A stretch of DNA of 64,000 bases from Spirosoma foliorum (GTDB lineage Bacteria; Bacteroidota; Bacteroidia; Cytophagales; Spirosomataceae): NCBI RefSeq assembly GCF_014117325.1, contig NZ_CP059732.1, forward strand, positions 5,593,001 to 5,657,000, in the 5' to 3' direction. The notes under the pieces are model-generated. The model was not told the DNA's origin. It saw only the letters and a program-made list of their open reading frames with translations, and made no database searches. A program made the position numbers and the translations under genes. This document shows positions 1 through 64,000 of the stretch, piece after piece (within the stretch, counting starts at the first letter, position 1; every line of letters begins with the position of its first letter).

Positions 1-930
1 ACTAATGCCATCAACGACAGGACGTTGTTTGATCCCACCCCAATCCAGAAAAGTAGGCATCAAATCGATCAGGTTGACAAACGAATCGTTGCGTTTCGGT
101 TGGTTTAGCGGCTTAGAAAAACGGCTAATCAGGAGCGGCACTCGGGTTCCGTAATCATACAGATTTGCTTTGGCATGCGGAAACGGCATCCCGTTGTCAG
201 AAGCCACCACAATGATGGTGTTCTCCAATTGGCCCGAAGTTTCCAGTTTCTTCAGTAAATCGCCAATCTCACGATCGAGCCGCTCTACTTCCGACAGATA
301 ATCGGCGACGTCACCTCTAACTTCGGGCACGTCGGGCAGGAATTTAGGCAGGTGAATTTTTGACGGATCGATTCCGGCTTTCTTACCATTTCCCAAATCG
401 AAAGGGCGGTGAGGATCGTTGGTACCAAACCAGAAAAAGAAAGGTTTTCCTTTGGGCAGCTTATCCAGAAATGGCCCGAATCCTAGCTTAGCCGAATCGC
501 CCGCCGGATTTTGGGTATAACCCATTTTCATATAATCGCCCGGTGCCCAACCCTTCCGGTCAAACGCCACCGAATAGCCTTCTTTTTCGAGCAGTTGAAC
601 GTAAGTGGGAATACTATAATCGAGTCGGCCACACAGGTTTACCCCTTCGCCGAGATTATGCGGGTATCGGCCTGTAAGCATAGCCGCCCGCGAAGGAGTA
701 CAGGAAGGTGAAGCGCAATAGGCATTCGTAAAAACGGTGCCATGTTGGGCTAGTTTATCGAGGTTAGGTGTCTTGATTGTTTTATCGCCGTATATACTCG
801 CATAGGGGTAGCTCCAGTCATCGGCCAGAATAAACAGGATGTTCGGTCGTACTGCGGTTTCTTTTTTGAACGAAAAAAGACTAAGTGCGAGCAGCGAGAG
901 CAAACCCGTCAGGCAAAAGACATATTTCAT
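1..930 (-). CDS. Sulfatase, secreted (C-terminus beyond window)
   Basis: Reading the minus strand from the ATG at 928-930 gives about 310 residues that run off the left window edge. A hydrophobic N-terminus (residues 1-20) suggests export. The metal-binding start of the fold is visible as ILFILADDWS (about residues 31-40), and the formylglycine motif C-x-P-S-R is present as CTPSR at about C77. This Cys would be converted to formylglycine by a sulfatase-modifying enzyme not seen here. A further segment with DPHRPFD and SDNGMPFPHAK fits family S1 sulfatases of the heparan N-sulfatase/arylsulfatase kind. It probably removes sulfate from polysaccharides in the periplasm. The substrate cannot be deduced. 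Confidence 0.9.
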   Translation of the reverse strand, partial: MKYVFCLTGLLSLLALSLFSFKKETAVRPNILFILADDWSYPYASIYGDKTIKTPNLDKLAQHGTVFTNAYCASPSCTPSRAAMLTGRYPHNLGEGVNLCGRLDYSIPTYVQLLEKEGYSVAFDRKGWAPGDYMKMGYTQNPAGDSAKLGFGPFLDKLPKGKPFFFWFGTNDPHRPFDLGNGKKAGIDPSKIHLPKFLPDVPEVRGDVADYLSEVERLDREIGDLLKKLETSGQLENTIIVVASDNGMPFPHAKANLYDYGTRVPLLISRFSKPLNQPKRNDSFVNLIDLMPTFLDWGGIKQRPVVDGIS

Positions 931-1031
931 AATCAGGCGATCGTTTCCTCAAAAATAGCCCGAAATATACGTACCTAAATCAAAATCTACATTCGTGAAC
1001 CCACCTGCTTATACGCCTATGCTCCCGAAAC

Positions 1032-2894
1032 TTACTTTTCGATTTCGAAAGCCAGCAAAACATTTCCGGGGAGTTCGCCAAAGAGGCCATAACCGGAATT
1101 GACGAATACCATCCCATCGGCCACAACCGGCGCCGACCCGTCAATTGATCCCCCTTTTCCTGCAATCCCATTCACGGCCTGATACTCCTTTACCGTATCG
1201 TAGTCCCACAAAACTTTACCATCCGTTGTCGAATAAGCACGGATATGGCCATCCAGTGCTCCAGCAAATACCAGTCCGGGAATGACCGTTGGCGCAGCCG
1301 AGTTGGCTTCAATGCAGCCTTTCTTGCCTTCGCAGGCTGGTGCGACCGTTTTCCAGATAATCTTTCCTGTTGTGGCATCCAGCGCAAACAGGCCCGGTTC
1401 CGGCTTGATCAGTGAATCGATTTTGGGGTTTATGCCAAACTTATTGTCGGCATTGGCGGCATACACGTATCTTCCATCCGTTGCCATGCCCCAGTGAATG
1501 CCCCCCAGCGCCCCACCTCGCCCAATCCGGGTTTGCCAAATGACTTTCCCGTTATCGGGAGATAGGCCGTAAACAATCCCGGCTTTTTGCCCAACCAACA
1601 GGATTTCTTTTCCTGATGGTAATTTGGTCAGGATAGGCGCCATACCGAAATCAAAATCAGGGCCTACTTTTTCGGGGCAGTTGGGGTTTCCAGGACAGGC
1701 CAGATTCCAGGTATCATCTTTGGTCGACTGAAACGACCAGACTAGCTTCCCGGTTTTCAGATTCAATGCCTGAATAGCATCGCTGGTCGTTGTAGCGGGA
1801 CTGGTGTAATTCTCACCCGTACCGAAATAAAGCAGGCCGCGCTTTGTGTCGATGGTGGGGCTGCTCCAGACAATCGCTCCCGATGGACCATAAAACGGTG
1901 CTCCATTCTTCTTTTTGCCTACTTCCTTCGCTTCCTCCGCAATGACCCGATGCCGCCAGATTTCTTTACCCGAACGAGCATCCAACGCGACAATTTCACC
2001 CGACGACGAACAGCACGGATAAGTCGGATCCAAAACCGAGACAACCTCGTTAGACGTCAACGGAACATACACTATATTGTCGTAAACGGCCACCGAACCG
2101 GTATTACCCGATTGAGGATGTTTCCCGGCTTTGCTCTCCCAGAGTAAGTTTCCAGTTTTTACATCAATGGCATACGCATTTGTATTGTTGTCGGCAAAAA
2201 AAGCGCGTATTCCTTCGTTGTTCTGCACCACCGAAATGGCTCCCCGAACGGCCGCTTTCGCCAGAAAACGCCAGCCAATTTTCCCGGTCTGTTTATGAAT
2301 GCTGTACACCTCGCCAAAGTGCGTACCAATAATCAACCAGTCGCCCACAATAGCGGGTTTACTCCTCACCTGACTCACATCCGGAAAAGCAAAAGCCCAT
2401 TTTAGTTTCAGACGTCCAACGGTTTCGGGCGAAATACCCGCCTGCTGTGCCGACCGATAACCGGTTCCTTCCAGATTACCACCCCAACCCGAGTGATGTA
2501 TCAATCCACTTTTCGTTGAAGGAAGGGTAAATTGCCCATAGGCTTCCTGAGGTATAGGGTTATCTTTTAAGGATTTACTTGCCAACCATTGGGCAATGGC
2601 TTTCCGCTGATCCGTGGTTAGTTCTTTGGCTTGCTCGCGCATTTTACCCGTTTCCAGAGCAGCCAGAATGGCCCTTGGCGGCATCTGAGCTAAAATGAAA
2701 TAGCCTGGAGCACCTACCCCAGCTTCGGCCTTGTGGCAATTATTGCAGGTGGCCATGTACAATTTCTGACCTTCGGCGGCTACAGAATAGTCTAGTTTCT
2801 GAGCAAATCCCACCATGGAAAGTAACAGAAACACGACGGCCAATGTCCATGACCTAACCTGAACAGATTGACCCAATTGACAGATAGGATGCAT
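1032..2894 (-). CDS. PQQ-dependent dehydrogenase with N-terminal cytochrome c domain
   Basis: The 620-residue protein has an N-terminal hydrophobic segment (about 17-31) ending near GFAQ, consistent with a signal peptide. A cytochrome c domain follows, with haem motif CNNCH at 50-54 and a candidate distal Met at 71. A PQQ-type beta-propeller fills residues 160-620, with repeated blades of the type ALDATTGKIIWK. A vicinal Cys-Cys at 294-295 matches the pair that packs against PQQ in quinoprotein alcohol dehydrogenases. Domain order resembles polyvinyl-alcohol dehydrogenase-type quinohaemoproteins. It likely oxidises an alcohol or sugar in the periplasm and passes electrons to its own haem. No PQQ synthesis genes are in the window, so the substrate and source of PQQ are unknown. 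It is separated from the sulfatase by about 100 bp in the same orientation. Confidence 0.85.
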   Translation of the reverse strand: MHPICQLGQSVQVRSWTLAVVFLLLSMVGFAQKLDYSVAAEGQKLYMATCNNCHKAEAGVGAPGYFILAQMPPRAILAALETGKMREQAKELTTDQRKAIAQWLASKSLKDNPIPQEAYGQFTLPSTKSGLIHHSGWGGNLEGTGYRSAQQAGISPETVGRLKLKWAFAFPDVSQVRSKPAIVGDWLIIGTHFGEVYSIHKQTGKIGWRFLAKAAVRGAISVVQNNEGIRAFFADNNTNAYAIDVKTGNLLWESKAGKHPQSGNTGSVAVYDNIVYVPLTSNEVVSVLDPTYPCCSSSGEIVALDARSGKEIWRHRVIAEEAKEVGKKKNGAPFYGPSGAIVWSSPTIDTKRGLLYFGTGENYTSPATTTSDAIQALNLKTGKLVWSFQSTKDDTWNLACPGNPNCPEKVGPDFDFGMAPILTKLPSGKEILLVGQKAGIVYGLSPDNGKVIWQTRIGRGGALGGIHWGMATDGRYVYAANADNKFGINPKIDSLIKPEPGLFALDATTGKIIWKTVAPACEGKKGCIEANSAAPTVIPGLVFAGALDGHIRAYSTTDGKVLWDYDTVKEYQAVNGIAGKGGSIDGSAPVVADGMVFVNSGYGLFGELPGNVLLAFEIEK

Positions 2895-3113
2895 ACGCTA
2901 TAACTGGTCTATAATCAGTGTCTTACTAGTAGTAAAAGTAAATTGCATGCAGCAGCCGAGGTTCTTTTTTTTTGATAAACCCTTGAATTGATAGGATAAA
3001 GTTTAGATTGAGCGGGATGAACTGACGTCGGCGAGAAGGTAATCCAAGAGTTAGCTGTATATCCTCGGGAGAACACCCTAGCCTGATGACTAAGGATTTG
3101 GCTGGCTGTGGTG

Positions 3114-3160
3114 GTGTCAGTTTCTCAAAACTGACACGTTAGGTTTCTTAAAACCTAACG
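3114..3160. repeat. Two tandem hairpins of identical architecture
   Basis: The first hairpin has arms GTGTCAGTTT (3114-3123) and AAACTGACAC (3128-3137) around a CTCA loop. The second has arms CGTTAGGTTT (3137-3146) and AAACCTAACG (3151-3160) around a CTTA loop. Both have perfect 10-bp stems and 4-nt loops, and they share one base at 3137. This REP-like geometry suggests a dispersed palindromic element rather than a simple terminator. Confidence 0.7.
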
Positions 3161-3252
3161 GATAGTCCATCAGCTTAACGAGGTTTCTGGCATAGTCCAA
3201 TCAGCCCTATGAGGGCGTCCTGTCAATAGTTATTCTCGCTTATTAAGGGCTA

Positions 3253-3308
3253 TAAGCGCCGTAGGTGCGACCTAATTCTGTCCATATCGGTCGCACCTAC
3301 GGCGCTTA
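3253..3308. repeat. Perfect 20-bp inverted repeat
   Basis: The left arm TAAGCGCCGTAGGTGCGACC (3253-3272) is exactly complementary to the right arm at 3289-3308, with a 16-nt spacer. No T-run follows, so it does not resemble a classical intrinsic terminator. A mobile palindromic repeat is more likely. Confidence 0.75.
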
Positions 3309-3441
3309 GGGTTATAGCTGATACATTGTTTTCTATTAACAGGCCACTCCTAACGGAGTTTCGAACATCCTCAAAAGATAGGCGAGGACAAAGATCGAGG
3401 ATACGCAATCGACTATTATACGATGTTCCTGATAACGAACG

Positions 3442-4434
3442 CTACTTGGCCGAAATAATTAGCACTAAACCCAGCACATAACACAAGCCCATGAGCATCA
3501 GATAGCGGTTTGACAGAGCGGGCGCTCCGAGAAATTCCTGCCAGATAAAAACACCCCACAGCACAGCAATGATCGTGGCTCCCTGGCCCAATCCATAACT
3601 GATAGCATAGCCAGCTGCGCCCGAAGCCAATAAACTCGACGCCATGCCCAAACACCATACCATACCACCTAGCATCCCGATCCGGTGGTTACGTCGACTT
3701 ACGTCGCTATAGAAGATCTCGCCGTCGGCAGGTTTACTCGCAAATCGACGCAATACGGGAATGAATAATGGGGTACTGACAACCACCCCAATGGCGAACA
3801 AGACTAAGGCTGTGTAGGGGGTGAGCAGTCCCGGTGCCGGATTACTAAAATCCGTTGTCATGGATTTAGCCACGAAATAAAAGAAGAAACTCATCAGGAA
3901 CCCACCCACCAAGGTGATGACCAACCCCTGCATACTGACCGACGAATCGGTGGTGGCTTTAGCCCGGTAAGCCAACGCACTAAACACGACTGCCAGAAAT
4001 ATGGCAAAAACGCCCCCCGCTAACAGACCTACACTGCTTACAGGCGACGATCCGTAATTGACAATAACTCCCAAAATGAGAGCCAGTCCAATCCCAACGG
4101 GCATAGCGACGGACAAACCGGCCAGTTCAATACCGACAACGATAAGGATATTAGCGATATTAAAAACGAAGCCACCTATCAGGGCATATAACAGACTTTG
4201 CGTATCACCCTGTTTAATATCTGGTAGAAACGACCGTCCGGCTTCGCCAATACTACCAAATGTGAAGGCCAAAACCAGACTCAACAATAAAATACCGTAC
4301 GTGTAATCGCGATAGAAAATAGTAGTAGGTACTGATTGGGTAGCCAGTTTCTGCGTATTGGCCCAGGAACCCCAGCAAAGCATTGTCAGAAAGCAGACAA
4401 CAACAGCTACGGGATAGTAGGTAATGATAAACAT
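3442..4434 (-). CDS. GRP/DMT-superfamily sugar (or ureide) permease-like transporter
   Basis: The 330-residue protein is almost entirely hydrophobic, with about ten predicted membrane segments. The start MFIITYYPVAVVVCFLTMLC followed by a WGSWANTQKL segment resembles the glucose/rhamnose transporter-like (GRP) and ureide-permease branch of the drug/metabolite transporter superfamily. Bacteroidota members are often annotated as multidrug DMT permeases. It would act in the inner membrane as a proton- or sodium-coupled importer. The neighbours do not reveal a substrate. The next gene on the opposite strand is also a DMT-type protein but of a different family. Confidence 0.7.
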   Translation of the reverse strand: MFIITYYPVAVVVCFLTMLCWGSWANTQKLATQSVPTTIFYRDYTYGILLLSLVLAFTFGSIGEAGRSFLPDIKQGDTQSLLYALIGGFVFNIANILIVVGIELAGLSVAMPVGIGLALILGVIVNYGSSPVSSVGLLAGGVFAIFLAVVFSALAYRAKATTDSSVSMQGLVITLVGGFLMSFFFYFVAKSMTTDFSNPAPGLLTPYTALVLFAIGVVVSTPLFIPVLRRFASKPADGEIFYSDVSRRNHRIGMLGGMVWCLGMASSLLASGAAGYAISYGLGQGATIIAVLWGVFIWQEFLGAPALSNRYLMLMGLCYVLGLVLIISAK

Positions 4435-4553
4435 ATAAGATTGAAGAGTTTAGGCAAGGATAATCGGCAAGCTACGAAATGTAATACATTTTAACAAAAT
4501 ATACACACTCTTGAAAATCAGGATAAAGCGTGAGGTTGCGGGTTCCCGTTGCC

Positions 4554-4561
4554 TACCTTTG
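4554..4561 (+). promoter_or_regulatory. Bacteroidota -7 element TACCTTTG next to a start codon
   Basis: TACCTTTG matches the Bacteroidota -7 consensus TAnnTTTG. A TTG lies at 4536-4538 as a possible -33 element with slightly short spacing. The ATG at 4567 starts only 6 nt after the element, which implies a leaderless or near-leaderless mRNA. Confidence 0.5.
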
Positions 4562-4566
4562 TAATC

Positions 4567-5010
4567 ATGAACTACATCTATTTAGTACTTGCGTTTATTG
4601 TGGGCCTGGCCATTACAGTTCAGGCTGGCGTTAATGCCAATTTGCGACAGGCGATGAGCAATCCTATTCTAGCGGCCATCGTTTCATTCGGTTCCGGCTT
4701 TATGGTGCTGGTATTGATGTTTCTGGCTACAGGTGGATCAATACCTCCATTTGAAACCATCAAACAGATAAGCTGGTGGAAATGGACAGGAGGTATTATG
4801 GGCGCGATTTACATGATCACCGTTATCGTTAGCGTCCAGAAAATAGGAACCGCCAATATGGTAAGTTTGAGCGTAGCCGGACAATTAGTAGCCGCCCTTA
4901 TACTGGATCATTACGGATTGATGGGCTTTTCAATTCACCCCGCCAACAGCTGGCGTTTGCTTGGTGTCGGGCTGATTATCGCAGGCGTGTTGCTGGTGGT
5001 GAAAAACTAA
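4567..5010 (+). CDS. DMT transporter, YdcZ/DUF606 family
   Basis: From the ATG at 4567 the product is 147 residues (MNYIYLVLAFIVGLAITVQA...), with four to five hydrophobic helices. This size and the N-terminal motif AITVQAGVNANLRQ are typical of DUF606/YdcZ half-size proteins of the drug/metabolite transporter superfamily. I chose 4567 rather than an upstream in-frame codon because family members begin with the membrane helix, and because a promoter-like TACCTTTG ends at 4561. The family is usually annotated as inner-membrane and of unknown substrate. Such half-size members probably work as dimers. Confidence 0.8.
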   Translation: MNYIYLVLAFIVGLAITVQAGVNANLRQAMSNPILAAIVSFGSGFMVLVLMFLATGGSIPPFETIKQISWWKWTGGIMGAIYMITVIVSVQKIGTANMVSLSVAGQLVAALILDHYGLMGFSIHPANSWRLLGVGLIIAGVLLVVKN

Positions 5011-5086
5011 GTTTATGGTATTCGGTTTGTAGTTTACGGTGATTCATCACTACATATCGAATACCATAAACCGAATACCGTAAACC
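5011..5086. repeat. Intergenic inverted repeat of GTTTAYGGT-like words
   Basis: GTTTATGGTATTCGGTTT (5011-5028) is complementary to 5068-5085 with one mismatch, and the loop side carries a second copy of the word CGAATACCATA. It begins directly after the stop of the transporter and ends at the next start codon. Its sequence words resemble those of the hairpin at 51851-51935. Confidence 0.65.
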
Positions 5087-5087
5087 A

Positions 5088-5699
5088 ATGATAAACTACC
5101 GCTTCTATCCCTCGCTACTCAACGTGTTCTCCCGTTATTTAAACGGCGGGCACCTGTCGATTCAGGAGTTGATCGATTCAATTAACCGGGTTCCAACACC
5201 AACTACGGCGGCTCAGGAGCGGGGTATCTCGTTTGAAGAAGCTATCGTCAAAGGCACAAATGAAGAGCGATTCGACCCCGAGATTGTCAAAAAAGTACGT
5301 AAGCTTCTCCCCCGCCCCATTGTCGAGACGCAGGTATATTGCCAGTTGGAAATTGAGGATGTGCTATTTTACGGGTACGTCGATTTGATCGGTAAATTCA
5401 AGGCGGTGGATCTGAAAACAACGGCTTCCTACCAACCGGGTCGTTTTGTGCACAACCATCAGAATTTGTACCTCCACGCACTCAAGCGGAAAGGCATAAA
5501 ACTCATGGAGTACGTAATCACCGATTTTAGTGATGTTTACGTTGAGAGTTATCCTTTAACGCATCCAATCGACAAGCAGTTGGAAGAAATCCGACTCCTC
5601 AAGGCGTTCCTCGAAGAGCACCGACCACTCATTACCGATCCAAAAATCTTTGTCAAACCGGGCGAAGATGCAGACGCTCGCAGACGAACCATACGGTAA
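5088..5699 (+). CDS. PD-(D/E)XK nuclease superfamily protein
   Basis: The 203-residue protein has the core of a RecB-like PD-(D/E)XK fold. The segment FYGYVDLIGKFKAVDLKTT (about residues 104-122) supplies the catalytic Asp and a D-x-K element, followed by a Q-x-x-x-Y motif (HNHQNLYLHAL). It has no helicase domain and is a stand-alone nuclease-like protein. Its biological role is unknown. The last 16 codons overlap alternative upstream starts of the following MFS gene, but the preferred MFS start is 44 bp after this stop, so the two may be co-transcribed. Confidence 0.75.
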   Translation: MINYRFYPSLLNVFSRYLNGGHLSIQELIDSINRVPTPTTAAQERGISFEEAIVKGTNEERFDPEIVKKVRKLLPRPIVETQVYCQLEIEDVLFYGYVDLIGKFKAVDLKTTASYQPGRFVHNHQNLYLHALKRKGIKLMEYVITDFSDVYVESYPLTHPIDKQLEEIRLLKAFLEEHRPLITDPKIFVKPGEDADARRRTIR

Positions 5700-5742
5700 A
5701 CATACAAGCGTCGAACAGGCTGTTTCGTCGTACCTTGCGGTC

Positions 5743-6984
5743 ATGATTCAGCAAACGCTTCATCTTTATCAACGGGCTTACCGGGGCTTGTCGCCATCGG
5801 TATGGCTGCTGGCAGGAGTCATGCTCATTAATCGTTGCGGCACGATGGTCTTGCCGTTTATGACGCTTTATCTCACCCAATATCTCCACTTTTCGGTCAC
5901 AAATACAGGCATTGTGATGGCCATTTATGGTGCCGGAGCCTTTGTTGGTACTTTCCTCGGTGGGCGCCTAACCGATCGATTTGGCTTTTACTACATCCAG
6001 CTAGTCAGCCTGATGTTTGGCGGCATGGCTTTAGTGTTGCTTCAATTTGTTACAAATTTTTACGCGCTCTGCGGCAGTGTATTCGTTTTCACGTTGTTTG
6101 GCGATGCGTTCCGACCCGCCAATCAGGCCGCTATTGCCCACTATTCGGACCCGGAAACCCGTACGCGTGCATTTTCCCTTAACCGACTGGCCATCAATCT
6201 CGGCTGGGCAGTTGGTGGCGGCCTGGGTGGCTGGTTAGCCAGTATCAATTACAGCCTCCTTTTCTGGGCCGATGGATTAACCTGTCTGGTAGCCAGTCTG
6301 GTATTATGGCTGTATTTGCCCGTTCCGGAAATTCGCGATAAGACCAACCCTCAATTGGAGCCAACACGCGCGACGGACACCGATTCAATCAGTCAATCGC
6401 CTTACCGCGATACCGTATTCGTTGGTTTCGTTGTCTGCGCTGCGCTGTATTTTATGGTATTCATGCAGCTATTTTCAATTGTGCCGCTGTTTTTGAAAGA
6501 AGTCTTCCGCATGAGCGAGCGTCTGATTGGCGGCTTAATGGCGCTCAACGGTATCATCATTGTGGTTGTTGAAATGGCGTTAGTGTATAGCCTTGAGCAG
6601 CAGAAACGGTCGAAAATTAAACTGATTATCGCGGGCGTTATCCTGACTTCGATTTCGTACGTCGCACTGACAATACCCACCAATGGTCTGCTCTCCGGCT
6701 TACAAGTCGCCCTGTTATTTATCCTTTTGGGTACGCTTAGCGAAATGATGGCTATGCCCTTTATCCAGTCGTTCACCGTTGAACGATCCAGTCCGGCAAC
6801 CCGAGGTCAATACTTAGCCTTATATTCAATGGGTGGCGCGCTTGCTCAGACTACTGCTCCAGCCTTTGGGTCAGTGATGGTGACCAATTTTGGTTTCTCA
6901 ACACACTGGTTAGCTCTGGCGGCTATTAGCCTAGTATCGGCAGGTGGGTTTTGGTGGCTGGGTAGAAGGCTAACATATCAATAA
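5743..6984 (+). CDS. MFS transporter (multidrug efflux-like)
   Basis: Starting at ATG 5743 (MIQQTLHLYQRAYRG) the product is 413 residues with twelve hydrophobic segments. The loop 2-3 signature of the major facilitator superfamily is visible as GGRLTDRFG. The N-half motif GTFLGGRLTDRFGFYYIQLV and the absence of sugar-porter motifs fit the drug:proton antiporter DHA1 group (YdeE/MdtH-like). An in-frame TTG at 5650 would lengthen it by 31 non-hydrophobic residues inside the upstream nuclease gene, so 5743 is preferred. It sits in the inner membrane; its substrate cannot be read from sequence. Confidence 0.85.
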   Translation: MIQQTLHLYQRAYRGLSPSVWLLAGVMLINRCGTMVLPFMTLYLTQYLHFSVTNTGIVMAIYGAGAFVGTFLGGRLTDRFGFYYIQLVSLMFGGMALVLLQFVTNFYALCGSVFVFTLFGDAFRPANQAAIAHYSDPETRTRAFSLNRLAINLGWAVGGGLGGWLASINYSLLFWADGLTCLVASLVLWLYLPVPEIRDKTNPQLEPTRATDTDSISQSPYRDTVFVGFVVCAALYFMVFMQLFSIVPLFLKEVFRMSERLIGGLMALNGIIIVVVEMALVYSLEQQKRSKIKLIIAGVILTSISYVALTIPTNGLLSGLQVALLFILLGTLSEMMAMPFIQSFTVERSSPATRGQYLALYSMGGALAQTTAPAFGSVMVTNFGFSTHWLALAAISLVSAGGFWWLGRRLTYQ

Positions 6985-7114
6985 TAAAAATACATGCAAG
7001 TAGTCATTTTTTATTATATTTTGACTTTACGGGATATATTTTCAATCTTGCAGCCCATACCTCGACGTCCTCCCAAATTCAACAAAACATATCTTCTTAA
7101 AAGATCATGGCACT

Positions 7115-7810
7115 ATGTTAAAAAGTGTTTATAGGCTACTAAAATCTATTGGAGCTTTACTATTAATAGTTACGATTTTAATCAGTACATATTTACTTTC
7201 AGCTTATTTATTTTCAAGAGTTAGTGTCAATAAGAAGGATTCAGGTACAAATGATGTATCAATTTATATTCTTACAAATGGAGTGCATACAGACCTCGTA
7301 ATGCCAATTAAAAATAATCAAATTGATTGGAGTGATGAGATAAAATTTGAGAATACAGTCAGCAAAGACACTTTATTCCAATATGTTGCTTTAGGCTGGG
7401 GCGATAAAGGATTTTATCTTGAAACGCCTACCTGGGCAGATTTAAAATTCAGTACAGCATTCAAAGCAGCTTTTGCATTAGGCTCCACAGCCATTCACGC
7501 AACTTTCTATACAACTATGATAGAAGGTAAAGATTGCGTAAAAATTAAGCTATCGAAAGAGCAATACATAAAACTTATCCATTACATAAAAAGCAGTTTT
7601 CGTTTAGATGCAAACGGACATCTGATTAACATAAAATCGCATGCTAATTATGGTATCAATGATACCTTTTATGAAGCGACTGGCAGTTACAGTTTATTCC
7701 ATACATGCAATACATGGGCAAACAATGGACTAAAAAGCTGTGAGCAATTAGCTTGCCTATGGACACCTTTTGACACGGGTATTTTTTATCAATACAATCA
7801 ACATAAATAA
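7115..7810 (+). CDS. TIGR02117/DUF2459 family membrane-anchored protein
   Basis: The 231-residue protein has one N-terminal membrane helix (about residues 11-33). A soluble domain follows with the family's conserved blocks LTNGVHTDLVMP, ALGWGDKGFYLETPTW and HTCNTWANNGL, which identify TIGR02117/DUF2459. The family is of unknown function, named for occasional proximity to urease. The conserved His/Asp and Cys/Asn residues suggest a hydrolase-like pocket, but that is inference. Base composition is clearly more AT-rich than the flanking genes, and the downstream yiaA-like gene shares this, so the pair may have been acquired together. The gene ends 3 bp before yiaA. Confidence 0.8.
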   Translation: MLKSVYRLLKSIGALLLIVTILISTYLLSAYLFSRVSVNKKDSGTNDVSIYILTNGVHTDLVMPIKNNQIDWSDEIKFENTVSKDTLFQYVALGWGDKGFYLETPTWADLKFSTAFKAAFALGSTAIHATFYTTMIEGKDCVKIKLSKEQYIKLIHYIKSSFRLDANGHLINIKSHANYGINDTFYEATGSYSLFHTCNTWANNGLKSCEQLACLWTPFDTGIFYQYNQHK

Positions 7811-7813
7811 ATC

Positions 7814-8224
7814 ATGAATCAAAAACCATCCGCTGCATTTATTGGAGCTTCCTGGGTTGCTCTAGGAGTAGGTATGGCAGGGTACTTAGTTGGACTTTGG
7901 AGGTCTGAAATGCTTCTCGATGAAAAAGGCTACTATTTTACAGTATTGATGTATGGCCTTTTCTCGGTAGTATCAGTACAAAAAAGTGTTAGGGACCGAT
8001 TAGAAGGAATACCAGTAACAGACATATACTACGGTCTTAGCTGGTTTTCAACAATTTTATCAATCACACTATTAATTGTTGGTCTGTGGAATGCAACTCT
8101 CTTACCAAGCGAAAAAGGGTTTTACGCCTTTGCTTTTCTATTGGGTTTATTTGGTGCAATAGCTGTTCAGAAAAACACCCGTGATAGTCAGGCTATTGAT
8201 AGAAAAGATGGCCCTACGAATTAA
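7814..8224 (+). CDS. yiaA: YiaA/YiaB-type inner membrane protein
   Basis: The 136-residue protein is made of two similar halves, each with two membrane helices. The repeated signatures are [20 protein letters not shown] with a D/S-EKGYYF segment (residues 13-45) and a second GLWNA...[16 protein letters not shown] block (about 89-118). This is the duplicated YiaAB domain. It starts 3 bp after the DUF2459 gene and is almost certainly co-transcribed with it. The function is unknown; in Enterobacteria YiaA has been linked to membrane stress. It shares the AT-rich composition of its upstream partner. Confidence 0.85.
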
Positions 8225-8291
8225 CTTTCTATTTGACGGGTGTCGTATTGAATCACATTACGGTTCGCTCGTTCCGCTCAGTGATGGCACC

Positions 8292-8299
8292 TACTTTTG
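8292..8299 (+). promoter_or_regulatory. Candidate -7 element TACTTTTG
   Basis: TACTTTTG matches TAnnTTTG and ends 12 nt before the GTG start of the phosphatase gene. No convincing -33 TTG at standard spacing was found, so the call is tentative. Confidence 0.4.
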
Positions 8300-8311
8300 T
8301 AAAACGTTATT

Positions 8312-8644
8312 GTGAACATACTTTTCGTTTGTAGCCGGAATCAGTGGCGCAGTCCAACGGCTGAAACACTGTACAAAAATCACCAAAACCATCAAGTCAG
8401 ATCGGCAGGAACATCATCGTCTGCGCGGATTAAGGTGACGGCTAAGCTCATCCAATGGGCCGATCTAATTTTCGTTATGGAAAAACGACACAAGCAACGA
8501 TTGCTTGAACGCTTTTCTGTAGAAATCGAAGACAGACAGATTATCGTTCTGGATATTCCAGACCATTACCTCTTTATGGACCCCGAGTTAATCGACATTC
8601 TTCAACAGTCGGTTTCTCCCTACTTGAAAGGCGCTGGCGAATAA
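8312..8644 (+). CDS. Low-molecular-weight protein tyrosine phosphatase-like protein
   Basis: A GTG start at 8312 gives 110 residues beginning MNILFVCSRNQWRSP. The active-site loop C-x5-R-S (CSRNQWRS, residues 7-14) lies right at the N-terminus, as in low-molecular-weight tyrosine phosphatases. The chain is about 40 residues shorter than classical members. It carries a C-terminal DIPDHYLFMDPE block typical of a compact bacterial subgroup, in which the general-acid Asp would lie in the MDPE turn. It could dephosphorylate Tyr-phosphorylated or arsenate-like substrates; this is unresolved. No bacterial Tyr kinase is adjacent. GTG is preferred because the catalytic Cys must follow the first strand closely. 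Confidence 0.75.
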   Translation: MNILFVCSRNQWRSPTAETLYKNHQNHQVRSAGTSSSARIKVTAKLIQWADLIFVMEKRHKQRLLERFSVEIEDRQIIVLDIPDHYLFMDPELIDILQQSVSPYLKGAGE

Positions 8645-8767
8645 CATTCAACTACAGAGTCAACTTGTTCGACTGTTGATATAACCCTAATCGACTTTCT
8701 TTACGACCTTTGCAGGCGTTAATGAGCGGATTTAGCTTTCGCTCTTTCACTCTTTCGCACTTTCGCT

Positions 8768-10102
8768 TTGAAACTCTGGCAAAAAGAAGGCGTTACGACC
8801 GCCGATCAAATTGAACGCTTCACCGTCGGGCGCGACCGTGAAATGGATCTTTACCTCGCTCCGTTCGACGTGTTGGGCAACCTCGCTCATGCGCAGATGC
8901 TCGAGACCATTAACCTGCTAACCAGTGAGGAATTAAGTCAGCTGACGGTTGAATTGAAGAAAATCTACCAGCAAATTGAAGACGGGCAGTTTGTTATCGA
9001 AGAGGGTGTTGAAGACGTACACTCGCAGGTAGAACTAATGCTCACCAGGGCATTAGGCGATACGGGCAAGAAAATTCACTCGGGTCGGTCACGCAACGAT
9101 CAGGTGTTGGTCGATATGAAACTCTTCACCCGCGACCGACTCTGGCAAGTGGCCGAGAGCGTTCAGCGCGTGTTCGACCGCTTAGTGAGTCGGTCAGAAC
9201 AACACAAAGATGATCTACTGCCGGGCTATACACACCTGCAAATTGCCATGCCATCGTCGTTCGGGTTATGGTTTGGCGCTTATGCTGAAGCCCTCGCCGA
9301 TGATATGCTGACCCTTCAAACAGCCTACCGACTTGCCAATCGAAATCCGCTTGGTTCAGGAGCAGGTTATGGCTCATCATTCCCGCTAAATCGCTCGCTT
9401 ACAACGGAATTGCTCGGATTTGAAGGTATGCACGTCAATGTGGTTTATGCCCAAATGAGCCGGGGTAAAACCGAGCAAACGGCACTAACCGCGCTAGCTG
9501 CCGTAGCCGCTACGATCTCGCGGATGGCAATGGATATCTGCCTCTACAACAGCCAGAACTTCGGTTTTCTTACGCTGCCCGACGCCCTAACAACGGGAAG
9601 TAGCATTATGCCACATAAGAAAAACCCGGACGTTGCCGAACTCCTACGCGCCAAGACCAACCGCATGAAAGCCCTGCCGATGGAAGTAACGCTCGTAATG
9701 AGCAATTTACCATCGGGCTATCACCGCGATATGCAGTTGCTAAAAGAAATTCTGATGCCTGCCTTCGACGAAATTCTGGATTGTCTGGACATCACCGATT
9801 TCATGCTCGAACACATTCAGGTGAAGCCCAATCTGCTGAATGATCCCAAATACGATCTGCTGTTCAGTGTTGAGCGGGTAAATGAGTTGGTATTACAAGG
9901 CGTTCCCTTCCGCGAAGCCTACCGAATTGTTGGTAAAGAGATTGCCGACCATACCTACCACCCTCCCCGTGTATTACATCATACGCATGAAGGCAGCATT
10001 GGCAATCTGGGTACTGATTTGATTCAGCAAACGATGGAAAAAGCCCTAGCCGGTTTTGGGGCGGATAAAGCCCAGTCTGCCATCAAGGAATTGTTAGCTT
10101 GA
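8768..10102 (+). CDS. argH: Argininosuccinate lyase
   Basis: The 444-residue protein catalyses the last step of arginine synthesis, cleaving argininosuccinate to arginine and fumarate. The superfamily signature is intact (GSSIMPHKKNPD, about residues 278-289), as are HSGRSRNDQV (about 98-107) and the TxxPxH-like GYTHLQIAMP block (about 152-161). It appears to use a TTG start at 8768 (MKLWQKEG): this matches family N-termini and no in-frame ATG lies nearby upstream. The leader between 8722 and 8767 is made of repeated CTTTCGC/CTTTCAC words. A strong intrinsic terminator follows. No other arg genes are in the window, so it stands alone here. Confidence 0.95.
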   Translation: MKLWQKEGVTTADQIERFTVGRDREMDLYLAPFDVLGNLAHAQMLETINLLTSEELSQLTVELKKIYQQIEDGQFVIEEGVEDVHSQVELMLTRALGDTGKKIHSGRSRNDQVLVDMKLFTRDRLWQVAESVQRVFDRLVSRSEQHKDDLLPGYTHLQIAMPSSFGLWFGAYAEALADDMLTLQTAYRLANRNPLGSGAGYGSSFPLNRSLTTELLGFEGMHVNVVYAQMSRGKTEQTALTALAAVAATISRMAMDICLYNSQNFGFLTLPDALTTGSSIMPHKKNPDVAELLRAKTNRMKALPMEVTLVMSNLPSGYHRDMQLLKEILMPAFDEILDCLDITDFMLEHIQVKPNLLNDPKYDLLFSVERVNELVLQGVPFREAYRIVGKEIADHTYHPPRVLHHTHEGSIGNLGTDLIQQTMEKALAGFGADKAQSAIKELLA

Positions 10103-10121
10103 TAGACAAGTGACTGATAGA

Positions 10122-10153
10122 AAAAGCTCTCCTCTACCAAGCGGAGAGCTTTT
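10122..10153 (+). terminator. Intrinsic terminator of argH
   Basis: Stem AAAAGCTCTCC (10122-10132) pairs with GGAGAGCTTTT (10143-10153) around a 10-nt loop, followed by a T-run. It lies 20 bp after the argH stop. Confidence 0.85.
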
Positions 10154-10180
10154 TTTGACTTTTACTGTCTGACCCCGATG

Positions 10181-10278
10181 GGTTTGTACAACGGAGTGCT
10201 ACTCCGTTGGGCCGAAGGCCAACTCACTACCCTAATTAGCCTGGCAGCTCAACGGAGTAGCACTCCGTTGTACAAACC
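10181..10278. repeat. Compound 29-bp-arm inverted repeat
   Basis: The 29-nt left arm (10181-10209) is perfectly complementary to 10250-10278. Each arm contains its own smaller palindrome, ACGGAGTGCTACTCCGT, so the element can form either one long hairpin or two short ones. The same ACGGAGT word occurs in the repeat-rich gap near 3350. It has no T-run and resembles a dispersed palindromic repeat. Confidence 0.75.
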
Positions 10279-10369
10279 TATCAACACTTCCTGTATCATT
10301 ACCCAAAACGAATATCGATGGTACATCTATAGAATTTCTATCTCCTAAACTCAAAAAGCAATCGGTTAC

Positions 10370-10423
10370 ATTGCAATAGCGTCTAACAATAAGTTAATCT
10401 TATATTTTTTGTATTATTGCAAT
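10370..10423 (+). promoter_or_regulatory. Two ATTGCAAT palindromes upstream of the LacI-type gene
   Basis: ATTGCAAT occurs at 10370-10377 and again at 10416-10423. The second copy is the centre of the perfect 12-bp palindrome TTATTGCAATAA (10414-10425). They are 46 bp apart in an AT-rich leader 150-200 bp before a LacI-family gene. LacI regulators commonly bind GC- or CG-centred palindromes, so these are candidate autoregulatory operators. Confidence 0.4.
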
Positions 10424-10575
10424 AACGAATGGTTTTATGGTGATTTTAAAGGGGATTTCTAGAAGTATCAAGCTCTTTACACCTTCACCCTTCCAACATT
10501 CGTAGAGAATTAACGTAGCTGTTTCAATAAAATCAACCGATTGCAGAAGAATCACTCGCGATTCTACCGTAACTC

Positions 10576-11604
10576 ATGCAGAAGGAAGTAACTATCTACG
10601 ATATCGCGAAACAGTTGCAACTCTCTCCAGCAACGGTGAGTCGGGCGCTGAACGATCATCCTGCCATCAATAGCAATACCAAAACGCTAATCACCAGTAA
10701 AGCCCTGGAAATGGGGTATCGTTCTAACCTGTTTGCCAGTAATCTGCGACGGCAACGGACGAATACCATTGGCGTTATTGTCCCTCGTCTGGATAGCTCC
10801 TTTATGTCGACGGTGCTGGCGGGGATGGAGAAAGTCGTGAACGAAAGCAGTTACAATCTGATTATCAGCCAGTCGCTCGAATCGGTAAAGAAAGAGGTGA
10901 CGAATGCCAAAACGATGTTCGATAGTCGGGTGGATGGGTTACTGGTATCGCTGGCATCAGATACGGAGAACCTCGACCACTTCAACCCCTTTTTCAAAAA
11001 AGGCATCCCGCTCATTCTGTTTGACCGAGTTGTCCAACAAAAAAACTGCACCAACATCATTATTGATAACCTGAAGGCGGGTTACGATGCGACCACTCAT
11101 TTAATTCAGCAGGGCTGTAAACGGATCATGCACGTTTCGGGTAGTCTTAAGCGGAATGTGTATGCCGATAGACTCAAGGGCTATAAACTGGCGCTGCTCG
11201 AACATGGCTTGCCGAGTGGCGATGAGCTGGAACGAGTTACCAATCTGACCCGTCAGGATGGTCTTGACGTTGCTGCCTACATCAAACGAATGCCCAATCC
11301 GCCCGACGGTTTGTTTATATCCAGCGATTTCTGCGCGGTCAGTTGCATAGGTGCGTTAAAACAAAGTGGTTTTTCTGTCCCCAACGATATTGCCGTAGTT
11401 GGTTTCAATAATGACCCCGTTTCGCTGGTAATCGACCCAAACCTGACAACCATCCATTACCCTGGTCAGGAAATGGGTGAAATCGCAGCACAAAGCCTGA
11501 TCAATCATCTGAATGGTTTATTGCGACTGAGTGCTACGAACACTATCCTACTGAATTACGACCTGATTATCAGAGAGTCATCCCAACGTCCTAAACTTTC
11601 CTGA
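10576..11604 (+). CDS. LacI-family transcriptional regulator
   Basis: The 342-residue protein starts with a LacI-type helix-turn-helix (IYDIAKQLQLSPATVSRAL, about residues 7-25) and hinge helix (NLRRQRTNTIGVIVP). A periplasmic-binding-protein-like sugar-sensing domain follows (about 60-330). It lies 15 bp before the sialate O-acetylesterase gene on the same strand, so it is probably the local controller of the downstream glycan-esterase genes. Effector and repressor/activator mode are unknown. Candidate palindromic operators sit in its own leader. Confidence 0.9.
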   Translation: MQKEVTIYDIAKQLQLSPATVSRALNDHPAINSNTKTLITSKALEMGYRSNLFASNLRRQRTNTIGVIVPRLDSSFMSTVLAGMEKVVNESSYNLIISQSLESVKKEVTNAKTMFDSRVDGLLVSLASDTENLDHFNPFFKKGIPLILFDRVVQQKNCTNIIIDNLKAGYDATTHLIQQGCKRIMHVSGSLKRNVYADRLKGYKLALLEHGLPSGDELERVTNLTRQDGLDVAAYIKRMPNPPDGLFISSDFCAVSCIGALKQSGFSVPNDIAVVGFNNDPVSLVIDPNLTTIHYPGQEMGEIAAQSLINHLNGLLRLSATNTILLNYDLIIRESSQRPKLS

Positions 11605-11619
11605 CGTTTCGTTCCGGCT

Positions 11620-13578
11620 ATGAAACCGTACGTTCTACATCGATTGTCAATCCTCTATCTGGGCCTACTACTTGCCAGTCAACTAGCTTTTGGGCAAGTC
11701 AAACTTCCTCGTTTGGTTAGCGATGGAATGGTGTTGCAACGGGATGTACCGGCCACGCTATGGGGCTGGGCAAAAGCTGGCGAATCGGTAAGCGTAACCC
11801 TTAACAGCAAAACCAGCACGGCTATAACCGGGCAGGATGGCAAATGGAAGTTGCAATTGCCCCCCATGAAAGCCGGAGGACCGTATCAGATACAAATTAA
11901 GGCCAGTAATGAACTGACACTGAATGATGTACTCTTTGGCGATGTCTGGCTCTGTTCAGGACAATCGAACATGGTGTTGCCGATGGAACGGGTTAAAGAA
12001 CGATACGCCACGGAAATTGCGCAGGCAAATTATCCGGCTATTCGGCACTTTTTTGTTCCCATGCGCTACAACTTTCAGGGTCCCTTGGAGGATGTATTAC
12101 CGGGTCGATGGGAATCGGCTAGCCCCCAGAACGTGATGCGCTTTTCGGCCGTCGCCTACTTTTTCGCGAAAGACCTGTACGAAAAATACCACGTACCTAT
12201 CGGGTTGATCAACGCCAGCGTTGGTGGGACTCCGGCGGAAGCCTGGTTGAGTGCAGAAGCTCTAAAAGCCTTTCCAGAACAGTTGGCGATGGCCGAAAAA
12301 GTGAAAGACAGCACCTATGTAAAGGGAATTCAGCAAAGCGAACAGACGGCCATTCGGGCCTGGTACACCCAATTACGCCAGCGGGATAAAGGCTGGCAAG
12401 GCGAAAAAAACTGGGCTAATCCTGCTTACGATGCATCGAACTGGCCGAGTATGCAACTGCCGGGTTTCTGGGAAGATGCGGGTGTGCCACCGGGCAATGG
12501 GGTCGTCTGGTTTCGAAAGGAAATCGATGTACCCGCCAGCATGACGAATAAACCCGCCAAATTATTTCTGGGCCGGATTGTGGATGCCGATTCGGTATTT
12601 ATAAACGGCGTATTTGCTGGAACCATTGGCTACCAATACCCACCCCGGCGCTACGACCTACCCGCTAATTTGCTCAAAGCGGGCAAAAACACGCTGGTTG
12701 TTCGAGTGATCAATACAAACGGGAAAGGCGGTTTCATCCCCGATAAACGCTACGAACTCATTGCCGACGGCCAGACGATTGACCTCAAAGGGAACTGGCA
12801 GTATCAGGTGGGTGCCACGATGCCTCCCCTACCCGGCACGACCTTTTTTCAGTACAAGCCCGGTGGTTTATTCAATGGGATGATTGCCCCGCTGGTGCAT
12901 TATACAATCAAAGGTGCTCTCTGGTATCAGGGGGAGGCCAATACAGCCCACCCTTCCGACTATACCCAACTCCTTCCGGCTTTAATTGCCGATTGGCGAC
13001 GCAACTGGCAGCAGACGGGAGCCACTTCGGGCAATTTTCCATTTCTCTATGTCCAGTTAGCCAATTACTTACCGGCAAACGCCCAACCTGTTGAGAGTCA
13101 ATGGGCCGAATTACGGGAAGCTCAGCGCAAAACGCTCTCGGTTTCGAATACGGCAATGGCCGTCATTACCGATGCGGGTGAGTGGAATGACATTCACCCA
13201 TTGAACAAAGAAACCGTTGGCAAACGACTTGCCTTAGCAGCCGAGAAATTGGCTTATAGCGACACGAAGGTCGTTTACTCAGGTCCTCTCTATCAGTCGA
13301 TGAAACGGGAGGGGAATAAAATCATCCTCACGTTTTCTAACGTCGGAAGCGGCTTGCTGGCCAAAGGCGGGGGCGCGTTAAAGCAGTTTGCCATTGCCGG
13401 TCCTGACAAGCGTTTTGTTTGGGCTAACGCTCGACTAAAAGGCAATCAGGTAGTTGTCTGGAACGATCAGATTGCGGAACCAACTGTAGTACGTTACGCC
13501 TGGGCTGACAATCCCGAAGGTGCCAATTTATACAATAAGGAGGGTCTGCCGGCATCGCCCTTTACAACCGATTTTTAG
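11620..13578 (+). CDS. Sialate O-acetylesterase-type SGNH carbohydrate esterase
   Basis: The 652-residue protein has a signal peptide (residues 1-25, cleavage near AFGQ). The SGNH nucleophile motif is GQSNM (about 113-117) and the catalytic Asp/His pair is likely in the DIHPLNK segment (about 527). A beta-galactosidase-like jelly-roll insertion occupies roughly residues 235-390 (WFRKEIDVP, FLGRIVDADSVFINGVFAG), as is usual for Bacteroidota sialate O-acetylesterases. It removes acetyl groups from sugars in the periplasm or outside the cell. Given the CE15 and GH43 genes downstream, an acetyl-xylan or glucuronoxylan substrate is more plausible here than sialic acid, but this is inference from context. 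Confidence 0.85.
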   Translation: MKPYVLHRLSILYLGLLLASQLAFGQVKLPRLVSDGMVLQRDVPATLWGWAKAGESVSVTLNSKTSTAITGQDGKWKLQLPPMKAGGPYQIQIKASNELTLNDVLFGDVWLCSGQSNMVLPMERVKERYATEIAQANYPAIRHFFVPMRYNFQGPLEDVLPGRWESASPQNVMRFSAVAYFFAKDLYEKYHVPIGLINASVGGTPAEAWLSAEALKAFPEQLAMAEKVKDSTYVKGIQQSEQTAIRAWYTQLRQRDKGWQGEKNWANPAYDASNWPSMQLPGFWEDAGVPPGNGVVWFRKEIDVPASMTNKPAKLFLGRIVDADSVFINGVFAGTIGYQYPPRRYDLPANLLKAGKNTLVVRVINTNGKGGFIPDKRYELIADGQTIDLKGNWQYQVGATMPPLPGTTFFQYKPGGLFNGMIAPLVHYTIKGALWYQGEANTAHPSDYTQLLPALIADWRRNWQQTGATSGNFPFLYVQLANYLPANAQPVESQWAELREAQRKTLSVSNTAMAVITDAGEWNDIHPLNKETVGKRLALAAEKLAYSDTKVVYSGPLYQSMKREGNKIILTFSNVGSGLLAKGGGALKQFAIAGPDKRFVWANARLKGNQVVVWNDQIAEPTVVRYAWADNPEGANLYNKEGLPASPFTTDF

Positions 13579-13624
13579 CCTGCCTCGAACCTTACTACTC
13601 CCTCAGCTATCAAATTTTTCTCTC

Positions 13625-15019
13625 ATGAAAAAGACAGCCTTTCTTCTGATCGTTTATGCCCTGATAAGTCTGAGCACTTTCGCTCAGGAACCCGATTCGG
13701 CAAGACGAGCCTTTATGGCTGCTCAGGCAATTATTCAAAAGGAATCGGCAGCCGATCATGCCAAGATGCTCGCACAGTTGAACATTAGCTCATTACGTCC
13801 CGGTCCATCGGGCAATCCGAGCGCACCCAATGCGGCTAATGTCGATGAATCGCAGGCTACACCTTACACGAGTCTGCCCGATCCGTTGATCTTGAAAAAT
13901 GGGAAGAAGGTAACCACCGCCAAACAATGGTGGAATAAACGTCGGCCCGAAATTGTGGAAGACTTTGATAGGGAGATGTATGGCCGTGTTCCGAAGAACG
14001 TACCCAACGTCACCTGGAAAGTGGTCAGTGAAACCCGCGAGATGAACGGCGATTTCCCAGTTATCACCAAAAATCTGGTTGGACATGTGGATAACTCGAC
14101 CTATCCGTCGATAAATGTGGATATCGAGCTGACGCTTTCGACTCCAGCTAACGCGACGAGCAGTGTTCCGGTTATGATGAGCTACGAATTCCGATTCCCA
14201 CCAGGATTTCGCATGCCTGTTTCAACAACGACAACGTCAGGTTCGGCAACACAAGCGGCTAAGCCTGAACCCACCTGGCAGCAACAGTTATTGGCCAAAG
14301 GCTGGGGCTATGCAATTCTGTATCCCACGAGCTATCAGGCCGACAACGGAGCTGGGTTAACCAAAGGCATCATTGGATTAGTCAACAAAGGACAAACGCG
14401 CAAACCCAACGATTGGGGTGCGTTACGAGCGTGGGCCTGGGGTGCCAGTCGGGCACTGGACTATTTCGAAACCGACAAAGCTGTAAATGCGAAAAAAGTA
14501 GGCATAGAAGGACTGTCGCGATACGGAAAAGCAACCATCGTGACGATGGCGTATGAGCCCCGTTTGGCCATTGCGTTTGTCGGTTCATCGGGCGAAGGGG
14601 GTGTTAAGATTCATCGGCGTAAATTCGGTGAGCAGGTTGAGAATGTGGCGTCTTCGGCCGAATACCATTGGATGGCAGGCAATTTCATTAAATACGCGGG
14701 GCCATTAACACCCAATGATTTACCCGTCGATGCGCACGAACTGGTTGCCCTGTGCGCACCCCGTCCGGTGTTTATCAGCTCTGGTTCGCCTAAAGTTGAA
14801 GGCAATTGGGTCGATGCCAAGGGGATGTTTTTGGGCGGTGCTTACGCGGGTCCGGTTTACAAACTTCTGGGCAAGAAAGACCTGGGGACTATGGAATTTC
14901 CGCCCATCGAAACGGCTCTAGTCGATGGTGACATCGCCTTCCGCCAACACAGTGGTGGCCATACGACAGGCCCAAACTGGCCGACTTTTTTGATTTATGC
15001 TGATCGCTATTTAAAATAA
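13625..15019 (+). CDS. Glucuronyl methylesterase-like enzyme (CE15)
   Basis: From the ATG at 13625 the product is 464 residues with a signal peptide (MKKTAFLLIVYALISLSTFA). The serine nucleophile motif of CE15 is GLSRYGK at about 296-302 (the usual form is G-C-S-R-x-G-K, so Leu replaces Cys). The catalytic His is likely in HSGGHTTGPNW near the C-terminus. CE15 enzymes cleave ester bonds between 4-O-methyl-glucuronate of xylan and lignin alcohols. It lies 46 bp after the acetylesterase gene and 10 bp before the broken GH43 gene, consistent with a xylan/hemicellulose operon. A longer in-frame start at 13520 overlaps the upstream gene and lacks a signal peptide, so it is rejected. Confidence 0.85.
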   Translation: MKKTAFLLIVYALISLSTFAQEPDSARRAFMAAQAIIQKESAADHAKMLAQLNISSLRPGPSGNPSAPNAANVDESQATPYTSLPDPLILKNGKKVTTAKQWWNKRRPEIVEDFDREMYGRVPKNVPNVTWKVVSETREMNGDFPVITKNLVGHVDNSTYPSINVDIELTLSTPANATSSVPVMMSYEFRFPPGFRMPVSTTTTSGSATQAAKPEPTWQQQLLAKGWGYAILYPTSYQADNGAGLTKGIIGLVNKGQTRKPNDWGALRAWAWGASRALDYFETDKAVNAKKVGIEGLSRYGKATIVTMAYEPRLAIAFVGSSGEGGVKIHRRKFGEQVENVASSAEYHWMAGNFIKYAGPLTPNDLPVDAHELVALCAPRPVFISSGSPKVEGNWVDAKGMFLGGAYAGPVYKLLGKKDLGTMEFPPIETALVDGDIAFRQHSGGHTTGPNWPTFLIYADRYLK

Positions 15020-15029
15020 CCCCCGCCCT

Positions 15030-15926
15030 ATGTTTATCTCAACTAAATTCACCCTTTCCGCCCTGAGTTTGCTTTGTCTCAGCGCTGAAATCGGGGTTTG
15101 CCAAACGGCCCCTACTAAGCCTAAACCACTCGTTACCGACATCTATACGGCTGACCCATCGGCCCATGTATTTAACGGTAAGATTTACATCTACCCGTCG
15201 CACGACATCGAAGCCAACGTGCCACAGGATGACGAAGGGGGTCACTTCAACATGCGGGATTACCACGTCTTTTCGATGGATAACATCAACGGAAAGGTGA
15301 TCGATCACGGCGTGGCGCTGGACATCAAGGAGGTGCCCTGGGCAGGTCGGCAGATGTGGGCGCCCGATGCCGCCTATAAAAATGGCACCTATTACCTCTA
15401 CTTCCCGGTGAAGGACAAGGAGGATGTTTTCCGAATCGGTGTGGCTACCAGCAAATCGCCAACAGGTCCTTTTAAAGCCGAGCCCGCTCCTATTCCCGGC
15501 AGCTACAGCATCGATCCGGCTGTATTTACCGATACTGATGGTAAAACGTATATGTATTTCGGTGGAATTTGGGGTGGTCAACTTCAGCGCTGGCACACGG
15601 GAAAGTATGACAAAAGCCTGAGTACGGACCTAAAAAAAGACAACCAGCCTGCCTTGAGTGCCAAAGTCGTTCGAATGAGCTTTCAAGAGGAATCCTTTGG
15701 CTTTGACTCAGCCAGTTTTCGCTTGGCCTGTGCTAAAGAAGAGATCATTGCCAATGTTAAACCCAATCCACGTAGTGGGGCGGTAGAGTCGGAGGAACTC
15801 TATCAAGGTGGCGAACATATAGTTGATGAAGAACTTTATAAAGAGCATTCTGTAATTGAGCATGCCAACGCCTGGATTGATGGCCGCTTTGGCGGTCCGA
15901 TTCAAAGCCCTATTAGTGCGATTTGA
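15030..15926 (+). pseudogene. GH43 glycosidase truncated and fused in frame to transposase remnant
   Basis: Residues 1-217 have a signal peptide and the first blades of a GH43 five-bladed propeller: TDIYTADPSAHVFNGKIYIY, a likely catalytic Asp in ADPSAHVF, MWAPDAAYKNGTYYLYFPVK, and the pKa-modulating Asp in SIDPAVF. After ALSAKVVRMS (to about 15680) the homology stops. The remaining 82 codons read as the C-terminal end of an IS transposase (FGFDSASFRLAC..., IIANVKPNPRSG). GH43 enzymes normally exceed 300 residues and need a third acid in a later blade, which is lost, so the product should be inactive. It would have been a beta-xylosidase or arabinofuranosidase of the upstream esterase operon. 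Confidence 0.75.
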
Positions 15927-16030
15927 ATTTTCACAGGGCCGCCTGTGCGGTGAAAAATTGAATGAGCTTACATTTTATCGCTTTCTCGGTCATTTTCCTG
16001 CGAAAAATCAATCCAAAAACCAAAGCTTAA
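15681..16030 (+). mobile_element. Decayed C-terminal fragment of an IS5-like transposase
   Basis: Three frames must be joined to follow the protein: FGFDSASFRLACAKE with IIANVKPNPRSG and IEHANAWIDG, then FKALLVRFEFS, then VKN-stop-MSLHFIAFSVIFLRKIN and PKTKA before a stop at 16028-16030. Bacteroidota IS5-family transposases end with this series of motifs (N-A-W-x-D-x-F-K-A-L-L-V-R-F-E, then an H-F-I-A-F helix). Small insertions around 15890 and 15945 shift the frame, and a TGG-to-TGA change is likely in the VKNW motif. The N-terminal part and the left end are missing. Confidence 0.7.
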
Positions 16031-16127
16031 ACAGCCTCATTACTAAGAAAACGTTGCTCAGATTAGTTTACCGAGTACCTTGTAGATTGGCCCACTAAAG
16101 TAGCAGGATTTGACACCTCAATTCGTT

Positions 16128-16970
16128 ATGACCAATCAACAAGCCATTAGCCGGTTATACCTTACCCTTGTCCCTTTTTTAGCCGCTGGAGTAGCCCTTG
16201 GCCTTGGACACAGCAAACCCCAACTCTATTTACTCATCTGGATAGCCCATGCGGCACTGATGGCCTTCGCTATCTGGGGCCTGGGAAAGAATTGCTTCAC
16301 CAATCCCGATCCTGAGCAACGGCAACTCGGTACCATTGCCCTATTGGTGATTATTCCCTGGATAGGTTTTACCCTTTTCGCAGGCATGGGCCCTCCACCC
16401 ACTTCTATTCCCGACTGGGTGAACACGGCTACCGAACAACAGATCCGCTATGCACTGCTGATAGCCGGAGGGATTCTGATCACGGTTGGATTGGCCTTGC
16501 TGGCGAATAAACTCCGCCAGAGCGGTGAGCAGTCCTATTGGTTACTTGGTATACTGGCGTTGGGCATCGCTCTGCCTTTATTCATCCTCAACATGGCCTA
16601 TTGGGGTAGCTTTTTAGGAGAATCGTTCACCAACTTTTCAGCCGCTTCGGTGGCGAAAAGGCCCGATTGGTACTTGTCCATGCGCGCCCTGTTTACTTGG
16701 ATTAGTGGAGTGGAAGTGGCCCTTTTGTATTTGGCTACAGCGGCTTTTGGATTAGCCCTACAATCGGCAAGCTGGTTCGAGTCCAGAGCTTGTCGGCTCT
16801 ATGTGTTTTTCAGTCTGGTCGGTGCTTTCCTGAGTATACTACCCTCGTTTTCTTTTGACCCGCTGATAATTGCCACTTATTTAGTGTCGATTCCTGCTTT
16901 CCCCTTTATCATGCCTTATCTCATGGCGCTTAATTTGTTAAATCTAGCTAACCGCATTCCCAACAGGTGA
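16128..16970 (+). CDS. Uncharacterised integral membrane protein
   Basis: The ATG at 16128 gives a 280-residue protein with about eight hydrophobic helices (for example residues 10-28, 35-54, 70-90 and 105-128). No catalytic or transporter signature is recognised. An upstream TTG would add six residues and is not preferred. It stands alone between the decayed IS and a MITE-like repeat, with the next gene convergent. I cannot assign a function. Confidence 0.7.
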   Translation: MTNQQAISRLYLTLVPFLAAGVALGLGHSKPQLYLLIWIAHAALMAFAIWGLGKNCFTNPDPEQRQLGTIALLVIIPWIGFTLFAGMGPPPTSIPDWVNTATEQQIRYALLIAGGILITVGLALLANKLRQSGEQSYWLLGILALGIALPLFILNMAYWGSFLGESFTNFSAASVAKRPDWYLSMRALFTWISGVEVALLYLATAAFGLALQSASWFESRACRLYVFFSLVGAFLSILPSFSFDPLIIATYLVSIPAFPFIMPYLMALNLLNLANRIPNR

Positions 16971-16972
16971 AA

Positions 16973-17118
16973 CTAGTACTTTACCAAAATAGATTCTATT
17001 GATTCTATCGGGTTCTATTGTGGACATTCTACTGATAATCAATAGCTAAACCATCAATTAGAATCAACCGCGTGGGCGAACCCGAGAATCGCTAGAATCT
17101 AAATTGGAAGAGTACTAG
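16973..17118. repeat. MITE-like repeat, copy 1
   Basis: The 146-bp element has imperfect terminal inverted repeats: it begins CTAGTACTTTACCAAAATAG and its right end read on the other strand begins CTAGTACTCTTCCAATTTAG, both continuing into ATTC. The interior also tends to pair (GGGTTC near the left, GAACCC near the right). A second copy with the same ends and core is at 19357-19518. There is no coding capacity, so a transposase would have to act in trans. Confidence 0.75.
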
Positions 17119-17188
17119 AGATACTTGTTCAATTAGTGGCGATTTGACCAATCATCTGCTCATCCCGAACGAGTAAGAAAAGGTACGA

Positions 17189-18367
17189 TTAGGATATCAA
17201 CGGAAATAAGAGGGTAATCGTCGTGCCCTGGCCTTCCCTCGAATCGGCACGGATAATCCCATGGTGACGTTCTACAATCTTTTTGGCTAATGATAGCCCT
17301 AACCCAATCCCTGGCGTGTGCGGGTCTAGTTTCTTTAAAATGCCAAAGACCTCCTCCCGATACTGATTGTTAAACCCAATCCCGTTATCGCTCACCAGGA
17401 TTCGGGCATACTCGATGTACTGATACTTATCAGGCGTGGTCTGGTACCGATTCTGACTTACCACACTACCGCTGATGGCCACCACCGATGATCGGCCCAA
17501 CTGACGAAACTTCACCGCATTGTCTAATAGATGACCAAATAAACTCAGCAACTCAGCTCGATTCCCCACAATTGTTGGTAAACTGGCTATCTCGAACCGA
17601 ATACCTGTTGAGCTATACGTCGCCACCGCTTGCTCCATTAACTCCGTTAAATCGACCGATTCATCCGTTGATCGGCTCGGCTCAAAGGTGAAGTATATCT
17701 GCAAATCATGAATGAGCTGGCGCAAGCGAGTACTAGCTCTGACAATGCCTTTTAGCCCTCGCTGACCAAGACTACTCAACCGATTTGTATCTTCCTGATT
17801 TAGTGCGCTGGCCAATAGATTGATCTTGCGCAACGGCTCCTGTAAGTCATGAGCGATAATGCGACCGAATTGCTCCAGCTCATCATTCCGTTGCTTCAGG
17901 TTAGTCACCTGGCGGTCCATCTCTGCCTGATGCTGTTCCAGTTGCTGGAGAGCCATTAACTCATCTGTACGAAGCAGCGCCTGTTCGGCGGCCTGTTTAC
18001 TGGCCAGCAGCTCCTGCTCGTATTGCCGACGCTGATAAACCGGCATCAGACACAGGTATGTGAAGCCTACTCCCAATGCATCCTCATGCCGAATGGCATT
18101 GAGCAATACTGGAATGCGCACTCCAGACTGGGTTTGTAGGGTCAGATAGAGTTCATTAGCGAGTTTACCCAGGGCAATTAAGGGGTACAGGTGGGTTTGA
18201 AAGTAGATCCGACTCGCCCGGGTTAATACAACATCCATCTGTTTCCCTACCAGGGCACCCGGCCCGTAGCCTAGTAACTGGTCAGCAAAGGGATTCAGGT
18301 AAATAATCTCGTTCTCGGTATTCAGGGTTATCAGACCACCCGGAATCAGCATCGCTATCTCCTGCAT
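17189..18367 (-). CDS. PAS-domain sensor histidine kinase
   Basis: The 392-residue cytoplasmic kinase has an N-terminal PAS domain (about residues 5-110, IIYLNPFADQLLGYGPGALV). A coiled coil follows (about 118-165). The HisKA helix has the phosphorylatable His at about 173 (AHDLQEPLRK), and the HATPase_c domain shows the N box (LDNAVKF), G1 box (SDNGIGF) and G2 box (GIGLGLSLAKKIV). No membrane helices are seen. It begins 5 bp after the stop of the RsbQ-like gene, so the two are translationally close and almost certainly co-expressed. In Bacillus the RsbQ hydrolase activates a PAS-containing phosphatase, RsbP; here the PAS partner is a histidine kinase. No response regulator is adjacent. Confidence 0.9.
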   Translation of the reverse strand: MQEIAMLIPGGLITLNTENEIIYLNPFADQLLGYGPGALVGKQMDVVLTRASRIYFQTHLYPLIALGKLANELYLTLQTQSGVRIPVLLNAIRHEDALGVGFTYLCLMPVYQRRQYEQELLASKQAAEQALLRTDELMALQQLEQHQAEMDRQVTNLKQRNDELEQFGRIIAHDLQEPLRKINLLASALNQEDTNRLSSLGQRGLKGIVRASTRLRQLIHDLQIYFTFEPSRSTDESVDLTELMEQAVATYSSTGIRFEIASLPTIVGNRAELLSLFGHLLDNAVKFRQLGRSSVVAISGSVVSQNRYQTTPDKYQYIEYARILVSDNGIGFNNQYREEVFGILKKLDPHTPGIGLGLSLAKKIVERHHGIIRADSREGQGTTITLLFPLIS

Positions 18368-18372
18368 AGCAG

Positions 18373-19179
18373 TTAGTTAGCAGTTTGCAGGTAATGCTGG
18401 ATAGCCGCGATGGTCTCAGTCGGGTCACTTAAGTGAGGAGAGTGCCCCTGGACCTCAATCACCCGAAGAGTGCTCTGGGGCATATGTTGCGCCATATATT
18501 CGCCCACAGCAACGGGCGCAATATCATCGGCAATCGACTGAATAATCAAAGTTGGTCGCCCTACCTTCACTAAGTCCAGCCGGTTGTCGCCCAGAAACGT
18601 TACCCTGGCAAATTGTTGAGCCACTTGTTGGTCCGTAGCACAAAAGCTTTGGGTGAGTTCCCGGCCTAATTCGGGCCGTTCTGCATTGGCCATAATAGCA
18701 GGACCCATGACGGTGGCCCAGCCAAAAAAATTACTATCCATCGTGTCCAGCAATTCCTCAATATCGACTCGCTCAAAACCTCCGGTATAGTCTTCCTCAT
18801 TGATATAATGGGGAGAAGGGCTCACCATAATCAGTCGCTCGAAACGGTTTGGCTCCTGAATAGAGGCTAACAAGCCAATCATACTGCTGACCGAATGGCC
18901 TACAAAAATCACCTCGTTCAGGTCCAGATCGTGACAGATATCGAGTACATCCTGGGCGTAACCTTGCAGACTAGCGTAGCGTTCACGGTTATAGGCACCT
19001 AAAGAAGCCTTCCCATGACCGATATAATCAAATCGAATGACCTGATAGTGGGCTTCAAAGGCGGGCGCCACGTAGCGCCACATAGTCTGGTCACAGCCAA
19101 AGCCATGGGCAAATAAAATCGGCTGAGTACCGTTACCAGTAACAGTTATATTATAGCGGTTCCTAATCGTGGGGGTCAT
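18373..19179 (-). CDS. rsbQ: RsbQ-like alpha/beta hydrolase
   Basis: The 268-residue protein matches the RsbQ/KAI2/D14 branch of alpha/beta hydrolases in length and motifs. The oxyanion segment is FAHGFGCDQTMW, the nucleophile elbow is VGHSVSSM with Ser at about 96, the acid is Asp at about 218-219 (SIADDIAP) and the His is at about 246 (GHSPHLS). These positions agree closely with the known triad of Bacillus RsbQ. RsbQ is needed for energy-stress activation of its PAS partner, probably through a small hydrophobic ligand that is still unidentified. Here the next gene, 5 bp downstream, is a PAS histidine kinase. Confidence 0.85.
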   Translation of the reverse strand: MTPTIRNRYNITVTGNGTQPILFAHGFGCDQTMWRYVAPAFEAHYQVIRFDYIGHGKASLGAYNRERYASLQGYAQDVLDICHDLDLNEVIFVGHSVSSMIGLLASIQEPNRFERLIMVSPSPHYINEEDYTGGFERVDIEELLDTMDSNFFGWATVMGPAIMANAERPELGRELTQSFCATDQQVAQQFARVTFLGDNRLDLVKVGRPTLIIQSIADDIAPVAVGEYMAQHMPQSTLRVIEVQGHSPHLSDPTETIAAIQHYLQTAN

Positions 19180-19356
19180 TGTTACGGTTTACCTAATACA
19201 AGCCTTACCCGACTACCAGGCGCTTTTACTCAAAGATACTTAATCTAATCCACTCCTATGGATTAAATAACTTGAATCAGTCATCTGTCCATGAATCAAC
19301 TCATTATGGATAGAAAGTTACCCTCGAAATGAAACCGTTAATTTCCGACTATATTA

Positions 19357-19518
19357 CTAGTGCTTCACCAAAGTAGATTTTCGGGTTCTCCCGTGCGGTT
19401 GATTCTAGCGGATTCTATTGATGTCATTCTGCTGATAATCAAAACCTAAACGATCAATTAGAATAAACCGCGCGGGCGAACCCGAGAATCTCTAGAATCT
19501 AAATTGGACAAGTACTAG
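19357..19518. repeat. MITE-like repeat, copy 2
   Basis: The 162-bp element starts CTAGTGCTTCACCAAAGTAG and ends AATTGGACAAGTACTAG. It shares with copy 1 the core around GATCAATTAGAATAAACCGC, a GGGCGAACCCGAGAATC block and both terminal repeats. This copy has a longer left half, whose CGGGTTCTCCCGTGCGGTT pairs with the right half, so nearly the whole element can fold into one hairpin. Confidence 0.75.
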
Positions 19519-19559
19519 TCCGTCAATTTACGAGCGGCTGCTGGAATTTTACTACATTT

Positions 19560-19790
19560 CTAATTTCCCATGTTTTTGTGGTGGGGAGCAGTGAAGACTT
19601 ACCTTCTTTGGTGAAGCCCGCCCGGCAGGTAAAAACGTATTGCCTGATCCAGGTTTCGGATAATGGTATTGGCTTTGAGGAGAAGATGGAATAATGGGGG
19701 CAATTGACGCCTTGTGCGTAACAAGCGCAGTCGACAGAAGTAGGCGGCAATACCGGCCAGCCGCAGAATAGCCTAACCCCCAACTATGCC
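19560..19790 (+). pseudogene. Fragment of a sensor histidine kinase ATPase domain
   Basis: In the plus frame ending at the TAA at 19692-19694 one reads GSSEDLPSLVKPARQVKTY followed by CLIQVSDNGIGFEEKME. VSDNGIGFE is the G1 box of HATPase_c domains and the preceding strand order fits. No start codon or HisKA region lies upstream, because a MITE-like repeat ends at 19518. Downstream, in another frame, a possible G2-box relic (ALC...AV, around 19708-19735) can be recognised. It is a remnant and not expressed as a kinase. Confidence 0.55.
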
Positions 19791-19973
19791 TACTCCAGGT
19801 CTTCTTCTTGCGGGCCAGTTTGATAAATTTCAAAACCCAAACAGGTTTTATTCTGTCTCTTATAAAAGACTTGTGGCGTAGTCAAGCTGATTTAGCCGTT
19901 ACTGACGCGTAGGCTATCAATCCGATTTGGCTACTCCGTAGGTATTATTTCAGTCTGCTAAACTGATCGATAG

Positions 19974-22310
19974 ATGATTAGAAAAGTAAATTTTAGCGTA
20001 CTACTGGTGAGCCTCTTGCTGATGACACCTCTAGTTGACATTGTGGCACAGGATACCATCCGAACGAAGGGTACTGGCCAAAGCATTCCGGATACGCTGT
20101 TATTCAAAATACAAAAGGCACAATCGATAATTACAGAGATTAAGGCAGCTAGTAAAAAAGGATATGGCATTACGCGCATACGGGCTGGCCTGGCTGATGT
20201 AAAAGCGACTATTGCCCCTGTTTCGGTTGATCTGAAAGCGACCAAGAACGTTAGCGACGCCAAAAGCCTGACAAACTACAGCCTGATTCTGAACGATGCA
20301 CAGGCAAAACTAACTACCTGGCGAACGACGCTCTCCAAATCAAATAATGACATTCAGAGCCTGCTCGATCAGGTGCTGGCCTTAAGTACTGATTCTCTAT
20401 TGATTGTAGCGGGTAATGATACGACAGAGAAAAAATTCTATGCCGATCAGTTAACGAGTCTCAAACTACAATTACAGGATGCGGGTAAGCGAACTAGTGC
20501 CCGGCTGGATACCGTAAGTCGATTGCTGGCCGATGTATCGGGCACCTCGCTCAGGATAAGCAATCTGCAGACGACCATTAATGAACGAGTGCAGAAATCG
20601 ACGGAAAGTGCATTTCAAAAAGAGGCCTCCTATTTATGGGAAGCGCCAACCTCCTTGCCAGATCGTACCCTACCGGCTGCTATGAAGGCAAGTTATGAAG
20701 GGCAAAATCGAATCCTCAACTACTTTTTTGCCTCCTCATGGGATAATCTCTTTCTGTTGGTACTACTAACCGGTTTATTTTTTGTCTGGGTATTTACCAA
20801 TTACAAAACAGCGCGTAAGCCTACGCTACGAACAAAGATCGGTGAACTGCATTTTAAGCACCTACGTCCTGTCCCCATTGTGGGCTCTCTGCTTGTATTA
20901 CTGAATCTGACTCCTCTTTTCGAGCCCCAATCACCATCCATTTATATCGAAATCGCTCAATTTCTGCTGTATCTGGTACTCACCATTCATTTATGGAAGC
21001 GATTCTCCAGCCAGGATAGGTGGCTATGGTTACTGGCCGGTGTTTTCTATATCCTGTTAAGTCTAACCAATGCAGTAGTAAGCGATTCGTTGTTTATAAG
21101 ACTAGGGTTAATTGGCCTGAACGCTGGCTTTTTGTACCTGGGTCTTGTCTTTGCCAACCGATTCCCACGTCAGGCACGCATGTATCGATTTACCCGACCA
21201 GTCATAAAATTGTATTTGCTACTCCAGGGGCTGGCTATTTTATTAAATATTTTTGGCCGAATTAGTTTAGCGAAAACTCTTAGTATCTCGGCTGTTATCG
21301 GCCTTATTCAACTAACAGGGCTAAGTGTTTTTATTGAATTGGTTCTGGAAGCCTTAGCCTTGCAAATAACAATAAGCGCCTGCGCAGGAGGAATTTTTTC
21401 GCGAGTGAATGTAAATCATACCCAACGGTCATTTAAAAAAGGGTTGATCTTTGTGGCGATCATCCTATGGCTGCTCGTATTTTTTACAAACCTGGGTGTG
21501 GCCGATAGCCTGTTCAATCTGGCCTACAAACTCCTGACAAAACCTCGTTGGTTTGGCAGTATTAGCTTTACGCTGAGTAATGTACTGTCTTTTTCAGCGA
21601 TTATTTATCTGTCCAGCTTACTGCAAAAAAGAATCGGTTTGCTGTTTGGAGAAAGCCAGCTACCCACGACCGATGATGTTGTTGAACCCCTAAGTTCCAT
21701 ATTGGCTTTAATACGGTTGGTCATCATTATTGCTGGAGTCTTGCTCGCCATTGCGGCTTCGGGGATATCCATCGATAAGTTTACGGTCGTGTTAGGAGCG
21801 CTCAGTGTGGGTATTGGTTTAGGGATGCAGAACATTGTCAGCAATTTTGTCTCAGGCATCATTCTGATCTTCGAGAAACCGTTTCAGATCGGTGATTATG
21901 TGGAACTTGCCGATAAAAAAGGGCGCATACGGGAGATTGGTATTCGATCCAGCAAGATGCTAACGGCCCAGGGTTCTGAAGTCATCATCCCAAACGGCGA
22001 TTTAATCGCTAATCGGATCGTTAACTGGACATCAAACGATACCTACCTGAAAACAGAAATCACCCTGAAAGTAAATGCCGAGACGGACCTGCACACCATT
22101 CGCGAACTGCTGAGAGAAGAAGTTAGTCAGTTGGATGGAGCGTTGAAAAATAGGACACCAGAACTATTTATTACCGCTATTGGACCAGATACCATAGAAC
22201 TAAAAGTGCAGGTCTGGATCAACAGCATTTATACCGAGACGGCGCTGAAAAGCCAACTTCTGGAGCGATTGCTAAAAGCGTTTAAAGCTGCCAATATTCA
22301 ATTGCTGTGA
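19974..22310 (+). CDS. MscS-family mechanosensitive ion channel, large periplasmic domain
   Basis: The 778-residue protein has a signal peptide (residues 1-26) and an alpha-helical periplasmic region (about 30-235). Multiple membrane helices follow (about 255-590). The MscS pore helix and beta domain are near 600-680: GALSVGIGLGMQNIVSNFVS and GIILIFEKPFQIGDYVEL are the family's pore and post-pore motifs. The cytosolic vestibule ends with a typical AANIQLL tail. This architecture corresponds to the large MscK/YbdG-like members rather than to minimal MscS. It would open on membrane tension to release solutes. A fragment of the MITE-like repeat lies just after its stop. Confidence 0.9.
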   Translation: MIRKVNFSVLLVSLLLMTPLVDIVAQDTIRTKGTGQSIPDTLLFKIQKAQSIITEIKAASKKGYGITRIRAGLADVKATIAPVSVDLKATKNVSDAKSLTNYSLILNDAQAKLTTWRTTLSKSNNDIQSLLDQVLALSTDSLLIVAGNDTTEKKFYADQLTSLKLQLQDAGKRTSARLDTVSRLLADVSGTSLRISNLQTTINERVQKSTESAFQKEASYLWEAPTSLPDRTLPAAMKASYEGQNRILNYFFASSWDNLFLLVLLTGLFFVWVFTNYKTARKPTLRTKIGELHFKHLRPVPIVGSLLVLLNLTPLFEPQSPSIYIEIAQFLLYLVLTIHLWKRFSSQDRWLWLLAGVFYILLSLTNAVVSDSLFIRLGLIGLNAGFLYLGLVFANRFPRQARMYRFTRPVIKLYLLLQGLAILLNIFGRISLAKTLSISAVIGLIQLTGLSVFIELVLEALALQITISACAGGIFSRVNVNHTQRSFKKGLIFVAIILWLLVFFTNLGVADSLFNLAYKLLTKPRWFGSISFTLSNVLSFSAIIYLSSLLQKRIGLLFGESQLPTTDDVVEPLSSILALIRLVIIIAGVLLAIAASGISIDKFTVVLGALSVGIGLGMQNIVSNFVSGIILIFEKPFQIGDYVELADKKGRIREIGIRSSKMLTAQGSEVIIPNGDLIANRIVNWTSNDTYLKTEITLKVNAETDLHTIRELLREEVSQLDGALKNRTPELFITAIGPDTIELKVQVWINSIYTETALKSQLLERLLKAFKAANIQLL

Positions 22311-22320
22311 TCGCTAGAAT

Positions 22321-22360
22321 CAAAAGAATCTCTAGAATCTAAATTAGGAAAAGCACCAGT
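22321..22360. repeat. MITE-like repeat, right-end remnant
   Basis: GAATCTCTAGAATCTAAATT followed by AGGAAAAGCACCAGT closely matches the right end of copies 1 and 2 (GAATCTCTAGAATCTAAATT then GGACAAGTACTAG). The rest of the element is absent. It lies 11 bp after the MscS stop. Confidence 0.6.
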
Positions 22361-22546
22361 TTCTTCTTTTCGCTCAATAAAAGTGCTGTCGATATCATCC
22401 AAAGAGGCTTTACTGCGCATCAGGCCGGTAGCTTCACTTACTTGGGTATTTTTTTCTTAACTAAAAGAGATTCTATTAGTTTAACCGGTGGCTCTCTGCC
22501 CTACAACGACCAAGCAATCATAGTCTATTTGACGAACTTAACATTT

Positions 22547-22963
22547 ATGAATTCAGGGCCAATTATCATTGTCGAAGACGATGAAGATGATCAGTTTCTT
22601 CTCCAGCGCATCTTTCAGGAGCTAGAGGTAGAAAATCCAGTTCACTATTTCAGTAATGGTCAGCAAGTGCTGGATTATCTGACAACTACCGATGAAATAC
22701 CCTTTCTGATTCTTTGTGATGTAAATATGCCGATTATGTCTGGCATAGAACTCCGCAAGCTTATTTCCGAACACGACACACTCAGCCAAAAAGCGATTCC
22801 CTTTATCTATTTAAGCACCGATGCATCCCTACCAATCGTAGAAAATGTATACAAGGATACGATTCAGGGTTTTTTCCAGAAGGCCGTTGGTTATCAGGCA
22901 GCTAAAGAGCAGCTCTACTGGATTCTTGGTTACTGGCAGTACTGTGTTTTTCCGCACAAGTAA
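22547..22963 (+). CDS. Single-domain response regulator (receiver)
   Basis: From the ATG at 22547 the product is 138 residues, one CheY-like receiver. The acidic pair is in VEDDEDDQ, the phosphoacceptor Asp in LILCDVNMP (about residue 59), the conserved Ser/Thr in LSTDASL and the Lys in FFQKAVG. There is no output domain, so it probably acts in a phosphorelay or by protein contact. An in-frame upstream start at 22442 would add 35 residues with no similarity to receivers. The nearest kinase gene is the PAS kinase about 4 kb away on the other strand; pairing is not demonstrated. Confidence 0.85.
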   Translation: MNSGPIIIVEDDEDDQFLLQRIFQELEVENPVHYFSNGQQVLDYLTTTDEIPFLILCDVNMPIMSGIELRKLISEHDTLSQKAIPFIYLSTDASLPIVENVYKDTIQGFFQKAVGYQAAKEQLYWILGYWQYCVFPHK

Positions 22964-23012
22964 TGTATTTGTATCAGCTTTTTGTCGTGTAAAATAAGCT
23001 TACAACTGAAGA

Positions 23013-23081
23013 TGTATAGCTACTGATTTATAGTTCAATCAGTAGCTATACAAAAGCTCCAACCCGAAGGAAGGGGCTTTT
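23013..23081. terminator. Double hairpin between convergent genes
   Basis: A 14-bp perfect stem TGTATAGCTACTGA (23013-23026) pairs with 23039-23052. A second stem follows, AAAAGCTCC (23052-23060) with GGGGCTTTT (23073-23081). It lies between the convergent response regulator and SDR genes and could terminate both. Confidence 0.7.
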
Positions 23082-23107
23082 ATACACTTTAGCAAGGCAT
23101 CTATTGT

Positions 23108-24115
23108 TTAGGGCTGGCCTTTACCACCAGCAGCACCATATACTTGACCAGTGGCATAGCTAGCATCACTGGCAGCTAGTTGAACGTAGATGGACGCCAA
23201 TTCAGCTGGTTGTCCGGGCCGTCCAAGTGGCGTATCACCCCCAAATGTTTTTACTTTTTCCTGCGTAGCTCCTCCACTCGGTTGCAAAGGTGTCCAGATG
23301 GGTCCAGGCGCAACACCATTGACTCGAATTCCTTTTGGCCCTAGCTGCTTGGCGAGTGACTTCACATAATTCATTGTTGCCGCTTTGGTTTGGGCATAGT
23401 CATATAAATTGGGGGAAGGATCATACGCCTGCTCCGAGGTCGTACCAATGATGGCCGATCCGGGCGGCAAGTGGGGTAACGCAGCTTTGATAATCCAAAA
23501 GGGCGCGTAAATGTTCGTTTTCATCGTTGCATCGAAGTCCTCCGAAGAAACATCAAGAATCGACTCCCGACTTTGTTGTCTGGCGGCATTACTTACCAGA
23601 ATATCTAATCCCCCCAAGCCTTTCACCGCTTCCTCGACCAGACGTTTGCAAAAAGCTTCATCCCGAATATCACCCGGAATGGCAATTGCTTTACGACCTT
23701 CTTTCTTGATTAAGTCGATCACTTCTTTAGCGTCAGATTCCTCGGCGGGCAGGTAGTTAATGGCCACATCAGCCCCTTCGCGGGCATAGGCAATGGCAGC
23801 GGCCCTACCCATCCCCGAATCTCCGCCGGTAATTAAGGCTTTACGGCCTTTTAACCGACCTGATCCTTTATAGCTTGTTTCGCCGTGATCAGGCCGTGGG
23901 TCCATTTTACTGGCTAGGCCCGGCCAGGGCTGAGGTTGCTCTTTAAAGGGAGGTTTAGGATACTTTGTCGTGGGATCTACTAAAGCTACCGACTCTGGTA
24001 TTTTAGACGACTGAACGTCGGGTGCCGCTACAACTGGCGCAGCCATCGCCGTGGCAAGGCCAGACCCTAATCCGTGAATTGCCTGTCGTCGGCTAAGTTG
24101 ATTTACATCATTCAT
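23108..24115 (-). CDS. SDR-family oxidoreductase with Tat-type signal
   Basis: The preferred start is the ATG at 24113-24115 (MNDVNQLSRRQAIHGL), giving 335 residues. The N-terminus has a twin-arginine motif (SRRQAI) followed by a hydrophobic Ala-rich stretch, suggesting Tat export. The SDR body shows the cofactor motif TGGDSGMGRA (about 98-107), an NAA segment, a Ser in GTTSEQA and the catalytic Y-x-x-x-K as YAQTKAA. The PWPG/DHGE block before the Rossmann fold is typical of YghA/YhdF-like SDRs. An NAD(P)-dependent enzyme in the periplasm would be odd, so the Tat signal may be inefficient or anchor the protein. It is divergent from a second SDR gene. Confidence 0.85.
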   Translation of the reverse strand: MNDVNQLSRRQAIHGLGSGLATAMAAPVVAAPDVQSSKIPESVALVDPTTKYPKPPFKEQPQPWPGLASKMDPRPDHGETSYKGSGRLKGRKALITGGDSGMGRAAAIAYAREGADVAINYLPAEESDAKEVIDLIKKEGRKAIAIPGDIRDEAFCKRLVEEAVKGLGGLDILVSNAARQQSRESILDVSSEDFDATMKTNIYAPFWIIKAALPHLPPGSAIIGTTSEQAYDPSPNLYDYAQTKAATMNYVKSLAKQLGPKGIRVNGVAPGPIWTPLQPSGGATQEKVKTFGGDTPLGRPGQPAELASIYVQLAASDASYATGQVYGAAGGKGQP

Positions 24116-24360
24116 AATCGTATTCTGTTTTCCGTTGAGTACTACTTGGTAAACTAACCCATGTATAAAAAATAGGTTGTCAAAAGTAAGGTAACAGTCC
24201 AGCCAGTTAGTCGAAATCAACTTTTTCGTGACCATAAGCGTAACTGCCATTGACTCACCTATTGAATCGAGCGCCAAACCAAATTCCGCTTTCTAACTGC
24301 CTACAACAATCAGTTACCCTGGCTGGTTGAGCAGCAAGCGTTACCAAACAACACCTGACT

Positions 24361-25386
24361 ATGAATGCAGCAACGAATAAGGGACTATGGTGGTCTCTGG
24401 CGGGGTTGGGGGCTTTTGTAGCCACAAAAGCCTTTTTAGATAGAAAACGAGCGATTGATTTCCATGATAAAACTGTCGTTATCACGGGTGGATCACGTGG
24501 GCTGGGACTTGTTTTAACTCGTCAGTTTGCCAGCGCCGGAGCTAACGTAGCCATCTGTGCCCGCGACCAGGCCGAATTAGACCGCGCTAAAGACGATCTT
24601 CGTCGGCGAGGTACTGATATTTTCACCTACGTATGTGATATCTCAGACAAAGAACAGGTACAGGCGTTCCTAAATACAGTAGAGCAAGTAGTTGGCCCTG
24701 TCGATGTACTGGTCAATAATGCGGGCAATATCGTTGTCAGCCCGCTAGCGAATACGACAGAAGAAGACTTTCGGGAGGCAATGGAAACGAACTTCTGGTC
24801 GGCTTTTCACACCATCAATACGGTACTTCCAGGCATGAAAGCACGCCAGTTTGGGCGTATTGTAAATATTACATCTTTTGGGGGCAAAGTAGCCGTACCG
24901 CACCTGTCGCCCTATTCTGTCAGCAAATTTGCGTTTGTCGGGTATTCAGAAGGACTTCGCTCCGAACTCCTGAAAGACGGTATTTATGTGACAACCATCT
25001 GTCCCGGCCTGATCCGAACCGGGAGTCCACGCAATGCTATATTCAAAGGCCAGAACGAAAAAGAGTATACCGTTTTTAAGTTAAGCGACTCAATCCCTCT
25101 GTTCACCATTGCGGCTGACGATTGTGCGCGTCAAATTCTGGATGCCTGTCGGGTGGGTGAGGCCGAACGCATTATTACCCTCCCGGCAAAACTAGCGACG
25201 GCTTTGCACGGCATAGCACCGGGCTTAATCACGGATACTCTTGGATTTGCCAATATGTTGTTACCCAATCCAGGTGGCATTGGCAATCAACAGAAATTGG
25301 GGAAAGATAGTGAGACCAGGTTATCAGACTCTATGTTGACTTACCTGACCAACGAAGCGGCCGAAGCAAACAACGAGATGGGATAA
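24361..25386 (+). CDS. SDR-family oxidoreductase with N-terminal membrane anchor
   Basis: The 341-residue protein begins with a membrane helix (WWSLAGLGAFVATKAFL, about 10-26). A classical SDR fold follows, with cofactor motif TGGSRGLG (about 42-49), NNAGNIV, catalytic Ser in ITSFGG and YSVSK as Y-x-x-x-K. The C-terminal 60 residues form a helical extension (LGFANMLLPNPGGIGNQQ). It is likely anchored to the inner membrane with the catalytic domain in the cytosol. Substrate unknown. It is the first gene of a plus-strand series with the zinc alcohol dehydrogenase and a third SDR. Confidence 0.85.
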   Translation: MNAATNKGLWWSLAGLGAFVATKAFLDRKRAIDFHDKTVVITGGSRGLGLVLTRQFASAGANVAICARDQAELDRAKDDLRRRGTDIFTYVCDISDKEQVQAFLNTVEQVVGPVDVLVNNAGNIVVSPLANTTEEDFREAMETNFWSAFHTINTVLPGMKARQFGRIVNITSFGGKVAVPHLSPYSVSKFAFVGYSEGLRSELLKDGIYVTTICPGLIRTGSPRNAIFKGQNEKEYTVFKLSDSIPLFTIAADDCARQILDACRVGEAERIITLPAKLATALHGIAPGLITDTLGFANMLLPNPGGIGNQQKLGKDSETRLSDSMLTYLTNEAAEANNEMG

Positions 25387-25513
25387 TATTTTTGAATTGC
25401 CAGCATTTTCTGGCTGATCGCCCCATTACCTAGTTTTTGAAAAACCTACTCAGGCTGGCAACGTTGGAGGTTGTATTCGAATAGTCGACTCAACGTATCT
25501 TTTCCAGTACATT

Positions 25514-26671
25514 ATGAAAGCAGCCGTTTTTCACAAAGTGGGCGACATCCGTTACGAAACAATGGATGACCCCAAAATCGAGCAATCTCGGGATGTTGTT
25601 CTGCGCATTACCTCAACAGCCATCTGTGGCTCAGACCTTCACATTTATGACGGTTTTCTGCCCCAGTTTCGCAATGAAGTACTCGGTCACGAGTTTATGG
25701 GCATCGTTGAAGAGGTCGGTTCAGAAGTGTCTAATCTCAAAAAAGGAGATCGGGTAGTTGTGCCCTTTACTATCGCCTGCGGGAAATGTTACTTCTGCAA
25801 CCATCATCTGGAAATGCACTGCGAAAACTCGAACCCTGAATACTATGGTCCGGATGGTGGGTTACTCACCGAAAAAGGTGGAGGGCTATTTGGCTATTCC
25901 GACCTGTATGGTGGCTATAACGGTGGTCAGGCTCAGTATGTGCGCGTTCCCTATGCCGACTATGGCCTACGTCATGTACCCGCAGAACTTAAAGATGAGC
26001 AGGTACTTTTCCTGTCGGACATTTTCCCGACGGGCTGGAGTGCAATCGAATGGGGTGCCCTAAAAGGAGGTGAAACCGTCGCTATTTTCGGCTCGGGACC
26101 GGTTGGGCTGATGGCTCAGAAGTCGGCCTGGCTGCAGGGGGCTGGTCGCGTAATTGCCATTGATCCGCTTAATTACCGATTGGAGCGGGCCAGGCGTGTC
26201 AACAACGTTGAAACACTGAACCCCCACGAAGTTGATGTGATTGAGGCCATTCGGAGCATGACTGAAGGACGCGGGGCAGACCTTTGTGTAGATGCCGTCG
26301 GTATGGAAGCAGAGCGGTCATTGCTCGACAAAGCTAAAGCCGTCATTAACCTGGAAAAAGGAACGACCAGTGTATTGGAACAGTGTTTTCAGGCCGTTCG
26401 TCGGGGCGGTATTGTATCAGTTGTTGGCGTGTACGGGACGCCTTCCGATAACTTCCCAATCGGTCGTGTATTCGACAAAGGCGTAACGATCCGGACAGGC
26501 CAGTCCTTTGTCCACAAAAACATCGATCATTTACTTGATTTAGTCGTGCAAGGCAAAGTCGTACTGGATGATATAGTCTCGCATGTTTTGCCATTGGCTG
26601 ATATCTCACGCGCCTACGACATCTTCAAGAAAAAAGAAGATGACTGTACCAAAGTGATTTTGAAACCCTAA
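25514..26671 (+). CDS. Zinc-dependent alcohol dehydrogenase, glutathione-independent formaldehyde dehydrogenase-like
   Basis: The 385-residue MDR enzyme has catalytic zinc ligands in AICGSDLH (Cys about 38) and GHEFMG (His about 62). The four-Cys structural zinc loop is CGKCYFCNHHLEMHC (about 90-104), and the NAD-binding GSGPVG is near residue 193. The long insertion with DPLNYRLERAR and the VGMEAE segment resemble formaldehyde dehydrogenases of the Pseudomonas type and their threonine/sorbitol relatives. It probably oxidises an alcohol or aldehyde hydrate with NAD. It is followed after 26 bp by the third SDR gene. Confidence 0.85.
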   Translation: MKAAVFHKVGDIRYETMDDPKIEQSRDVVLRITSTAICGSDLHIYDGFLPQFRNEVLGHEFMGIVEEVGSEVSNLKKGDRVVVPFTIACGKCYFCNHHLEMHCENSNPEYYGPDGGLLTEKGGGLFGYSDLYGGYNGGQAQYVRVPYADYGLRHVPAELKDEQVLFLSDIFPTGWSAIEWGALKGGETVAIFGSGPVGLMAQKSAWLQGAGRVIAIDPLNYRLERARRVNNVETLNPHEVDVIEAIRSMTEGRGADLCVDAVGMEAERSLLDKAKAVINLEKGTTSVLEQCFQAVRRGGIVSVVGVYGTPSDNFPIGRVFDKGVTIRTGQSFVHKNIDHLLDLVVQGKVVLDDIVSHVLPLADISRAYDIFKKKEDDCTKVILKP

Positions 26672-26697
26672 GGAAGTAATTAAACAAAAACTCAACG

Positions 26698-27744
26698 ATG
26701 GAAACTCAGAACAACGAAAAAACGGTCCTGATCACCGGGGCATCCAGTGGCATTGGCCGAGAATTAACCCGACTTTTTGCGAAGGATGGTTATAAGCTCG
26801 TGCTGGTCGGTCGTGATCAGGACAGCCTGCAACAATTGGCCAACAATTTATATAACCAGTACGGCACGAATTCAACCCTCCTCATTAAGGATCTGGCAAA
26901 CCCCAAAGCGCCCGAAGAAATCTATAAAGAGACTACCAAGAAGGGACAGCAGATTGATATTTTAGTCAACGATGCTGGTTTTGGCGAGTATGGCAAGTTT
27001 GCGACCGAAACTGATTTACAAAAAGAATTGAGTGTAGTTCAGGTTAATGCCGTTGCGCTGATGCACCTGACTAAGCTGTATTTGAAAGATATGGTGGCCC
27101 GGAATAACGGTAAAATTCTAATGCTTGGCTCGGAGGTTTCGGTCATTCCGAATCCAATGATGGCGGTCTACGGGGCAACCAAGGCGTTCATAAAATCGTT
27201 TGCTGAAGCCATTCGAAACGAGCTTGAAGACACGGAGGTGACTATAACAGTGCTGATGCCTGGGGCTACCAACACCAATTTCTTTAAAACGGCTGGTGCC
27301 GATCATACAAAAGGAGCCGATCCGCAGAAAACGGCTAATCCCGCCGAGGTCGCGAAAGCAGGCTACGAAGCCTTACTGCGCGGAGATGATCATGTTGTGG
27401 CGGGCTGGGTAAACAAGGCGCGTGTGGCAGCAGGTCATGTGCTGCCTGATCCATTTCTGGCCGCTCAAACCCGAAAAGACATGATGCCCAAGGATGAGGA
27501 TGAGCAGCAGCAAAAGCAATCAACGGCTATTGCGATAGCGGTAGGATTAGCCGTTGTAAGTGGCCTTTGGCTATTATCTCGGAAACAACAGGCTTACTTA
27601 CCAAGCGCTTACGATAAAATGAAGTATCGGTATAAGGCAGATAAAGCCGCCCGCTCGGCGAAAGAGGCACTGGACAATGTTGCGGATTCCGTTAAAGGAT
27701 CGTACAAGTGGGCGAAGGCCAACCTGGAAGAGACAATCGCCTAA
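26698..27744 (+). CDS. SDR-family oxidoreductase with C-terminal membrane tail
   Basis: The 348-residue protein has an SDR domain (about 8-250) with cofactor motif TGASSGIGRE, NDAG and catalytic YGATK (Y-x-x-x-K). After a charged linker with a Glu/Gln run (EDEQQQKQ), a single membrane helix follows (IAIAVGLAVVSGLWLL, about 274-289) and then an amphipathic helical tail (DKMKYRYKADKAARSAKEAL). The tail resembles YtxH-like membrane-associated helices. It is thus membrane-tethered from the opposite end to the first SDR of this run. A terminator-like hairpin follows. Confidence 0.85.
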   Translation: METQNNEKTVLITGASSGIGRELTRLFAKDGYKLVLVGRDQDSLQQLANNLYNQYGTNSTLLIKDLANPKAPEEIYKETTKKGQQIDILVNDAGFGEYGKFATETDLQKELSVVQVNAVALMHLTKLYLKDMVARNNGKILMLGSEVSVIPNPMMAVYGATKAFIKSFAEAIRNELEDTEVTITVLMPGATNTNFFKTAGADHTKGADPQKTANPAEVAKAGYEALLRGDDHVVAGWVNKARVAAGHVLPDPFLAAQTRKDMMPKDEDEQQQKQSTAIAIAVGLAVVSGLWLLSRKQQAYLPSAYDKMKYRYKADKAARSAKEALDNVADSVKGSYKWAKANLEETIA

Positions 27745-27756
27745 GTACTTTATATT

Positions 27757-27796
27757 CTCCTGGTTAAACAGCCATTTGCTGACTGTTAACCAGGAG
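27757..27796 (+). terminator. Terminator-like hairpin after the SDR/ADH series
   Basis: CTCCTGGTTAAACAG (27757-27771) pairs with CTGTTAACCAGGAG (27783-27796) with one bulged base. There is only a weak T-run (AGTTTCT) afterwards, so termination efficiency is uncertain. Confidence 0.6.
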
Positions 27797-27854
27797 AGTT
27801 TCTACCTGATTGGCTAGCGTTTCTTTTTATGGATTATGTTCGATAGGACTACCT

Positions 27855-29147
27855 TCAAAAACCTAACTCAGCGGGGAGTAGCCAACGGATTGAACTGGTG
27901 GCGGGCCACAACCAATTCTGGTGCAGAGCTGGGCCTTGAGGTGGGCTGTTGTCTTTGCTATATGCTCCCCAGTATCCGTTATACCGCAATACAATGTTGG
28001 CCCCCGGAAATTCACTGAGTGGGTGTTCTACTTCACCCAGATTCGGTGGGGTGGCCGTTAAATAATGATAGCTCTTGCCGTTGTGATTCGGCGCACCGAA
28101 AAACTTCCAGTTTTCGCTCGGGAAAAATTCGTGGGTACCATTTTCGATATAGACAGCCGGATGGGTGAACTCGGTCGTCTGCGGGTCCCGAAAAAGCCGG
28201 ACAAGGTTGTTCTGCGCCTTCGCAATCTGATCCTCGTTTCGTACGATATCAGCTTTCGAGCCTAAATGGGCCAGATCAAGCGAAGCCGTGCTGTAATTAA
28301 CTCCCTGAAACTCTCTGTAAATGCCGAATGATACGTCTGCAATCGCGCCTACCTTCGCCACGTTTTGCGGAGTCATATCAAAGCGAAACAGGATGCCGTG
28401 GGCAAAGTGAAACACGCTGACAATCTGCTTATTTCGGGGATCATAAATTAGCTGAACCGATGTCCAGTCGCCTTCATGATCGCCGATGTCGAATGGTTTG
28501 TTGGCACTATTATAACCAAACAGTTGCCAGTATTCGATCTTGTAATACGGTAGGCCCTGCGCATCGCCACCATAGCTGTGGTGGAAATCATAACCAAACG
28601 GGTCGGTTAGCTTAACCGGGGTTACATGGCCGTACAGCCCCACGTTTTTATTGCCCAGTACCACATCCCAGGTATTTCCATGTCGACCAGGATTATCGAC
28701 ACCATTTACTTTACCCAGTGGGTTGATATGATAGTTCGTCAAGGCCCTGTTTTTCAGGATGTCGGATGACCCGAACTTATCATTCACGGCCAAAATACCT
28801 GCAGCAAGCTGCTCTCTCGGCACAATGGTTTTACTATCTTCATCACCACTCGCGAGCAGTGCCGACTGGTTCAGGTACCAGAGCGCATCGGCCGGGCGAA
28901 AATTTTCATCACCGCCATCGTTGGAAAACAGATAAAACGGCCTGAATCGCTCCAGTAACTGGTGCTCCAGGTTGTCGTCGATACCATCCTGATCCTGGTC
29001 GACAAAGGTGGGGGCTAATGTAGTCCCGTGCTTGAGAACATTGGTTGAAACGGGTGGAACCTGCGACCAGGCCGTTATGGGATACAGGCCGAGCAGGAAA
29101 ATAGCCAAACACGAGTTGGCGACCGCGGAAACAAAGCGTGTTGTCAT
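27855..29147 (-). CDS. Vps62-related secreted protein
   Basis: The 430-residue protein has a signal peptide (about 1-28, [20 protein letters not shown]). A Ca-binding-like [12 protein letters not shown] segment follows (about 51-62). The domain typical of Vps62-like proteins is marked by [14 protein letters not shown] (about 217-230), FHFAHG and [15 protein letters not shown]. The function of this domain in bacteria is unknown. It lies directly after the decayed YadA-head gene in the same orientation and may belong to the same surface locus. No catalytic residues can be proposed with confidence. Confidence 0.7.
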
Positions 29148-29181
29148 GGGTAGCTGGATTTGATAAAGACAATCAGTACGT

Positions 29182-30933
29182 TTACCGTCGATTGAGCAGG
29201 CGTCTGATTTGTCGATTTTCGGCCTGTAGATGCTGGATCTGTTTTTATTGAGCTAGCAGGTATAAGGTCAACTCTTCAATTTTCTGAAGCAGCGTAGCAT
29301 TCATTTTCACCAGACTAATGCCTTCCTTCGCTACCTGCCCTGCCGAAGGCACATCGGGTAAATGACCAGTCTGTTTGATGTAGATTTCAAGGGCAGGCAA
29401 CGGTTTGAGCAAGTAGGCGGACGTAAATACCTTATCGCTCCACTCAGACAGGTCATTGATCCGTAATTGATACCGGGCTTTGATGATATCCCCACGTTCG
29501 TTGACGGTCAGAAACTGGTCGGTAGCCTAGGTCGCTTTGCTTTGACTGGTTAGTCGGGTGAGCCGAATTCCACTGACATTCGCTTCATCCGCCACTACTT
29601 CCAACTTGCTCATTGGTGTAGACGTGCCAATGCCCACATTGACTCCGTTGCCTAGAATCAGGGAATTGCTTGACCCAACCATCGCCCCTGCGCCAAGGGC
29701 ACTAGCGTTATGCAGATTGGCCACCAGCGCATCCGACCCACTGCCGATAAATAGGTTGCGGTACCCCGTTGAATTGCTCGACCCCGCATCAGTGCCGATC
29801 TGCACATTGTCGCTGCCATCCGTGTTGTTGTAACCTGCCCGCGTGCCGACAAAGGTGTTGTTGGCACCCATAGTAGTCTGGTATCCCGCCTTATGACCCA
29901 CATAGGTATTCTGAACGGCCGTAGTGCTGGTGAGTCCCGATTTAGAGCCAATGAACGTGTTGCCCGATACGGTGTTGTTAAGTCCTGCTGAATCGCCCAC
30001 CATTACGTTGAAACTGCCTCTGGTGTTGGTAGTATTACTGGCCGAGCCTATCGACACGTTGCCAGAGCCGGTAGTGTTAAAGTACCCGGCATTTGACCCT
30101 ATAGCCGTATTCTGCTGGCCCGAACCATTGCGATTCCCGGCCGCGTTACCCATAAAGGCGTTGTAGGAACCCGTCGTATTGAACAGCCCGGCACTAATAC
30201 CCATAAAGACGTTGTTAGCACCCGTCGTATTGTGGTACCCGGCTGCACCACCCATAAAAGTATTGTAAATACCCGTCGTAGTGGAAGCCCCGGCACTGGC
30301 ACCTACAAAGACGTTAGAATAACCCGTCGTGTTAGCTTGTCCGGCCTGATACCCCATAAAGGCGTTGTAAGCACCCGTCGTATTGGAATAGCCCGCTTGA
30401 TACCCTATAAAGGCATTATAACCCGCCGTATTTTTGTAACCAGCCTGATACCCCATAAAGGCGTTGGAACTACCCGTCGTATTCGACTGGCCACTTCCTT
30501 CGCCAATAAAAACACTCCCTTGAGCTGTACTATTACGCCCAGTCAGATAGCCAATATTCACCGCATCCGATAGTGAACCCGAACCGATTCCAGCCTGAAA
30601 GCCAATCGATACATTGTTATTATTAGTTGATCCTGATCCTACCCCGGCCTGATGACCCACCGCCACATTTTGAATGCCCGTCGTATTATTGTAGCCGGTC
30701 CCTAAACCGACAAAGACATTATTCGTACCGGAGGTATTGGAATAGCCTGCCTGGTAGCCCGTAAACACATTGGCCTGGCCCGACGAGTTGATATTTATTC
30801 CTGCCTGTACCCCCACCAGTGTATTATACGGAGCGGCTGAGGAGCCGCTGGCCGTATTGGCTACATAGTTACCCTGGGCCAGCAACGAATTGGTCAGTAA
30901 ACAGCCCGCCAGGAGTGAATAGATGATTTTCAT
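29182..30933 (-). pseudogene. YadA-head/tail-fibre-like surface protein interrupted by two in-frame stops
   Basis: The intact part (29527-30933) has a signal peptide and about 20 tandem YadA-type head repeats of the kind GYQAGYSNTTGAYNAFMG. It is followed by a GIGTSTPMSKLEV linker typical of Bacteroidota trimeric fibres, and stops at TAG 29527-29529 after SQSKAT. The same frame continues past that stop with ATDQFLTVNERGDI, then SEWSDKVF and the usual fibre tail GHLPDVPSAGQVAKEGISLV. A TAA at 29245-29247 interrupts it again before a coiled-coil end (to 29182). The perfect frame continuity shows recent nonsense mutation of one gene, or stop-codon readthrough. Without the tail the protein lacks its trimerising end. 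Confidence 0.8.
29690..30830 (-). repeat. Coding tandem repeats (about 63-nt and shorter units)
   Basis: The region encodes head repeats alternating NTTG, NVF/NAFMG and YQAG words, giving a strong DNA-level periodicity. It is internal to the YadA-head pseudogene and is not a CRISPR array: there are no unrelated spacers. Confidence 0.8.
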
Positions 30934-31059
30934 GATCCGTTCGTTTGTGTTTGCTCAATAGCTACTTCTGACATCAATCAGAAAATTCGCCATTGATTTT
31001 GTCTCATGCTTAATTAGTCGACCAGTCGCCGAGGTTGGTCGTCATAAAATCTTTACCGT

Positions 31060-31078
31060 CGACAAACGGCATTTGTCG
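31060..31078. promoter_or_regulatory. Palindromic site A (CGACAAA-N5-TTTGTCG)
   Basis: CGACAAACGGCATTTGTCG is a 19-bp interrupted palindrome in the divergent gap between the YadA-head gene (127 bp away) and the methyltransferase gene (93 bp away). Near-identical sites occur at 38596-38614 and 39379-39397, all in the surface-protein/LytTR locus. Candidate binding site of a locus regulator. Confidence 0.45.
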
Positions 31079-31170
31079 GCAAAATCAATTGTCTGTCGAT
31101 AAAGCGGATTAGCCTTAGCTGTTCAGGCTGAAGGCCCCTATTTTTACGTAGCCTTTAGCACTTAATTACC

Positions 31171-31953
31171 ATGGGATCACAGAAAATGCAGGCTCAACTT
31201 TGGAGTATAGCTGCTCAAGATTGGGCTGATTATCAGGAGACAACCTTGTTACCCGTATTCGAGCAGATAGCGCATGACTTTAGTCAGATACCAGCTCGTG
31301 CATTGCTTGATGTCGGTTGTGGATCAGGTTTGTTCTGCCAACTGGCGTTACAGCAGGGCCTAAACGTATCGGGTTTGGATGCCACGGCTGAACTCATCAC
31401 AATTGCCCAGCGTAAAGCTCCCAATGGACATTTCACGACGGGCGACATGGAGGAAATGCCCTACCCCGACCATAGTTTTGATCTGGTTACGGGCATCAAC
31501 TCGTTTCAGTATGCGGCCAGCCCGGTGCAGGCGTTGAAAGAAGCGTACCGCGTACTGAAACCGACTGGTAAACTGGTGGTTGCCATCTGGGGTAAAGCGC
31601 AGGAATGTCAAGCGGCTGTTTATCTGAAAGCGCTGGGCGCCCTGATGCCACCTCCGCCCCCCGGTACGCCCGGCCCATTTGCCCTCTCCGAAGACGGTGC
31701 ATTAGAAAAACTGGTTGGCGATGCGGGTTTCCAGCCTGGTATGCGGCAGCGCGTGTCCTGCCCGTTCGTGTATCCCGATCTGCATACTGCTCTGAAAGGC
31801 TTGCTATCGGCGGGTCCGGCCCAGCGGGCTATCGGGAACACCTCATACGAAGCGGCTGCCGAGGCCGTTACCAACGCCATTGCTCCCTTCAGGACCGAAT
31901 TAGGGGGATATCGAATGGGGAACACGTTTTATATACTGGAGGCAACAAAATAG
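31171..31953 (+). CDS. Class I SAM-dependent methyltransferase
   Basis: The 260-residue protein has a Rossmann methyltransferase fold with motif I LLDVGCGSGLFC (about residues 46-57). The acidic residue after strand 2 is in SGLDATAE, motif II is GDMEEMPYPDHSFDLV and motif post-II/III includes EAYRVLKPTGKLVVAIWG. It resembles UbiE/COQ5-like and Methyltransf_11 proteins. The substrate is unknown. It lies between two YadA-head genes, with palindromic site A in its upstream region, and is 66 bp before the next gene on the same strand. Confidence 0.85.
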   Translation: MGSQKMQAQLWSIAAQDWADYQETTLLPVFEQIAHDFSQIPARALLDVGCGSGLFCQLALQQGLNVSGLDATAELITIAQRKAPNGHFTTGDMEEMPYPDHSFDLVTGINSFQYAASPVQALKEAYRVLKPTGKLVVAIWGKAQECQAAVYLKALGALMPPPPPGTPGPFALSEDGALEKLVGDAGFQPGMRQRVSCPFVYPDLHTALKGLLSAGPAQRAIGNTSYEAAAEAVTNAIAPFRTELGGYRMGNTFYILEATK

Positions 31954-32019
31954 ATTTAGCTTTATGTTATCCACTCCCAGCCACTACGTTTCTGATGTTC
32001 TATTGCCGATAAAACCGTT

Positions 32020-33666
32020 ATGCTGATGAACCGAATCATCGTTGCCCTGGCCTTATCAGGTCTTCTCCTGACTCTCGCAACAGCCAGTTACGCCCAGTTC
32101 GGCATTAACGCGCCTGCTGGCGTGTCGCCCACGCAGGATCTGGAAGTGTATACTCGCAACGGCTTTCTGGTCCAGCAGAAGTATGTGCTCACCAGCACCG
32201 ACCCGAATGCAAGTGTTAATATCCTAAGTTGTGTTAGCAATCCAGCTGCATTGACGGCACAAGCGGGAATTCTTAAAGATCCGTCCGGCGACGCCAACTA
32301 TTCCGCTAGTGTGAGTTATACGTGTACCCAGGCTATAAGTGTGACGGGGGTCGGTATCGAATTGGTGTTTGAGGATTTAGACACAGAGTTGACCGATGAT
32401 TATGTATCGATAACAGACAATACGCTCTATGAACAGCGGTTTTCGGGCAATAGCTCCCCAGCCCGCCTGATCATAACGGGTGGTTATGTAACTATCAAAT
32501 TCAGAACCGACTCGGACGCCAATGTTGGGCGGGGTTTTCGGCTGCGCTGGCGAGCACTGAATTCGGAAATAGTCACTTCTCCCACGCCCATTGCCTTTGG
32601 CAGTGCAATGCAGTTTGACACCAAAAGTTATTCTTTTAAGGCAGGATATAATAATAGAGCGAGTGGTAATGCGTCAAGCGCGTTTGGATATAATAGTACG
32701 GCGAGTGGCGATTATTCAACGGCAATGGGAAATCAAAGCATCGCTGGTGGTGATTATTCAATGGCACTGGGACAAAATAATAGTGCTACCAGTTTAGGGG
32801 CAATAGCTATCGGAAGTGCAAATTTTGTGGCTCAATACGCAATAGGATTAGGGTCACAAAACTCGGTTAGTGGGCTTGTCTCAGCCGTATTAGGATCACA
32901 AAATACGGCCAGTGGGGTTACTGCAGGTGTGTTAGGGTATAAAAACACGGCTAGTGGGGATAATTCCACTGCGCTGGGAAATAACAACACGACCAGTGGG
33001 GCTTATTCCGCTGCGTTGGGTAATAACAACACGGCCAGCGGGGCTTATTCCACTGTGTTGGGCTATCGTATGAACACCAACAGCAAAACAGGTGCTTTTA
33101 TGATTGGTGATTCGGACCCACTGGGTCAGGGAGTTACCGCCAGTGGCGTTACTGACCAGTTTGTGGGCCGCTTTCTCAACGGCTATTTTTTGCTTACCTG
33201 TGGGGATAGGAACACAGGTTCCGGTTCGCGAACGGGGGTACAGATCGGTCAGGGCCAGAACTCCTGGGCTTCTATTTCCGACTCGACCAAGAAAGAACGC
33301 TTCCGACCCATTAACCATACCGACCTGCTACAGAAGATCAACGCTATGCGCCTGACTACCTGGAACTACAAAGGTCAGACTCAGATTCGGCATTACGGTC
33401 CAATGGCGCAGGATTTCTATGCCGCCTTCGGGCACGACGGGTTGGGGCAGGTGGGCTGCGACACACTCATTTATAGCCACGATTTTGCGGGCGTAACCTT
33501 TGCAGGAGTGCAGGCCCTTATCCGTGAGAACGAGGCTCTTAAAGCCCGTTTAGCGCAGCAGGAGGCCCGTCTGCAACAGGCCGAGCAAGATGTTCGGCAG
33601 GCAAACGCCCGCCTGGATGCCCTCGAAGCTGTGCTTGTTCCTCGCCGTCGGGTAGCACGCCGATAA
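32020..33666 (+). CDS. Secreted CUB-like/YadA-head/peptidase S74 chaperone fibre protein
   Basis: The 548-residue protein has a signal peptide (about 1-27). A beta-sandwich domain follows, with CUB-like features (VGIELVFEDLDTELTDDYVSI, in two parts, about 110-130). YadA-type head repeats occupy about 205-355 (NTASGDNSTALGNNNTTSG). A peptidase S74 intramolecular chaperone domain starts near 425 (SDSTKKERFRPINHTDLLQK) and includes HYGPMAQDFYAAFG. A coiled coil with Gln/Glu/Ala heptads (about 505-540) ends the chain. S74 domains trimerise phage tail fibres and may self-cleave at a Ser-Asp; here Ser-Asp is present at the domain start. It is probably a trimeric surface fibre. It converges on the collagen-like gene 35 bp downstream. 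Confidence 0.8.
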   Translation: MLMNRIIVALALSGLLLTLATASYAQFGINAPAGVSPTQDLEVYTRNGFLVQQKYVLTSTDPNASVNILSCVSNPAALTAQAGILKDPSGDANYSASVSYTCTQAISVTGVGIELVFEDLDTELTDDYVSITDNTLYEQRFSGNSSPARLIITGGYVTIKFRTDSDANVGRGFRLRWRALNSEIVTSPTPIAFGSAMQFDTKSYSFKAGYNNRASGNASSAFGYNSTASGDYSTAMGNQSIAGGDYSMALGQNNSATSLGAIAIGSANFVAQYAIGLGSQNSVSGLVSAVLGSQNTASGVTAGVLGYKNTASGDNSTALGNNNTTSGAYSAALGNNNTASGAYSTVLGYRMNTNSKTGAFMIGDSDPLGQGVTASGVTDQFVGRFLNGYFLLTCGDRNTGSGSRTGVQIGQGQNSWASISDSTKKERFRPINHTDLLQKINAMRLTTWNYKGQTQIRHYGPMAQDFYAAFGHDGLGQVGCDTLIYSHDFAGVTFAGVQALIRENEALKARLAQQEARLQQAEQDVRQANARLDALEAVLVPRRRVARR

Positions 33667-33701
33667 GCAGTACTCTGTTCATCGAAAACCTCGCTACTAC
33701 T

Positions 33702-35753
33702 TTATCTGATTGCCAGGGGTTTAATCGGAGTTGGTGCCGTTTTTACGGCATACGTTTGGCGGTGGACTTGGCGACGAGTTGCATAATAGGATCCGTGCAT
33801 GTTACCTTCCAACTGGTTCAAACGGGAGGCAAGAATCTGAAGTCTACTGAGCATGTTTTTTTCATTCGCTTGCAGTTGGGCATTCTCGGCCTGCAACTTC
33901 TGCATTTGCGCTTCCAGAGCCTGCGTTGCACTAATGTTGAGCACCGACAGGGCTTCGTAGTCTACTACCCGAAAATCACTCACCTGCCGCCCATATACGA
34001 ACAACTTCTCAACCGCTCCGGTCTGCTTCGCTGATACAACAAAAGTCTGAGGGTCAATTACCCGCGTAACAATCTCGACCAGATCACCTCTTTGCGCATC
34101 AATCAGTTTGACCGTCTCGCCCACATGCAGTGAGTGCGCCATAGGCAAGGTCAGCGTCAGTTCGGCAGGAGTAGCCTGTACTCTGGCTAAGGTATAAAGG
34201 TCAGGGACGAAATTAGTCCGCTGCTGAACGGCCTGTGGATAAACTGACTCGACCTGCTGGGCGATCACTTTTTTCTGAGGTGTATTACCTAGCCGCACCG
34301 CATCTTTGTAGGTATAGTTGGTAATGGCCAAGCGACAAAGTGTCTGCAAATCTTGCTGAGAATTGGTAAGGCCAAGTATGGTTTTGATGCGAGCATCGGA
34401 AGAAATGACGTTTCTGGCTGATACAATGTTATACTCGGATACAATGTCGGCCTCAACCAACAGCCCCATTCGTCTTGAGTATGAAGTTAAGCTAGTCAAT
34501 ATAGGTATAGTTGTACCGTTGTCTAGTTTTAATGTTGCCCCGCCAGTGCCGAAATAAGTGGTACTGCCAGCGTGTACAGCTTCATCATTAGCTATGTGGA
34601 GTGGGGCTAACGGAGTTGTTGTACCAATGCCTACATAACCACTTTTTAAAACGGTCAGGGCGTTGCTTCGGGCTGCACCACCGCTACCATTACCAATCAT
34701 GAGCAGCGCATTTGTTACATCCTGATTGTAGCTACCCATCGCTGTTGCGCCAGCCTCAGAAGCTTTTGTCCCAGTTCCCATTGTGGTTGTATTTTCTCCT
34801 AAAGCATACGTACCGTTTCCCATTGCTGTCGAAGAATTACCGGTGGCGGTTGATCCATTTCCCATTGCTACCGCATAGTTCGGCACCCCTCCCTTCCCAA
34901 ATCCATTAGAGCTTGTAGAAATACTCGTGCCATTCGCAAACCAGGGACCACCGCTACTGGGCAACGTCACAGTGCCGCCCCCATTGGAGAGACTCAGCGT
35001 TTGTCCACTTAACGACAGCGACTGGATCTCGTTGGTTGGTGAATCGTCTTTGGCAGCAATGGCGTTACCAGTAATGGTGATACCATTACCTGCTGTATAA
35101 ACCCCACTACCGGCATCACCCTTGTCCCCTTTGTCACCCTTATCGCCTTTTGTTCCTTGTGGGCCAGCGGGACCTATCTGTCCCTGGGGACCAATAGTTC
35201 CTGTATCGCCTTTGTCGCCCTTATCCCCCTTGTCACCTTTGCTACCTTGCGGTCCAGCAACCCCGGTTGATCCTACTGAACCAGTGGCTCCTGTGTCGCC
35301 TTTATCACCCTTGTCCCCTTTATCGCCTTTTACACCTTGAGGACCAGGCGTACCTCCGTTGGCCGCGTAAAGTGCAAACGGCACACTCAGTAACTGCGTT
35401 GCCCCAAGATTCTGGTAATTAGTTGTACCATCGAAAGCTACCTCCACGCCCAGAAACTTAGATCCACTTCCCCAGTTAACACTGCTTATCGTGCCTTTCG
35501 TCGGTGTTCCTCCACCAACGGTCAGGCTAAATAGTCCGAAGCCATTGGTGGTTACGTTCTGGGTTTCAACATACTGCGCCGTGCCAGTGGTCAAGCCGTC
35601 GAGGATGGAGAGTCGCACACTGATGGGCTTATTTGCCAGTAAGTCACCGGTAGCGGTGCGGGCTACGGCCTGATAGGAAAAGCCCTGCGGTACCTGGGCA
35701 CGCACGGTCAGGGATAGCAGCCCGCAAAGAGCAAACAGAATAGAGGTTTTCAT
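33702..35753 (-). CDS. Collagen-like/peptidase S74 fibre protein
   Basis: The 683-residue protein has a signal peptide (1-19) and an N-terminal Bacteroidota domain (GFSYQAVARTATGDLLANK). Three collagen-like Gly-x-y blocks built of GDKGDKGDKGD follow (about 133-215), then a short YadA-head region (about 285-345) and a GIGTTTPLAPLHI linker. An S74-like chaperone core follows (SSDARIKTILG near 450, KKVIAQQVESVYPQAV near 495). A C-terminal coiled coil is followed by a basic tail. The architecture is that of a trimeric tail-fibre-like adhesin with a collagen stalk. It is the third gene of a minus-strand operon after the LytS kinase and T9SS protein (17-bp gap). Confidence 0.85.
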   Translation of the reverse strand: MKTSILFALCGLLSLTVRAQVPQGFSYQAVARTATGDLLANKPISVRLSILDGLTTGTAQYVETQNVTTNGFGLFSLTVGGGTPTKGTISSVNWGSGSKFLGVEVAFDGTTNYQNLGATQLLSVPFALYAANGGTPGPQGVKGDKGDKGDKGDTGATGSVGSTGVAGPQGSKGDKGDKGDKGDTGTIGPQGQIGPAGPQGTKGDKGDKGDKGDAGSGVYTAGNGITITGNAIAAKDDSPTNEIQSLSLSGQTLSLSNGGGTVTLPSSGGPWFANGTSISTSSNGFGKGGVPNYAVAMGNGSTATGNSSTAMGNGTYALGENTTTMGTGTKASEAGATAMGSYNQDVTNALLMIGNGSGGAARSNALTVLKSGYVGIGTTTPLAPLHIANDEAVHAGSTTYFGTGGATLKLDNGTTIPILTSLTSYSRRMGLLVEADIVSEYNIVSARNVISSDARIKTILGLTNSQQDLQTLCRLAITNYTYKDAVRLGNTPQKKVIAQQVESVYPQAVQQRTNFVPDLYTLARVQATPAELTLTLPMAHSLHVGETVKLIDAQRGDLVEIVTRVIDPQTFVVSAKQTGAVEKLFVYGRQVSDFRVVDYEALSVLNISATQALEAQMQKLQAENAQLQANEKNMLSRLQILASRLNQLEGNMHGSYYATRRQVHRQTYAVKTAPTPIKPLAIR
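35105..35345 (-). repeat. Collagen-like coding repeats
   Basis: Nine-nucleotide periodicity encodes runs of Gly-Asp-Lys-Gly-Asp triplets in three blocks separated by GPQG/GATG segments. The repeats are in frame within the fibre gene, and the long open frame on the opposite strand here is a by-product of this periodicity. Confidence 0.85.
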
Positions 35754-35770
35754 GGCTACTTACAAATCAA

Positions 35771-36244
35771 TCAGGGTTGAAGCACTAAGCGTATAGTCTG
35801 AACAGTATCCTCGGTCAGCACCTGAAGCAAGTACACACCGGTGGCAAAAGTCTGCACATCGACCTGTAGTGGTTTACCGTCGCTGCGGCCCTGCCAACAG
35901 GGGCGACCCAGTATATCAATCAGCGTCAGGCGTGCGGGTGGGCAATCGATGTACAGATATTGGCGAGTCGGATTCGGAAATACCCGGACCAGTAGGCTCG
36001 GTACGGGTTCGAGGGCTGTAATAATCCGCGCAGCTGCGGCCTGCTGAAACCCCTGACTAACTGACCCTGACCCGGTTGACAGGGCGGTAGCGACAGATTG
36101 CCCGATGGTGAACGACAGGCTATTGTTGCCCTGCTGCAGAAAGCCTCCTGCCGAGGCAATGGTTTGAGGAGTCAGGGTTTGGGCCTGGGCGATACTCAAG
36201 CAGCCGAAACCACTGAGTAATAGGTAGGAAAACAGATTACGCAT
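35771..36244 (-). CDS. Small T9SS cargo protein with type A sorting domain
   Basis: The 157-residue protein has a signal peptide (about 1-21), a short Ser/Gly-rich segment (SLSFTIGQSVATALSTGSGS) and a C-terminal type IX secretion sorting domain. The domain shows VFPNPTRQYLYI (about 89-100), LIDILGRPCWQ and FATGVYLLQV, the conserved strands of type A CTDs. The product should be secreted across the outer membrane and anchored or released. It lies between the kinase and collagen-like genes with gaps of 34 and 17 bp, so it is part of their operon. Confidence 0.85.
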   Translation of the reverse strand: MRNLFSYLLLSGFGCLSIAQAQTLTPQTIASAGGFLQQGNNSLSFTIGQSVATALSTGSGSVSQGFQQAAAARIITALEPVPSLLVRVFPNPTRQYLYIDCPPARLTLIDILGRPCWQGRSDGKPLQVDVQTFATGVYLLQVLTEDTVQTIRLVLQP

Positions 36245-36278
36245 AACACCAATAGAAGCAAAAAGCTGTTGTGGGGAA

Positions 36279-38387
36279 TCAGTTATCGCTTATGGCCAGC
36301 TTCTGGTGTGGTATTTTCAGTAGCACTTTCGTGCCTTTGGCCACACCCTGTTCATCAACAAGGTCTTCGATGTCGAAAAAAGTATCGGTCTGATTCGGGG
36401 AGCTTAGCAGCGCGAGTCGGTCGGCGGTAAGTTGCATTCCCAGCGATTTGCGGCTTCCGGCTGGTTTCATTTTCAGCGTTCCAGCCTGTTGCCGTCCCAC
36501 ACCGTCGTCGGTGATGATACAGTACAGCATGGATTCATCCAGTCGGAAGGCAATGTCGATGTTGCCCGGCCCGTCTTTATGCATTAACCCGTGCCAGATG
36601 GCGTTTTCGGCGAAGGGCTGTAACAGCAATGGCGGCACCCGAATCGTATTGGTATCAACGGTGTTAATAAACGTGATACTGAAGTTGAAGGCATTCTTGA
36701 AACGCAGCCGTTCGAGTTCGAGATAAAGCGTGAGCATTTCCAGTTCTTCAGCGAGGGTGATCAGCGACTGCTCCGAGTTTTCGAGCACCATCCGGATCAG
36801 GGTAGAGAACGTGGTTAAATAGTTAGAAGCCGCCATCCGGTCGTTGACCAGAATATATCGGTTGATCGAGTTGAGGCAGTTGAAAATAAAGTGAGGGTTC
36901 ATCTGGGCGCGTAAAGCCTTTATCTCAAGTTGCTCAGCACGTCGACGCAGTTCATCTTGTTGATGCTGGTGTTCCAGCTGTTCCAGCTGCAACCGATCGT
37001 TTAGCTGTTGGGCTTCCAGGAGCGCATTCTGACGCGACAGCCGGATTGCCCGGTAGCCGATCAGGGCGAGTAGACTCACCACAACCAGGCCCACCACTAG
37101 CAGCCATTTCTCCAGCGACTCCTGTCTCAACTGCTGACTGATGATAATTTTCTCCTTATTAAGCAGTTCGATACGCGCCTGCTTCTGGTCAATGTCAATC
37201 TGGCCTTTAAATGAAAACAGGTTGGCTTTGAACTGATTAGTCAACAATGTTTCGCGCAGCGCACTGTATTCCATCAGGTATCGATACGCCTGCTTGGTCT
37301 CGCCGAGGTGGTCATAGCTTTTCCAGAGTAACTCACTCGCATCACGCAAACGCGGCCGTGCGCCGGTCTTTCGGGCCATCTCGTACAGTTCCTGAGCATA
37401 CGGAACAGCCTGCTGATAATCATTCTTACCCTGATAGGCACTGGCTAGATACCCTAAATAGGCCATGATATTCTCTACACTATTCGAGATACGGGCTTTC
37501 GCTAAATCGGGTTTGAATAGCGCAATGGCTTTTTCGTATTGACCATCAACCAGGGCGAAATGGCCAATAGCCGTGCGGGTGCTCTGGCTTTGGGGAGCCA
37601 GTTTGATAGCCTTATCGAGGTAAAAATTGGCTGAGTCGGAGCGGTTCATGCGTTTAAACGACCTCGCTAAGCTAGCATACACAAAATCGGGCTCGAAGCC
37701 AGTTTTGAAGGCACGTTCGGCTAGATGCAGATGATCAACAGCCGCCTGGAAATCATTGACATTGTTATATAACAGGGCTAGATTAAAGTAGGACCATCCC
37801 AAAGCGAGCTTATCGCCCATCTTTAGCCGTTCAATATAACTCTGTTTGGCTTTGTCGAGCCCTGTTTCGTAATCGCCAATGGCACCATAGGCTAATCCTA
37901 GGAATGTGAGCGACTTGCCGGGATCGCCCCCCGGATACGTTCGGAGTAGGGGCAGCGATGCATTCAGGTACTTAATACTTTCCTGATAGTTAGCCATTTT
38001 TAGTAAATCATCGCCCAGATAACACATCGCCCAGCCTGCATGATAGGGGTCTCTGTGTCGCAGTTTGTCAATGGCTTGCCGAAGCAGTGGTTCGGCCTCC
38101 TGGTATTTACCGGCTCGCATCACTACGGTTCCTCTATTAAAGTCAGCCAGATCAATACCATCTGAATAACCGAGCGCTCTGGACAGACTGAGGGCCTGCT
38201 CCGCGAAATACCCGGCCGAATCGACATTGATCCACAAATAGTGCTCACTCAGTTGGTTGAGCACATCGGCCCGCTTGGTGCCGGTCAGCGAGGGCAACAC
38301 CCGGCGCAGACTATCGGGATTCAACTCGCCAGCACTATAAGCAACAAATGGCAATAGCAGGAAAAGAAGAATAGAATGGCGTCTCAT
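36279..38387 (-). CDS. TPR-containing LytS-type sensor histidine kinase
   Basis: The 702-residue protein has a signal peptide (1-18). A periplasmic TPR-like helical region follows (about 25-370, repeats such as AMCYLGDDLLKMANYQESIK) and one membrane helix (about 428-446). A coiled coil leads to a His_kinase domain of the LytS/YehU type with QMNPHFIFNCLNSINRYI (about 498-515). The ATPase domain has a modified N box (PFAENAIWHGLMHK) and TDDGVGR. It would phosphorylate a LytTR response regulator, most likely the one at 39501-40241. It is the first gene of the operon that also encodes the T9SS and collagen-like proteins, suggesting surface-fibre control. Confidence 0.9.
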   Translation of the reverse strand: MRRHSILLFLLLPFVAYSAGELNPDSLRRVLPSLTGTKRADVLNQLSEHYLWINVDSAGYFAEQALSLSRALGYSDGIDLADFNRGTVVMRAGKYQEAEPLLRQAIDKLRHRDPYHAGWAMCYLGDDLLKMANYQESIKYLNASLPLLRTYPGGDPGKSLTFLGLAYGAIGDYETGLDKAKQSYIERLKMGDKLALGWSYFNLALLYNNVNDFQAAVDHLHLAERAFKTGFEPDFVYASLARSFKRMNRSDSANFYLDKAIKLAPQSQSTRTAIGHFALVDGQYEKAIALFKPDLAKARISNSVENIMAYLGYLASAYQGKNDYQQAVPYAQELYEMARKTGARPRLRDASELLWKSYDHLGETKQAYRYLMEYSALRETLLTNQFKANLFSFKGQIDIDQKQARIELLNKEKIIISQQLRQESLEKWLLVVGLVVVSLLALIGYRAIRLSRQNALLEAQQLNDRLQLEQLEHQHQQDELRRRAEQLEIKALRAQMNPHFIFNCLNSINRYILVNDRMAASNYLTTFSTLIRMVLENSEQSLITLAEELEMLTLYLELERLRFKNAFNFSITFINTVDTNTIRVPPLLLQPFAENAIWHGLMHKDGPGNIDIAFRLDESMLYCIITDDGVGRQQAGTLKMKPAGSRKSLGMQLTADRLALLSSPNQTDTFFDIEDLVDEQGVAKGTKVLLKIPHQKLAISDN

Positions 38388-38775
38388 AGCAAATGGGGTT
38401 GATTGCTCACCAATAAATAGTCAGTACTAAAACCTCTTGACAACGAATGACTTAAAGTTACGTTTCAGAACATCGTGCCATAGCGTTGACAGCTACGACT
38501 GGTTCAATCGGTTGCTAAAATTACAATTATACAAGGCCCGTTGCTGACATTGTCGACAGGCTGTTTTTTTCAGCCTATAGAATGGCATTCGTCGGCGACG
38601 AACACGGTTTGTCGCCGACGGAGCCCGCAATTCATGGAGTCGGCTGGCATAAAACCAGTTGCTGCCGAGGATGCATTAACAACTCCGTAAGCCGTTCGTT
38701 GAGCTGGAGGTATGTTCGCTTTTTCATCGTTTTAAGGAAAATAAGGTTGGTGAAACAAGATGTTAGGAAATAGTC
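38388..38775. other. Intergenic region with palindromic site B
   Basis: About 390 bp between two minus-strand genes. It contains site B (38596-38614) and a small hairpin (AGGCTG/CAGCCT around 38559-38577). A 31-codon frame starting MKKRTYLQLNERL on the minus strand ends within the gap; I do not consider it a supported gene. Confidence 0.5.
38596..38614. promoter_or_regulatory. Palindromic site B (CGACGAA-N5-TTTGTCG)
   Basis: CGACGAACACGGTTTGTCG is the core of a longer palindrome (38590-38620) with 13-bp arms and one mismatch. It lies 209 bp upstream of the LytS-type kinase gene and matches sites A and C. Confidence 0.45.
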
Positions 38776-39222
38776 TTACTTGACAGTTATGAAGTGGTTA
38801 TCGGTTTTGGCGACGTTGAGGAAGACGACACGCTTAGGTTCCGGTTGGGGATTATTCAGGGAAATTTCCTGGCTGACATGCGTATCGGCCGATTCCAGGT
38901 CAAAGATGTAATAGCCGGCCGCTAGCTCTTTCAGATCATAGTTACCCGCGAAGGTTCGGCTAGATTCGTACTGATCATACAGCACTTTGCCCTGGCTGTC
39001 GTAAAGGCGAATGTGTACGGCTCCCCGTCCCTGATGAACGAAGTTGATCCGCACCGATGAACTGTTGACAACCGGCCAGATGGCTGTTCGAAGGGATGGC
39101 TGGTTAGTTGTCCCCTCAACATAGTTCGTATTGATTTGAGCGTGTAAGCGGGTTGTAGCGAGTGTGGTGAAAATAAGGACGGCCAGCGCCAGGCGGAATG
39201 CAGAGATGTTATTGGTTTTCAT
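38776..39222 (-). CDS. Small secreted beta-sandwich protein
   Basis: The ATG at 39220-39222 (MKTNNISAFRLALAVLIFTT) gives 148 residues with a signal peptide (about 1-30). The mature part reads as one beta-sandwich: SSSVRINFVHQGRGAVHIRL, LYDSQGKVLYDQYESS and LKELAAGYYIFDLES resemble a T9SS-type C-terminal domain. It lacks the usual PNP entry motif, so sorting by T9SS is not certain. An upstream start at 39300 has no signal peptide at its N-terminus and is not used. It is divergent from the LytTR regulator, and palindromic site C lies between them. Confidence 0.7.
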   Translation of the reverse strand: MKTNNISAFRLALAVLIFTTLATTRLHAQINTNYVEGTTNQPSLRTAIWPVVNSSSVRINFVHQGRGAVHIRLYDSQGKVLYDQYESSRTFAGNYDLKELAAGYYIFDLESADTHVSQEISLNNPQPEPKRVVFLNVAKTDNHFITVK

Positions 39223-39378
39223 GACATTAGTATGTTTAAAATATGATTGAAAGGGGCTACTTTCTGTAAGCCTGCTCCAAAGGTATAGCCCTTCAAACAC
39301 CCTCTGCGAGCTTATTCGACCGGGGACACGGGCCAGTCGGCGGATAGCCCAAAACCGATTCTGAGTTCAATTCATCGG

Positions 39379-39397
39379 CGACAAATGACGTTTGCCG
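39379..39397. promoter_or_regulatory. Palindromic site C (CGACAAA-N5-TTTGCCG)
   Basis: CGACAAATGACGTTTGCCG lies in the divergent gap between the small secreted protein (157 bp) and the LytTR regulator gene (104 bp). It has the 7-5-7 layout of sites A and B with one arm mismatch. Confidence 0.45.
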
Positions 39398-39500
39398 ATA
39401 CCGCTTCCTCAATGGGTCAGCTTTAGGTGGGCATAGTATAGACAGAAATGCTATCTTAGCTTGCCTGTTTCCTGGCAAAGAGCCCAAACTGAAAAACACA

Positions 39501-40241
39501 ATGTCGCTACGTTGTTTGCTGGTGGACGACGAGCCGCCCGCGCTCGATGTGCTGGAGATGTACATCGAATCCATTGATGGACTAACGGTAGTTGCCCGCT
39601 GTGAAAATGCGCTGGAAGCCTTTCGGGTGTTACAGCAGCAACCCATTGACCTGATGTTTCTGGATATTACCATGCCCAAGATGCTGGGAACGGACTTCCT
39701 GCGTTCACTGCGGAATCCCCCGACGGTAATTATCACGACAGCGTACCGTGAATATGCCCTCGATGGCTTCGACCTGGATGTAGCGGATTACCTGCTCAAA
39801 CCCATTCCGTTCGATCGGTTTCTGCGGGCGGTCAGTAAAGTCATGAAGACAAATGAAGAAGTGGCCGAACACCGACTCATCGAGCAAGAGCCCGTTAAAG
39901 AAACGATTCGCCCGGTCGGCGTAGACTCGTTGTTTTTTCGCGCCGACCGGAAGCTTATCAAAGTGCAGCCAGACGAGATTTTGTACGTCGAAAGCCTGAA
40001 AGATTATGTACGTATTATAACCCGTACGGCCAAACCCTTGCTGGTTAAGCAAACGATCAGTTCACTCGAAGCCCAGTTGCCTGCCAACCAGTTTGTGCGG
40101 ATACATCGATCATTTATCGTGGCGGTTTCGGCGATCACCAGCTATACGCCCCGCCATGTCGAAATAGATGGCCAGGAACTACCCATCGGAAAACTCTATC
40201 AGAAGGATGTCGAGCGGACACTAGGTGTATCGAACAGGTAA
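39501..40241 (+). CDS. LytTR-family response regulator
   Basis: The 246-residue protein has a receiver domain (about 3-120) with acidic pair VDDEPP, phosphoacceptor Asp in LMFLDITMP (about 55), the conserved Thr in ITTAYREYA and Lys in LLKPIPF. A LytTR DNA-binding domain follows (about 145-246) with ADRKLIKVQPDEILYVESLK and the FVRIHRSFIVAV motif. It is the obvious partner of the LytS-type kinase encoded 1.1 kb away on the opposite strand. Its own upstream region contains palindromic site C, compatible with autoregulation. Confidence 0.9.
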   Translation: MSLRCLLVDDEPPALDVLEMYIESIDGLTVVARCENALEAFRVLQQQPIDLMFLDITMPKMLGTDFLRSLRNPPTVIITTAYREYALDGFDLDVADYLLKPIPFDRFLRAVSKVMKTNEEVAEHRLIEQEPVKETIRPVGVDSLFFRADRKLIKVQPDEILYVESLKDYVRIITRTAKPLLVKQTISSLEAQLPANQFVRIHRSFIVAVSAITSYTPRHVEIDGQELPIGKLYQKDVERTLGVSNR

Positions 40242-40544
40242 TGGTGTAGGGAGCCAACCTGATTTTGTTGGCCTTTATAAACGATTGCCGAACTTCTACC
40301 ATTTGAGCTAATTCACTTTTTACTCATTCTCCGATTTTTATCTCACAAACCAAAGTATTCCTATTAATGATATGCCTGAGTTTATAAGACTATTTTCTCT
40401 CCTAAATGCCCACGTCAACAGCCCGACGTAAGTCGAGCGCAACTCTGGCCGAATGAGACTTCAAGATGCGTCCATCAGGCTAGTGGTAGTATGCTCGGAT
40501 GCTGAACCATCGACCCTCCACAACAGGGGTATAAAGAGCATTCG
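40242..40544. other. Intergenic region, nothing recognised
   Basis: About 300 bp between the convergent LytTR regulator and quinone oxidoreductase genes. I see no open frame, clear hairpin or repeat shared with other gaps. Confidence 0.5.
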
Positions 40545-41513
40545 TTAAGGTAATACAACAAGTTTGCCCACACTCTGATTACTGTCCATAAATTGATGTG
40601 CCGCTACGATTTGATCTAACGTAAACGTCTGGCTGATTGCCAATTTCACTTGGCCCGCTTCAACCTGACGGATGAAATCCTGGAAAACGGCTGTCGGGCT
40701 ACTGATCTGGCCACTGTCGTAGGTAGTAAGTCGGACTGTAGGGGGAATAAATTCCATTGGAGCAAAAGCGGGAATCGTCCAGTTTTCCGCCAACATTCCA
40801 CTCATGCAGCCCGTACCACCGGGTTTGAGGCAACTTAGCGAGTCATGCAGGGTAGACGTACCGACCAGTTCCAATACTTTATCGACGCCCTGCGGAAAAA
40901 TGGCTCGAACCGATTCACTTAGCTTACCCGTATCGATCAACACATGGGAAGCTCCATTATCCCGTAATAAACTCTCTTTCTGTGGGTTTCGTGTAGTACT
41001 TAACACAGTTAGACCCGCCACGTTAGCCAATTGAGCGGCCAGCATGCCCACAGACGACGTCCCTCCTCGTATCAAAAGGCTTTCGCCGGGCTGAATGCCC
41101 AGAGCCGGATACAGCGAGCCATAAGCCGTCTGAAACATTTCAGGAATGGCGCCCAACACCTCCCAGGGCAACGTACTCTGAAATGAATGAAGCAACCGCT
41201 TAGGCAACACCGTGTACTCGGCATAACTCCCGTCGAAGTCACGCCCCATCCCTCCCATCAAGGCCATAACCGACTGCCCCCGTGCATACTCGCCAGAAGG
41301 GTCGTTTTCAACTTCACCAACGCACTCGATGCCCAGCACACGTGGAAATTGAACTCCGGGCGAAAAACCTTTACGCGTCATGAGCTCTGAGCGATTCAGG
41401 CCAAACGCTTTCACTTTGACCAGTACCTGACCATCGCCGGGAGTAGGCACCGGACGTTCTTCAAGAATAAATTCCTCCGGTGAACCGGGGCGATATATAA
41501 CGGCGGCTTTCAT
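40545..41513 (-). CDS. Zinc-independent NAD(P)H:quinone oxidoreductase-like MDR protein
   Basis: The 322-residue protein is a medium-chain dehydrogenase/reductase. It has the GroES-like N-terminal domain (VKVKAFGLNRSELMTRKG, about 33-50) but no zinc ligands at the usual Cys/His positions. The nucleotide-binding motif is IRGGTSSVGMLAAQLA (about 148-163), and the C-terminus has the typical HQFMDSNQSVGKLVVLP. Such enzymes (QOR-like) reduce quinones or alpha,beta-unsaturated carbonyls with NADPH. It is a single gene, with a Crp-family gene further upstream on the same strand. Confidence 0.85.
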   Translation of the reverse strand: MKAAVIYRPGSPEEFILEERPVPTPGDGQVLVKVKAFGLNRSELMTRKGFSPGVQFPRVLGIECVGEVENDPSGEYARGQSVMALMGGMGRDFDGSYAEYTVLPKRLLHSFQSTLPWEVLGAIPEMFQTAYGSLYPALGIQPGESLLIRGGTSSVGMLAAQLANVAGLTVLSTTRNPQKESLLRDNGASHVLIDTGKLSESVRAIFPQGVDKVLELVGTSTLHDSLSCLKPGGTGCMSGMLAENWTIPAFAPMEFIPPTVRLTTYDSGQISSPTAVFQDFIRQVEAGQVKLAISQTFTLDQIVAAHQFMDSNQSVGKLVVLP

Positions 41514-41789
41514 AAGTTAATGAAGAAATAAGCAGGTTTAATTCAGCTTTGTTTATCCGAAAAACGGTTTGCTAAAGGATTCGTCTGCATAAAAAAGGCC
41601 CGCCCCCCCCTTTCGGATTGTGGCTACATACAAACGGGACAGCCCCTAAAACAAGTCATAGGATTGCGTATAGGGCGCTAACTTTCATTGTCAGACGAGT
41701 TAAATTGACAAGGCAAAGTTGTGGCAAGGAGGCTGGCTGCACCAATGAACTAACTTAAGAAATAGGCTTAAACTAGTTTAAGATTTAGG
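41514..41789. other. Intergenic region, nothing recognised
   Basis: No coding frame supported. It contains a C-rich run (CCCGCCCCCCCC near 41610) of no evident meaning. The adjoining palindrome is listed separately. Confidence 0.4.
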
Positions 41790-41860
41790 ATTTTCGTTTA
41801 GGGCCGTGCCACGGTAGTTATGGTCCAGAATTAAACCGTGGCACGACGCTAAACGAAAAT
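41790..41860. repeat. 26-bp-arm inverted repeat after the Crp gene
   Basis: The left arm (41790-41815) and right arm (41835-41860) are complementary at 24 of 26 positions, built around CCGTGCCACGGT and ACCGTGGCACG, ending in CGTTTA/TAAACG. It lies 10 bp after the Crp-family stop and may end that transcript, but has no clear T-run in that direction beyond the stem itself. Confidence 0.7.
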
Positions 41861-41870
41861 TCTACGTTTG

Positions 41871-42461
41871 TCAGGAAGCAATATTTTTCCTGATTTTGCT
41901 CAAAAATTCGGGGGTAATCCCCAGATAAGAAGCAATCTGCGTATTTGGAAGCCGCTGACTTAGCGTAGGATACTGCTCCAGAAAGGCCAGGTAACGTTCC
42001 TGTGCTGTCGAGCTGATGTTTTGCAACACCCGATTCTGTAACTCAACGTACTTGTCTTCAATAATGACTTTAAAAATCCGGTCGAGCTTCGGAATACTGT
42101 CGTAGAGGAAATATAGGTCTTTTTGTTCGATTTGTAACACTACAGAGGGTTCGATGGCTTCGATGAATAACTTGCTGGCTCTTCCAGAATGAAAGCTCCC
42201 AATATCAGCAATCCACTCATTCTCAGCAGCAAATTGAATTGTATGCTCAACACCTTTCTGATCAACGGCAAACATCCGCAAGCACCCTTCGACAACAAAC
42301 GAATAGTGTTTACAAGGAAACCCTTCCTGCAAAATCGCTTGTCGGCGCCGTATCCGACGCTCCGTCACTCGCCCTTCTAGTAATTGTTTTTCGTTTTCGT
42401 CAAAAGGAAGAAAACGCTCAAAGTGGCTGATGAGTGGCTGAAGCAACAAGGGTTGGGTCAT
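41871..42461 (-). CDS. Crp/Fnr-family transcriptional regulator
   Basis: The 196-residue protein has a cyclic-nucleotide-binding-like beta-barrel (about 25-120, SFVVEGCLRMFAVDQKGVEH). A dimerisation helix follows (about 125-145), then a compact winged helix at the C-terminus (LPNTQIASYLGITPEFLSKI, about 171-190). The canonical cAMP phosphate-binding GELALL segment is absent, so cAMP binding is unlikely; this is common in the short Bacteroidota Crp-like proteins. A downstream target may be the quinone oxidoreductase gene on the same strand, but no site was identified. Confidence 0.85.
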   Translation of the reverse strand: MTQPLLLQPLISHFERFLPFDENEKQLLEGRVTERRIRRRQAILQEGFPCKHYSFVVEGCLRMFAVDQKGVEHTIQFAAENEWIADIGSFHSGRASKLFIEAIEPSVVLQIEQKDLYFLYDSIPKLDRIFKVIIEDKYVELQNRVLQNISSTAQERYLAFLEQYPTLSQRLPNTQIASYLGITPEFLSKIRKNIAS

Positions 42462-42518
42462 AAAGGGGCTTTAGCTCTAAACTAGCTACTAATTTAGGGC
42501 TAAAGACTTGCTCAACTG

Positions 42519-42990
42519 TCACTTTACCAGATTCGGCTCAGCTTTTTCTGCGCTCTCGACATGCAGATCGAGAGCGTCGCTATATTGGTAGGTATCCCAG
42601 GGCAAATCGACCTTAATAGCGCGTAATGGTAAATGTGGCTTTTCGTTGCGCGAGTGATGGCTTTCAGCGAAACGCCATTCTGCAAATCTTCTACCAATGC
42701 GAGTACCCCGTAAATCAACCATGAGCATCTCCCCTACTAATAATGATCCGGTTACTCTTCCGATCAAGAGCGTACGACTCTGCCCCTAATTTGGGCGTAA
42801 TCGGCGCTAGTTGAATCGTGTAATTGGCAGAACTCACCTCTGTGCCAGCAGTGTATTTTCGGGCAAGAAGAGCCTTGGTCAGTTGCTTAACGGCATAGTT
42901 GCTTTGTGGAGACGGTTCTGTTTGCTGAATGAATACACGCAGCGCAACGCCGTTAAGCGTAAGGCAGATTAAGGAGCTTAATTTTCATGA
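42519..42990 (-). pseudogene. Decayed N-terminus of an alpha-glucuronidase-like/GH20-domain-2-like glycosidase
   Basis: On the minus strand three pieces in different frames follow family order. The first, from about 42960, reads SNYAVKQLTKALLARKY then SANYTIQLAPITPKLGAESY. The second is LIYGVLALVEDLQNGVSLKA and the third is LPLRAIKVDLPWDTYQYSDA. This is the 'zincin-like' N-terminal domain (D-x-x-G-x-x-Y-G) that precedes the barrel in GH67/GH20-like enzymes. The order is right but at least two frameshifts are needed, the signal peptide is damaged (MKIKLLNLPYA then a stop), and the catalytic barrel is missing. It is a remnant. Confidence 0.6.
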
Positions 42991-43025
42991 CCTGATATAG
43001 CGTGAACATCTACGTTCGTGCTATC

Positions 43026-43817
43026 CTACTTCTGTTTCGATTGCTGAGTCTTGACATATTGAGCCACATCGATAAAAGGCGCAACCCAGATATCCGCTGC
43101 GTTCTGCTTTAAGTAATGGATCAACTTGCTATGCTCGGCCAACGCGACATTTAGTGAATGGCCACCACCCACGCCATGAAACAGGAAAACCAGCAGCGAA
43201 TTACTGGCCTGCGCCTTCTTAACCAACTCAATCATCTGCTCGCCCGACTGGCCATTGATACCGTAAGCACCGATATCGGCCAAATTGATTTCGGTGATTT
43301 TCTTCATCTCGCTTTTAGTGCCTCGCGCAGCTACAAAATCGCCTTCTACGGTTTTGTAATAATCAACATCACCAATTTTGGTATCGCCACACGGGTAGGC
43401 AAACGTGCGGGCGCTTTGCCCATCGAGCGTTTTGAGTAGGATGTTGGTCATCCTCATTTCATCCGTCATTCGCTGCACCGTATACTTGCTCAGATCATTG
43501 GCTGGCTTTACCCATTCGCGGCCGGGGGTATTGCCTATACACGGATGAAACAGGGTATGATTGGCTAACTCATGACCGTTAGTGGCCACCGATTTCCACC
43601 GAGTTATGTGGTTGGCAAAACCAGGGAAATAGCCCGACAAATAGAATGTGCCTTTCAGCCCGAATGAGTCCAGAACGGGAACAACATTGTCGAGGTGTAC
43701 CAGCAACGCATCGTCGTAGGTAAGTGCTATGGCGCATTTCTTCCCGTTCCATTCGTTCTGGGCGTATAGTAGAACGGGCGAAAGAATCAATAAGGTTAGT
43801 AAGGCTAGTTTTCGCAT
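43026..43817 (-). CDS. Secreted polysaccharide deacetylase (NodB homology)
   Basis: The 263-residue protein has a signal peptide (1-19, cleavage near LLYAQ) and a NodB-type deacetylase domain. The catalytic base/metal Asp pair is in ALTYDDALL (about 30-38), the metal-binding His motif is ELANHTLFHP (about 82-91), and a later His is in FLFHGVGGGHS. It would remove N- or O-acetyl groups from glycans outside the inner membrane. It is flanked by two decayed genes on the same strand, so it may be the survivor of a former glycan-processing operon. Confidence 0.85.
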   Translation of the reverse strand: MRKLALLTLLILSPVLLYAQNEWNGKKCAIALTYDDALLVHLDNVVPVLDSFGLKGTFYLSGYFPGFANHITRWKSVATNGHELANHTLFHPCIGNTPGREWVKPANDLSKYTVQRMTDEMRMTNILLKTLDGQSARTFAYPCGDTKIGDVDYYKTVEGDFVAARGTKSEMKKITEINLADIGAYGINGQSGEQMIELVKKAQASNSLLVFLFHGVGGGHSLNVALAEHSKLIHYLKQNAADIWVAPFIDVAQYVKTQQSKQK

Positions 43818-43836
43818 AGTGGGTGTTAAAAAACAA

Positions 43837-44273
43837 TCATTTTCTTATTGACGAAAGGCATTTATTGAACCGCGAGCCCTGTGAATTCACTGCTGTTACA
43901 AGCATCATTTCTTTGTTTTTACTGCTCATCAGTACCGACGACCGCGCATCTCCCCGAATCAATAAGCCACTTTCGACGGGACTTAGTGGTTTGAAATGAC
44001 CTCGCCCATCACCTAACAACACAACGCCTACCAGTACATCTTCGCGGCCCATATAGACTTCGTTGGGGTGGAAATTTCCAATTAAAACGGCCTCTAAATG
44101 GCCATCGTTATTGAAATCATGTGGATTAGAAACGGGGTTCCGGCAATGGTCAACATCCCAGTTGACCATTGTTTCTGCAAATGAGGCCAACTAACCAGCG
44201 ATTGAGCAAGCGCCCAAACACTACAAAAAAACGCACGGAGAAGAATTGTGGATAGAAATACGCGCTTACTCAT
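43837..44273 (-). pseudogene. Remnant of an FG-GAP/VCBS-repeat secreted protein
   Basis: An ATG at 44271-44273 begins a good signal peptide (MSKRVFLSTILLRAFFCSVW) in one frame. The following 117-codon frame (from 44190, itself preceded by an in-frame stop) reads HDFNNDGHLEAVLIGNF, then VLLGDGRGHFKPL and a SGLLIRGDARSSVLM tail. This is the final FG-GAP segment and C-terminal extension of large VCBS-repeat proteins. The several hundred residues expected between signal peptide and last repeat are missing. An internal deletion with frameshift is the simplest explanation. Confidence 0.6.
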
Positions 44274-44495
44274 GGAAGGAAGAGGTGTTGAATGATAAAG
44301 AGATCATATCCTTTTTCTACTAAGTACTAGCAATCAAAATGCCCGATACAACTAGTCAATCAGCGTTTATGATACACGACATATCTATATTAAAATAAGC
44401 GAATTCAGAGAACTATAGCTGTTATTTTAGGCTTCTTCTTATGAGAGTCACATCTCATTATTCTGTACCAATAATCTCATAAACGCTTTATTTAT

Positions 44496-45497
44496 ATGGC
44501 AACGATTGCTTTATATGGATTCGGCCGGATTGGACGGCAGTTTCTTCGCGTTGGTTTAGAAAATAAATTATTTGTTCCGGTTGCAATAGCCGACATTCGG
44601 GACGAGCCTACATTGGCAGCCCTATTTTCCGTAGATACGAACTACGGGCGCTGGCCGGAACCAGTTTCGGGAAGTGAAGGCAAGTTAGTCGTAGGCGACC
44701 GAACGATTCCATATATAAACTCATCGAAAGAAGTACCCGATTGGGCAGCACTGGGCGTTGACCTTGTCGTCGACTGTACAGGTCGGGCTACTACCCGCGC
44801 TGGCGCTCAAGTTCATATCGATCGGGGTGCTAAGTATGTGCTGATTAGTGCCCCCAGCAAATCACTGGCCGATTGCGATGCCGTACTGTTGAAAGGTATT
44901 AACCTGGATACGTTCGATCCGGCTAATCATCATATCGTTAGCATGGGTAGCTGTACCACCAATGCGCTGGCCTCTGTGGTGAAGGTTATTCTGGAAAACT
45001 TCGGTATCCAATACGGGCTGTTTTCAACCGTCCATTCGTACACCAATACCCAGTCTCTGACCGATCAGCCTATGAAAGACCGTCGCGATTCGTGGGCCGC
45101 TGCCGAAAATATCATTCCTTCGTCGTCGGGTGCCGCTCGGGCGTTGCAGTTCATCTGGAAAGACCTTAAGATAACCGGTAAAGCCTACCGCGTACCTACC
45201 CGAACTGGTAGCATTGCAGAGTTAAACCTGATTACCGAAAAAGATTGCACGGTACAGGAGGTGAACGATGCATTCCGCAAGGCAGCCAGCGAAGGCCCTC
45301 TGAAGGGTGTTATGGATGTTCTGGAAGGAGAATGGGCATCCTCACGAATTGTTGCCGATCCACACTCATCCATTATCGACTTACCGCTGACGGCCAAAGA
45401 AGGCAATCTCTTATCGGTAGCAGCCTGGTACGATAACGAGTGGGGCTTTTCGAATCGCCTGGCCGAAGTAGCCGCGTTCCTGGCCGAACGGATCTAA
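44496..45497 (+). CDS. gap: Glyceraldehyde-3-phosphate dehydrogenase family protein
   Basis: The 333-residue protein has the NAD-binding motif GFGRIGRQ (about 8-15) and an Asp at about 33 that favours NAD. The catalytic Cys is at about 153 (GSCTTNALAS, so the second Cys of the common SCTTNC is Ala). His at about 180 is in STVHSYTNTQ, and the C-terminal AWYDNEWGFSNR is conserved. It converts glyceraldehyde-3-phosphate to 1,3-bisphosphoglycerate or serves the erythrose-4-phosphate dehydrogenase branch; the sequence alone does not decide. It is isolated from other glycolysis genes and could be a second paralogue. Confidence 0.9.
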   Translation: MATIALYGFGRIGRQFLRVGLENKLFVPVAIADIRDEPTLAALFSVDTNYGRWPEPVSGSEGKLVVGDRTIPYINSSKEVPDWAALGVDLVVDCTGRATTRAGAQVHIDRGAKYVLISAPSKSLADCDAVLLKGINLDTFDPANHHIVSMGSCTTNALASVVKVILENFGIQYGLFSTVHSYTNTQSLTDQPMKDRRDSWAAAENIIPSSSGAARALQFIWKDLKITGKAYRVPTRTGSIAELNLITEKDCTVQEVNDAFRKAASEGPLKGVMDVLEGEWASSRIVADPHSSIIDLPLTAKEGNLLSVAAWYDNEWGFSNRLAEVAAFLAERI

Positions 45498-45505
45498 CGA
45501 ATAAA

Positions 45506-45559
45506 TCAAATGATGCCATTGGGATAGGTTTACAAACCTGTCTCAATGGCATCATTTGA
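45506..45559. terminator. Bidirectional hairpin after gap
   Basis: TCAAATGATGCCATTG (45506-45521) is perfectly complementary to 45544-45559, and an inner GGTTT/AAACC stem extends it. It begins 8 bp after the GAPDH stop and lies before the convergent flavoprotein gene. Confidence 0.75.
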
Positions 45560-45598
45560 TTAATCCAATAAGCCCGTACAGCTTATATAAAGCCTTCC

Positions 45599-46321
45599 CT
45601 ACTCCAGCCCCGTTTTGTTGGGTAGCCAGAATGGTTTGGTTTTAATCTGCCGACTCTCCCAATGGAGTTCGTTTCGGAAATGCTTGTTTAGGGCGACACA
45701 TAACCGCCCGTCGCCCCCTACGTATAGAATTCCTTTGCCCGATTTGTTGTTTAGTTGGGCATCCAGCTTTTCTATGACAGCTGAAGCTGGATTTTGTGAC
45801 AACTGGTAAAAAGTAAATGGTTTTTCGCCAGTCAGATCGGGAAATAGATCGGACATGGTATCGCCATAGATGAAGCTGATAACGGGTTTTGATGGCTCCA
45901 GATGGCGATTGATCTCATACAAATGAGCCAGGGCCGAAGGGTCGCCAACAAATACATAATAATCGCCCGATTGATCGACGGTGAACTTGCCTTTCGGCCC
46001 ACTAAAGTACAGCATATCGCCTAGCGCAATTTCGCGAACCCAACGGGCCCCAATCCCTGTCGAATATGTGCAAACAGCTAAATCCATACTAGCGTTGGCT
46101 GGGTCATACTGCCATACGGAATAGGTTCTGACTTTATCCTGCATGGACGTGCCTTTATCTAACCCAACCAGCACGCGTAGGTGCTCGCCCGGTGTATACG
46201 GCAAATTTTTCAAGTCATCCCCTTGAATTTTCAGGTGAAATGTATGTTCAGTAAGTTGTTGCTTATCGATCAAAACGGCTTTTCGAGAAAACCGTTTGAC
46301 AAGATTATCCAGTACGCCCAT
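45599..46321 (-). CDS. Siderophore-interacting FAD protein (SIP/ViuB-like)
   Basis: The 240-residue protein has an FAD-binding barrel with the R-x-Y-S motif (VRTYSVWQYD, about 65-74) and TGIGARWVREIALGDML. A C-terminal NAD(P)H-binding part follows with YYVFVGDPSALAHLYEI and ILYVGGDGRLCVAL. These features match siderophore-interacting proteins, which reduce ferric siderophores in the cytosol to release iron. It is followed upstream by a divergently placed AraC regulator on the same strand (62-bp gap), which may control it. No siderophore receptor gene is in the window. Confidence 0.85.
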   Translation of the reverse strand: MGVLDNLVKRFSRKAVLIDKQQLTEHTFHLKIQGDDLKNLPYTPGEHLRVLVGLDKGTSMQDKVRTYSVWQYDPANASMDLAVCTYSTGIGARWVREIALGDMLYFSGPKGKFTVDQSGDYYVFVGDPSALAHLYEINRHLEPSKPVISFIYGDTMSDLFPDLTGEKPFTFYQLSQNPASAVIEKLDAQLNNKSGKGILYVGGDGRLCVALNKHFRNELHWESRQIKTKPFWLPNKTGLE

Positions 46322-46383
46322 TATGTGCAGCAGAAAATGATTCGACTACAAAGAAACAGGGTATAAAACCCGCAAAGAATGGC

Positions 46384-47265
46384 TTAACGAGGGCTTTTGG
46401 TGGACAAATCCCGGAATGATTGCCGAAACGAAATAGGCGTTTGCCCGGTAACCTTTCGAAAACTACGCGAAAAATAGTGCTGGTCGTCGAAGCCAAGCTG
46501 ATGAGCCACTTCTTTCACCGTCTGCTGCGTATGGTACAACAGCCGTCGAGCTTCAAGCATCGTCTGATGTTGAATCCAGTAGGACACAGTGAAACCCGTT
46601 TTTCCCTGAACCGTATCGTTCAGGTGATTGACAGAGAGGTGAAGTGCCTGCGCATACTGCGCCGGACGTTTCCAGTGAACGAAATTCGTATTGAGTAACT
46701 GCCGAAAAGCCCCCGTAATCTCATCAGATCGACTTTCAACGGATTCAGGCAGGGTGTTATTCGGTTGATTGAGGTCGACAATGGCCGTAATCAGCGCGTT
46801 CAGTAGATAGCGAAACGTAAGCAACTGATGCGTTGTGTTACCATCGGAACGAAATTGACGCCAGATCAAATCGGTTAGTTCGTAAATCATGTTCAGTGCT
46901 CCCGCTTTCTGCTCCGAACTATTCGAAAAGTTAATCAACCTGGTTAAATGGCTCGTTTCCTGCGTAAGCAGGCCCGAATCAAATGAAATTACCCAGCCAT
47001 CCATGTCCCGATGTTCCAGTAAACCATGCACTTGCTCTGGGTGGATCATACAGAATGAGGGACCGCTAAATGTATGTTCCTCGAAATCAATCAACTCCCG
47101 GCAGAAGCCGCTTTTCAGGACAAAAAGCATATACGTCTCATCGCGGTGGGCGTTGACCACATCGTGCTCCACATTATCGATCGACTCGCGCATCGATTTT
47201 ATAAAAAAGCCAGCCTTTGCCTCTTTATGCTGATTGAAAACGGGAATAGTTTGTTTTTTTGCCAA
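46384..47265 (-). CDS. AraC-family transcriptional regulator
   Basis: The 293-residue protein has a cupin-like sensing domain (about 20-160, NAHRDETYMLFVLKSG). A C-terminal double helix-turn-helix follows (about 190-285): LHLSVNHLNDTVQGKTG forms the first, and VKEVAHQLGFDDQHYFSRSF with RKVTGQTPISFR is the classical AraC signature. It is encoded just upstream of the siderophore-interacting flavoprotein gene on the same strand, so that gene is a plausible target. Effector unknown. Confidence 0.9.
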   Translation of the reverse strand: MAKKQTIPVFNQHKEAKAGFFIKSMRESIDNVEHDVVNAHRDETYMLFVLKSGFCRELIDFEEHTFSGPSFCMIHPEQVHGLLEHRDMDGWVISFDSGLLTQETSHLTRLINFSNSSEQKAGALNMIYELTDLIWRQFRSDGNTTHQLLTFRYLLNALITAIVDLNQPNNTLPESVESRSDEITGAFRQLLNTNFVHWKRPAQYAQALHLSVNHLNDTVQGKTGFTVSYWIQHQTMLEARRLLYHTQQTVKEVAHQLGFDDQHYFSRSFRKVTGQTPISFRQSFRDLSTKSPR

Positions 47266-47668
47266 AGTTTAAATGTGCGTTTGGATGTACTTGCATGTAT
47301 TGCCGGGCAAACTATCTTTATTTATTGAATGCGAATTTGTTATTGTACTTAAAGGTAGCTACCAGATTAATTTAAGTCGGGAATAGAGCTGCCAGCGCAC
47401 TTTTTTTGATTTTGCTAACAATTGGCTAAGTTTTTGTTTGAAAAGTAATATTAAGTTGTCAATATTGACTAAATGATTATTTTATGATTTTTGCAAAATA
47501 GGATATGTGGTAACGTTAAAGAGATAATACTAGTAATTATTTAACAAAATAGGCCAACTATTTCATTGTCATTTAAGAACTTGTACCCACGTAATCGTTA
47601 TTGCTTTAAACGAATGGAAGCTTAAGAGGAAGGCATTCTGCCGCGTTTACCTGTGTCTATTTATAAAC
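47266..47668. other. AT-rich divergent intergenic region
   Basis: About 400 bp between the divergent AraC and receiver-kinase genes, markedly AT-rich. No coding frame, tRNA or strong hairpin is seen. It presumably contains both promoters, but no clear TAnnTTTG element could be fixed. Confidence 0.4.
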
Positions 47669-48787
47669 ATGCCAATTCAAATCTTACTTATTGAAGATGA
47701 CAGTCAGATACGGAAAAGTGTAGAAGAACTGCTGACCTCACAAGGGTTTCAGGTAACCACAGTAGCGGATGGCCGTGCAGGAATTGACCAAACGTTGCTT
47801 CAGGTACCTGATCTGATTTTGTGTAGCATGACGATGCCCGGCGTTGATGGATATCAGGTGCTCGAAGCAGTCCGTACCAATCGATTGACCTCTACCGTTC
47901 CGTTTATATTGCTCGCTACCCAAACGAACGTTGCCGATGTGCGTCGGGGCATGAATCAAGGGGCCGACGATTGTCTGACAAAACCATTCACTCACGATGA
48001 CCTGCTACAAACGGTTAACAGCCGTTTAAAACGAGAGGCTTTGCGAAAAGGCGACCTCAAACTAGAGATAGATAAATATCGACATATATTAGCCTCCGTA
48101 ACCGCTCACGAATATAATACAGCCCTTTCGGGTGTCATTGGATTTTCATCCTTGTTGATCGATGATTATCAGCAATTTAGCGACGACGAAGTCGTATCGA
48201 TGGTTGGGATGATCAAGATAAGTGGCCTACGATTGAAACGATCACTGGATAATATTCAGCTAATGGATATGTTGCAGCATGTCGATTCTTCGCAAGCTAA
48301 TTTTGATTATTTCTCTACAGAGAGCGCCCCCATCACAGAAAAGCTGGTCGACGACAGCGTGCAGGCTGTTGCGTATAGGCAGGATCGGGAGCTTAGCTAT
48401 CAACTTCAAATAGAAAACGCTCAACTCCGGATTTCGGAGAAAAACCTGGGAATCTGTTTAAGTGAGTTAATCGATAATGCGTTTAAATTTTCTGCTTCGG
48501 GAAAGACAGTTTTGCTTACGGGTATCCATGAGGGGGACAATTATCGCTTAACGTTTACCAATAAAGGGCAACCTTTCAAAGCAGAGTACTGCGATCAAAT
48601 TGCACCCTATAAACAATTCGACCGAAAGCAATACGAGCAGCAGGGATTTGGCCTGGGGCTGGCCATTGTCAAAAAGATTCTGGAACTGAACCAGGGACGA
48701 CTAACGGTTGAAACCTCACCGGAGGGCGAAACAAGCGTAATTATCTGGATACCAAGAGTAATCAATGCAGAACCAGCTACAACGTAA
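47669..48787 (+). CDS. Hybrid receiver-histidine kinase with non-phosphorylatable receiver
   Basis: The 372-residue cytoplasmic protein has an N-terminal receiver (about 3-120) and a histidine kinase (about 135-365). The kinase H box is TAHEYNTALSGVIGF (His about 145), with N box ELIDNAFKF and G2 box GFGLGLAIVKKIL. In the receiver the acidic residues (IEDDSQ) and the Lys (LTKPF) are kept. The phosphoacceptor Asp is replaced by Ser at about 53 (LILCSMTMPGVDG, codon AGC at 47826-47828 by reading the frame). Such receivers cannot be phosphorylated on Asp and usually act as binding or dimerisation modules. No partner regulator is adjacent. Confidence 0.85.
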   Translation: MPIQILLIEDDSQIRKSVEELLTSQGFQVTTVADGRAGIDQTLLQVPDLILCSMTMPGVDGYQVLEAVRTNRLTSTVPFILLATQTNVADVRRGMNQGADDCLTKPFTHDDLLQTVNSRLKREALRKGDLKLEIDKYRHILASVTAHEYNTALSGVIGFSSLLIDDYQQFSDDEVVSMVGMIKISGLRLKRSLDNIQLMDMLQHVDSSQANFDYFSTESAPITEKLVDDSVQAVAYRQDRELSYQLQIENAQLRISEKNLGICLSELIDNAFKFSASGKTVLLTGIHEGDNYRLTFTNKGQPFKAEYCDQIAPYKQFDRKQYEQQGFGLGLAIVKKILELNQGRLTVETSPEGETSVIIWIPRVINAEPATT

Positions 48788-48813
48788 AGGCTAACCTTGC
48801 GAAGCAAGATACC

Positions 48814-49446
48814 TCACTTCCATTGGGTTATATCAATCACATTAGGGCAAAAGTCGTACTCCTCAGGCTGGTTAGAGCCAATCAGTAGTAGTTGGGGTGA
48901 TTGGTTCGAAGGGGCAATTAGTTGTTGAACCTGCTGCAGATACCAATCTGTACCCTGACGATCGAGGTTTGAGGTAGGCTCATCAAGAATGACAACTGGT
49001 GAATCAGAGAAAAACGCCAGCCCGAGCTTAACCCGCTGTTTCATCCCCGACGAAAAATACTTGATTTCTTTATGCCGGGCATGAGAAAGTAACAGTTGAT
49101 CGGCAATAACAGCAGGCGTTAGACCAGCCTTGAACGGCTTAAAGGTCTGGTGAAACGTCAACAGTTCATCCAGGGTTAACTCCTCCACCAATTCCAGATA
49201 GGGGGCGGCTATACTTATGTGTCGAAACCAATCGTCGGGTTCAACAGTAGAGCCCTGAAGTTGGTACGTCAATTTCCCTTCTGTAATGGGTAGACTTCCT
49301 GCCAGCAGTTGAAGAAGCGTCGATTTTCCGCTACCGTTTGGTCCGATGAATGTGTAGCTTGTTCCGGCGGTGAGGGTTAGCTCAACACGCCGGAAAATCC
49401 ACTCTTTCCGGTATTTCTTACCTAACTGCTCAGCAATTATTTTCAT
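48814..49446 (-). CDS. ABC transporter ATP-binding protein
   Basis: The ATG at 49444-49446 (MKIIAEQLGKKYRKEW) gives 210 residues, the size of a single ABC ATPase. Walker A is GPNGSGKST (about 34-42), the signature is FSSGMKQR (about 132-139), and Walker B with the D-loop is VVILDEPTSNLD (about 151-162). No membrane subunit is adjacent. In related Bacteroidota a short ATPase of this type lies next to lipid A genes, and it may work with a permease elsewhere. A long hairpin separates it from lpxA. Confidence 0.85.
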   Translation of the reverse strand: MKIIAEQLGKKYRKEWIFRRVELTLTAGTSYTFIGPNGSGKSTLLQLLAGSLPITEGKLTYQLQGSTVEPDDWFRHISIAAPYLELVEELTLDELLTFHQTFKPFKAGLTPAVIADQLLLSHARHKEIKYFSSGMKQRVKLGLAFFSDSPVVILDEPTSNLDRQGTDWYLQQVQQLIAPSNQSPQLLLIGSNQPEEYDFCPNVIDITQWK

Positions 49447-49467
49447 AATGGACAACAGAGAAAGTAT

Positions 49468-49544
49468 ACTGTAAAATGGATAATAAATAACGGGTAATGG
49501 CCCTTTTGGAATCATTACCCGTTATTCATTATCCATTTTACAGT
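49468..49544. repeat. 32-bp-arm hairpin between lpxA and the ABC gene
   Basis: The arms 49468-49499 and 49513-49544 are complementary at 31 of 32 positions with a 13-nt loop (GCCCTTTTGGAAT). The stem is AT-rich with a CGGGTAATG/CATTACCCG core. It lies inside a run of same-strand genes, so it could terminate, attenuate or protect the lpx mRNA. Confidence 0.8.
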
Positions 49545-49553
49545 CATTATTGC

Positions 49554-50351
49554 CTAGCTTTCAGCTCCTCCGTGAGAGGTCGGGCCTTTCATGATACCTC
49601 GTTCTGATGAACGAACGAAATTTACAATTTCATCGCGCTCGTCGGAGGCAGGTAATTCCAGTTCAATCTGAGCCAATGCGTCGGCATTGTTTAAACCGCG
49701 TAGATAGATATAGCGGTAGATTTCCTGGATCTGATTAATCTGTTCGTTCGTATAGCCCCGTCGGCGAATTCCTACCGAGTTAATCCCTGCGTAGGTTAAC
49801 GGCTCGCGGGCGGCTTTTGAGAATGGGGGTACGTCTTTCCGAACCAGCGATCCACCCGAGATGAACGCATGCGCGCCGATACGGGTAAATTGTAAGACTG
49901 AACTTGAGCCACCAATAATTGCCCAGTTGCCCATGTGCACATGACCTGCCATTTGCACATTGTTAGTGATAATACAATTATTACCAATCCGGCAATCGTG
50001 CGCTACGTGCGCATAGGCCATAATCAGGCAATTCGAGCCGATTTGGGTTTTCCAGTGTTCTTCGGTTCCCCGGCTAATGGTAGCGTATTCCCGAATAGTT
50101 GTATTGTCGCCGATAAACGTCCGGGTGTATTCGTTATTAAACTTTAAATCCTGCGGAGTTGATGAAATAACAGCGCCAGGATAAATTTTACAGTTTCGTC
50201 CAATACGAGCACCTTCGTTAATAACCGCGTGTGAGCCAATCCATGTCCCCTCGCCAATCTCAACATCTTTATGAATAATGGCGAATGGTTCAATCACTAC
50301 GTTCTGCGCAATTTTCGCTTCGGAGTGAATATATGCTAACGGTTGAATCAT
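49554..50351 (-). CDS. lpxA: Acyl-ACP--UDP-N-acetylglucosamine O-acyltransferase
   Basis: The 265-residue protein starts with left-handed beta-helix hexapeptide repeats (IHSEAKIAQNVVIEPFAIIH). The LpxA catalytic His lies in the AYAHVAHDCRIG segment (about 117-128), and TNNVQMAGHVHMG and the C-terminal helical domain (NSVGIRRRGYT) are family hallmarks. It performs the first step of lipid A synthesis, transferring a hydroxyacyl chain to UDP-GlcNAc in the cytosol. It follows lpxC-fabZ and lpxD on the same strand, the usual Bacteroidota arrangement. Confidence 0.95.
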   Translation of the reverse strand: MIQPLAYIHSEAKIAQNVVIEPFAIIHKDVEIGEGTWIGSHAVINEGARIGRNCKIYPGAVISSTPQDLKFNNEYTRTFIGDNTTIREYATISRGTEEHWKTQIGSNCLIMAYAHVAHDCRIGNNCIITNNVQMAGHVHMGNWAIIGGSSSVLQFTRIGAHAFISGGSLVRKDVPPFSKAAREPLTYAGINSVGIRRRGYTNEQINQIQEIYRYIYLRGLNNADALAQIELELPASDERDEIVNFVRSSERGIMKGPTSHGGAES

Positions 50352-50360
50352 ACTTCTTTG

Positions 50361-50447
50361 AATGATGAATTATGAATTATGAATGATGAACGAAAAGTAC
50401 GGGCATGCGATTACGCCCATTATCAGTCATCATTCATAATTCATCAT
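50361..50447. repeat. Hairpin between lpxC-fabZ and lpxA, overlapping the lpxC-fabZ stop
   Basis: The left arm (50361-50388) consists of ATGAATTATGAATGATGAA words and pairs with 50426-50447. An inner GGGC/GCCC pairing occurs near 50401-50418. The right arm includes the TGA stop of lpxC-fabZ (50444-50446). Confidence 0.7.
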
Positions 50448-51838
50448 TTTTTCTTGACCAGACTGGCAATCATATCAGCTTCGCATACCAGTTGGTTTGC
50501 AACGTAGCCGCGGCCCTGCATTTTTACGATACCGCGTTTCATGGGCGAGGTAAACTCACATCTAAAGATTACGGTATCTCCAGGTAAAACGTTGCGACGG
50601 AATCGGCAATTCTCGATTCCGACCAAAAATGGCCAATAGTTTTCTGGATCGGGAACTGTGCTAAGTACCAGAATACCACCCGTTTGGGCCATAGCTTCAA
50701 GTTGCATGACACCCGGCATAACCGGATTGCCAGGGAAGTGGCCAGGAAAGAAAGGCTCGTTCATGGTCACGTTCTTGATTCCCACCACGCTATTCTCATC
50801 CAGCGCGATGATTTTGTCAATCATCTGGAAGGGATAACGGTGAGGCAGCAACTGCGAAATACGATTGATATCCAGCACCGGTGGCTGCATCGGATCGTAT
50901 TGCGGCACCTGATTGACCGCATTTTTCTGGATAAGCTTCTTAATTTTTTTGGCGAATGCCACGTTAGCTGCATGACCAGGACGAGCCGCCAGAATCTGCG
51001 CTTTTATAGGACGGCCAATCAGCGCCAGATCACCCACTACGTCGAGTAGTTTATGGCGAGCCATTTCGTTCGGGTAGTGCAGCTTGGTGTTATTCAGAAT
51101 GCCGTCCTGCTTGTTAACGCTCACCTTTGGCTTGTGAAGCAAATCGGCCAGGTAATCCAGCTCGCCGTCCTGCACATCGCGATCAACAATCACAATGGCA
51201 TTCGTTAGATCACCGCCTTTAATGAGGTTTTGTTTATAGAGTGCCTCCAGCTCATGCAAAAACACAAACGTGCGGCAATTGGCAATCTGCTCAGGAAACT
51301 GACTAATGTCATTCAGATAAGCATGCTGGCTATTGATAACCCGTGAATTATAATCGACCATTACCGTTATCCGATAGTCATTTAGGGGCAAGGCGGCCAG
51401 TTCGATATCTTTTTCGGGAAGGCGGTAATGAACGTATTCACTAACCTCGAAGTAGTTGCGTGTAGCATTCTGCTCTTCAATACCAGCCGAACGCAGCGCT
51501 TCAATAAATTGAATAGAAGAACCATCCATAATCGGCGGCTCGGGCCCATCCAGTTGGATCAGGACGTTATCCAATTGTAATCCAACCAGAGCAGCTAGCG
51601 TGTGTTCTACCGTATGAACCCGGGCCCCGCTTTGCTCAATGGTTGTTCCACGCGAGAGATCCACAACGTTATCCACATCGGCATCCACAATAGGTTGCCC
51701 TGGCAGATCGATTCGCTGGAATTTATACCCGTGATTCGTTGGCGCAGGCAAAAACGTCATCGTTGCCTGAACACCCGTATGGAGACCTACCCCCGATACC
51801 GAAATGGATTTTTGAATAGTCTGTTGTTTGGTATTCAT
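50444..51838 (-). CDS. lpxC-fabZ: Bifunctional UDP-3-O-acyl-N-acetylglucosamine deacetylase / 3-hydroxyacyl-ACP dehydratase
   Basis: The 464-residue fusion is characteristic of Bacteroidota. The LpxC part (about 1-305) has the zinc ligands in ARVHTVEHTLAAL (about 73-85) and a later MARHKLLDVVGDLALIG block (about 256-272). The FabZ part (about 318-464) has LLPHRYPFQMIDKI and the hot-dog active-site motif NEPFFPGHFPGNPVMPG with the catalytic His, then a Glu in QLEAMAQTGG. It couples the committed lipid A deacetylation step with fatty acid dehydration, enzymes that compete for the hydroxyacyl-ACP pool. It lies between lpxD and lpxA. Confidence 0.96.
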   Translation of the reverse strand: MNTKQQTIQKSISVSGVGLHTGVQATMTFLPAPTNHGYKFQRIDLPGQPIVDADVDNVVDLSRGTTIEQSGARVHTVEHTLAALVGLQLDNVLIQLDGPEPPIMDGSSIQFIEALRSAGIEEQNATRNYFEVSEYVHYRLPEKDIELAALPLNDYRITVMVDYNSRVINSQHAYLNDISQFPEQIANCRTFVFLHELEALYKQNLIKGGDLTNAIVIVDRDVQDGELDYLADLLHKPKVSVNKQDGILNNTKLHYPNEMARHKLLDVVGDLALIGRPIKAQILAARPGHAANVAFAKKIKKLIQKNAVNQVPQYDPMQPPVLDINRISQLLPHRYPFQMIDKIIALDENSVVGIKNVTMNEPFFPGHFPGNPVMPGVMQLEAMAQTGGILVLSTVPDPENYWPFLVGIENCRFRRNVLPGDTVIFRCEFTSPMKRGIVKMQGRGYVANQLVCEADMIASLVKKK

Positions 51839-51850
51839 TCGTTTGCAGCT

Positions 51851-51935
51851 TATGGTTTACGGTTTACAGTTTACAGTTGGCTGAGGCAGAAAGCACTGAC
51901 GCGTCAGCCAACTGTAAACTGTAAACCGTAGCCAT
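51851..51935. repeat. Hairpin between lpxD and lpxC-fabZ
   Basis: The left arm (51851-51884) and right arm (51904-51935) form an uninterrupted stem of about 27 bp plus a partly paired base. The stem is built of GTTTACGG/GTTTACAG words ending TTGGCTGA/TCAGCCAA. It fills almost the entire 100-bp gap between the two genes. Confidence 0.8.
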
Positions 51936-51938
51936 AAA

Positions 51939-52967
51939 CTATTTTTCTTGTTTCTTCTCCAATTTCGTTATACGTTGATCCAGCTCCGGTAATCGCCGAA
52001 AAACGGCTAAAGACCGCATACTTTCCTTCAAACCGAAAGCAGGCGAACTATTAATAGCGGTACCTTCTTCTTCAATGCTTTTTCCTACACCCGACTGCGC
52101 TCCGACTTTTGTGCCATTGGCGATTGTCAGGTGTCCGGCAAAGCCAACTTGCCCGGCAATAACGCAATTATCACCAAGTTTTGTTGATCCCGACACACCC
52201 GATTGCGCAGCAATCACGGTGTTTTTGCCAATTTCGACGTTATGAGCAATTTGGATCAGGTTATCTAGCTTCGCCCCTTTCCGGATAATTGTCGATCCCA
52301 GGGTAGCACAATCTACTGTGGTGCCAGAACCTATATTTACGAAGTCTTCCAGGATAACGTTGCCTAATTGCGGAATTGTTTTGTACGTACCATCGGGTTG
52401 TGGCGCAAAACCGAAGCCTTCGCTACCAATTACAGCGTTGGGGTGAACAACACAATATTGCCCAATGATGCTATTGTCCAGTACACGGGCACCTGGATGG
52501 ATAATCGTATTATCGCCAATGCATACATTGTTACCAATATAGGCCTGCGGATATATTTTAACGTTTTTGCCAATCTGACACCCTCGGCCAATGTACGAAA
52601 ACGCCCCCCGGTAAATCTGCTCCCCAACCTGGCAATTATCGCCAATATAGGAGGGTTGTTCTATACCTACCCGAGCAAAAATTAATTGCTTGTGGTATTC
52701 TTCAAGCAAGCGGGTAAATGCAGAGTAGGAATTTTCTACAAAGATTAAAGCAGGCGAAACCGGCTTTTTAGGCTCAAATGAGCGATCAACAATCACAGCT
52801 GACACCTGGGTAGTGTACAAATGCGGCTCGTATTTGAGGTTGGACAGAAACGAAATATCGCCTGTTTTCCCTTCTTCAATTTTAGCTAAGCCGGTGATTT
52901 CCAGTGTATCATTCCCGGTAACTTCGCCCCCCAGCAGTGTAGCAATCTGCTTGACTGTAAACTTCAT
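51939..52967 (-). CDS. lpxD: UDP-3-O-(3-hydroxyacyl)glucosamine N-acyltransferase
   Basis: The ATG at 52965-52967 (MKFTVKQIATLLGGEVTGND) gives 342 residues. The uridine-binding N-terminal domain (about 1-100) is followed by a left-handed beta-helix of hexapeptide repeats with the catalytic His in LIQIAHNVEIG (about 240) and QSGVSGSTKLGDNC. It performs the third step of lipid A synthesis. An upstream in-frame start at 53036 would add 23 residues not typical of LpxD. A TACCTTAG element (minus strand, 53021-53028 region) is a weak candidate promoter. Confidence 0.95.
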   Translation of the reverse strand: MKFTVKQIATLLGGEVTGNDTLEITGLAKIEEGKTGDISFLSNLKYEPHLYTTQVSAVIVDRSFEPKKPVSPALIFVENSYSAFTRLLEEYHKQLIFARVGIEQPSYIGDNCQVGEQIYRGAFSYIGRGCQIGKNVKIYPQAYIGNNVCIGDNTIIHPGARVLDNSIIGQYCVVHPNAVIGSEGFGFAPQPDGTYKTIPQLGNVILEDFVNIGSGTTVDCATLGSTIIRKGAKLDNLIQIAHNVEIGKNTVIAAQSGVSGSTKLGDNCVIAGQVGFAGHLTIANGTKVGAQSGVGKSIEEEGTAINSSPAFGLKESMRSLAVFRRLPELDQRITKLEKKQEK

Positions 52968-53139
52968 ATATTTTATGACTGCCGTCGCAAAACACCCGTT
53001 ATTCACGGGAAATAAGGCCGCTAAGGTAGCTAACAAATTGCACTTTTCCGCAATTTGTTAGGTAAGTGAATACGATGAAATTAGCTGCATACGTGAAAAT
53101 AGGTATCCAGGTACCATAAGTTAACGTATTGTACTACTT

Positions 53140-54399
53140 CTATTCGTCTTCCGTTTTGTCGATTACTAAATTCCTGGCCCAGCAAACGTAGTATCGGCGA
53201 ACGATATTGGTCAGGACTTGAATGTTCGACAGGTCTGATGCATCGGCAATGTCAATGACTTTCCCTGATTTGAGTTTAATCGCAATTCGATCTCCTGAGG
53301 GCAAATAAGCGGCATTGGTTGCCTGACCTTCTACCAGAAAATACGAAAGCCAGTCGGTGGGCATGCCAGTGTCTCGTAACTGCTTTTCGAGCTGTGTTAA
53401 CAATTCCCCCGAAAATGGGTCGGTCGATAGCATAATTTTAAATAACCGCCGGTCGAGCAACATTTGACAAAGCCTAGACAGAACCGGATCGGAATGTGAA
53501 GCACCTTGTTTAATACAGGTCCAAACGTCGAAATCGTCCAGTTTCGTAAACGCATCAAGGTATTTTCGGTTCGTCTGAAAATCAGTCAGGGAGACACTTT
53601 CGCAGAGAAACAATCGGAAGGGCTCCGACGCAAAGACCGGCTCTCCGCTGCCCTGCCGACTCAAAAATCGCGCCCGACGCAGAATCTGGATCAGCATCGA
53701 TTCACAGCAAATCGACGTTTTGTGCAGATAAACCTGCCAATACATCAATCGACGGGCATTCAGAAAATTTTCGACACTTAGGATTCCTTTGGCCTCTACC
53801 ACGAGTTGATCATCAGCGAGATCAAGCATTTTAATAATACGTTCAGCCCCAATGGCTCCTTCGGCAACACCCGTATAGTAGCCATCCCGGTTGAGATAAT
53901 CCATCCGATCCATGTCCAACTGACTCGAAATGAGTTGATGGAAAAATGGCCGTTCGTAGGTTCCTTCAAACATTTTTATCGCCAAGGACAACGCACCGCC
54001 AAACTGTTGGTTGAGGTCGTGCATGAGCATCAATGAAATATGCTCGTGCGGTACGTTGTCTAGCAAACAACACTCCAATACATGCGAAAACGGACCGTGT
54101 CCAATGTCGTGCAGCAGAATGGCGATCTGGGCAGACTCACATTCTTCGTTGGTAATTGTGTGTCCTTTGCTTTGTAGCGTGCTCATCGCCTGGCCCATCA
54201 GGTGCATAGCGCCCAATGCGTGGTGAAAGCGGGTGTGCAATGCGCCTGGATAGACGTATTCCGATAAACCCAGCTGTTTAATTCGTCGGAGACGCTGAAA
54301 GTAAGGATGCTCCACTAAATCGAAGAGCAACTCAGATGGAATGGTAATGAACCCATAAACGGGGTCATTCAGAATTTTCTTCTTGTTCGGCGTTGCCAT
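53140..54399 (-). CDS. HD-domain phosphohydrolase (SAMHD1/dGTPase-like)
   Basis: The 419-residue protein starts with the LNDPVYGFITIP segment of this family. It has an HD metal site split over LHTRFHHALGAMHLM (His about 55) and LLHDIGHGPFSHVLE (HD about 96-97), with a further Asp in SSQLDMDRMDYLNRD. Proteins of this group hydrolyse nucleoside triphosphates or act as regulated phosphohydrolases; the exact substrate is unknown. In Bacteroidota it commonly precedes lpxD, as here. Its start codon lies only 4 nt after a TATCTTTG promoter element. Confidence 0.88.
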   Translation of the reverse strand: MATPNKKKILNDPVYGFITIPSELLFDLVEHPYFQRLRRIKQLGLSEYVYPGALHTRFHHALGAMHLMGQAMSTLQSKGHTITNEECESAQIAILLHDIGHGPFSHVLECCLLDNVPHEHISLMLMHDLNQQFGGALSLAIKMFEGTYERPFFHQLISSQLDMDRMDYLNRDGYYTGVAEGAIGAERIIKMLDLADDQLVVEAKGILSVENFLNARRLMYWQVYLHKTSICCESMLIQILRRARFLSRQGSGEPVFASEPFRLFLCESVSLTDFQTNRKYLDAFTKLDDFDVWTCIKQGASHSDPVLSRLCQMLLDRRLFKIMLSTDPFSGELLTQLEKQLRDTGMPTDWLSYFLVEGQATNAAYLPSGDRIAIKLKSGKVIDIADASDLSNIQVLTNIVRRYYVCWARNLVIDKTEDE

Positions 54400-54403
54400 T
54401 AAG

Positions 54404-54411
54404 CAAAGATA
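54404..54411 (-). promoter_or_regulatory. Bacteroidota -7 element TATCTTTG beside the HD gene start
   Basis: Read on the minus strand, TATCTTTG matches TAnnTTTG and is followed by GCTTA... with the ATG at 54399, 4 nt after the element. This again suggests a leaderless transcript. Confidence 0.45.
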
Positions 54412-54504
54412 GTGCTGACGGGATTACAGCAGGGTTATCGATACGAATTACTGCACTACACATCGAAAAACCCGTTAATTCTGCAATTCTGTCAAAATAA
54501 TTCC

Positions 54505-54512
54505 TAAATTTG
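54505..54512 (+). promoter_or_regulatory. tRNA promoter -7 element TAAATTTG
   Basis: TAAATTTG fits TAnnTTTG exactly and ends 30 bp before the tRNA. A TTCTGTCAA sequence at 54487-54495 could serve as the upstream element. Confidence 0.55.
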
Positions 54513-54542
54513 CACCGCTGAACTGAGCAATCAATCGGCAAC

Positions 54543-54616
54543 GGGCTTGTAACTCAGTTGGTTAGAGTGCCTGACTCATAATCAGTAAGTCGTAGGTTCG
54601 AGCCCTACCTGGCCCA
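54543..54616 (+). tRNA. tRNA with CAT anticodon (Met elongator, possibly Ile2)
   Basis: The 74-nt sequence folds as a cloverleaf. The acceptor is GGGCTTG with CTGGCCC (one T-T mismatch), the D arm ACTC/GAGT, the anticodon stem CCTGA/TCAGT with loop CTCATAA, and the T arm GTAGG-TTCGAGC-CCTAC, with discriminator A. The anticodon is CAT. The acceptor does not begin with the C-A mismatch of an initiator tRNA, so it is an elongator Met or a lysidine-modified Ile2. The CCA end is not encoded. A perfect terminator hairpin follows at once. Confidence 0.9.
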
Positions 54617-54668
54617 CGAAAGAAAAAAGCCGCTTAACAGAGATGTTAAGCGGCTTTTTTCTTTCGTG
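54615..54668. terminator. Perfect 25-bp-arm terminator after the tRNA
   Basis: The arms 54615-54639 and 54644-54668 are fully complementary around a GAGA loop and contain AAAAAAGCCGCTTAACA, with a T-run on the far side. It can terminate both the tRNA and the convergent DUF3570 operon. Confidence 0.9.
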
Positions 54669-54700
54669 GTAGTACGTTTTTCTGGATTGATACCTCGTCT

Positions 54701-55906
54701 TTATTTCAGCTTGGCCAGGAACGTAATACTATTTGCGACCATGCCCGTACTCCGTATGTAATGACCGTAGCGTAACTCGACGCTTTGCCAATGCCCTGTA
54801 CCGAATAAGCCACCCGGCGGTGCCAGACGAATACCTAGTCCCAGAAATTGACTGTTGAAGCCAGAAATATCATAGTCGCTGGTGTAATATTGATCGGTTT
54901 GCTTGTGCTGACCATAAGGCGCAAAATAGCGCACGGCAGATTGATGACTGAACCGATAGAACGGGCTTGCCGATACAAAAGACGTTAGTTTAATGGGCGT
55001 TTCGAGATTGACAGTATGGGCCTGCATACCCCAGTCGTCAATGTAATAGCGGTAAAAGGTTCGGACAACGATTCGATCCCCCAGGAAATAGTGCAGGCGA
55101 AAGCCAATTGGCAGCTTCAGTCGATTACCGGGCAAACGCTCCACCGTTTCGCCCCCATCCTGAAAGTAAATCCGATGGAAAGGCGTACTCAACAGTCCCT
55201 GCTGAAAGGCCGGTTCAACGGTGAGCAGTACTTGTAAACGCTTATTGATAATCTGAGAGAGCGACAGACTTACGTTATAGGAATTACGGGGTTTATAATC
55301 GATGGGATCGCGGTCTCCATGAGCGCCCGAGCCATAACCTTCCGGCCTGAGTTCGGGGGGAAGAATGACCTTCCAGGTATCAAAAAAAGCACCTGCTTTC
55401 AGGCTTATTTCCCGGTTATTGTCTGCCGAAGCTTTGGCAAAACTGAGGTTAAGTCCGTAGGATTTGTAATCATATTCTGTCGAATAAGACAACGCCACTC
55501 CCTGCGTTGTCCGTCGGTCGTCGTTATGTACGCTCCAGGCAACCGATGGGTAGATATGGGTATCACTTCGAGAAGCCGACGACACCGTTAATGGATCGAT
55601 ATTATCGGATGAGGCCGACGTATAATGGTCGATGTTGAAATCGAAGGCGAGCGTATGCTGACGGTTCTTTCGGTCAGTCGTTTTCAGTACCAGATCGATC
55701 GATTGGGCAAAATCCGTGAGGTGTTCGGTGCCAATACCACCTGTTACTGCCGAATTATTGCCGTCCTGTTGGTAATAACTCGATACTAAATTAATCTCCT
55801 CAAGCTTGAGTTTACGGGTTTCATAGGCAGGCGGAGTAACCGATTGGCCATAACCCGCCCGAAGTAAACCAAGCAAAACACTAACAGATAAACAGATTTT
55901 TTTCAT
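54701..55906 (-). CDS. DUF3570 outer-membrane beta-barrel-like protein
   Basis: The 401-residue protein has a signal peptide (1-20, ending GYGQ) and alternating aromatic/polar strands throughout (for example HTLAFDFNIDHY, QVLLTVEPAFQQGL, RIVVRTFYRYYIDD). The chain ends ANSITFLAKLK, consistent with an outer-membrane beta-barrel. It matches the DUF3570 family, of unknown function. It is the last gene of a five-gene minus-strand operon after DUF4266, ApbE, thioredoxin-like and Rieske genes; the gap to DUF4266 is 11 bp. In that context it may form the outer-membrane part of a redox or metal-handling system, an inference from co-occurrence only. Confidence 0.85.
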   Translation of the reverse strand: MKKICLSVSVLLGLLRAGYGQSVTPPAYETRKLKLEEINLVSSYYQQDGNNSAVTGGIGTEHLTDFAQSIDLVLKTTDRKNRQHTLAFDFNIDHYTSASSDNIDPLTVSSASRSDTHIYPSVAWSVHNDDRRTTQGVALSYSTEYDYKSYGLNLSFAKASADNNREISLKAGAFFDTWKVILPPELRPEGYGSGAHGDRDPIDYKPRNSYNVSLSLSQIINKRLQVLLTVEPAFQQGLLSTPFHRIYFQDGGETVERLPGNRLKLPIGFRLHYFLGDRIVVRTFYRYYIDDWGMQAHTVNLETPIKLTSFVSASPFYRFSHQSAVRYFAPYGQHKQTDQYYTSDYDISGFNSQFLGLGIRLAPPGGLFGTGHWQSVELRYGHYIRSTGMVANSITFLAKLK

Positions 55907-55917
55907 CAGTCGAATGC

Positions 55918-56142
55918 TTAGTTACAGCCGCAGCCTCCCCCGCTTTTTCCACCATTCGCACCAGCCGCACCTTCGCGGTAGAGGTAGAAATTCTGCTCAA
56001 ACTTCTCCGACTTTCGGGCCGACAATTCCATTTCGGCGTCATTGATCCGACTTTTCTGATATTCTTTCACCGATACGCAACCCGATAGACCGAGCACTAT
56101 CAGGCTAGCTATCAGAGCCTTGGAGGCAGTTAGTTTTTTCAT
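55918..56142 (-). CDS. DUF4266 small lipoprotein with Gly/Cys-rich end
   Basis: The 74-residue protein has a lipoprotein signal (IVLGLSGC, lipid-modified Cys at about 22). A charged helix follows (INDAEMELSARKSEKFEQNF), a YLYREG motif and a C-terminal GGKSGGGCGCN tail with two Cys. This matches DUF4266. The terminal Cys-Gly-Cys could bind a metal or a modified cofactor. Family function is unknown. It lies between ApbE (6-bp gap) and DUF3570 (11-bp gap). The C-terminus is similar in layout to Cys-containing tails of small peptides processed by partner enzymes; this is speculative. Confidence 0.85.
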   Translation of the reverse strand: MKKLTASKALIASLIVLGLSGCVSVKEYQKSRINDAEMELSARKSEKFEQNFYLYREGAAGANGGKSGGGCGCN

Positions 56143-56148
56143 TGGTAG

Positions 56149-57102
56149 TTAGGCTACAGTAGGTGTTGTAATTCGAATATTAGTGGACGTATAGAGGGCA
56201 TCGAAATCGTCGATAATGATACAGGCGATGTGGCGCATCTGGTTAATCAGGTCTAAACCCACCCGCACACCCATCACCATCACGGGCGTAGCCAACGCAT
56301 CGGCCAGTTCAGCATTGGGCGCAATAATGGTCACACTTTTAATGCCCGATACGGGATAACCCGTTTTGGGGTCGATGGTATGGGCGTGTCGTTTGCCATT
56401 GATCAGGGCATATTTCTCATAACTGCCCGAGGTAGCGATGGCCATGTTACTGATTCCTAAATAGGAAAATGCCTGTCGATTTGCGCCATTGGGGTCAGCA
56501 ATGCCAATGGTCCAGGCTTGTCCGTTGGGTTGATTTCCCCAGGTAGTCAAATCACCGGCGGCATTGACGATCCCATTTTCAACGCCGTTCTGACACAAAA
56601 TACGCTTGGCCTGCTCAGCGGCATAGCCTTTACCGATGCCTCCAAACCCAATACGCATGCCTTTCTCTTTTAAAAAAACTGTCTGCTGATCCGCATCGAG
56701 TATAACATGTCGATAATTGATCAGTCGAACCAGTTGCCGGGCGAGCTTAGGGTCGGGTAAAGCAGTCAGTGTGGTATCGAAATTCCACAAGCGTTTATCA
56801 ATCGACCCGTATGTAATATCGAACGCACCCTGCGTTAGCGCCGATAGCCTTAGGGATCGCTCGATTAATGAAAATACCTCCAGATCAACCCGCACGGGGC
56901 GAATGCCCGCCTGTGCATTAATCTGATTCGTTTGACTATCGCTCTGGTAGGTAGTTAATAACTGTTCGATCCGGCGGATCTCGGCAATGGCCTCCTCAAG
57001 ACGTTCGTTGGCCCAATGGGTATCTGAACTGACAACGCTTAATTCGAACCGGTTGCCCATCAATCGCTCGACCCGTTGGTGGATGGCAGGCAACTCACTC
57101 AT
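56149..57102 (-). CDS. apbE: FAD:protein FMN transferase
   Basis: The ATG at 57100-57102 overlaps the TGA of the upstream thioredoxin-like gene (ATGA), giving 317 residues. ApbE motifs are present: MGNRFELSVVS near the start, FDITYGSIDKRLWNF (about 118-132), the GFGGIGKGYAAEQA block (about 177-190), NAAGDLTTWG and the C-terminal HAHTIDPKTGYPV (about 262-274). ApbE transfers FMN from FAD to a Thr/Ser of a target protein in the periplasm. No clear D-G-x-[ST]-G-A-[ST] acceptor motif is seen in the neighbours. A signal peptide is not evident, which is unusual, and targets may be elsewhere. Confidence 0.9.
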   Translation of the reverse strand: MSELPAIHQRVERLMGNRFELSVVSSDTHWANERLEEAIAEIRRIEQLLTTYQSDSQTNQINAQAGIRPVRVDLEVFSLIERSLRLSALTQGAFDITYGSIDKRLWNFDTTLTALPDPKLARQLVRLINYRHVILDADQQTVFLKEKGMRIGFGGIGKGYAAEQAKRILCQNGVENGIVNAAGDLTTWGNQPNGQAWTIGIADPNGANRQAFSYLGISNMAIATSGSYEKYALINGKRHAHTIDPKTGYPVSGIKSVTIIAPNAELADALATPVMVMGVRVGLDLINQMRHIACIIIDDFDALYTSTNIRITTPTVA

Positions 57103-57542
57103 TTTACAGATGCCGAAACGGTCTGTATCGTCTCCAGAAACGAGGACACAGTCAGCGATTGAGGATACCCTTCCCACTCTTTCAGAACGTGCCCCGACGC
57201 ATCGAGTAACACCGTAAGTGGAAATTTCCCCTGCCGATTGTAAGTCTCAGCAAGTGCCTCATTATGAGTAGTCTGGCGAGCATCGAGTTGATTTTTAGAC
57301 AGGCGAGGGAAATCCGCCCGAACCAGCACTAAGTGCTCCGAGGCAAACTGCCCGAATTCTGACGATTCGAATATGTTTTTTTTGAGTTTGATACAGGGCC
57401 CACACCAGTCGGACCCGGAAAAATTCAGTAAAATGAATTTGTGCGATTGCGCTGCTTCGGTTTTTGCCTGCTCAAAATTAAGCTGCCAGTTCGGAGCCGT
57501 TGTTAACAGACTAACGAGTAGGGATATGAGTACGAATTTCAT
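57099..57542 (-). CDS. Thioredoxin-fold protein (periplasmic)
   Basis: The 147-residue protein has a signal peptide (1-17, LISLLVSLLTTAPNW) and the redox motif WCGPC (46-50) in LNFSGSDWCGPCIKLK. The cis-Pro segment KFPLTVLLDASG lies near residue 105. It would reduce or oxidise disulfides outside the inner membrane, perhaps on the Cys-containing DUF4266 tail or the Rieske protein. Its stop overlaps the apbE start by 4 bp (ATGA), indicating translational coupling. Confidence 0.9.
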   Translation of the reverse strand: MKFVLISLLVSLLTTAPNWQLNFEQAKTEAAQSHKFILLNFSGSDWCGPCIKLKKNIFESSEFGQFASEHLVLVRADFPRLSKNQLDARQTTHNEALAETYNRQGKFPLTVLLDASGHVLKEWEGYPQSLTVSSFLETIQTVSASVK

Positions 57543-57569
57543 AGGATTTTACGAATGAAAAGTCATTGA

Positions 57570-58088
57570 TTAACTGTAAACAACCAGGGTTTTTCCGTCG
57601 GTAGCGGTCTTGTAAACCGCAATGCCTTTGCTGCCAAAGCTGTTTTTTCCTTTGCCCGTCAGGTCATAACGCGCTCCGTGTACGGTGCAGTAAAATTCTG
57701 TTTTATTAAAAATAATGGCCTTTTTAGGCTCATGACTACAGGTTTGGGTCACCGCTACATAGACCCCGCTACTGGTTTGAGCCACGACTATCCCACTCTG
57801 CACCAGATAGCCCCCGACGGTTTTCAGGGCCGAAGCCGCCGATGAAGTCAGGTCTATCGTTAGCAACCGATTGGTAATGGTACTCAGGTCCGTTCCATTG
57901 CTTGCTACCGTCGTGCTTGACGTTACTGTACTCGCTATAGGAGACGTAGTGGTACTCGTGGGGGCAGTAGTACCCGGCAACGAAAGCGCATTCACAACGG
58001 TATCTTCTTCATGGATACAGGAGGTCAACGCTGCCATCAAAGCAGCCCCCGTAAAGCCCATAGATTTTAAAAAGTCGTACCGAGTCAT
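57570..58088 (-). CDS. Rieske 2Fe-2S lipoprotein
   Basis: The 172-residue protein has an N-terminal signal with a lipobox-like ALTSC (Cys about 24), a long Ser/Thr-rich linker (about 40-75) and a C-terminal Rieske domain. Its cluster ligands are C-S-H (117-119) and C-T-V-H-G (134-138). The spacing of only 15 residues between the two ligand boxes fits simple Rieske ferredoxin-like proteins. It would carry electrons at the periplasmic face of a membrane. It is the first gene of the operon with thioredoxin, ApbE, DUF4266 and DUF3570 (27-bp gap to the next gene). Confidence 0.88.
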   Translation of the reverse strand: MTRYDFLKSMGFTGAALMAALTSCIHEEDTVVNALSLPGTTAPTSTTTSPIASTVTSSTTVASNGTDLSTITNRLLTIDLTSSAASALKTVGGYLVQSGIVVAQTSSGVYVAVTQTCSHEPKKAIIFNKTEFYCTVHGARYDLTGKGKNSFGSKGIAVYKTATDGKTLVVYS

Positions 58089-58122
58089 GTTTCTACAGTG
58101 GGGTAATAAATTAAGTATTTAT

Positions 58123-58142
58123 ACTACAATACGTTGTGTAGT
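58123..58142 (-). promoter_or_regulatory. Imperfect 20-bp palindrome upstream of the Rieske operon
   Basis: ACTACAATACGTTGTGTAGT is palindromic at 16 of 20 positions (ACTACAnnAC/GTnnTGTAGT) and lies 35 bp before the Rieske start. It is a candidate operator; no second copy was found in this window. Confidence 0.3.
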
Positions 58143-58173
58143 CTAAAAGCGTGGCAAACGTTGATTTATTTTA

Positions 58174-58587
58174 TCAATCAAGCTTGCCAGGATGTATTTC
58201 GTTGAAATAAGGCGCGATGGCGGAGGGGTCGACGGACTGGCCCAATCGTTTCGAACGATCAATAAATTGTTGCGTTTGCCAAATTAATCCATCCGGATTT
58301 GCCCAATCATCTGTCCTGACCATGAAGGGCTTAAGTAATCGATACAAGTGTTCAAAGATTACCCAGTCGGCATATACTTCCTGATTTACCCGCAATTGAT
58401 AAACCGAACTCAAGCGGTTTAGGCGAGCGAGAATAATTTGTTCGGCTGATTTTGGCTGACGTTTCCGCTTGCCGGGATCAGCAGGCCTTATAGCCCAAAT
58501 TGTCTTCGTATCAATTAGTAGGCGGACGTAATCCACTACATTATACCAGACAGTCTGCTTATGAGAGAAATACCTAATTGGTTTCAT
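58174..58587 (-). CDS. Conserved-looking hypothetical protein
   Basis: The ATG at 58585-58587 (MKPIRYFSHKQTVWYNVV) gives 137 residues, basic in the first half (RPADPGKRKRQPKS) and aromatic-rich. No signal peptide or membrane helix is visible. I do not recognise a family; the alternation of helices and charged loops suggests a small soluble protein. A longer in-frame start at 58635 is possible. It is upstream of the Rieske operon on the same strand but 85 bp away with a palindrome between, so it is probably a separate unit. Confidence 0.5.
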   Translation of the reverse strand: MKPIRYFSHKQTVWYNVVDYVRLLIDTKTIWAIRPADPGKRKRQPKSAEQIILARLNRLSSVYQLRVNQEVYADWVIFEHLYRLLKPFMVRTDDWANPDGLIWQTQQFIDRSKRLGQSVDPSAIAPYFNEIHPGKLD

Positions 58588-58635
58588 AACAGGTCGATAA
58601 AGATTCTCCGGGAGAATTAGATGCACAATGCCCAA

Positions 58636-58867
58636 AATGAATGAGGGTAATTATTAGTGGCCATCTTATTGATGCACTGGTCACTAGCTGGACAAGTAGA
58701 CCCTAAATCCACTGATTCAAAGCGTCAGTACACAAAGAGGTTAACAGGCTGCAAGTAGGCCAGCTACCCATCCAACTAGCCAGGACATCCGCTGAAAAGG
58801 AGTTGGTAGGGAAAGTGAGTCTAGCTCAAATTCGTACAGACCCACTTCGGCCAGAGGCATAACCAGC
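58636..58867. other. Intergenic region, nothing recognised
   Basis: About 230 bp between two minus-strand genes. No supported frame, hairpin or repeat was found. Confidence 0.4.
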
Positions 58868-59254
58868 TTAGGCTCTGGGGGGATTAATGAGGGCGAAAGT
58901 CGCCAGAAAGTCATACAGATCAGCCTTCCGAACGAAATCAGCTTTTGCGGCAATCAATACAGAAGCAGAAGATACCAACAGCAGCCGAATAGCCTGTGCT
59001 GTATATACAGGCATTGAGTGACTACTGGAAGGCAGGTTTTGGTGCGAATGATTGGGATGCTTCTGATGCTCGGAGTTGACCCCATAATGCATCACCATAA
59101 AATCAAGGAAACCGAGCTCGGGTTCCGTCTGTCGATGTTCCTGATAATGCTCAACCAGATCGACCAATCTGGCTGATTGATCGACACCAAAACCGGGCAG
59201 TAAACTACTTCCCAGTACCAGTCCGGCCAGCAAAAAAGCAACAATCGATTTCAT
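58868..59254 (-). CDS. Small His-rich periplasmic protein of heavy-metal loci type
   Basis: The 128-residue protein has a signal peptide (1-24) and a helix with DLVEHYQEHRQTEPELGFLD, then a His-rich stretch (HQKHPNHSHQNLPSSSHS, about 65-82). Proteins of this shape in Bacteroidota lie next to cation efflux genes (CusA/CzcA type) and probably bind or sense metal; here no efflux genes are in view. The match is to a general pattern and not to a named family, so the role is inferred. It may be a left-over of a metal-resistance locus. Confidence 0.6.
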   Translation of the reverse strand: MKSIVAFLLAGLVLGSSLLPGFGVDQSARLVDLVEHYQEHRQTEPELGFLDFMVMHYGVNSEHQKHPNHSHQNLPSSSHSMPVYTAQAIRLLLVSSASVLIAAKADFVRKADLYDFLATFALINPPRA

Positions 59255-59549
59255 AAAACCTGCCTCTGATGTAGGCTATACTGTAAAGATTATCAGAATG
59301 TTCGACTCAGCCTAGCCTAGCTACTAATTTAGAAATAGACAGAATTGATATGATGAAAATAACGCACTTAAGGCACTGACAGAAGGAGGATACAAGCACT
59401 CAAGTTTCACATTAAACATTTTTTAATACAGTCAGTTTATCATTATATTTATCATCATACTTGCCGGAAAAAGGGGAAGTTACTTTCCTCCTATTTTCCA
59501 ACCACTACACCGCTTTTTAGTCTAATGATCATTCAAAATCTTAACTAGT
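59255..59549. other. AT-rich divergent intergenic region
   Basis: About 295 bp between divergent genes. Runs of TTTATCATTATATTTATCAT (59439-59458 region) lie about 100 bp before the small plus-strand frame. No promoter could be fixed and no RNA motif is recognised. Confidence 0.35.
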
Positions 59550-59816
59550 ATGAATCGTTTTCGTGATGCTTTTGGCAAGTCTGCCCTGACTTTGGGACAG
59601 ACCTCTCCCTCAATCCAGGATCGACAGAAAAGCTCCCAGCAATCGGCTTTCTCCGGACAGCCCACCTTCGCATTAAATTCTTTTGGCTTTCTGCCATGCG
59701 TTCAAACGCAAATCTCTCCACAGAGCTTACACAGTAGCTCCTTTTTTCAGGACGTCAATAGCCTGAACTCCCCTTCTCTGCTGCTTAAACGCAAAAAAAC
59801 TAGATCCTTCATCTAG
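59550..59816 (+). CDS. Possible small protein, Ser/Gln-rich
   Basis: This frame of 88 codons begins ATG after a TAACTAGT sequence and encodes a Ser/Gln/Phe-rich peptide with a basic end (LLLKRKKTRSFI). It has no signal peptide, no membrane helix and one Cys. No family is recognised. It is the only long frame in the 760-bp gap before the LytTR gene, and its composition does not look like a shadow of another gene, but coding status is not proven. Confidence 0.3.
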   Translation: MNRFRDAFGKSALTLGQTSPSIQDRQKSSQQSAFSGQPTFALNSFGFLPCVQTQISPQSLHSSSFFQDVNSLNSPSLLLKRKKTRSFI

Positions 59817-60013
59817 GCAGGACTCCTTTCTAGCATAGCCCGCACTTGATGTGTGAACAAACTGGCCGTAACGTACTCATAGTCGACGATGGGTTCAACG
59901 TTGCCAGGTAGTCTGTTTGTTGACAGATTATGCCTGCATTTGTCTAGTTCAGCGAATCTTTTCGTATGGATTAGGTATGGCTTTCCAATCCTACCATCAC
60001 TAATTATTTATTC

Positions 60014-60406
60014 ATGAAGAATGTAGACAATCACCCGGTTGACTTAATCAAGCTGCCTGGTCATCGCTTACCCATATGCTCAAAGGCCATTATTCGCCTT
60101 GAAGGATACGGCAATTATAGCTGGGTTCATCTTAGTACGCAACCCAGACCTCTGCTAATCGCCCTCACACTCAAATGGTTCGAGGATCAGTTGCCTGACT
60201 TTATACGGGTTCATAAATCGGAAATGATTAACCCGAATTTTGTACGGAAAATTGAACTCAATGGCCCTCAACCCGTAGAGATTTGTCTGTTCAATGAACA
60301 TAAAGCCAAGGTTTCGCGGAGACGTTTTGAGCAGGTATGGCATAAAATAATTCAATACCAAAAAGCAAATTTATTGTCATCAACATGCGTGACTCACTCA
60401 TATTAG
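60014..60406 (+). CDS. Stand-alone LytTR DNA-binding regulator
   Basis: The 130-residue protein consists almost entirely of a LytTR domain (about 15-112). AIIRLEGYGNYSWVHLSTQ corresponds to the first strands, LPDFIRVHKSEMINPNFVRK is the DNA-contacting motif, and KVSRRRFEQVW ends the domain. It has no receiver, so it is not a classical response regulator. The last 22 bp overlap the start of a small membrane-protein gene in another frame. In Gram-positive bacteria, LytTR regulators without receivers are paired with a membrane inhibitor protein (LytTR regulatory systems such as HdrRM/BrsRM), and this pair has the same layout. Confidence 0.85.
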   Translation: MKNVDNHPVDLIKLPGHRLPICSKAIIRLEGYGNYSWVHLSTQPRPLLIALTLKWFEDQLPDFIRVHKSEMINPNFVRKIELNGPQPVEICLFNEHKAKVSRRRFEQVWHKIIQYQKANLLSSTCVTHSY

Positions 60407-60621
60407 CAGGAATTATTCTGGCTGGCCTGGCAGGTTTTGCTGGCTTTTGTTATGCCCTGACTGACTGGGCACTAGATGTGAAAACGGGCGTTTATGAACG
60501 GAACCATGTAGAGGCATTTTATGAGACGGCTGCCCTGGTAGTTTATGGTGTTTTATCGCTGCGTTTTATTCGCGGTAAATTGAGTTCAGATGACCAATCA
60601 CACAAGCCACCTTTTTTCTGA
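60385..60621 (+). CDS. Small two-helix membrane protein coupled to the LytTR gene
   Basis: The 78-residue protein has two hydrophobic helices (LILAGIILAGLAGFAGFCYA, about 5-24, and an ALVVYGVLSLRFI segment, about 50-62), separated by a charged loop (DVKTGVYERNHVEAFYE). No family is recognised. Its ATG lies 22 bp inside the end of the LytTR regulator gene in a different frame, so translation is coupled. It could anchor or inhibit the regulator. Confidence 0.65.
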   Translation: MRDSLILAGIILAGLAGFAGFCYALTDWALDVKTGVYERNHVEAFYETAALVVYGVLSLRFIRGKLSSDDQSHKPPFF

Positions 60622-60740
60622 ATTAGTCGGACCAATGGTCACAGTTGAAATCAGGGATTTTACTATTGTAAAGTTCCTGGTAAACAGGTAGATAAGCTGA
60701 AGGACCACAGATTGCGCAAAGCTTTACAAACGCCTATTTG

Positions 60741-61043
60741 TCAATCGATATTAATTACTTTTTCCTCCAGGTATTGCAAGCGTCCATCGGACCAGTTAAG
60801 GCAAACCTGCCAAATACCTTTAGCCAGTTGGGCCGTTGAAACGACCTGCCTTGGTTTCAATGTGGGCGTAATGGGAATATGAATATCCTCCTGCGCCGGA
60901 TTACCCCGATGGAAAATGAGATCGCCTTTTAGAAACGACATTGGCAGAACAAATGCCAACAGTTGGGAAGCAGGTTCAAAGGTCATGGCTTTTACGATGA
61001 ATGAACGAACGTTCGATTGATTAATAATCACTTGTATCTTCAT
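60741..61043 (-). CDS. FixH-like small protein
   Basis: The 100-residue protein has no signal peptide. Its middle and end follow the FixH pattern: DLIFHRGNPAQEDIHIPITP, then a LAKGIWQVCLNWSDGRLQYL segment. FixH-like proteins are usually membrane-bound and associated with cbb3 oxidase and copper handling; the lack of a membrane helix here makes the assignment weak. Its ATG overlaps the stop of the upstream metalloprotease gene (ATGA), so the two are coupled. Confidence 0.45.
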   Translation of the reverse strand: MKIQVIINQSNVRSFIVKAMTFEPASQLLAFVLPMSFLKGDLIFHRGNPAQEDIHIPITPTLKPRQVVSTAQLAKGIWQVCLNWSDGRLQYLEEKVINID

Positions 61044-63124
61044 AAGCTATTGATAATACGGGCGTAAACGTTGTTAAACGGATTGCCATCATACAGCATT
61101 GTCGCGTCATCACTAATATTAACGGTGATGTTGGAGACACTACCCGAATTGGCCGTGGTGCGGGTTAAGGTAAATCCTATATTTATCTGACCTCCCGCTG
61201 GTATTAATTGATCAGATTTTAGCATCAAGGAAATTTGCCGACTAGCCAACGAGTTAGTTTGTATCCAGTTCGTATTTTTCACTGCTATAGGATTAGTTTC
61301 TCCTCCAGTTACGTTAATAGATGTTTGAGCTGGGTCAAAAGTGAGTGAATAACCAACAGGAGCCGTAATGGTGATGGCAACGTTACCGAGTGAGGTCGGC
61401 AAACCCGCCACTTCAAAGAGGTTAACTACAAAATTACCCTGACTGCCACTCGATGGAAAATTAGCCTGAGGCAAGACTAAAGTAGGTGTTAAATCAGTCC
61501 CAGCCAATGCCACATTTGCGGTTGCTATACAGCCTGCCCATCCGCTAACGGTGACCGAGTAGGTTCCCGAAACGTTGGCCAAGGCGATACCTGAGTTATG
61601 ATCCTGACTAAGAATGCCAGGCCCAGAGAAGGTATAAGAGTAGCCCCCTGTAGCAATAAGCGTGGCACTGGTCAGGCTCGCCGTGAGCGGACCTGTGGCT
61701 GTTAAGCTGGCTGTAGGCGTTGGATATACGGTTACAGTCATCATGGCCTTTTGGCTTTCGCAACCGCCGATGGTTTGGCTAACGAAATAGGTTTTCAAAC
61801 TTTGCTCACTCGTACTGGGGATAGGCGCTGAGGTAGAACCCTTTCCGCCTGATGGATTCGTATACCAGAGCAGATTCTGACCAGTCGCTTGCAGCGGCTG
61901 GGGTATACTATGCTGACAGAGATTAACAGAATAATCTACCAACGGAGCCATAGGCGTTGCATTGATCGTAATTGGATAGGCACTGGTACGCAGCACTGGA
62001 TTTGTACTCGCAATAACCAGTGAATAGGAATGGGCACCTGAATGTATCCCGTAGGGTATCGTTCCGAAAATAGTTATGCTACTGGTACTCTGAACGCTCC
62101 CGATAACTGGACTCGAATTAAAGTTGTCTACCAAATATAAATTGAACGTATTGTCTGGCTGGAAAGCGCCCGTTGCCGATAAGGATGCGATTACGGTGCC
62201 CGGTGAGCAAACAGTTGAGGAGTTGACATCCGTTAATTTTAGAACGGGTGTACTGGCAGGAAATACTAATTCAGCGGTATAGATTGAATTGGGCCCGTTT
62301 TGAAAATAGGCATTCTGTACATCGTACAGGGGCATCCATGTATAGACCGTAGTGGAATTGTAGGTAGCTTTGATCAGAAAATTACTGTACCGCATGGTCC
62401 AGGGGTAACCACTAGAGGCTGGCTGAAATGGGTTGGAGGAAAACTCCATAATCCCATTTGCATCCGTCGACTTTTGCCAGACGGGTGAAGGCCCAACAGC
62501 ATACGAAAACCAATCTACTGGATATACTTCCAGTCGTACATTGTCTAAGGTCAAGCCTTGCGCCGTGACAGCTTTCAGCTCGATTTTGCTCGGAAATGGA
62601 CTCGTAATCCAGGCCTCCCCCGTGATGGGGCCATCGGCAGTTGAGTTTAATAAACTGGTGGTGTATTCATCCCAGACGATGTTACCGTAGGGAAAATTCA
62701 TAATCGAATTAACTGGCTCAAACGTTTGCCCATTGACGGGATTTTTTGCGCCCTCGACCCGTAATCCGTAAATATCAATTGCTCCTCGGGAATGGCCAAA
62801 TTCATGCGTTAGTCCGTCGGTGGCACCCGGCCCGAAAGGCCCACTGTCGAAATTGACGTTCCAGTCCCAGCTGTGATAAATGGTCTGATAGCTGCCATAC
62901 CAGCCCCCTCCTACGGTAGGCGTCGTAAACTTACCATCAATGACAACGCAGTACTGAAAATGAGGGTGAGCCCGAAAAACCTCCGTCTGGGCTGGGCCAT
63001 CAAAGACATAGATCGAGTCGACCTCGAAGTTGTAGATGCCGTTGAAATTGGGTGAACTATTGAAATTAGCCGTAACGGTTGCCATCTGATCGCCCACAAT
63101 CTGATCAATAGGTTTGGAGAGCAT
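61040..63124 (-). CDS. Metalloprotease-like surface protein with Ig-like repeats, 5' end probably lost
   Basis: The 694-residue frame has a zinc-protease motif HEFGHSRGAID (H107, E108, H111, D117) followed by a Met-turn candidate in SIMNF (near 140). Then come beta-rich Ig-like domains (about 320-540), a SprB-like segment (SGTYSVTVSGWAGCIATANV) and a DUF11-like end. There is no signal peptide, although the rest is clearly extracellular in style. Translation begins 50 bp from an IS630-type transposase gene reading the other way. The first exported segment was therefore probably removed by the insertion, and expression is doubtful. Confidence 0.65.
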   Translation of the reverse strand: MLSKPIDQIVGDQMATVTANFNSSPNFNGIYNFEVDSIYVFDGPAQTEVFRAHPHFQYCVVIDGKFTTPTVGGGWYGSYQTIYHSWDWNVNFDSGPFGPGATDGLTHEFGHSRGAIDIYGLRVEGAKNPVNGQTFEPVNSIMNFPYGNIVWDEYTTSLLNSTADGPITGEAWITSPFPSKIELKAVTAQGLTLDNVRLEVYPVDWFSYAVGPSPVWQKSTDANGIMEFSSNPFQPASSGYPWTMRYSNFLIKATYNSTTVYTWMPLYDVQNAYFQNGPNSIYTAELVFPASTPVLKLTDVNSSTVCSPGTVIASLSATGAFQPDNTFNLYLVDNFNSSPVIGSVQSTSSITIFGTIPYGIHSGAHSYSLVIASTNPVLRTSAYPITINATPMAPLVDYSVNLCQHSIPQPLQATGQNLLWYTNPSGGKGSTSAPIPSTSEQSLKTYFVSQTIGGCESQKAMMTVTVYPTPTASLTATGPLTASLTSATLIATGGYSYTFSGPGILSQDHNSGIALANVSGTYSVTVSGWAGCIATANVALAGTDLTPTLVLPQANFPSSGSQGNFVVNLFEVAGLPTSLGNVAITITAPVGYSLTFDPAQTSINVTGGETNPIAVKNTNWIQTNSLASRQISLMLKSDQLIPAGGQINIGFTLTRTTANSGSVSNITVNISDDATMLYDGNPFNNVYARIINSL

Positions 63125-63178
63125 AGCTTGATAATAAGTAATTAAGCAAAATTAGATTAAGTTTTTTAACTTGGTGGT

Positions 63179-64000
63179 ATGGGACGCAAACGCCATATCC
63201 AACTTACTGATTTAGAGCAACTCACCTTACAAGAAGGGCTTAAGAACCATCCCAAGCATGAGTTTCGGCGCGGCTGCCAAGCCCTGCTATGGAACCACAA
63301 GGGTTGGGTCCTCAAGACCATTGCTGTCGCATTGGAAGTCTGCCCCCAAAGCGTCAGCAACTGGGTGACCGCTTTTGAGCAAGACGGATTGGTGGGGCTC
63401 ATGCGTCAGAAAGGACAAGGCCGCAAACCCATTCTCTCCATTACCAACACCGTCCACCAACAGGCACTGAGTAAGGCTGTTGACGCCCATTATCAGGATG
63501 CTGGCCGCATTCAAGCCCACCTACAGACCGCCTTGGGCCAGCCTATGAGCCGCGATACGGTCAAACGTTTTCTAAAAAAAACGACTACACCTACCATCGC
63601 TTACGCCGAAGCACCAAAGCCAACCAGAACCCGGTAAGCTATGCCGACGGGCTGGCTCGCTGGCAAATTTTACTCACCCTGTGGGTCTGTGGTCTGATTG
63701 ACCTCTACTTTGCCGATGAAACCGGTTTCGCTCAGCAACCCTATGTGCCTTATGGATGGCAGAAAAAACACCAACCCCGGTTACTACCAGCCCGCACAAC
63801 AACCAAACGGCTCAACCTGCTGGGGTTGTTACGATTAGATAACCACCTAACAATTTATCACAGCGAAAAGCCTTTAACGGGTGCTTTCGTGGTCGAGTCA
63901 CTCACTCATTTTGTGAGTCAGCCACGGCCCAAACCCATCGTCATCGTTCTTGATAACGGCCCAATCCATCGCTGCCAATTGGTTTACGACCACCTAGCGG
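63179..64000 (+). mobile_element. IS630-type transposase with frameshift, runs off window end
   Basis: The first frame (63179-63637) encodes the helix-turn-helix part (LKTIAVALEVCPQSVSNWVT). A run of eight A at 63574-63581 permits a -1 slip into a second frame that continues to the window end and encodes the DDE catalytic core: NDYTYHRLRRSTKANQ, then YFADETGFAQQPYVPYGWQK and VIVLDNGPIHRCQ, the IS630 signatures. Both frames are otherwise open, which suggests an intact element using programmed frameshifting. The left end lies somewhere in 63130-63178; the right end is outside the window. The 5' end of the metalloprotease gene abuts it. Confidence 0.85.
63574..63581 (+). promoter_or_regulatory. 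A8 slippery site of the transposase
   Basis: The sequence TTTTCTAAAAAAAACGAC holds eight consecutive A. Reading CTA-AAA-AAA-ACG continues the short frame, while a -1 slip gives AAA-AAC-GAC and enters the DDE frame. Confidence 0.65.

Follow-up and report, generated by a model that had tools for sequence, protein, structure and literature searches.

A DUF3570-type flavinylation operon with an added Rieske gene in Spirosoma foliorum and the predicted placement of its flavins on an outer-membrane barrel

The window analysed here, a stretch of 64,000 nucleotides of the Spirosoma foliorum genome (NZ_CP059732.1, positions 5,593,001 to 5,657,000), contains five tightly packed minus-strand genes in the order Rieske, thioredoxin, ApbE, DUF4266 and DUF3570, separated by 27, -4, 6 and 11 bp. 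They encode a Rieske [2Fe-2S] protein and putative lipoprotein (57570..58088; PF00355, 29.7 bits), a thioredoxin-like protein with the sequence SGSDWCGPC (57099..57542; PF13899, 49.4 bits), a 317-aa ApbE FAD:protein FMN transferase (56149..57102; PF02424, 274 bits), a small DUF4266 lipoprotein with the C-terminus GGGCGCN (55918..56142; PF14086, 72 bits) and a DUF3570 protein, predicted to be a 16-strand outer-membrane barrel and the presumed ApbE substrate (54701..55906; PF12094, 107.5 bits). Pfam matches were above cut-off for all five proteins, so the gene identities proposed by a first-pass annotation of this DNA hold, as does its description of a compact operon. The ATG of apbE sits in an ATGA overlap with the thioredoxin gene, and the open reading frame listing gives a longer version with a GTG start at 57177. 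The strong terminator claimed earlier was likewise recovered, as a bidirectional intrinsic hairpin between the operon and tRNA-Met (54614..54669; 26 pairs, -43.6 kcal/mol and z -11.6 relative to 200 shuffled sequences). The plus-strand tRNA-Met gene (54543-54617) ends against this hairpin, which can therefore serve both strands; a simple terminator scan did not list it among its sites. A promoter scan returned 6 sites against 6.5 expected. As for the 20-bp palindrome noted ahead of the operon (58123-58142), it does self-pair at 8 of 10 positions, but we rejected it as an operator: it is not kept 5' of the operon across the eight Spirosoma-type relatives compared, and 31 20-mers of the 64-kb window pair equally well or better, which leaves a regulatory role without support.

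The gene set recurs well beyond Spirosoma. Among 71 related loci retrieved with DUF3570 alone, 67 hold all four core families (thioredoxin, ApbE, DUF4266 and DUF3570), as do 33 of 40 sampled loci, so that DUF4266 and DUF3570 do not occur mostly apart from ApbE and thioredoxin and the gene order cannot be put down to chance. In an even sample of the phylum, DUF3570 was present in 86 of 296 genomes, about half of them from the Chlorobium family, and DUF4266 in 83, every one of which also has DUF3570. The cysteine tail of the lipoprotein is conserved too, with CxC falling within the last six residues of 141/141 DUF4266 proteins. A Rieske gene is a recurrent fifth member (22/71 and 9/40 loci); it was not found in 49 of the 71 loci, some of which lie on short contigs. 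The ligand pattern CxH-x10-22-CxxH, represented in the window by CSH-x14-CTVH, was recovered from 33 of the 36 Rieske ORFs at related loci, the misses being two pieces of split ORFs (L004, L010) and one real miss (L109). In Flavobacterium, the neighbours include DUF4249, thiamin pyrophosphokinase, NUDIX and uvrB genes, which look like lineage context and were not retained as parts of the system.

The core is an already published flavinylation system and as such not new: the accessible text of its description reports thioredoxin, ApbE, DUF4266 and DUF3570, with or without DsbD (Méheust 2021, eLife, PMC8238504). Compared with the same text, the published system and the window operon share ApbE, DUF3570, DUF4266 with its CxC tail and a PF13899 thioredoxin, all encoded in one cluster, whereas the window adds the Rieske gene, has Ser for Gly in the flavinylation motifs and encodes an ApbE without a signal peptide. 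The main text of that paper does not contain the word "Rieske", and "beta-barrel", "cytosolic ApbE" and "copper" have 0 occurrences in it.

The first-pass annotation saw no acceptor motif for ApbE among the neighbouring proteins. Indeed, none of the five proteins of the window contains the strict motif [ST]GA[ST], which is how the acceptor came to be missed. In Chlorobium luteolum, however, DUF3570 is an ApbE substrate, flavinylated at two [ST]GA[ST] sites according to the accessible text (Méheust 2021, PMC8238504), and the relaxed motif [ST][GS]A[ST] occurs twice in the window DUF3570 and in none of the other four proteins. Predicted FMN site 1 (DHYTSAS, D93 to S99; 55610..55630, minus strand) aligns with DxVSGAS of Chlorobium-type members, and both it and predicted site 2 (SSAS, S109 to S112; 55571..55582, minus strand) share alignment columns with the Chlorobium-type SGAS sites, with Ser in place of the conserved Gly. 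S99 and S112 are each invariant among the aligned proteins (57/57); within site 2, position 110 is G rather than S in 10/57 and A111 is replaced by P or D in 9/57. Exactly two relaxed motifs are present in 126 of 155 DUF3570 proteins, only one in 19 and none in 4; in the proteins of L109, L110 and L146, the two sites are occupied by ASAS and S[ST]PS. Our own collection includes a C. luteolum locus (L147; TlpA-like protein, DUF4266, DUF3570, ApbE and DsbD) whose DUF3570 shows 100% identity with a protein labelled Pelodictyon luteolum. As the sole DUF4266 locus of that genome, it is presumably the published one. Judged from these sequence features, the window DUF3570 is the presumed substrate of its ApbE, with putative FMN on S99 and S112. 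The CxC lipoprotein, suggested earlier as the substrate, lacks the motif, and the ApbE target reported in the accessible text is DUF3570 (PMC8238504); DUF4266, Rieske and thioredoxin, none of which has even a relaxed motif, were thus rejected as acceptors.

AlphaFold modelled DUF3570 as a 16-strand outer-membrane barrel with an even strand number and both termini on the same side, as is usual for such proteins. Our topology is based on two AlphaFold models, our own strand count, parity and the alignment. Of 290 relaxed motifs in the 155 non-redundant proteins, 274 fall within loops assigned to the extracellular side by strand parity (loops 1, 2, 4 and 5) and 16 at strands, with 0/290 in periplasmic turns. 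In a separate model of the C. luteolum protein, loop 1 contains S78, and S122 is next to the tip of hairpin 3/4, at the same end. Conservation follows this polarity: the long loops average 2.90 bits versus 2.31 for the opposite turns, and the strand thirds at the motif end 2.99 versus 2.36 at the other end; conservation is low in loop 180-203 (2.16 bits). The models thus predict that the flavin sites are at the extracellular end, although the loops could fold into the lumen. This placement is not stated in the accessible literature on the system, and structure searches matched generic outer-membrane barrels only, among which no functional relative stands out.

Where flavin would be attached is suggested by ApbE itself, whose closest solved chain is an FAD:protein FMN transferase (7esa, E 3.1e-49). 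The window protein has no signal peptide, only 14 residues preceding the conserved MGNRF; the other 68 members of its tree group likewise lack one, and so does the ApbE adjoining the C. luteolum DUF3570. The three remaining ApbE proteins of the same genome have hydrophobic N-termini, one clear and two weaker, one of the latter unflagged by the automatic caller. Labels in the tree, which left out rows L010, L048, L060, L072 and L136 as well as sequences below 270 aa, were assigned by eye (29 with, 78 without), since two automatic runs (20 with and 87 without; 22 with and 101 without) misjudged rows, missing for instance L052, L057, L120 and L137. These features suggest that window-type ApbE proteins flavinylate in the cytosol before export. 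Periplasmic flavinylation also occurs, as indicated by signal-peptide thioredoxins fused to ApbE (L048, L136) and by signal peptides on some ApbE proteins from other operons of this type. A programmed frameshift joining thioredoxin to ApbE, and so exporting the latter, was rejected: among 75 loci with both genes close together and off the signal-peptide list, 12 have no ORF overlap and the relative frame, read by eye, varies in the rest.

The remaining partners would supply reducing equivalents. By eye, the thioredoxin has a hydrophobic N-terminus and would be exported (DsbH-like by NCBIfam, below cut-off), and DUF4266 carries a lipobox, SGC22. The genome has no FMN_bind protein and one DsbD, ~1.2 Mb from the operon and hence not adjacent to it; since the accessible text reports 316 clusters without adjacent DsbD (PMC8238504), this does not exclude the operon from the DUF3570/DsbD-type system. 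At three loci, a free DsbD N-terminal domain is encoded between DUF4266 and DUF3570 (by Pfam at one, by similarity at the others).

Taken together, we consider it an even call that the operon, a flavinylation system of the published type plus Rieske, relays electrons from thiols to flavins at the outer membrane without heme. Probably while DUF3570 is still in the cytosol, ApbE would add FMN at its S99 and S112; DUF3570 would then cross by Sec and insert into the outer membrane as the predicted 16-strand barrel, its extracellular end displaying two FMN groups on loop 2. Reducing equivalents may pass from DsbD, encoded elsewhere, to the periplasmic thioredoxin and on to the Cys-Gly-Cys tail of DUF4266, which could dock into the barrel from below and reduce the flavins; these in turn would pass electrons to an acceptor on the cell surface or beyond it, for which no linked gene was found in the window. 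For the Rieske protein, a role as one-electron partner in this relay is probable. The earlier idea of an envelope electron-transfer system thus survives, with flavin, the small CxC lipoprotein and the barrel as its parts, but without the lipoprotein as ApbE target. More doubtful is the full version, in which DUF3570 would be a heme-free conduit with two covalent FMN at its extracellular mouth, charged from inside by a lipid-anchored Cys-Gly-Cys tail and, for Chlorobium and a large group of Bacteroidota, given its FMN in the cytosol ahead of passage through both membranes.

It is unlikely, in our judgement, that the flavins instead reach the lumen or periplasm and keep envelope-protein thiols reduced, with no electrons going outward. 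Thioredoxin, DsbD and the free DsbD N-domain all point to periplasmic thiol chemistry and barrel loops can fold inward, yet the motifs avoid the periplasmic turns throughout and occupy loops of the other end. Still less probable is that ApbE modifies another, cytosolic protein, leaving DUF3570 an unmodified barrel in this lineage. That ApbE lacks a signal peptide and that the motif Gly is replaced at both sites would fit, as would a likewise signal-peptide-free, cytosolic Klebsiella ApbE, which according to the accessible text of a review modifies a soluble fumarate reductase (PMC12052999), whereas the substrate here would be an exported outer-membrane protein. Against it, the motif serines stay invariant while the gene order is kept, and the enzyme beside the C. 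luteolum DUF3570 is equally devoid of a signal peptide.

A link to metals, in which the flavin barrel and CxC lipoprotein reduce or pass copper or iron at the outer membrane and the relay works for the reduction, uptake or detoxification of metals, also has a low probability and may be a sub-case of the outer-membrane relay. CusA/CzcA metal-efflux genes occur in 11 of the 40 sampled loci (~12 kb each), against 0.35 (TIGR00914 over cut-off) or 1.3 (any match) expected if independence is assumed, but the link involves only 5 of 20 genera, four via a single genome, and some of these genes are on the opposite strand (L111, L127). None is present at the congener locus L108, and the window holds no CusA-sized ORF between 50000 and 64000, the largest having 694 aa. 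On the supporting side, a two-component pair also lies in line with the operon at eight loci, with a heavy-metal family as best NCBIfam match, below cut-off, for both proteins of L116 and the kinase of L052, the other six being assigned by similarity. The accessible text also lists the VIT1 iron transporter in 25 clusters (PMC8238504).

In summary, the present work adds to the published system the predicted placement of the motifs on the barrel, a group of signal-peptide-free ApbE proteins, Rieske as a fifth member and a CusA/CzcA link at some loci. Porin-cytochrome conduits of the Mtr type combine an outer-membrane barrel with redox carriers and move electrons outward. DUF3570 would resemble them in barrel, carriers and, as we infer, direction, yet the window operon encodes no cytochrome and its would-be cofactors are cysteines and covalent FMN, and we do not claim that the sequences are related. 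The outer-membrane electron conduits known to us rest on multi-heme cytochromes. If our reading is true, a flavin-and-thiol barrel would represent a second chemical solution for such conduits and, with DUF3570 in 86 of 296 genomes, not a rare one.

The first-pass annotation was right about the five genes, their gaps and their minus-strand orientation (Rieske, 57570-58088; thioredoxin, 57099-57542; ApbE, 56149-57102; DUF4266, 55918-56142; DUF3570, 54701-55906), as confirmed on the window sequence, and a profile search placed all five families above the Pfam cut-off. The strong terminator described at the operon end was recovered (-43.6 kcal/mol, z -11.6) and also faces a plus-strand tRNA-Met; the palindrome said to precede the operon shows no conservation and does not stand out from 30 others in the window. 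The operon is real and of an already named kind, plus a Rieske gene. In the parts of the literature covered, Méheust et al. 2021 (PMC8238504) was the only work found on DUF4266 or DUF3570. It reports DUF3570 in 227, DUF4266 in 221 and the PF13899 thioredoxin in 183 of 285 DsbD clusters, as well as 316 additional clusters without DsbD, and remarks on the CXC tail of DUF4266. Its main text makes no mention of "Rieske", and in this respect the window operon differs from the published system.

The window genome (8.85 Mb, single contig) has its nearest relatives in Spirosoma, as judged by DUF3570. The co-occurrence of DUF4266 and DUF3570 with ApbE and thioredoxin, on which the first-pass reading was to be judged, was found in both locus sets. 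Of 71 named loci retrieved with the window DUF3570, 67 hold all four core families (PF13899 thioredoxin, ApbE, DUF4266, DUF3570), the exceptions being L030 (contig end), L044 (ApbE not found), L048 (thioredoxin-ApbE fusion) and L072 (different thioredoxin). Forty DUF4266 matches were taken with ~6 kb per side: one locus of the Chlorobium family, f17, and 39 of the 40 listed matches that belong neither to f17 nor to the window genome. The four families stood together in 33, with ApbE in 38, the thioredoxin model in 33 and a Rieske gene in nine. Neither ApbE nor thioredoxin was found near the DUF4266-DUF3570 pair in L142 and L145; in L142, the gene preceding the pair has a hydrazine-synthase-alpha-like domain. 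Across a phylum sample of 296 genomes, DUF4266 occurred in 83, all of them with DUF3570, which itself occurred in 86. One genome (G253) carries three operon copies (L134, L135, L136), one with a thioredoxin-ApbE fusion, and an f17 genome contains an 832-residue open frame with two consecutive DUF3570 matches (G201:C45:38098-40488), possibly a double barrel.

The absence of a visible acceptor motif among the neighbours of ApbE, as initially noted, does not stand. None of the five window proteins has the strict [ST]GA[ST] motif, but the relaxed [ST][GS]A[ST] occurs twice, in DUF3570 only (shuffled letters give two in 0.5%), and the Chlorobium luteolum DUF3570 is a published ApbE substrate, flavinylated by its own ApbE at two [S/T]GA[S/T] sites (PMC8238504). 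One C. luteolum motif lies in loop 1, and the other aligns with window site 1; DxVSGAS and VSGAS of f17, called Chlorobium-type since C. luteolum belongs to it, share alignment columns with the window sites. S97, S99 and S112 are invariant across 57 aligned relatives, 10 of which have G at position 110 and nine P or D in place of A111; the relaxed motif is missing in L109, L110 and L146, and L119 has only the first. Together with reports that Gly-to-Ala substitution cuts flavinylation to about half and Thr-to-Ser lowers it by 10 to 55% (reviewed in PMC12052999), this conservation makes flavin modification of the window DUF3570 likely.

The Cys-Gly-Cys tail, whose conservation had likewise been proposed as a check, is conserved: CxC lies within the final six residues of 141/141 DUF4266 proteins (GGGCGC in 134). 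In C. luteolum, a TlpA-like protein, DUF4266, DUF3570, ApbE and DsbD form a single run, and in three loci (two Flectobacillus, one Cellulophaga sp.; L010, L011, L012, near 7518-7985) a stand-alone DsbD N-terminal domain sits between DUF4266 and DUF3570. The window genome has one DsbD, outside the operon. From these gene arrangements and the CxC conservation, electrons would pass from DsbD via thioredoxin and the CxC tail to FMN. A Rieske protein would fit as one-electron partner of this relay. Among the 71 named loci, 22 carry its gene; seven of these are Spirosoma, the others being Flectobacillus, Arcicella, Leadbetterella, Lacihabitans, Jiulongibacter, Pedobacter-like and single others. The window protein (CxH-CxxH) weakly resembles the Rieske structures of b6f (best E 0.003), and the ligand motif is absent from L109, one of the nine Rieske loci among the 40. 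Of note, L010, L011 and L012 each carry two tandem Rieske genes.

The window ApbE begins 14 residues ahead of the conserved MGNRF, with no hydrophobic stretch. Of 107 ApbE proteins placed in a tree, 69 form the group that includes it (branch support 100/98), none of them with a signal peptide; the group is one side of a branch and the root a drawing choice. MGN-type ApbE has a signal peptide in 0/67, and the C. luteolum ApbE adjoining DUF3570 likewise lacks one. The published co-expression of the C. luteolum pair in E. coli followed a strategy resembling signal-peptide-truncated constructs and gave mostly insoluble flavinylated DUF3570 (PMC8238504), which suggests that flavinylation does not require a folded barrel, although this does not prove the natural site. 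We lean slightly towards FMN loading before export in the 69-member group. On the other hand, L048:5948-7441 and L136:4371-5930 are natural in-frame fusions physically linking a signal-peptide thioredoxin to ApbE, and some operons of the same type in the tree have an ApbE with a signal peptide, both of which argue against it; the starred branches require at least three changes of signal-peptide label, as assigned by eye. Another ApbE of the window genome, this one with a signal peptide, has a DUF2271 protein and a reductase of PepSY type nearby (L154:4526-8608), probably a separate flavinylation system.

Alternatively, the system may serve metal reduction or handling. CusA/CzcA-type genes occur in 14 and a CopRS-like pair in eight of 141 loci scanned, 30 of which span at most about 3 kb, and VIT1 cases are among the published clusters (PMC8238504). 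All five transporters tested matched TIGR00914 above the NCBIfam cut-off; the kinase and regulator tested had heavy-metal families as best matches, below cut-off. Eleven of the 40 sampled loci have a CusA/CzcA-type gene, against 0.35 (over-cut-off genes) or 1.3 (any match) expected from genome counts, yet they represent 5/20 genera, one contributing seven, so the effective number is smaller. No such gene was found in the window neighbourhood or at the congener locus L108, which also speaks against a metal role. In L052, L059, L116, L118, L123, L130, L137 and L140, two-component genes resembling CopRS/SilRS are in line with the flavinylation operon, as is a CusA/CzcA efflux gene.

The operon points to two features of the family that we did not see described in the literature covered here: the predicted flavin sites would lie at the extracellular opening of an outer-membrane barrel, and an ApbE that lacks an export signal would modify a substrate that is exported.
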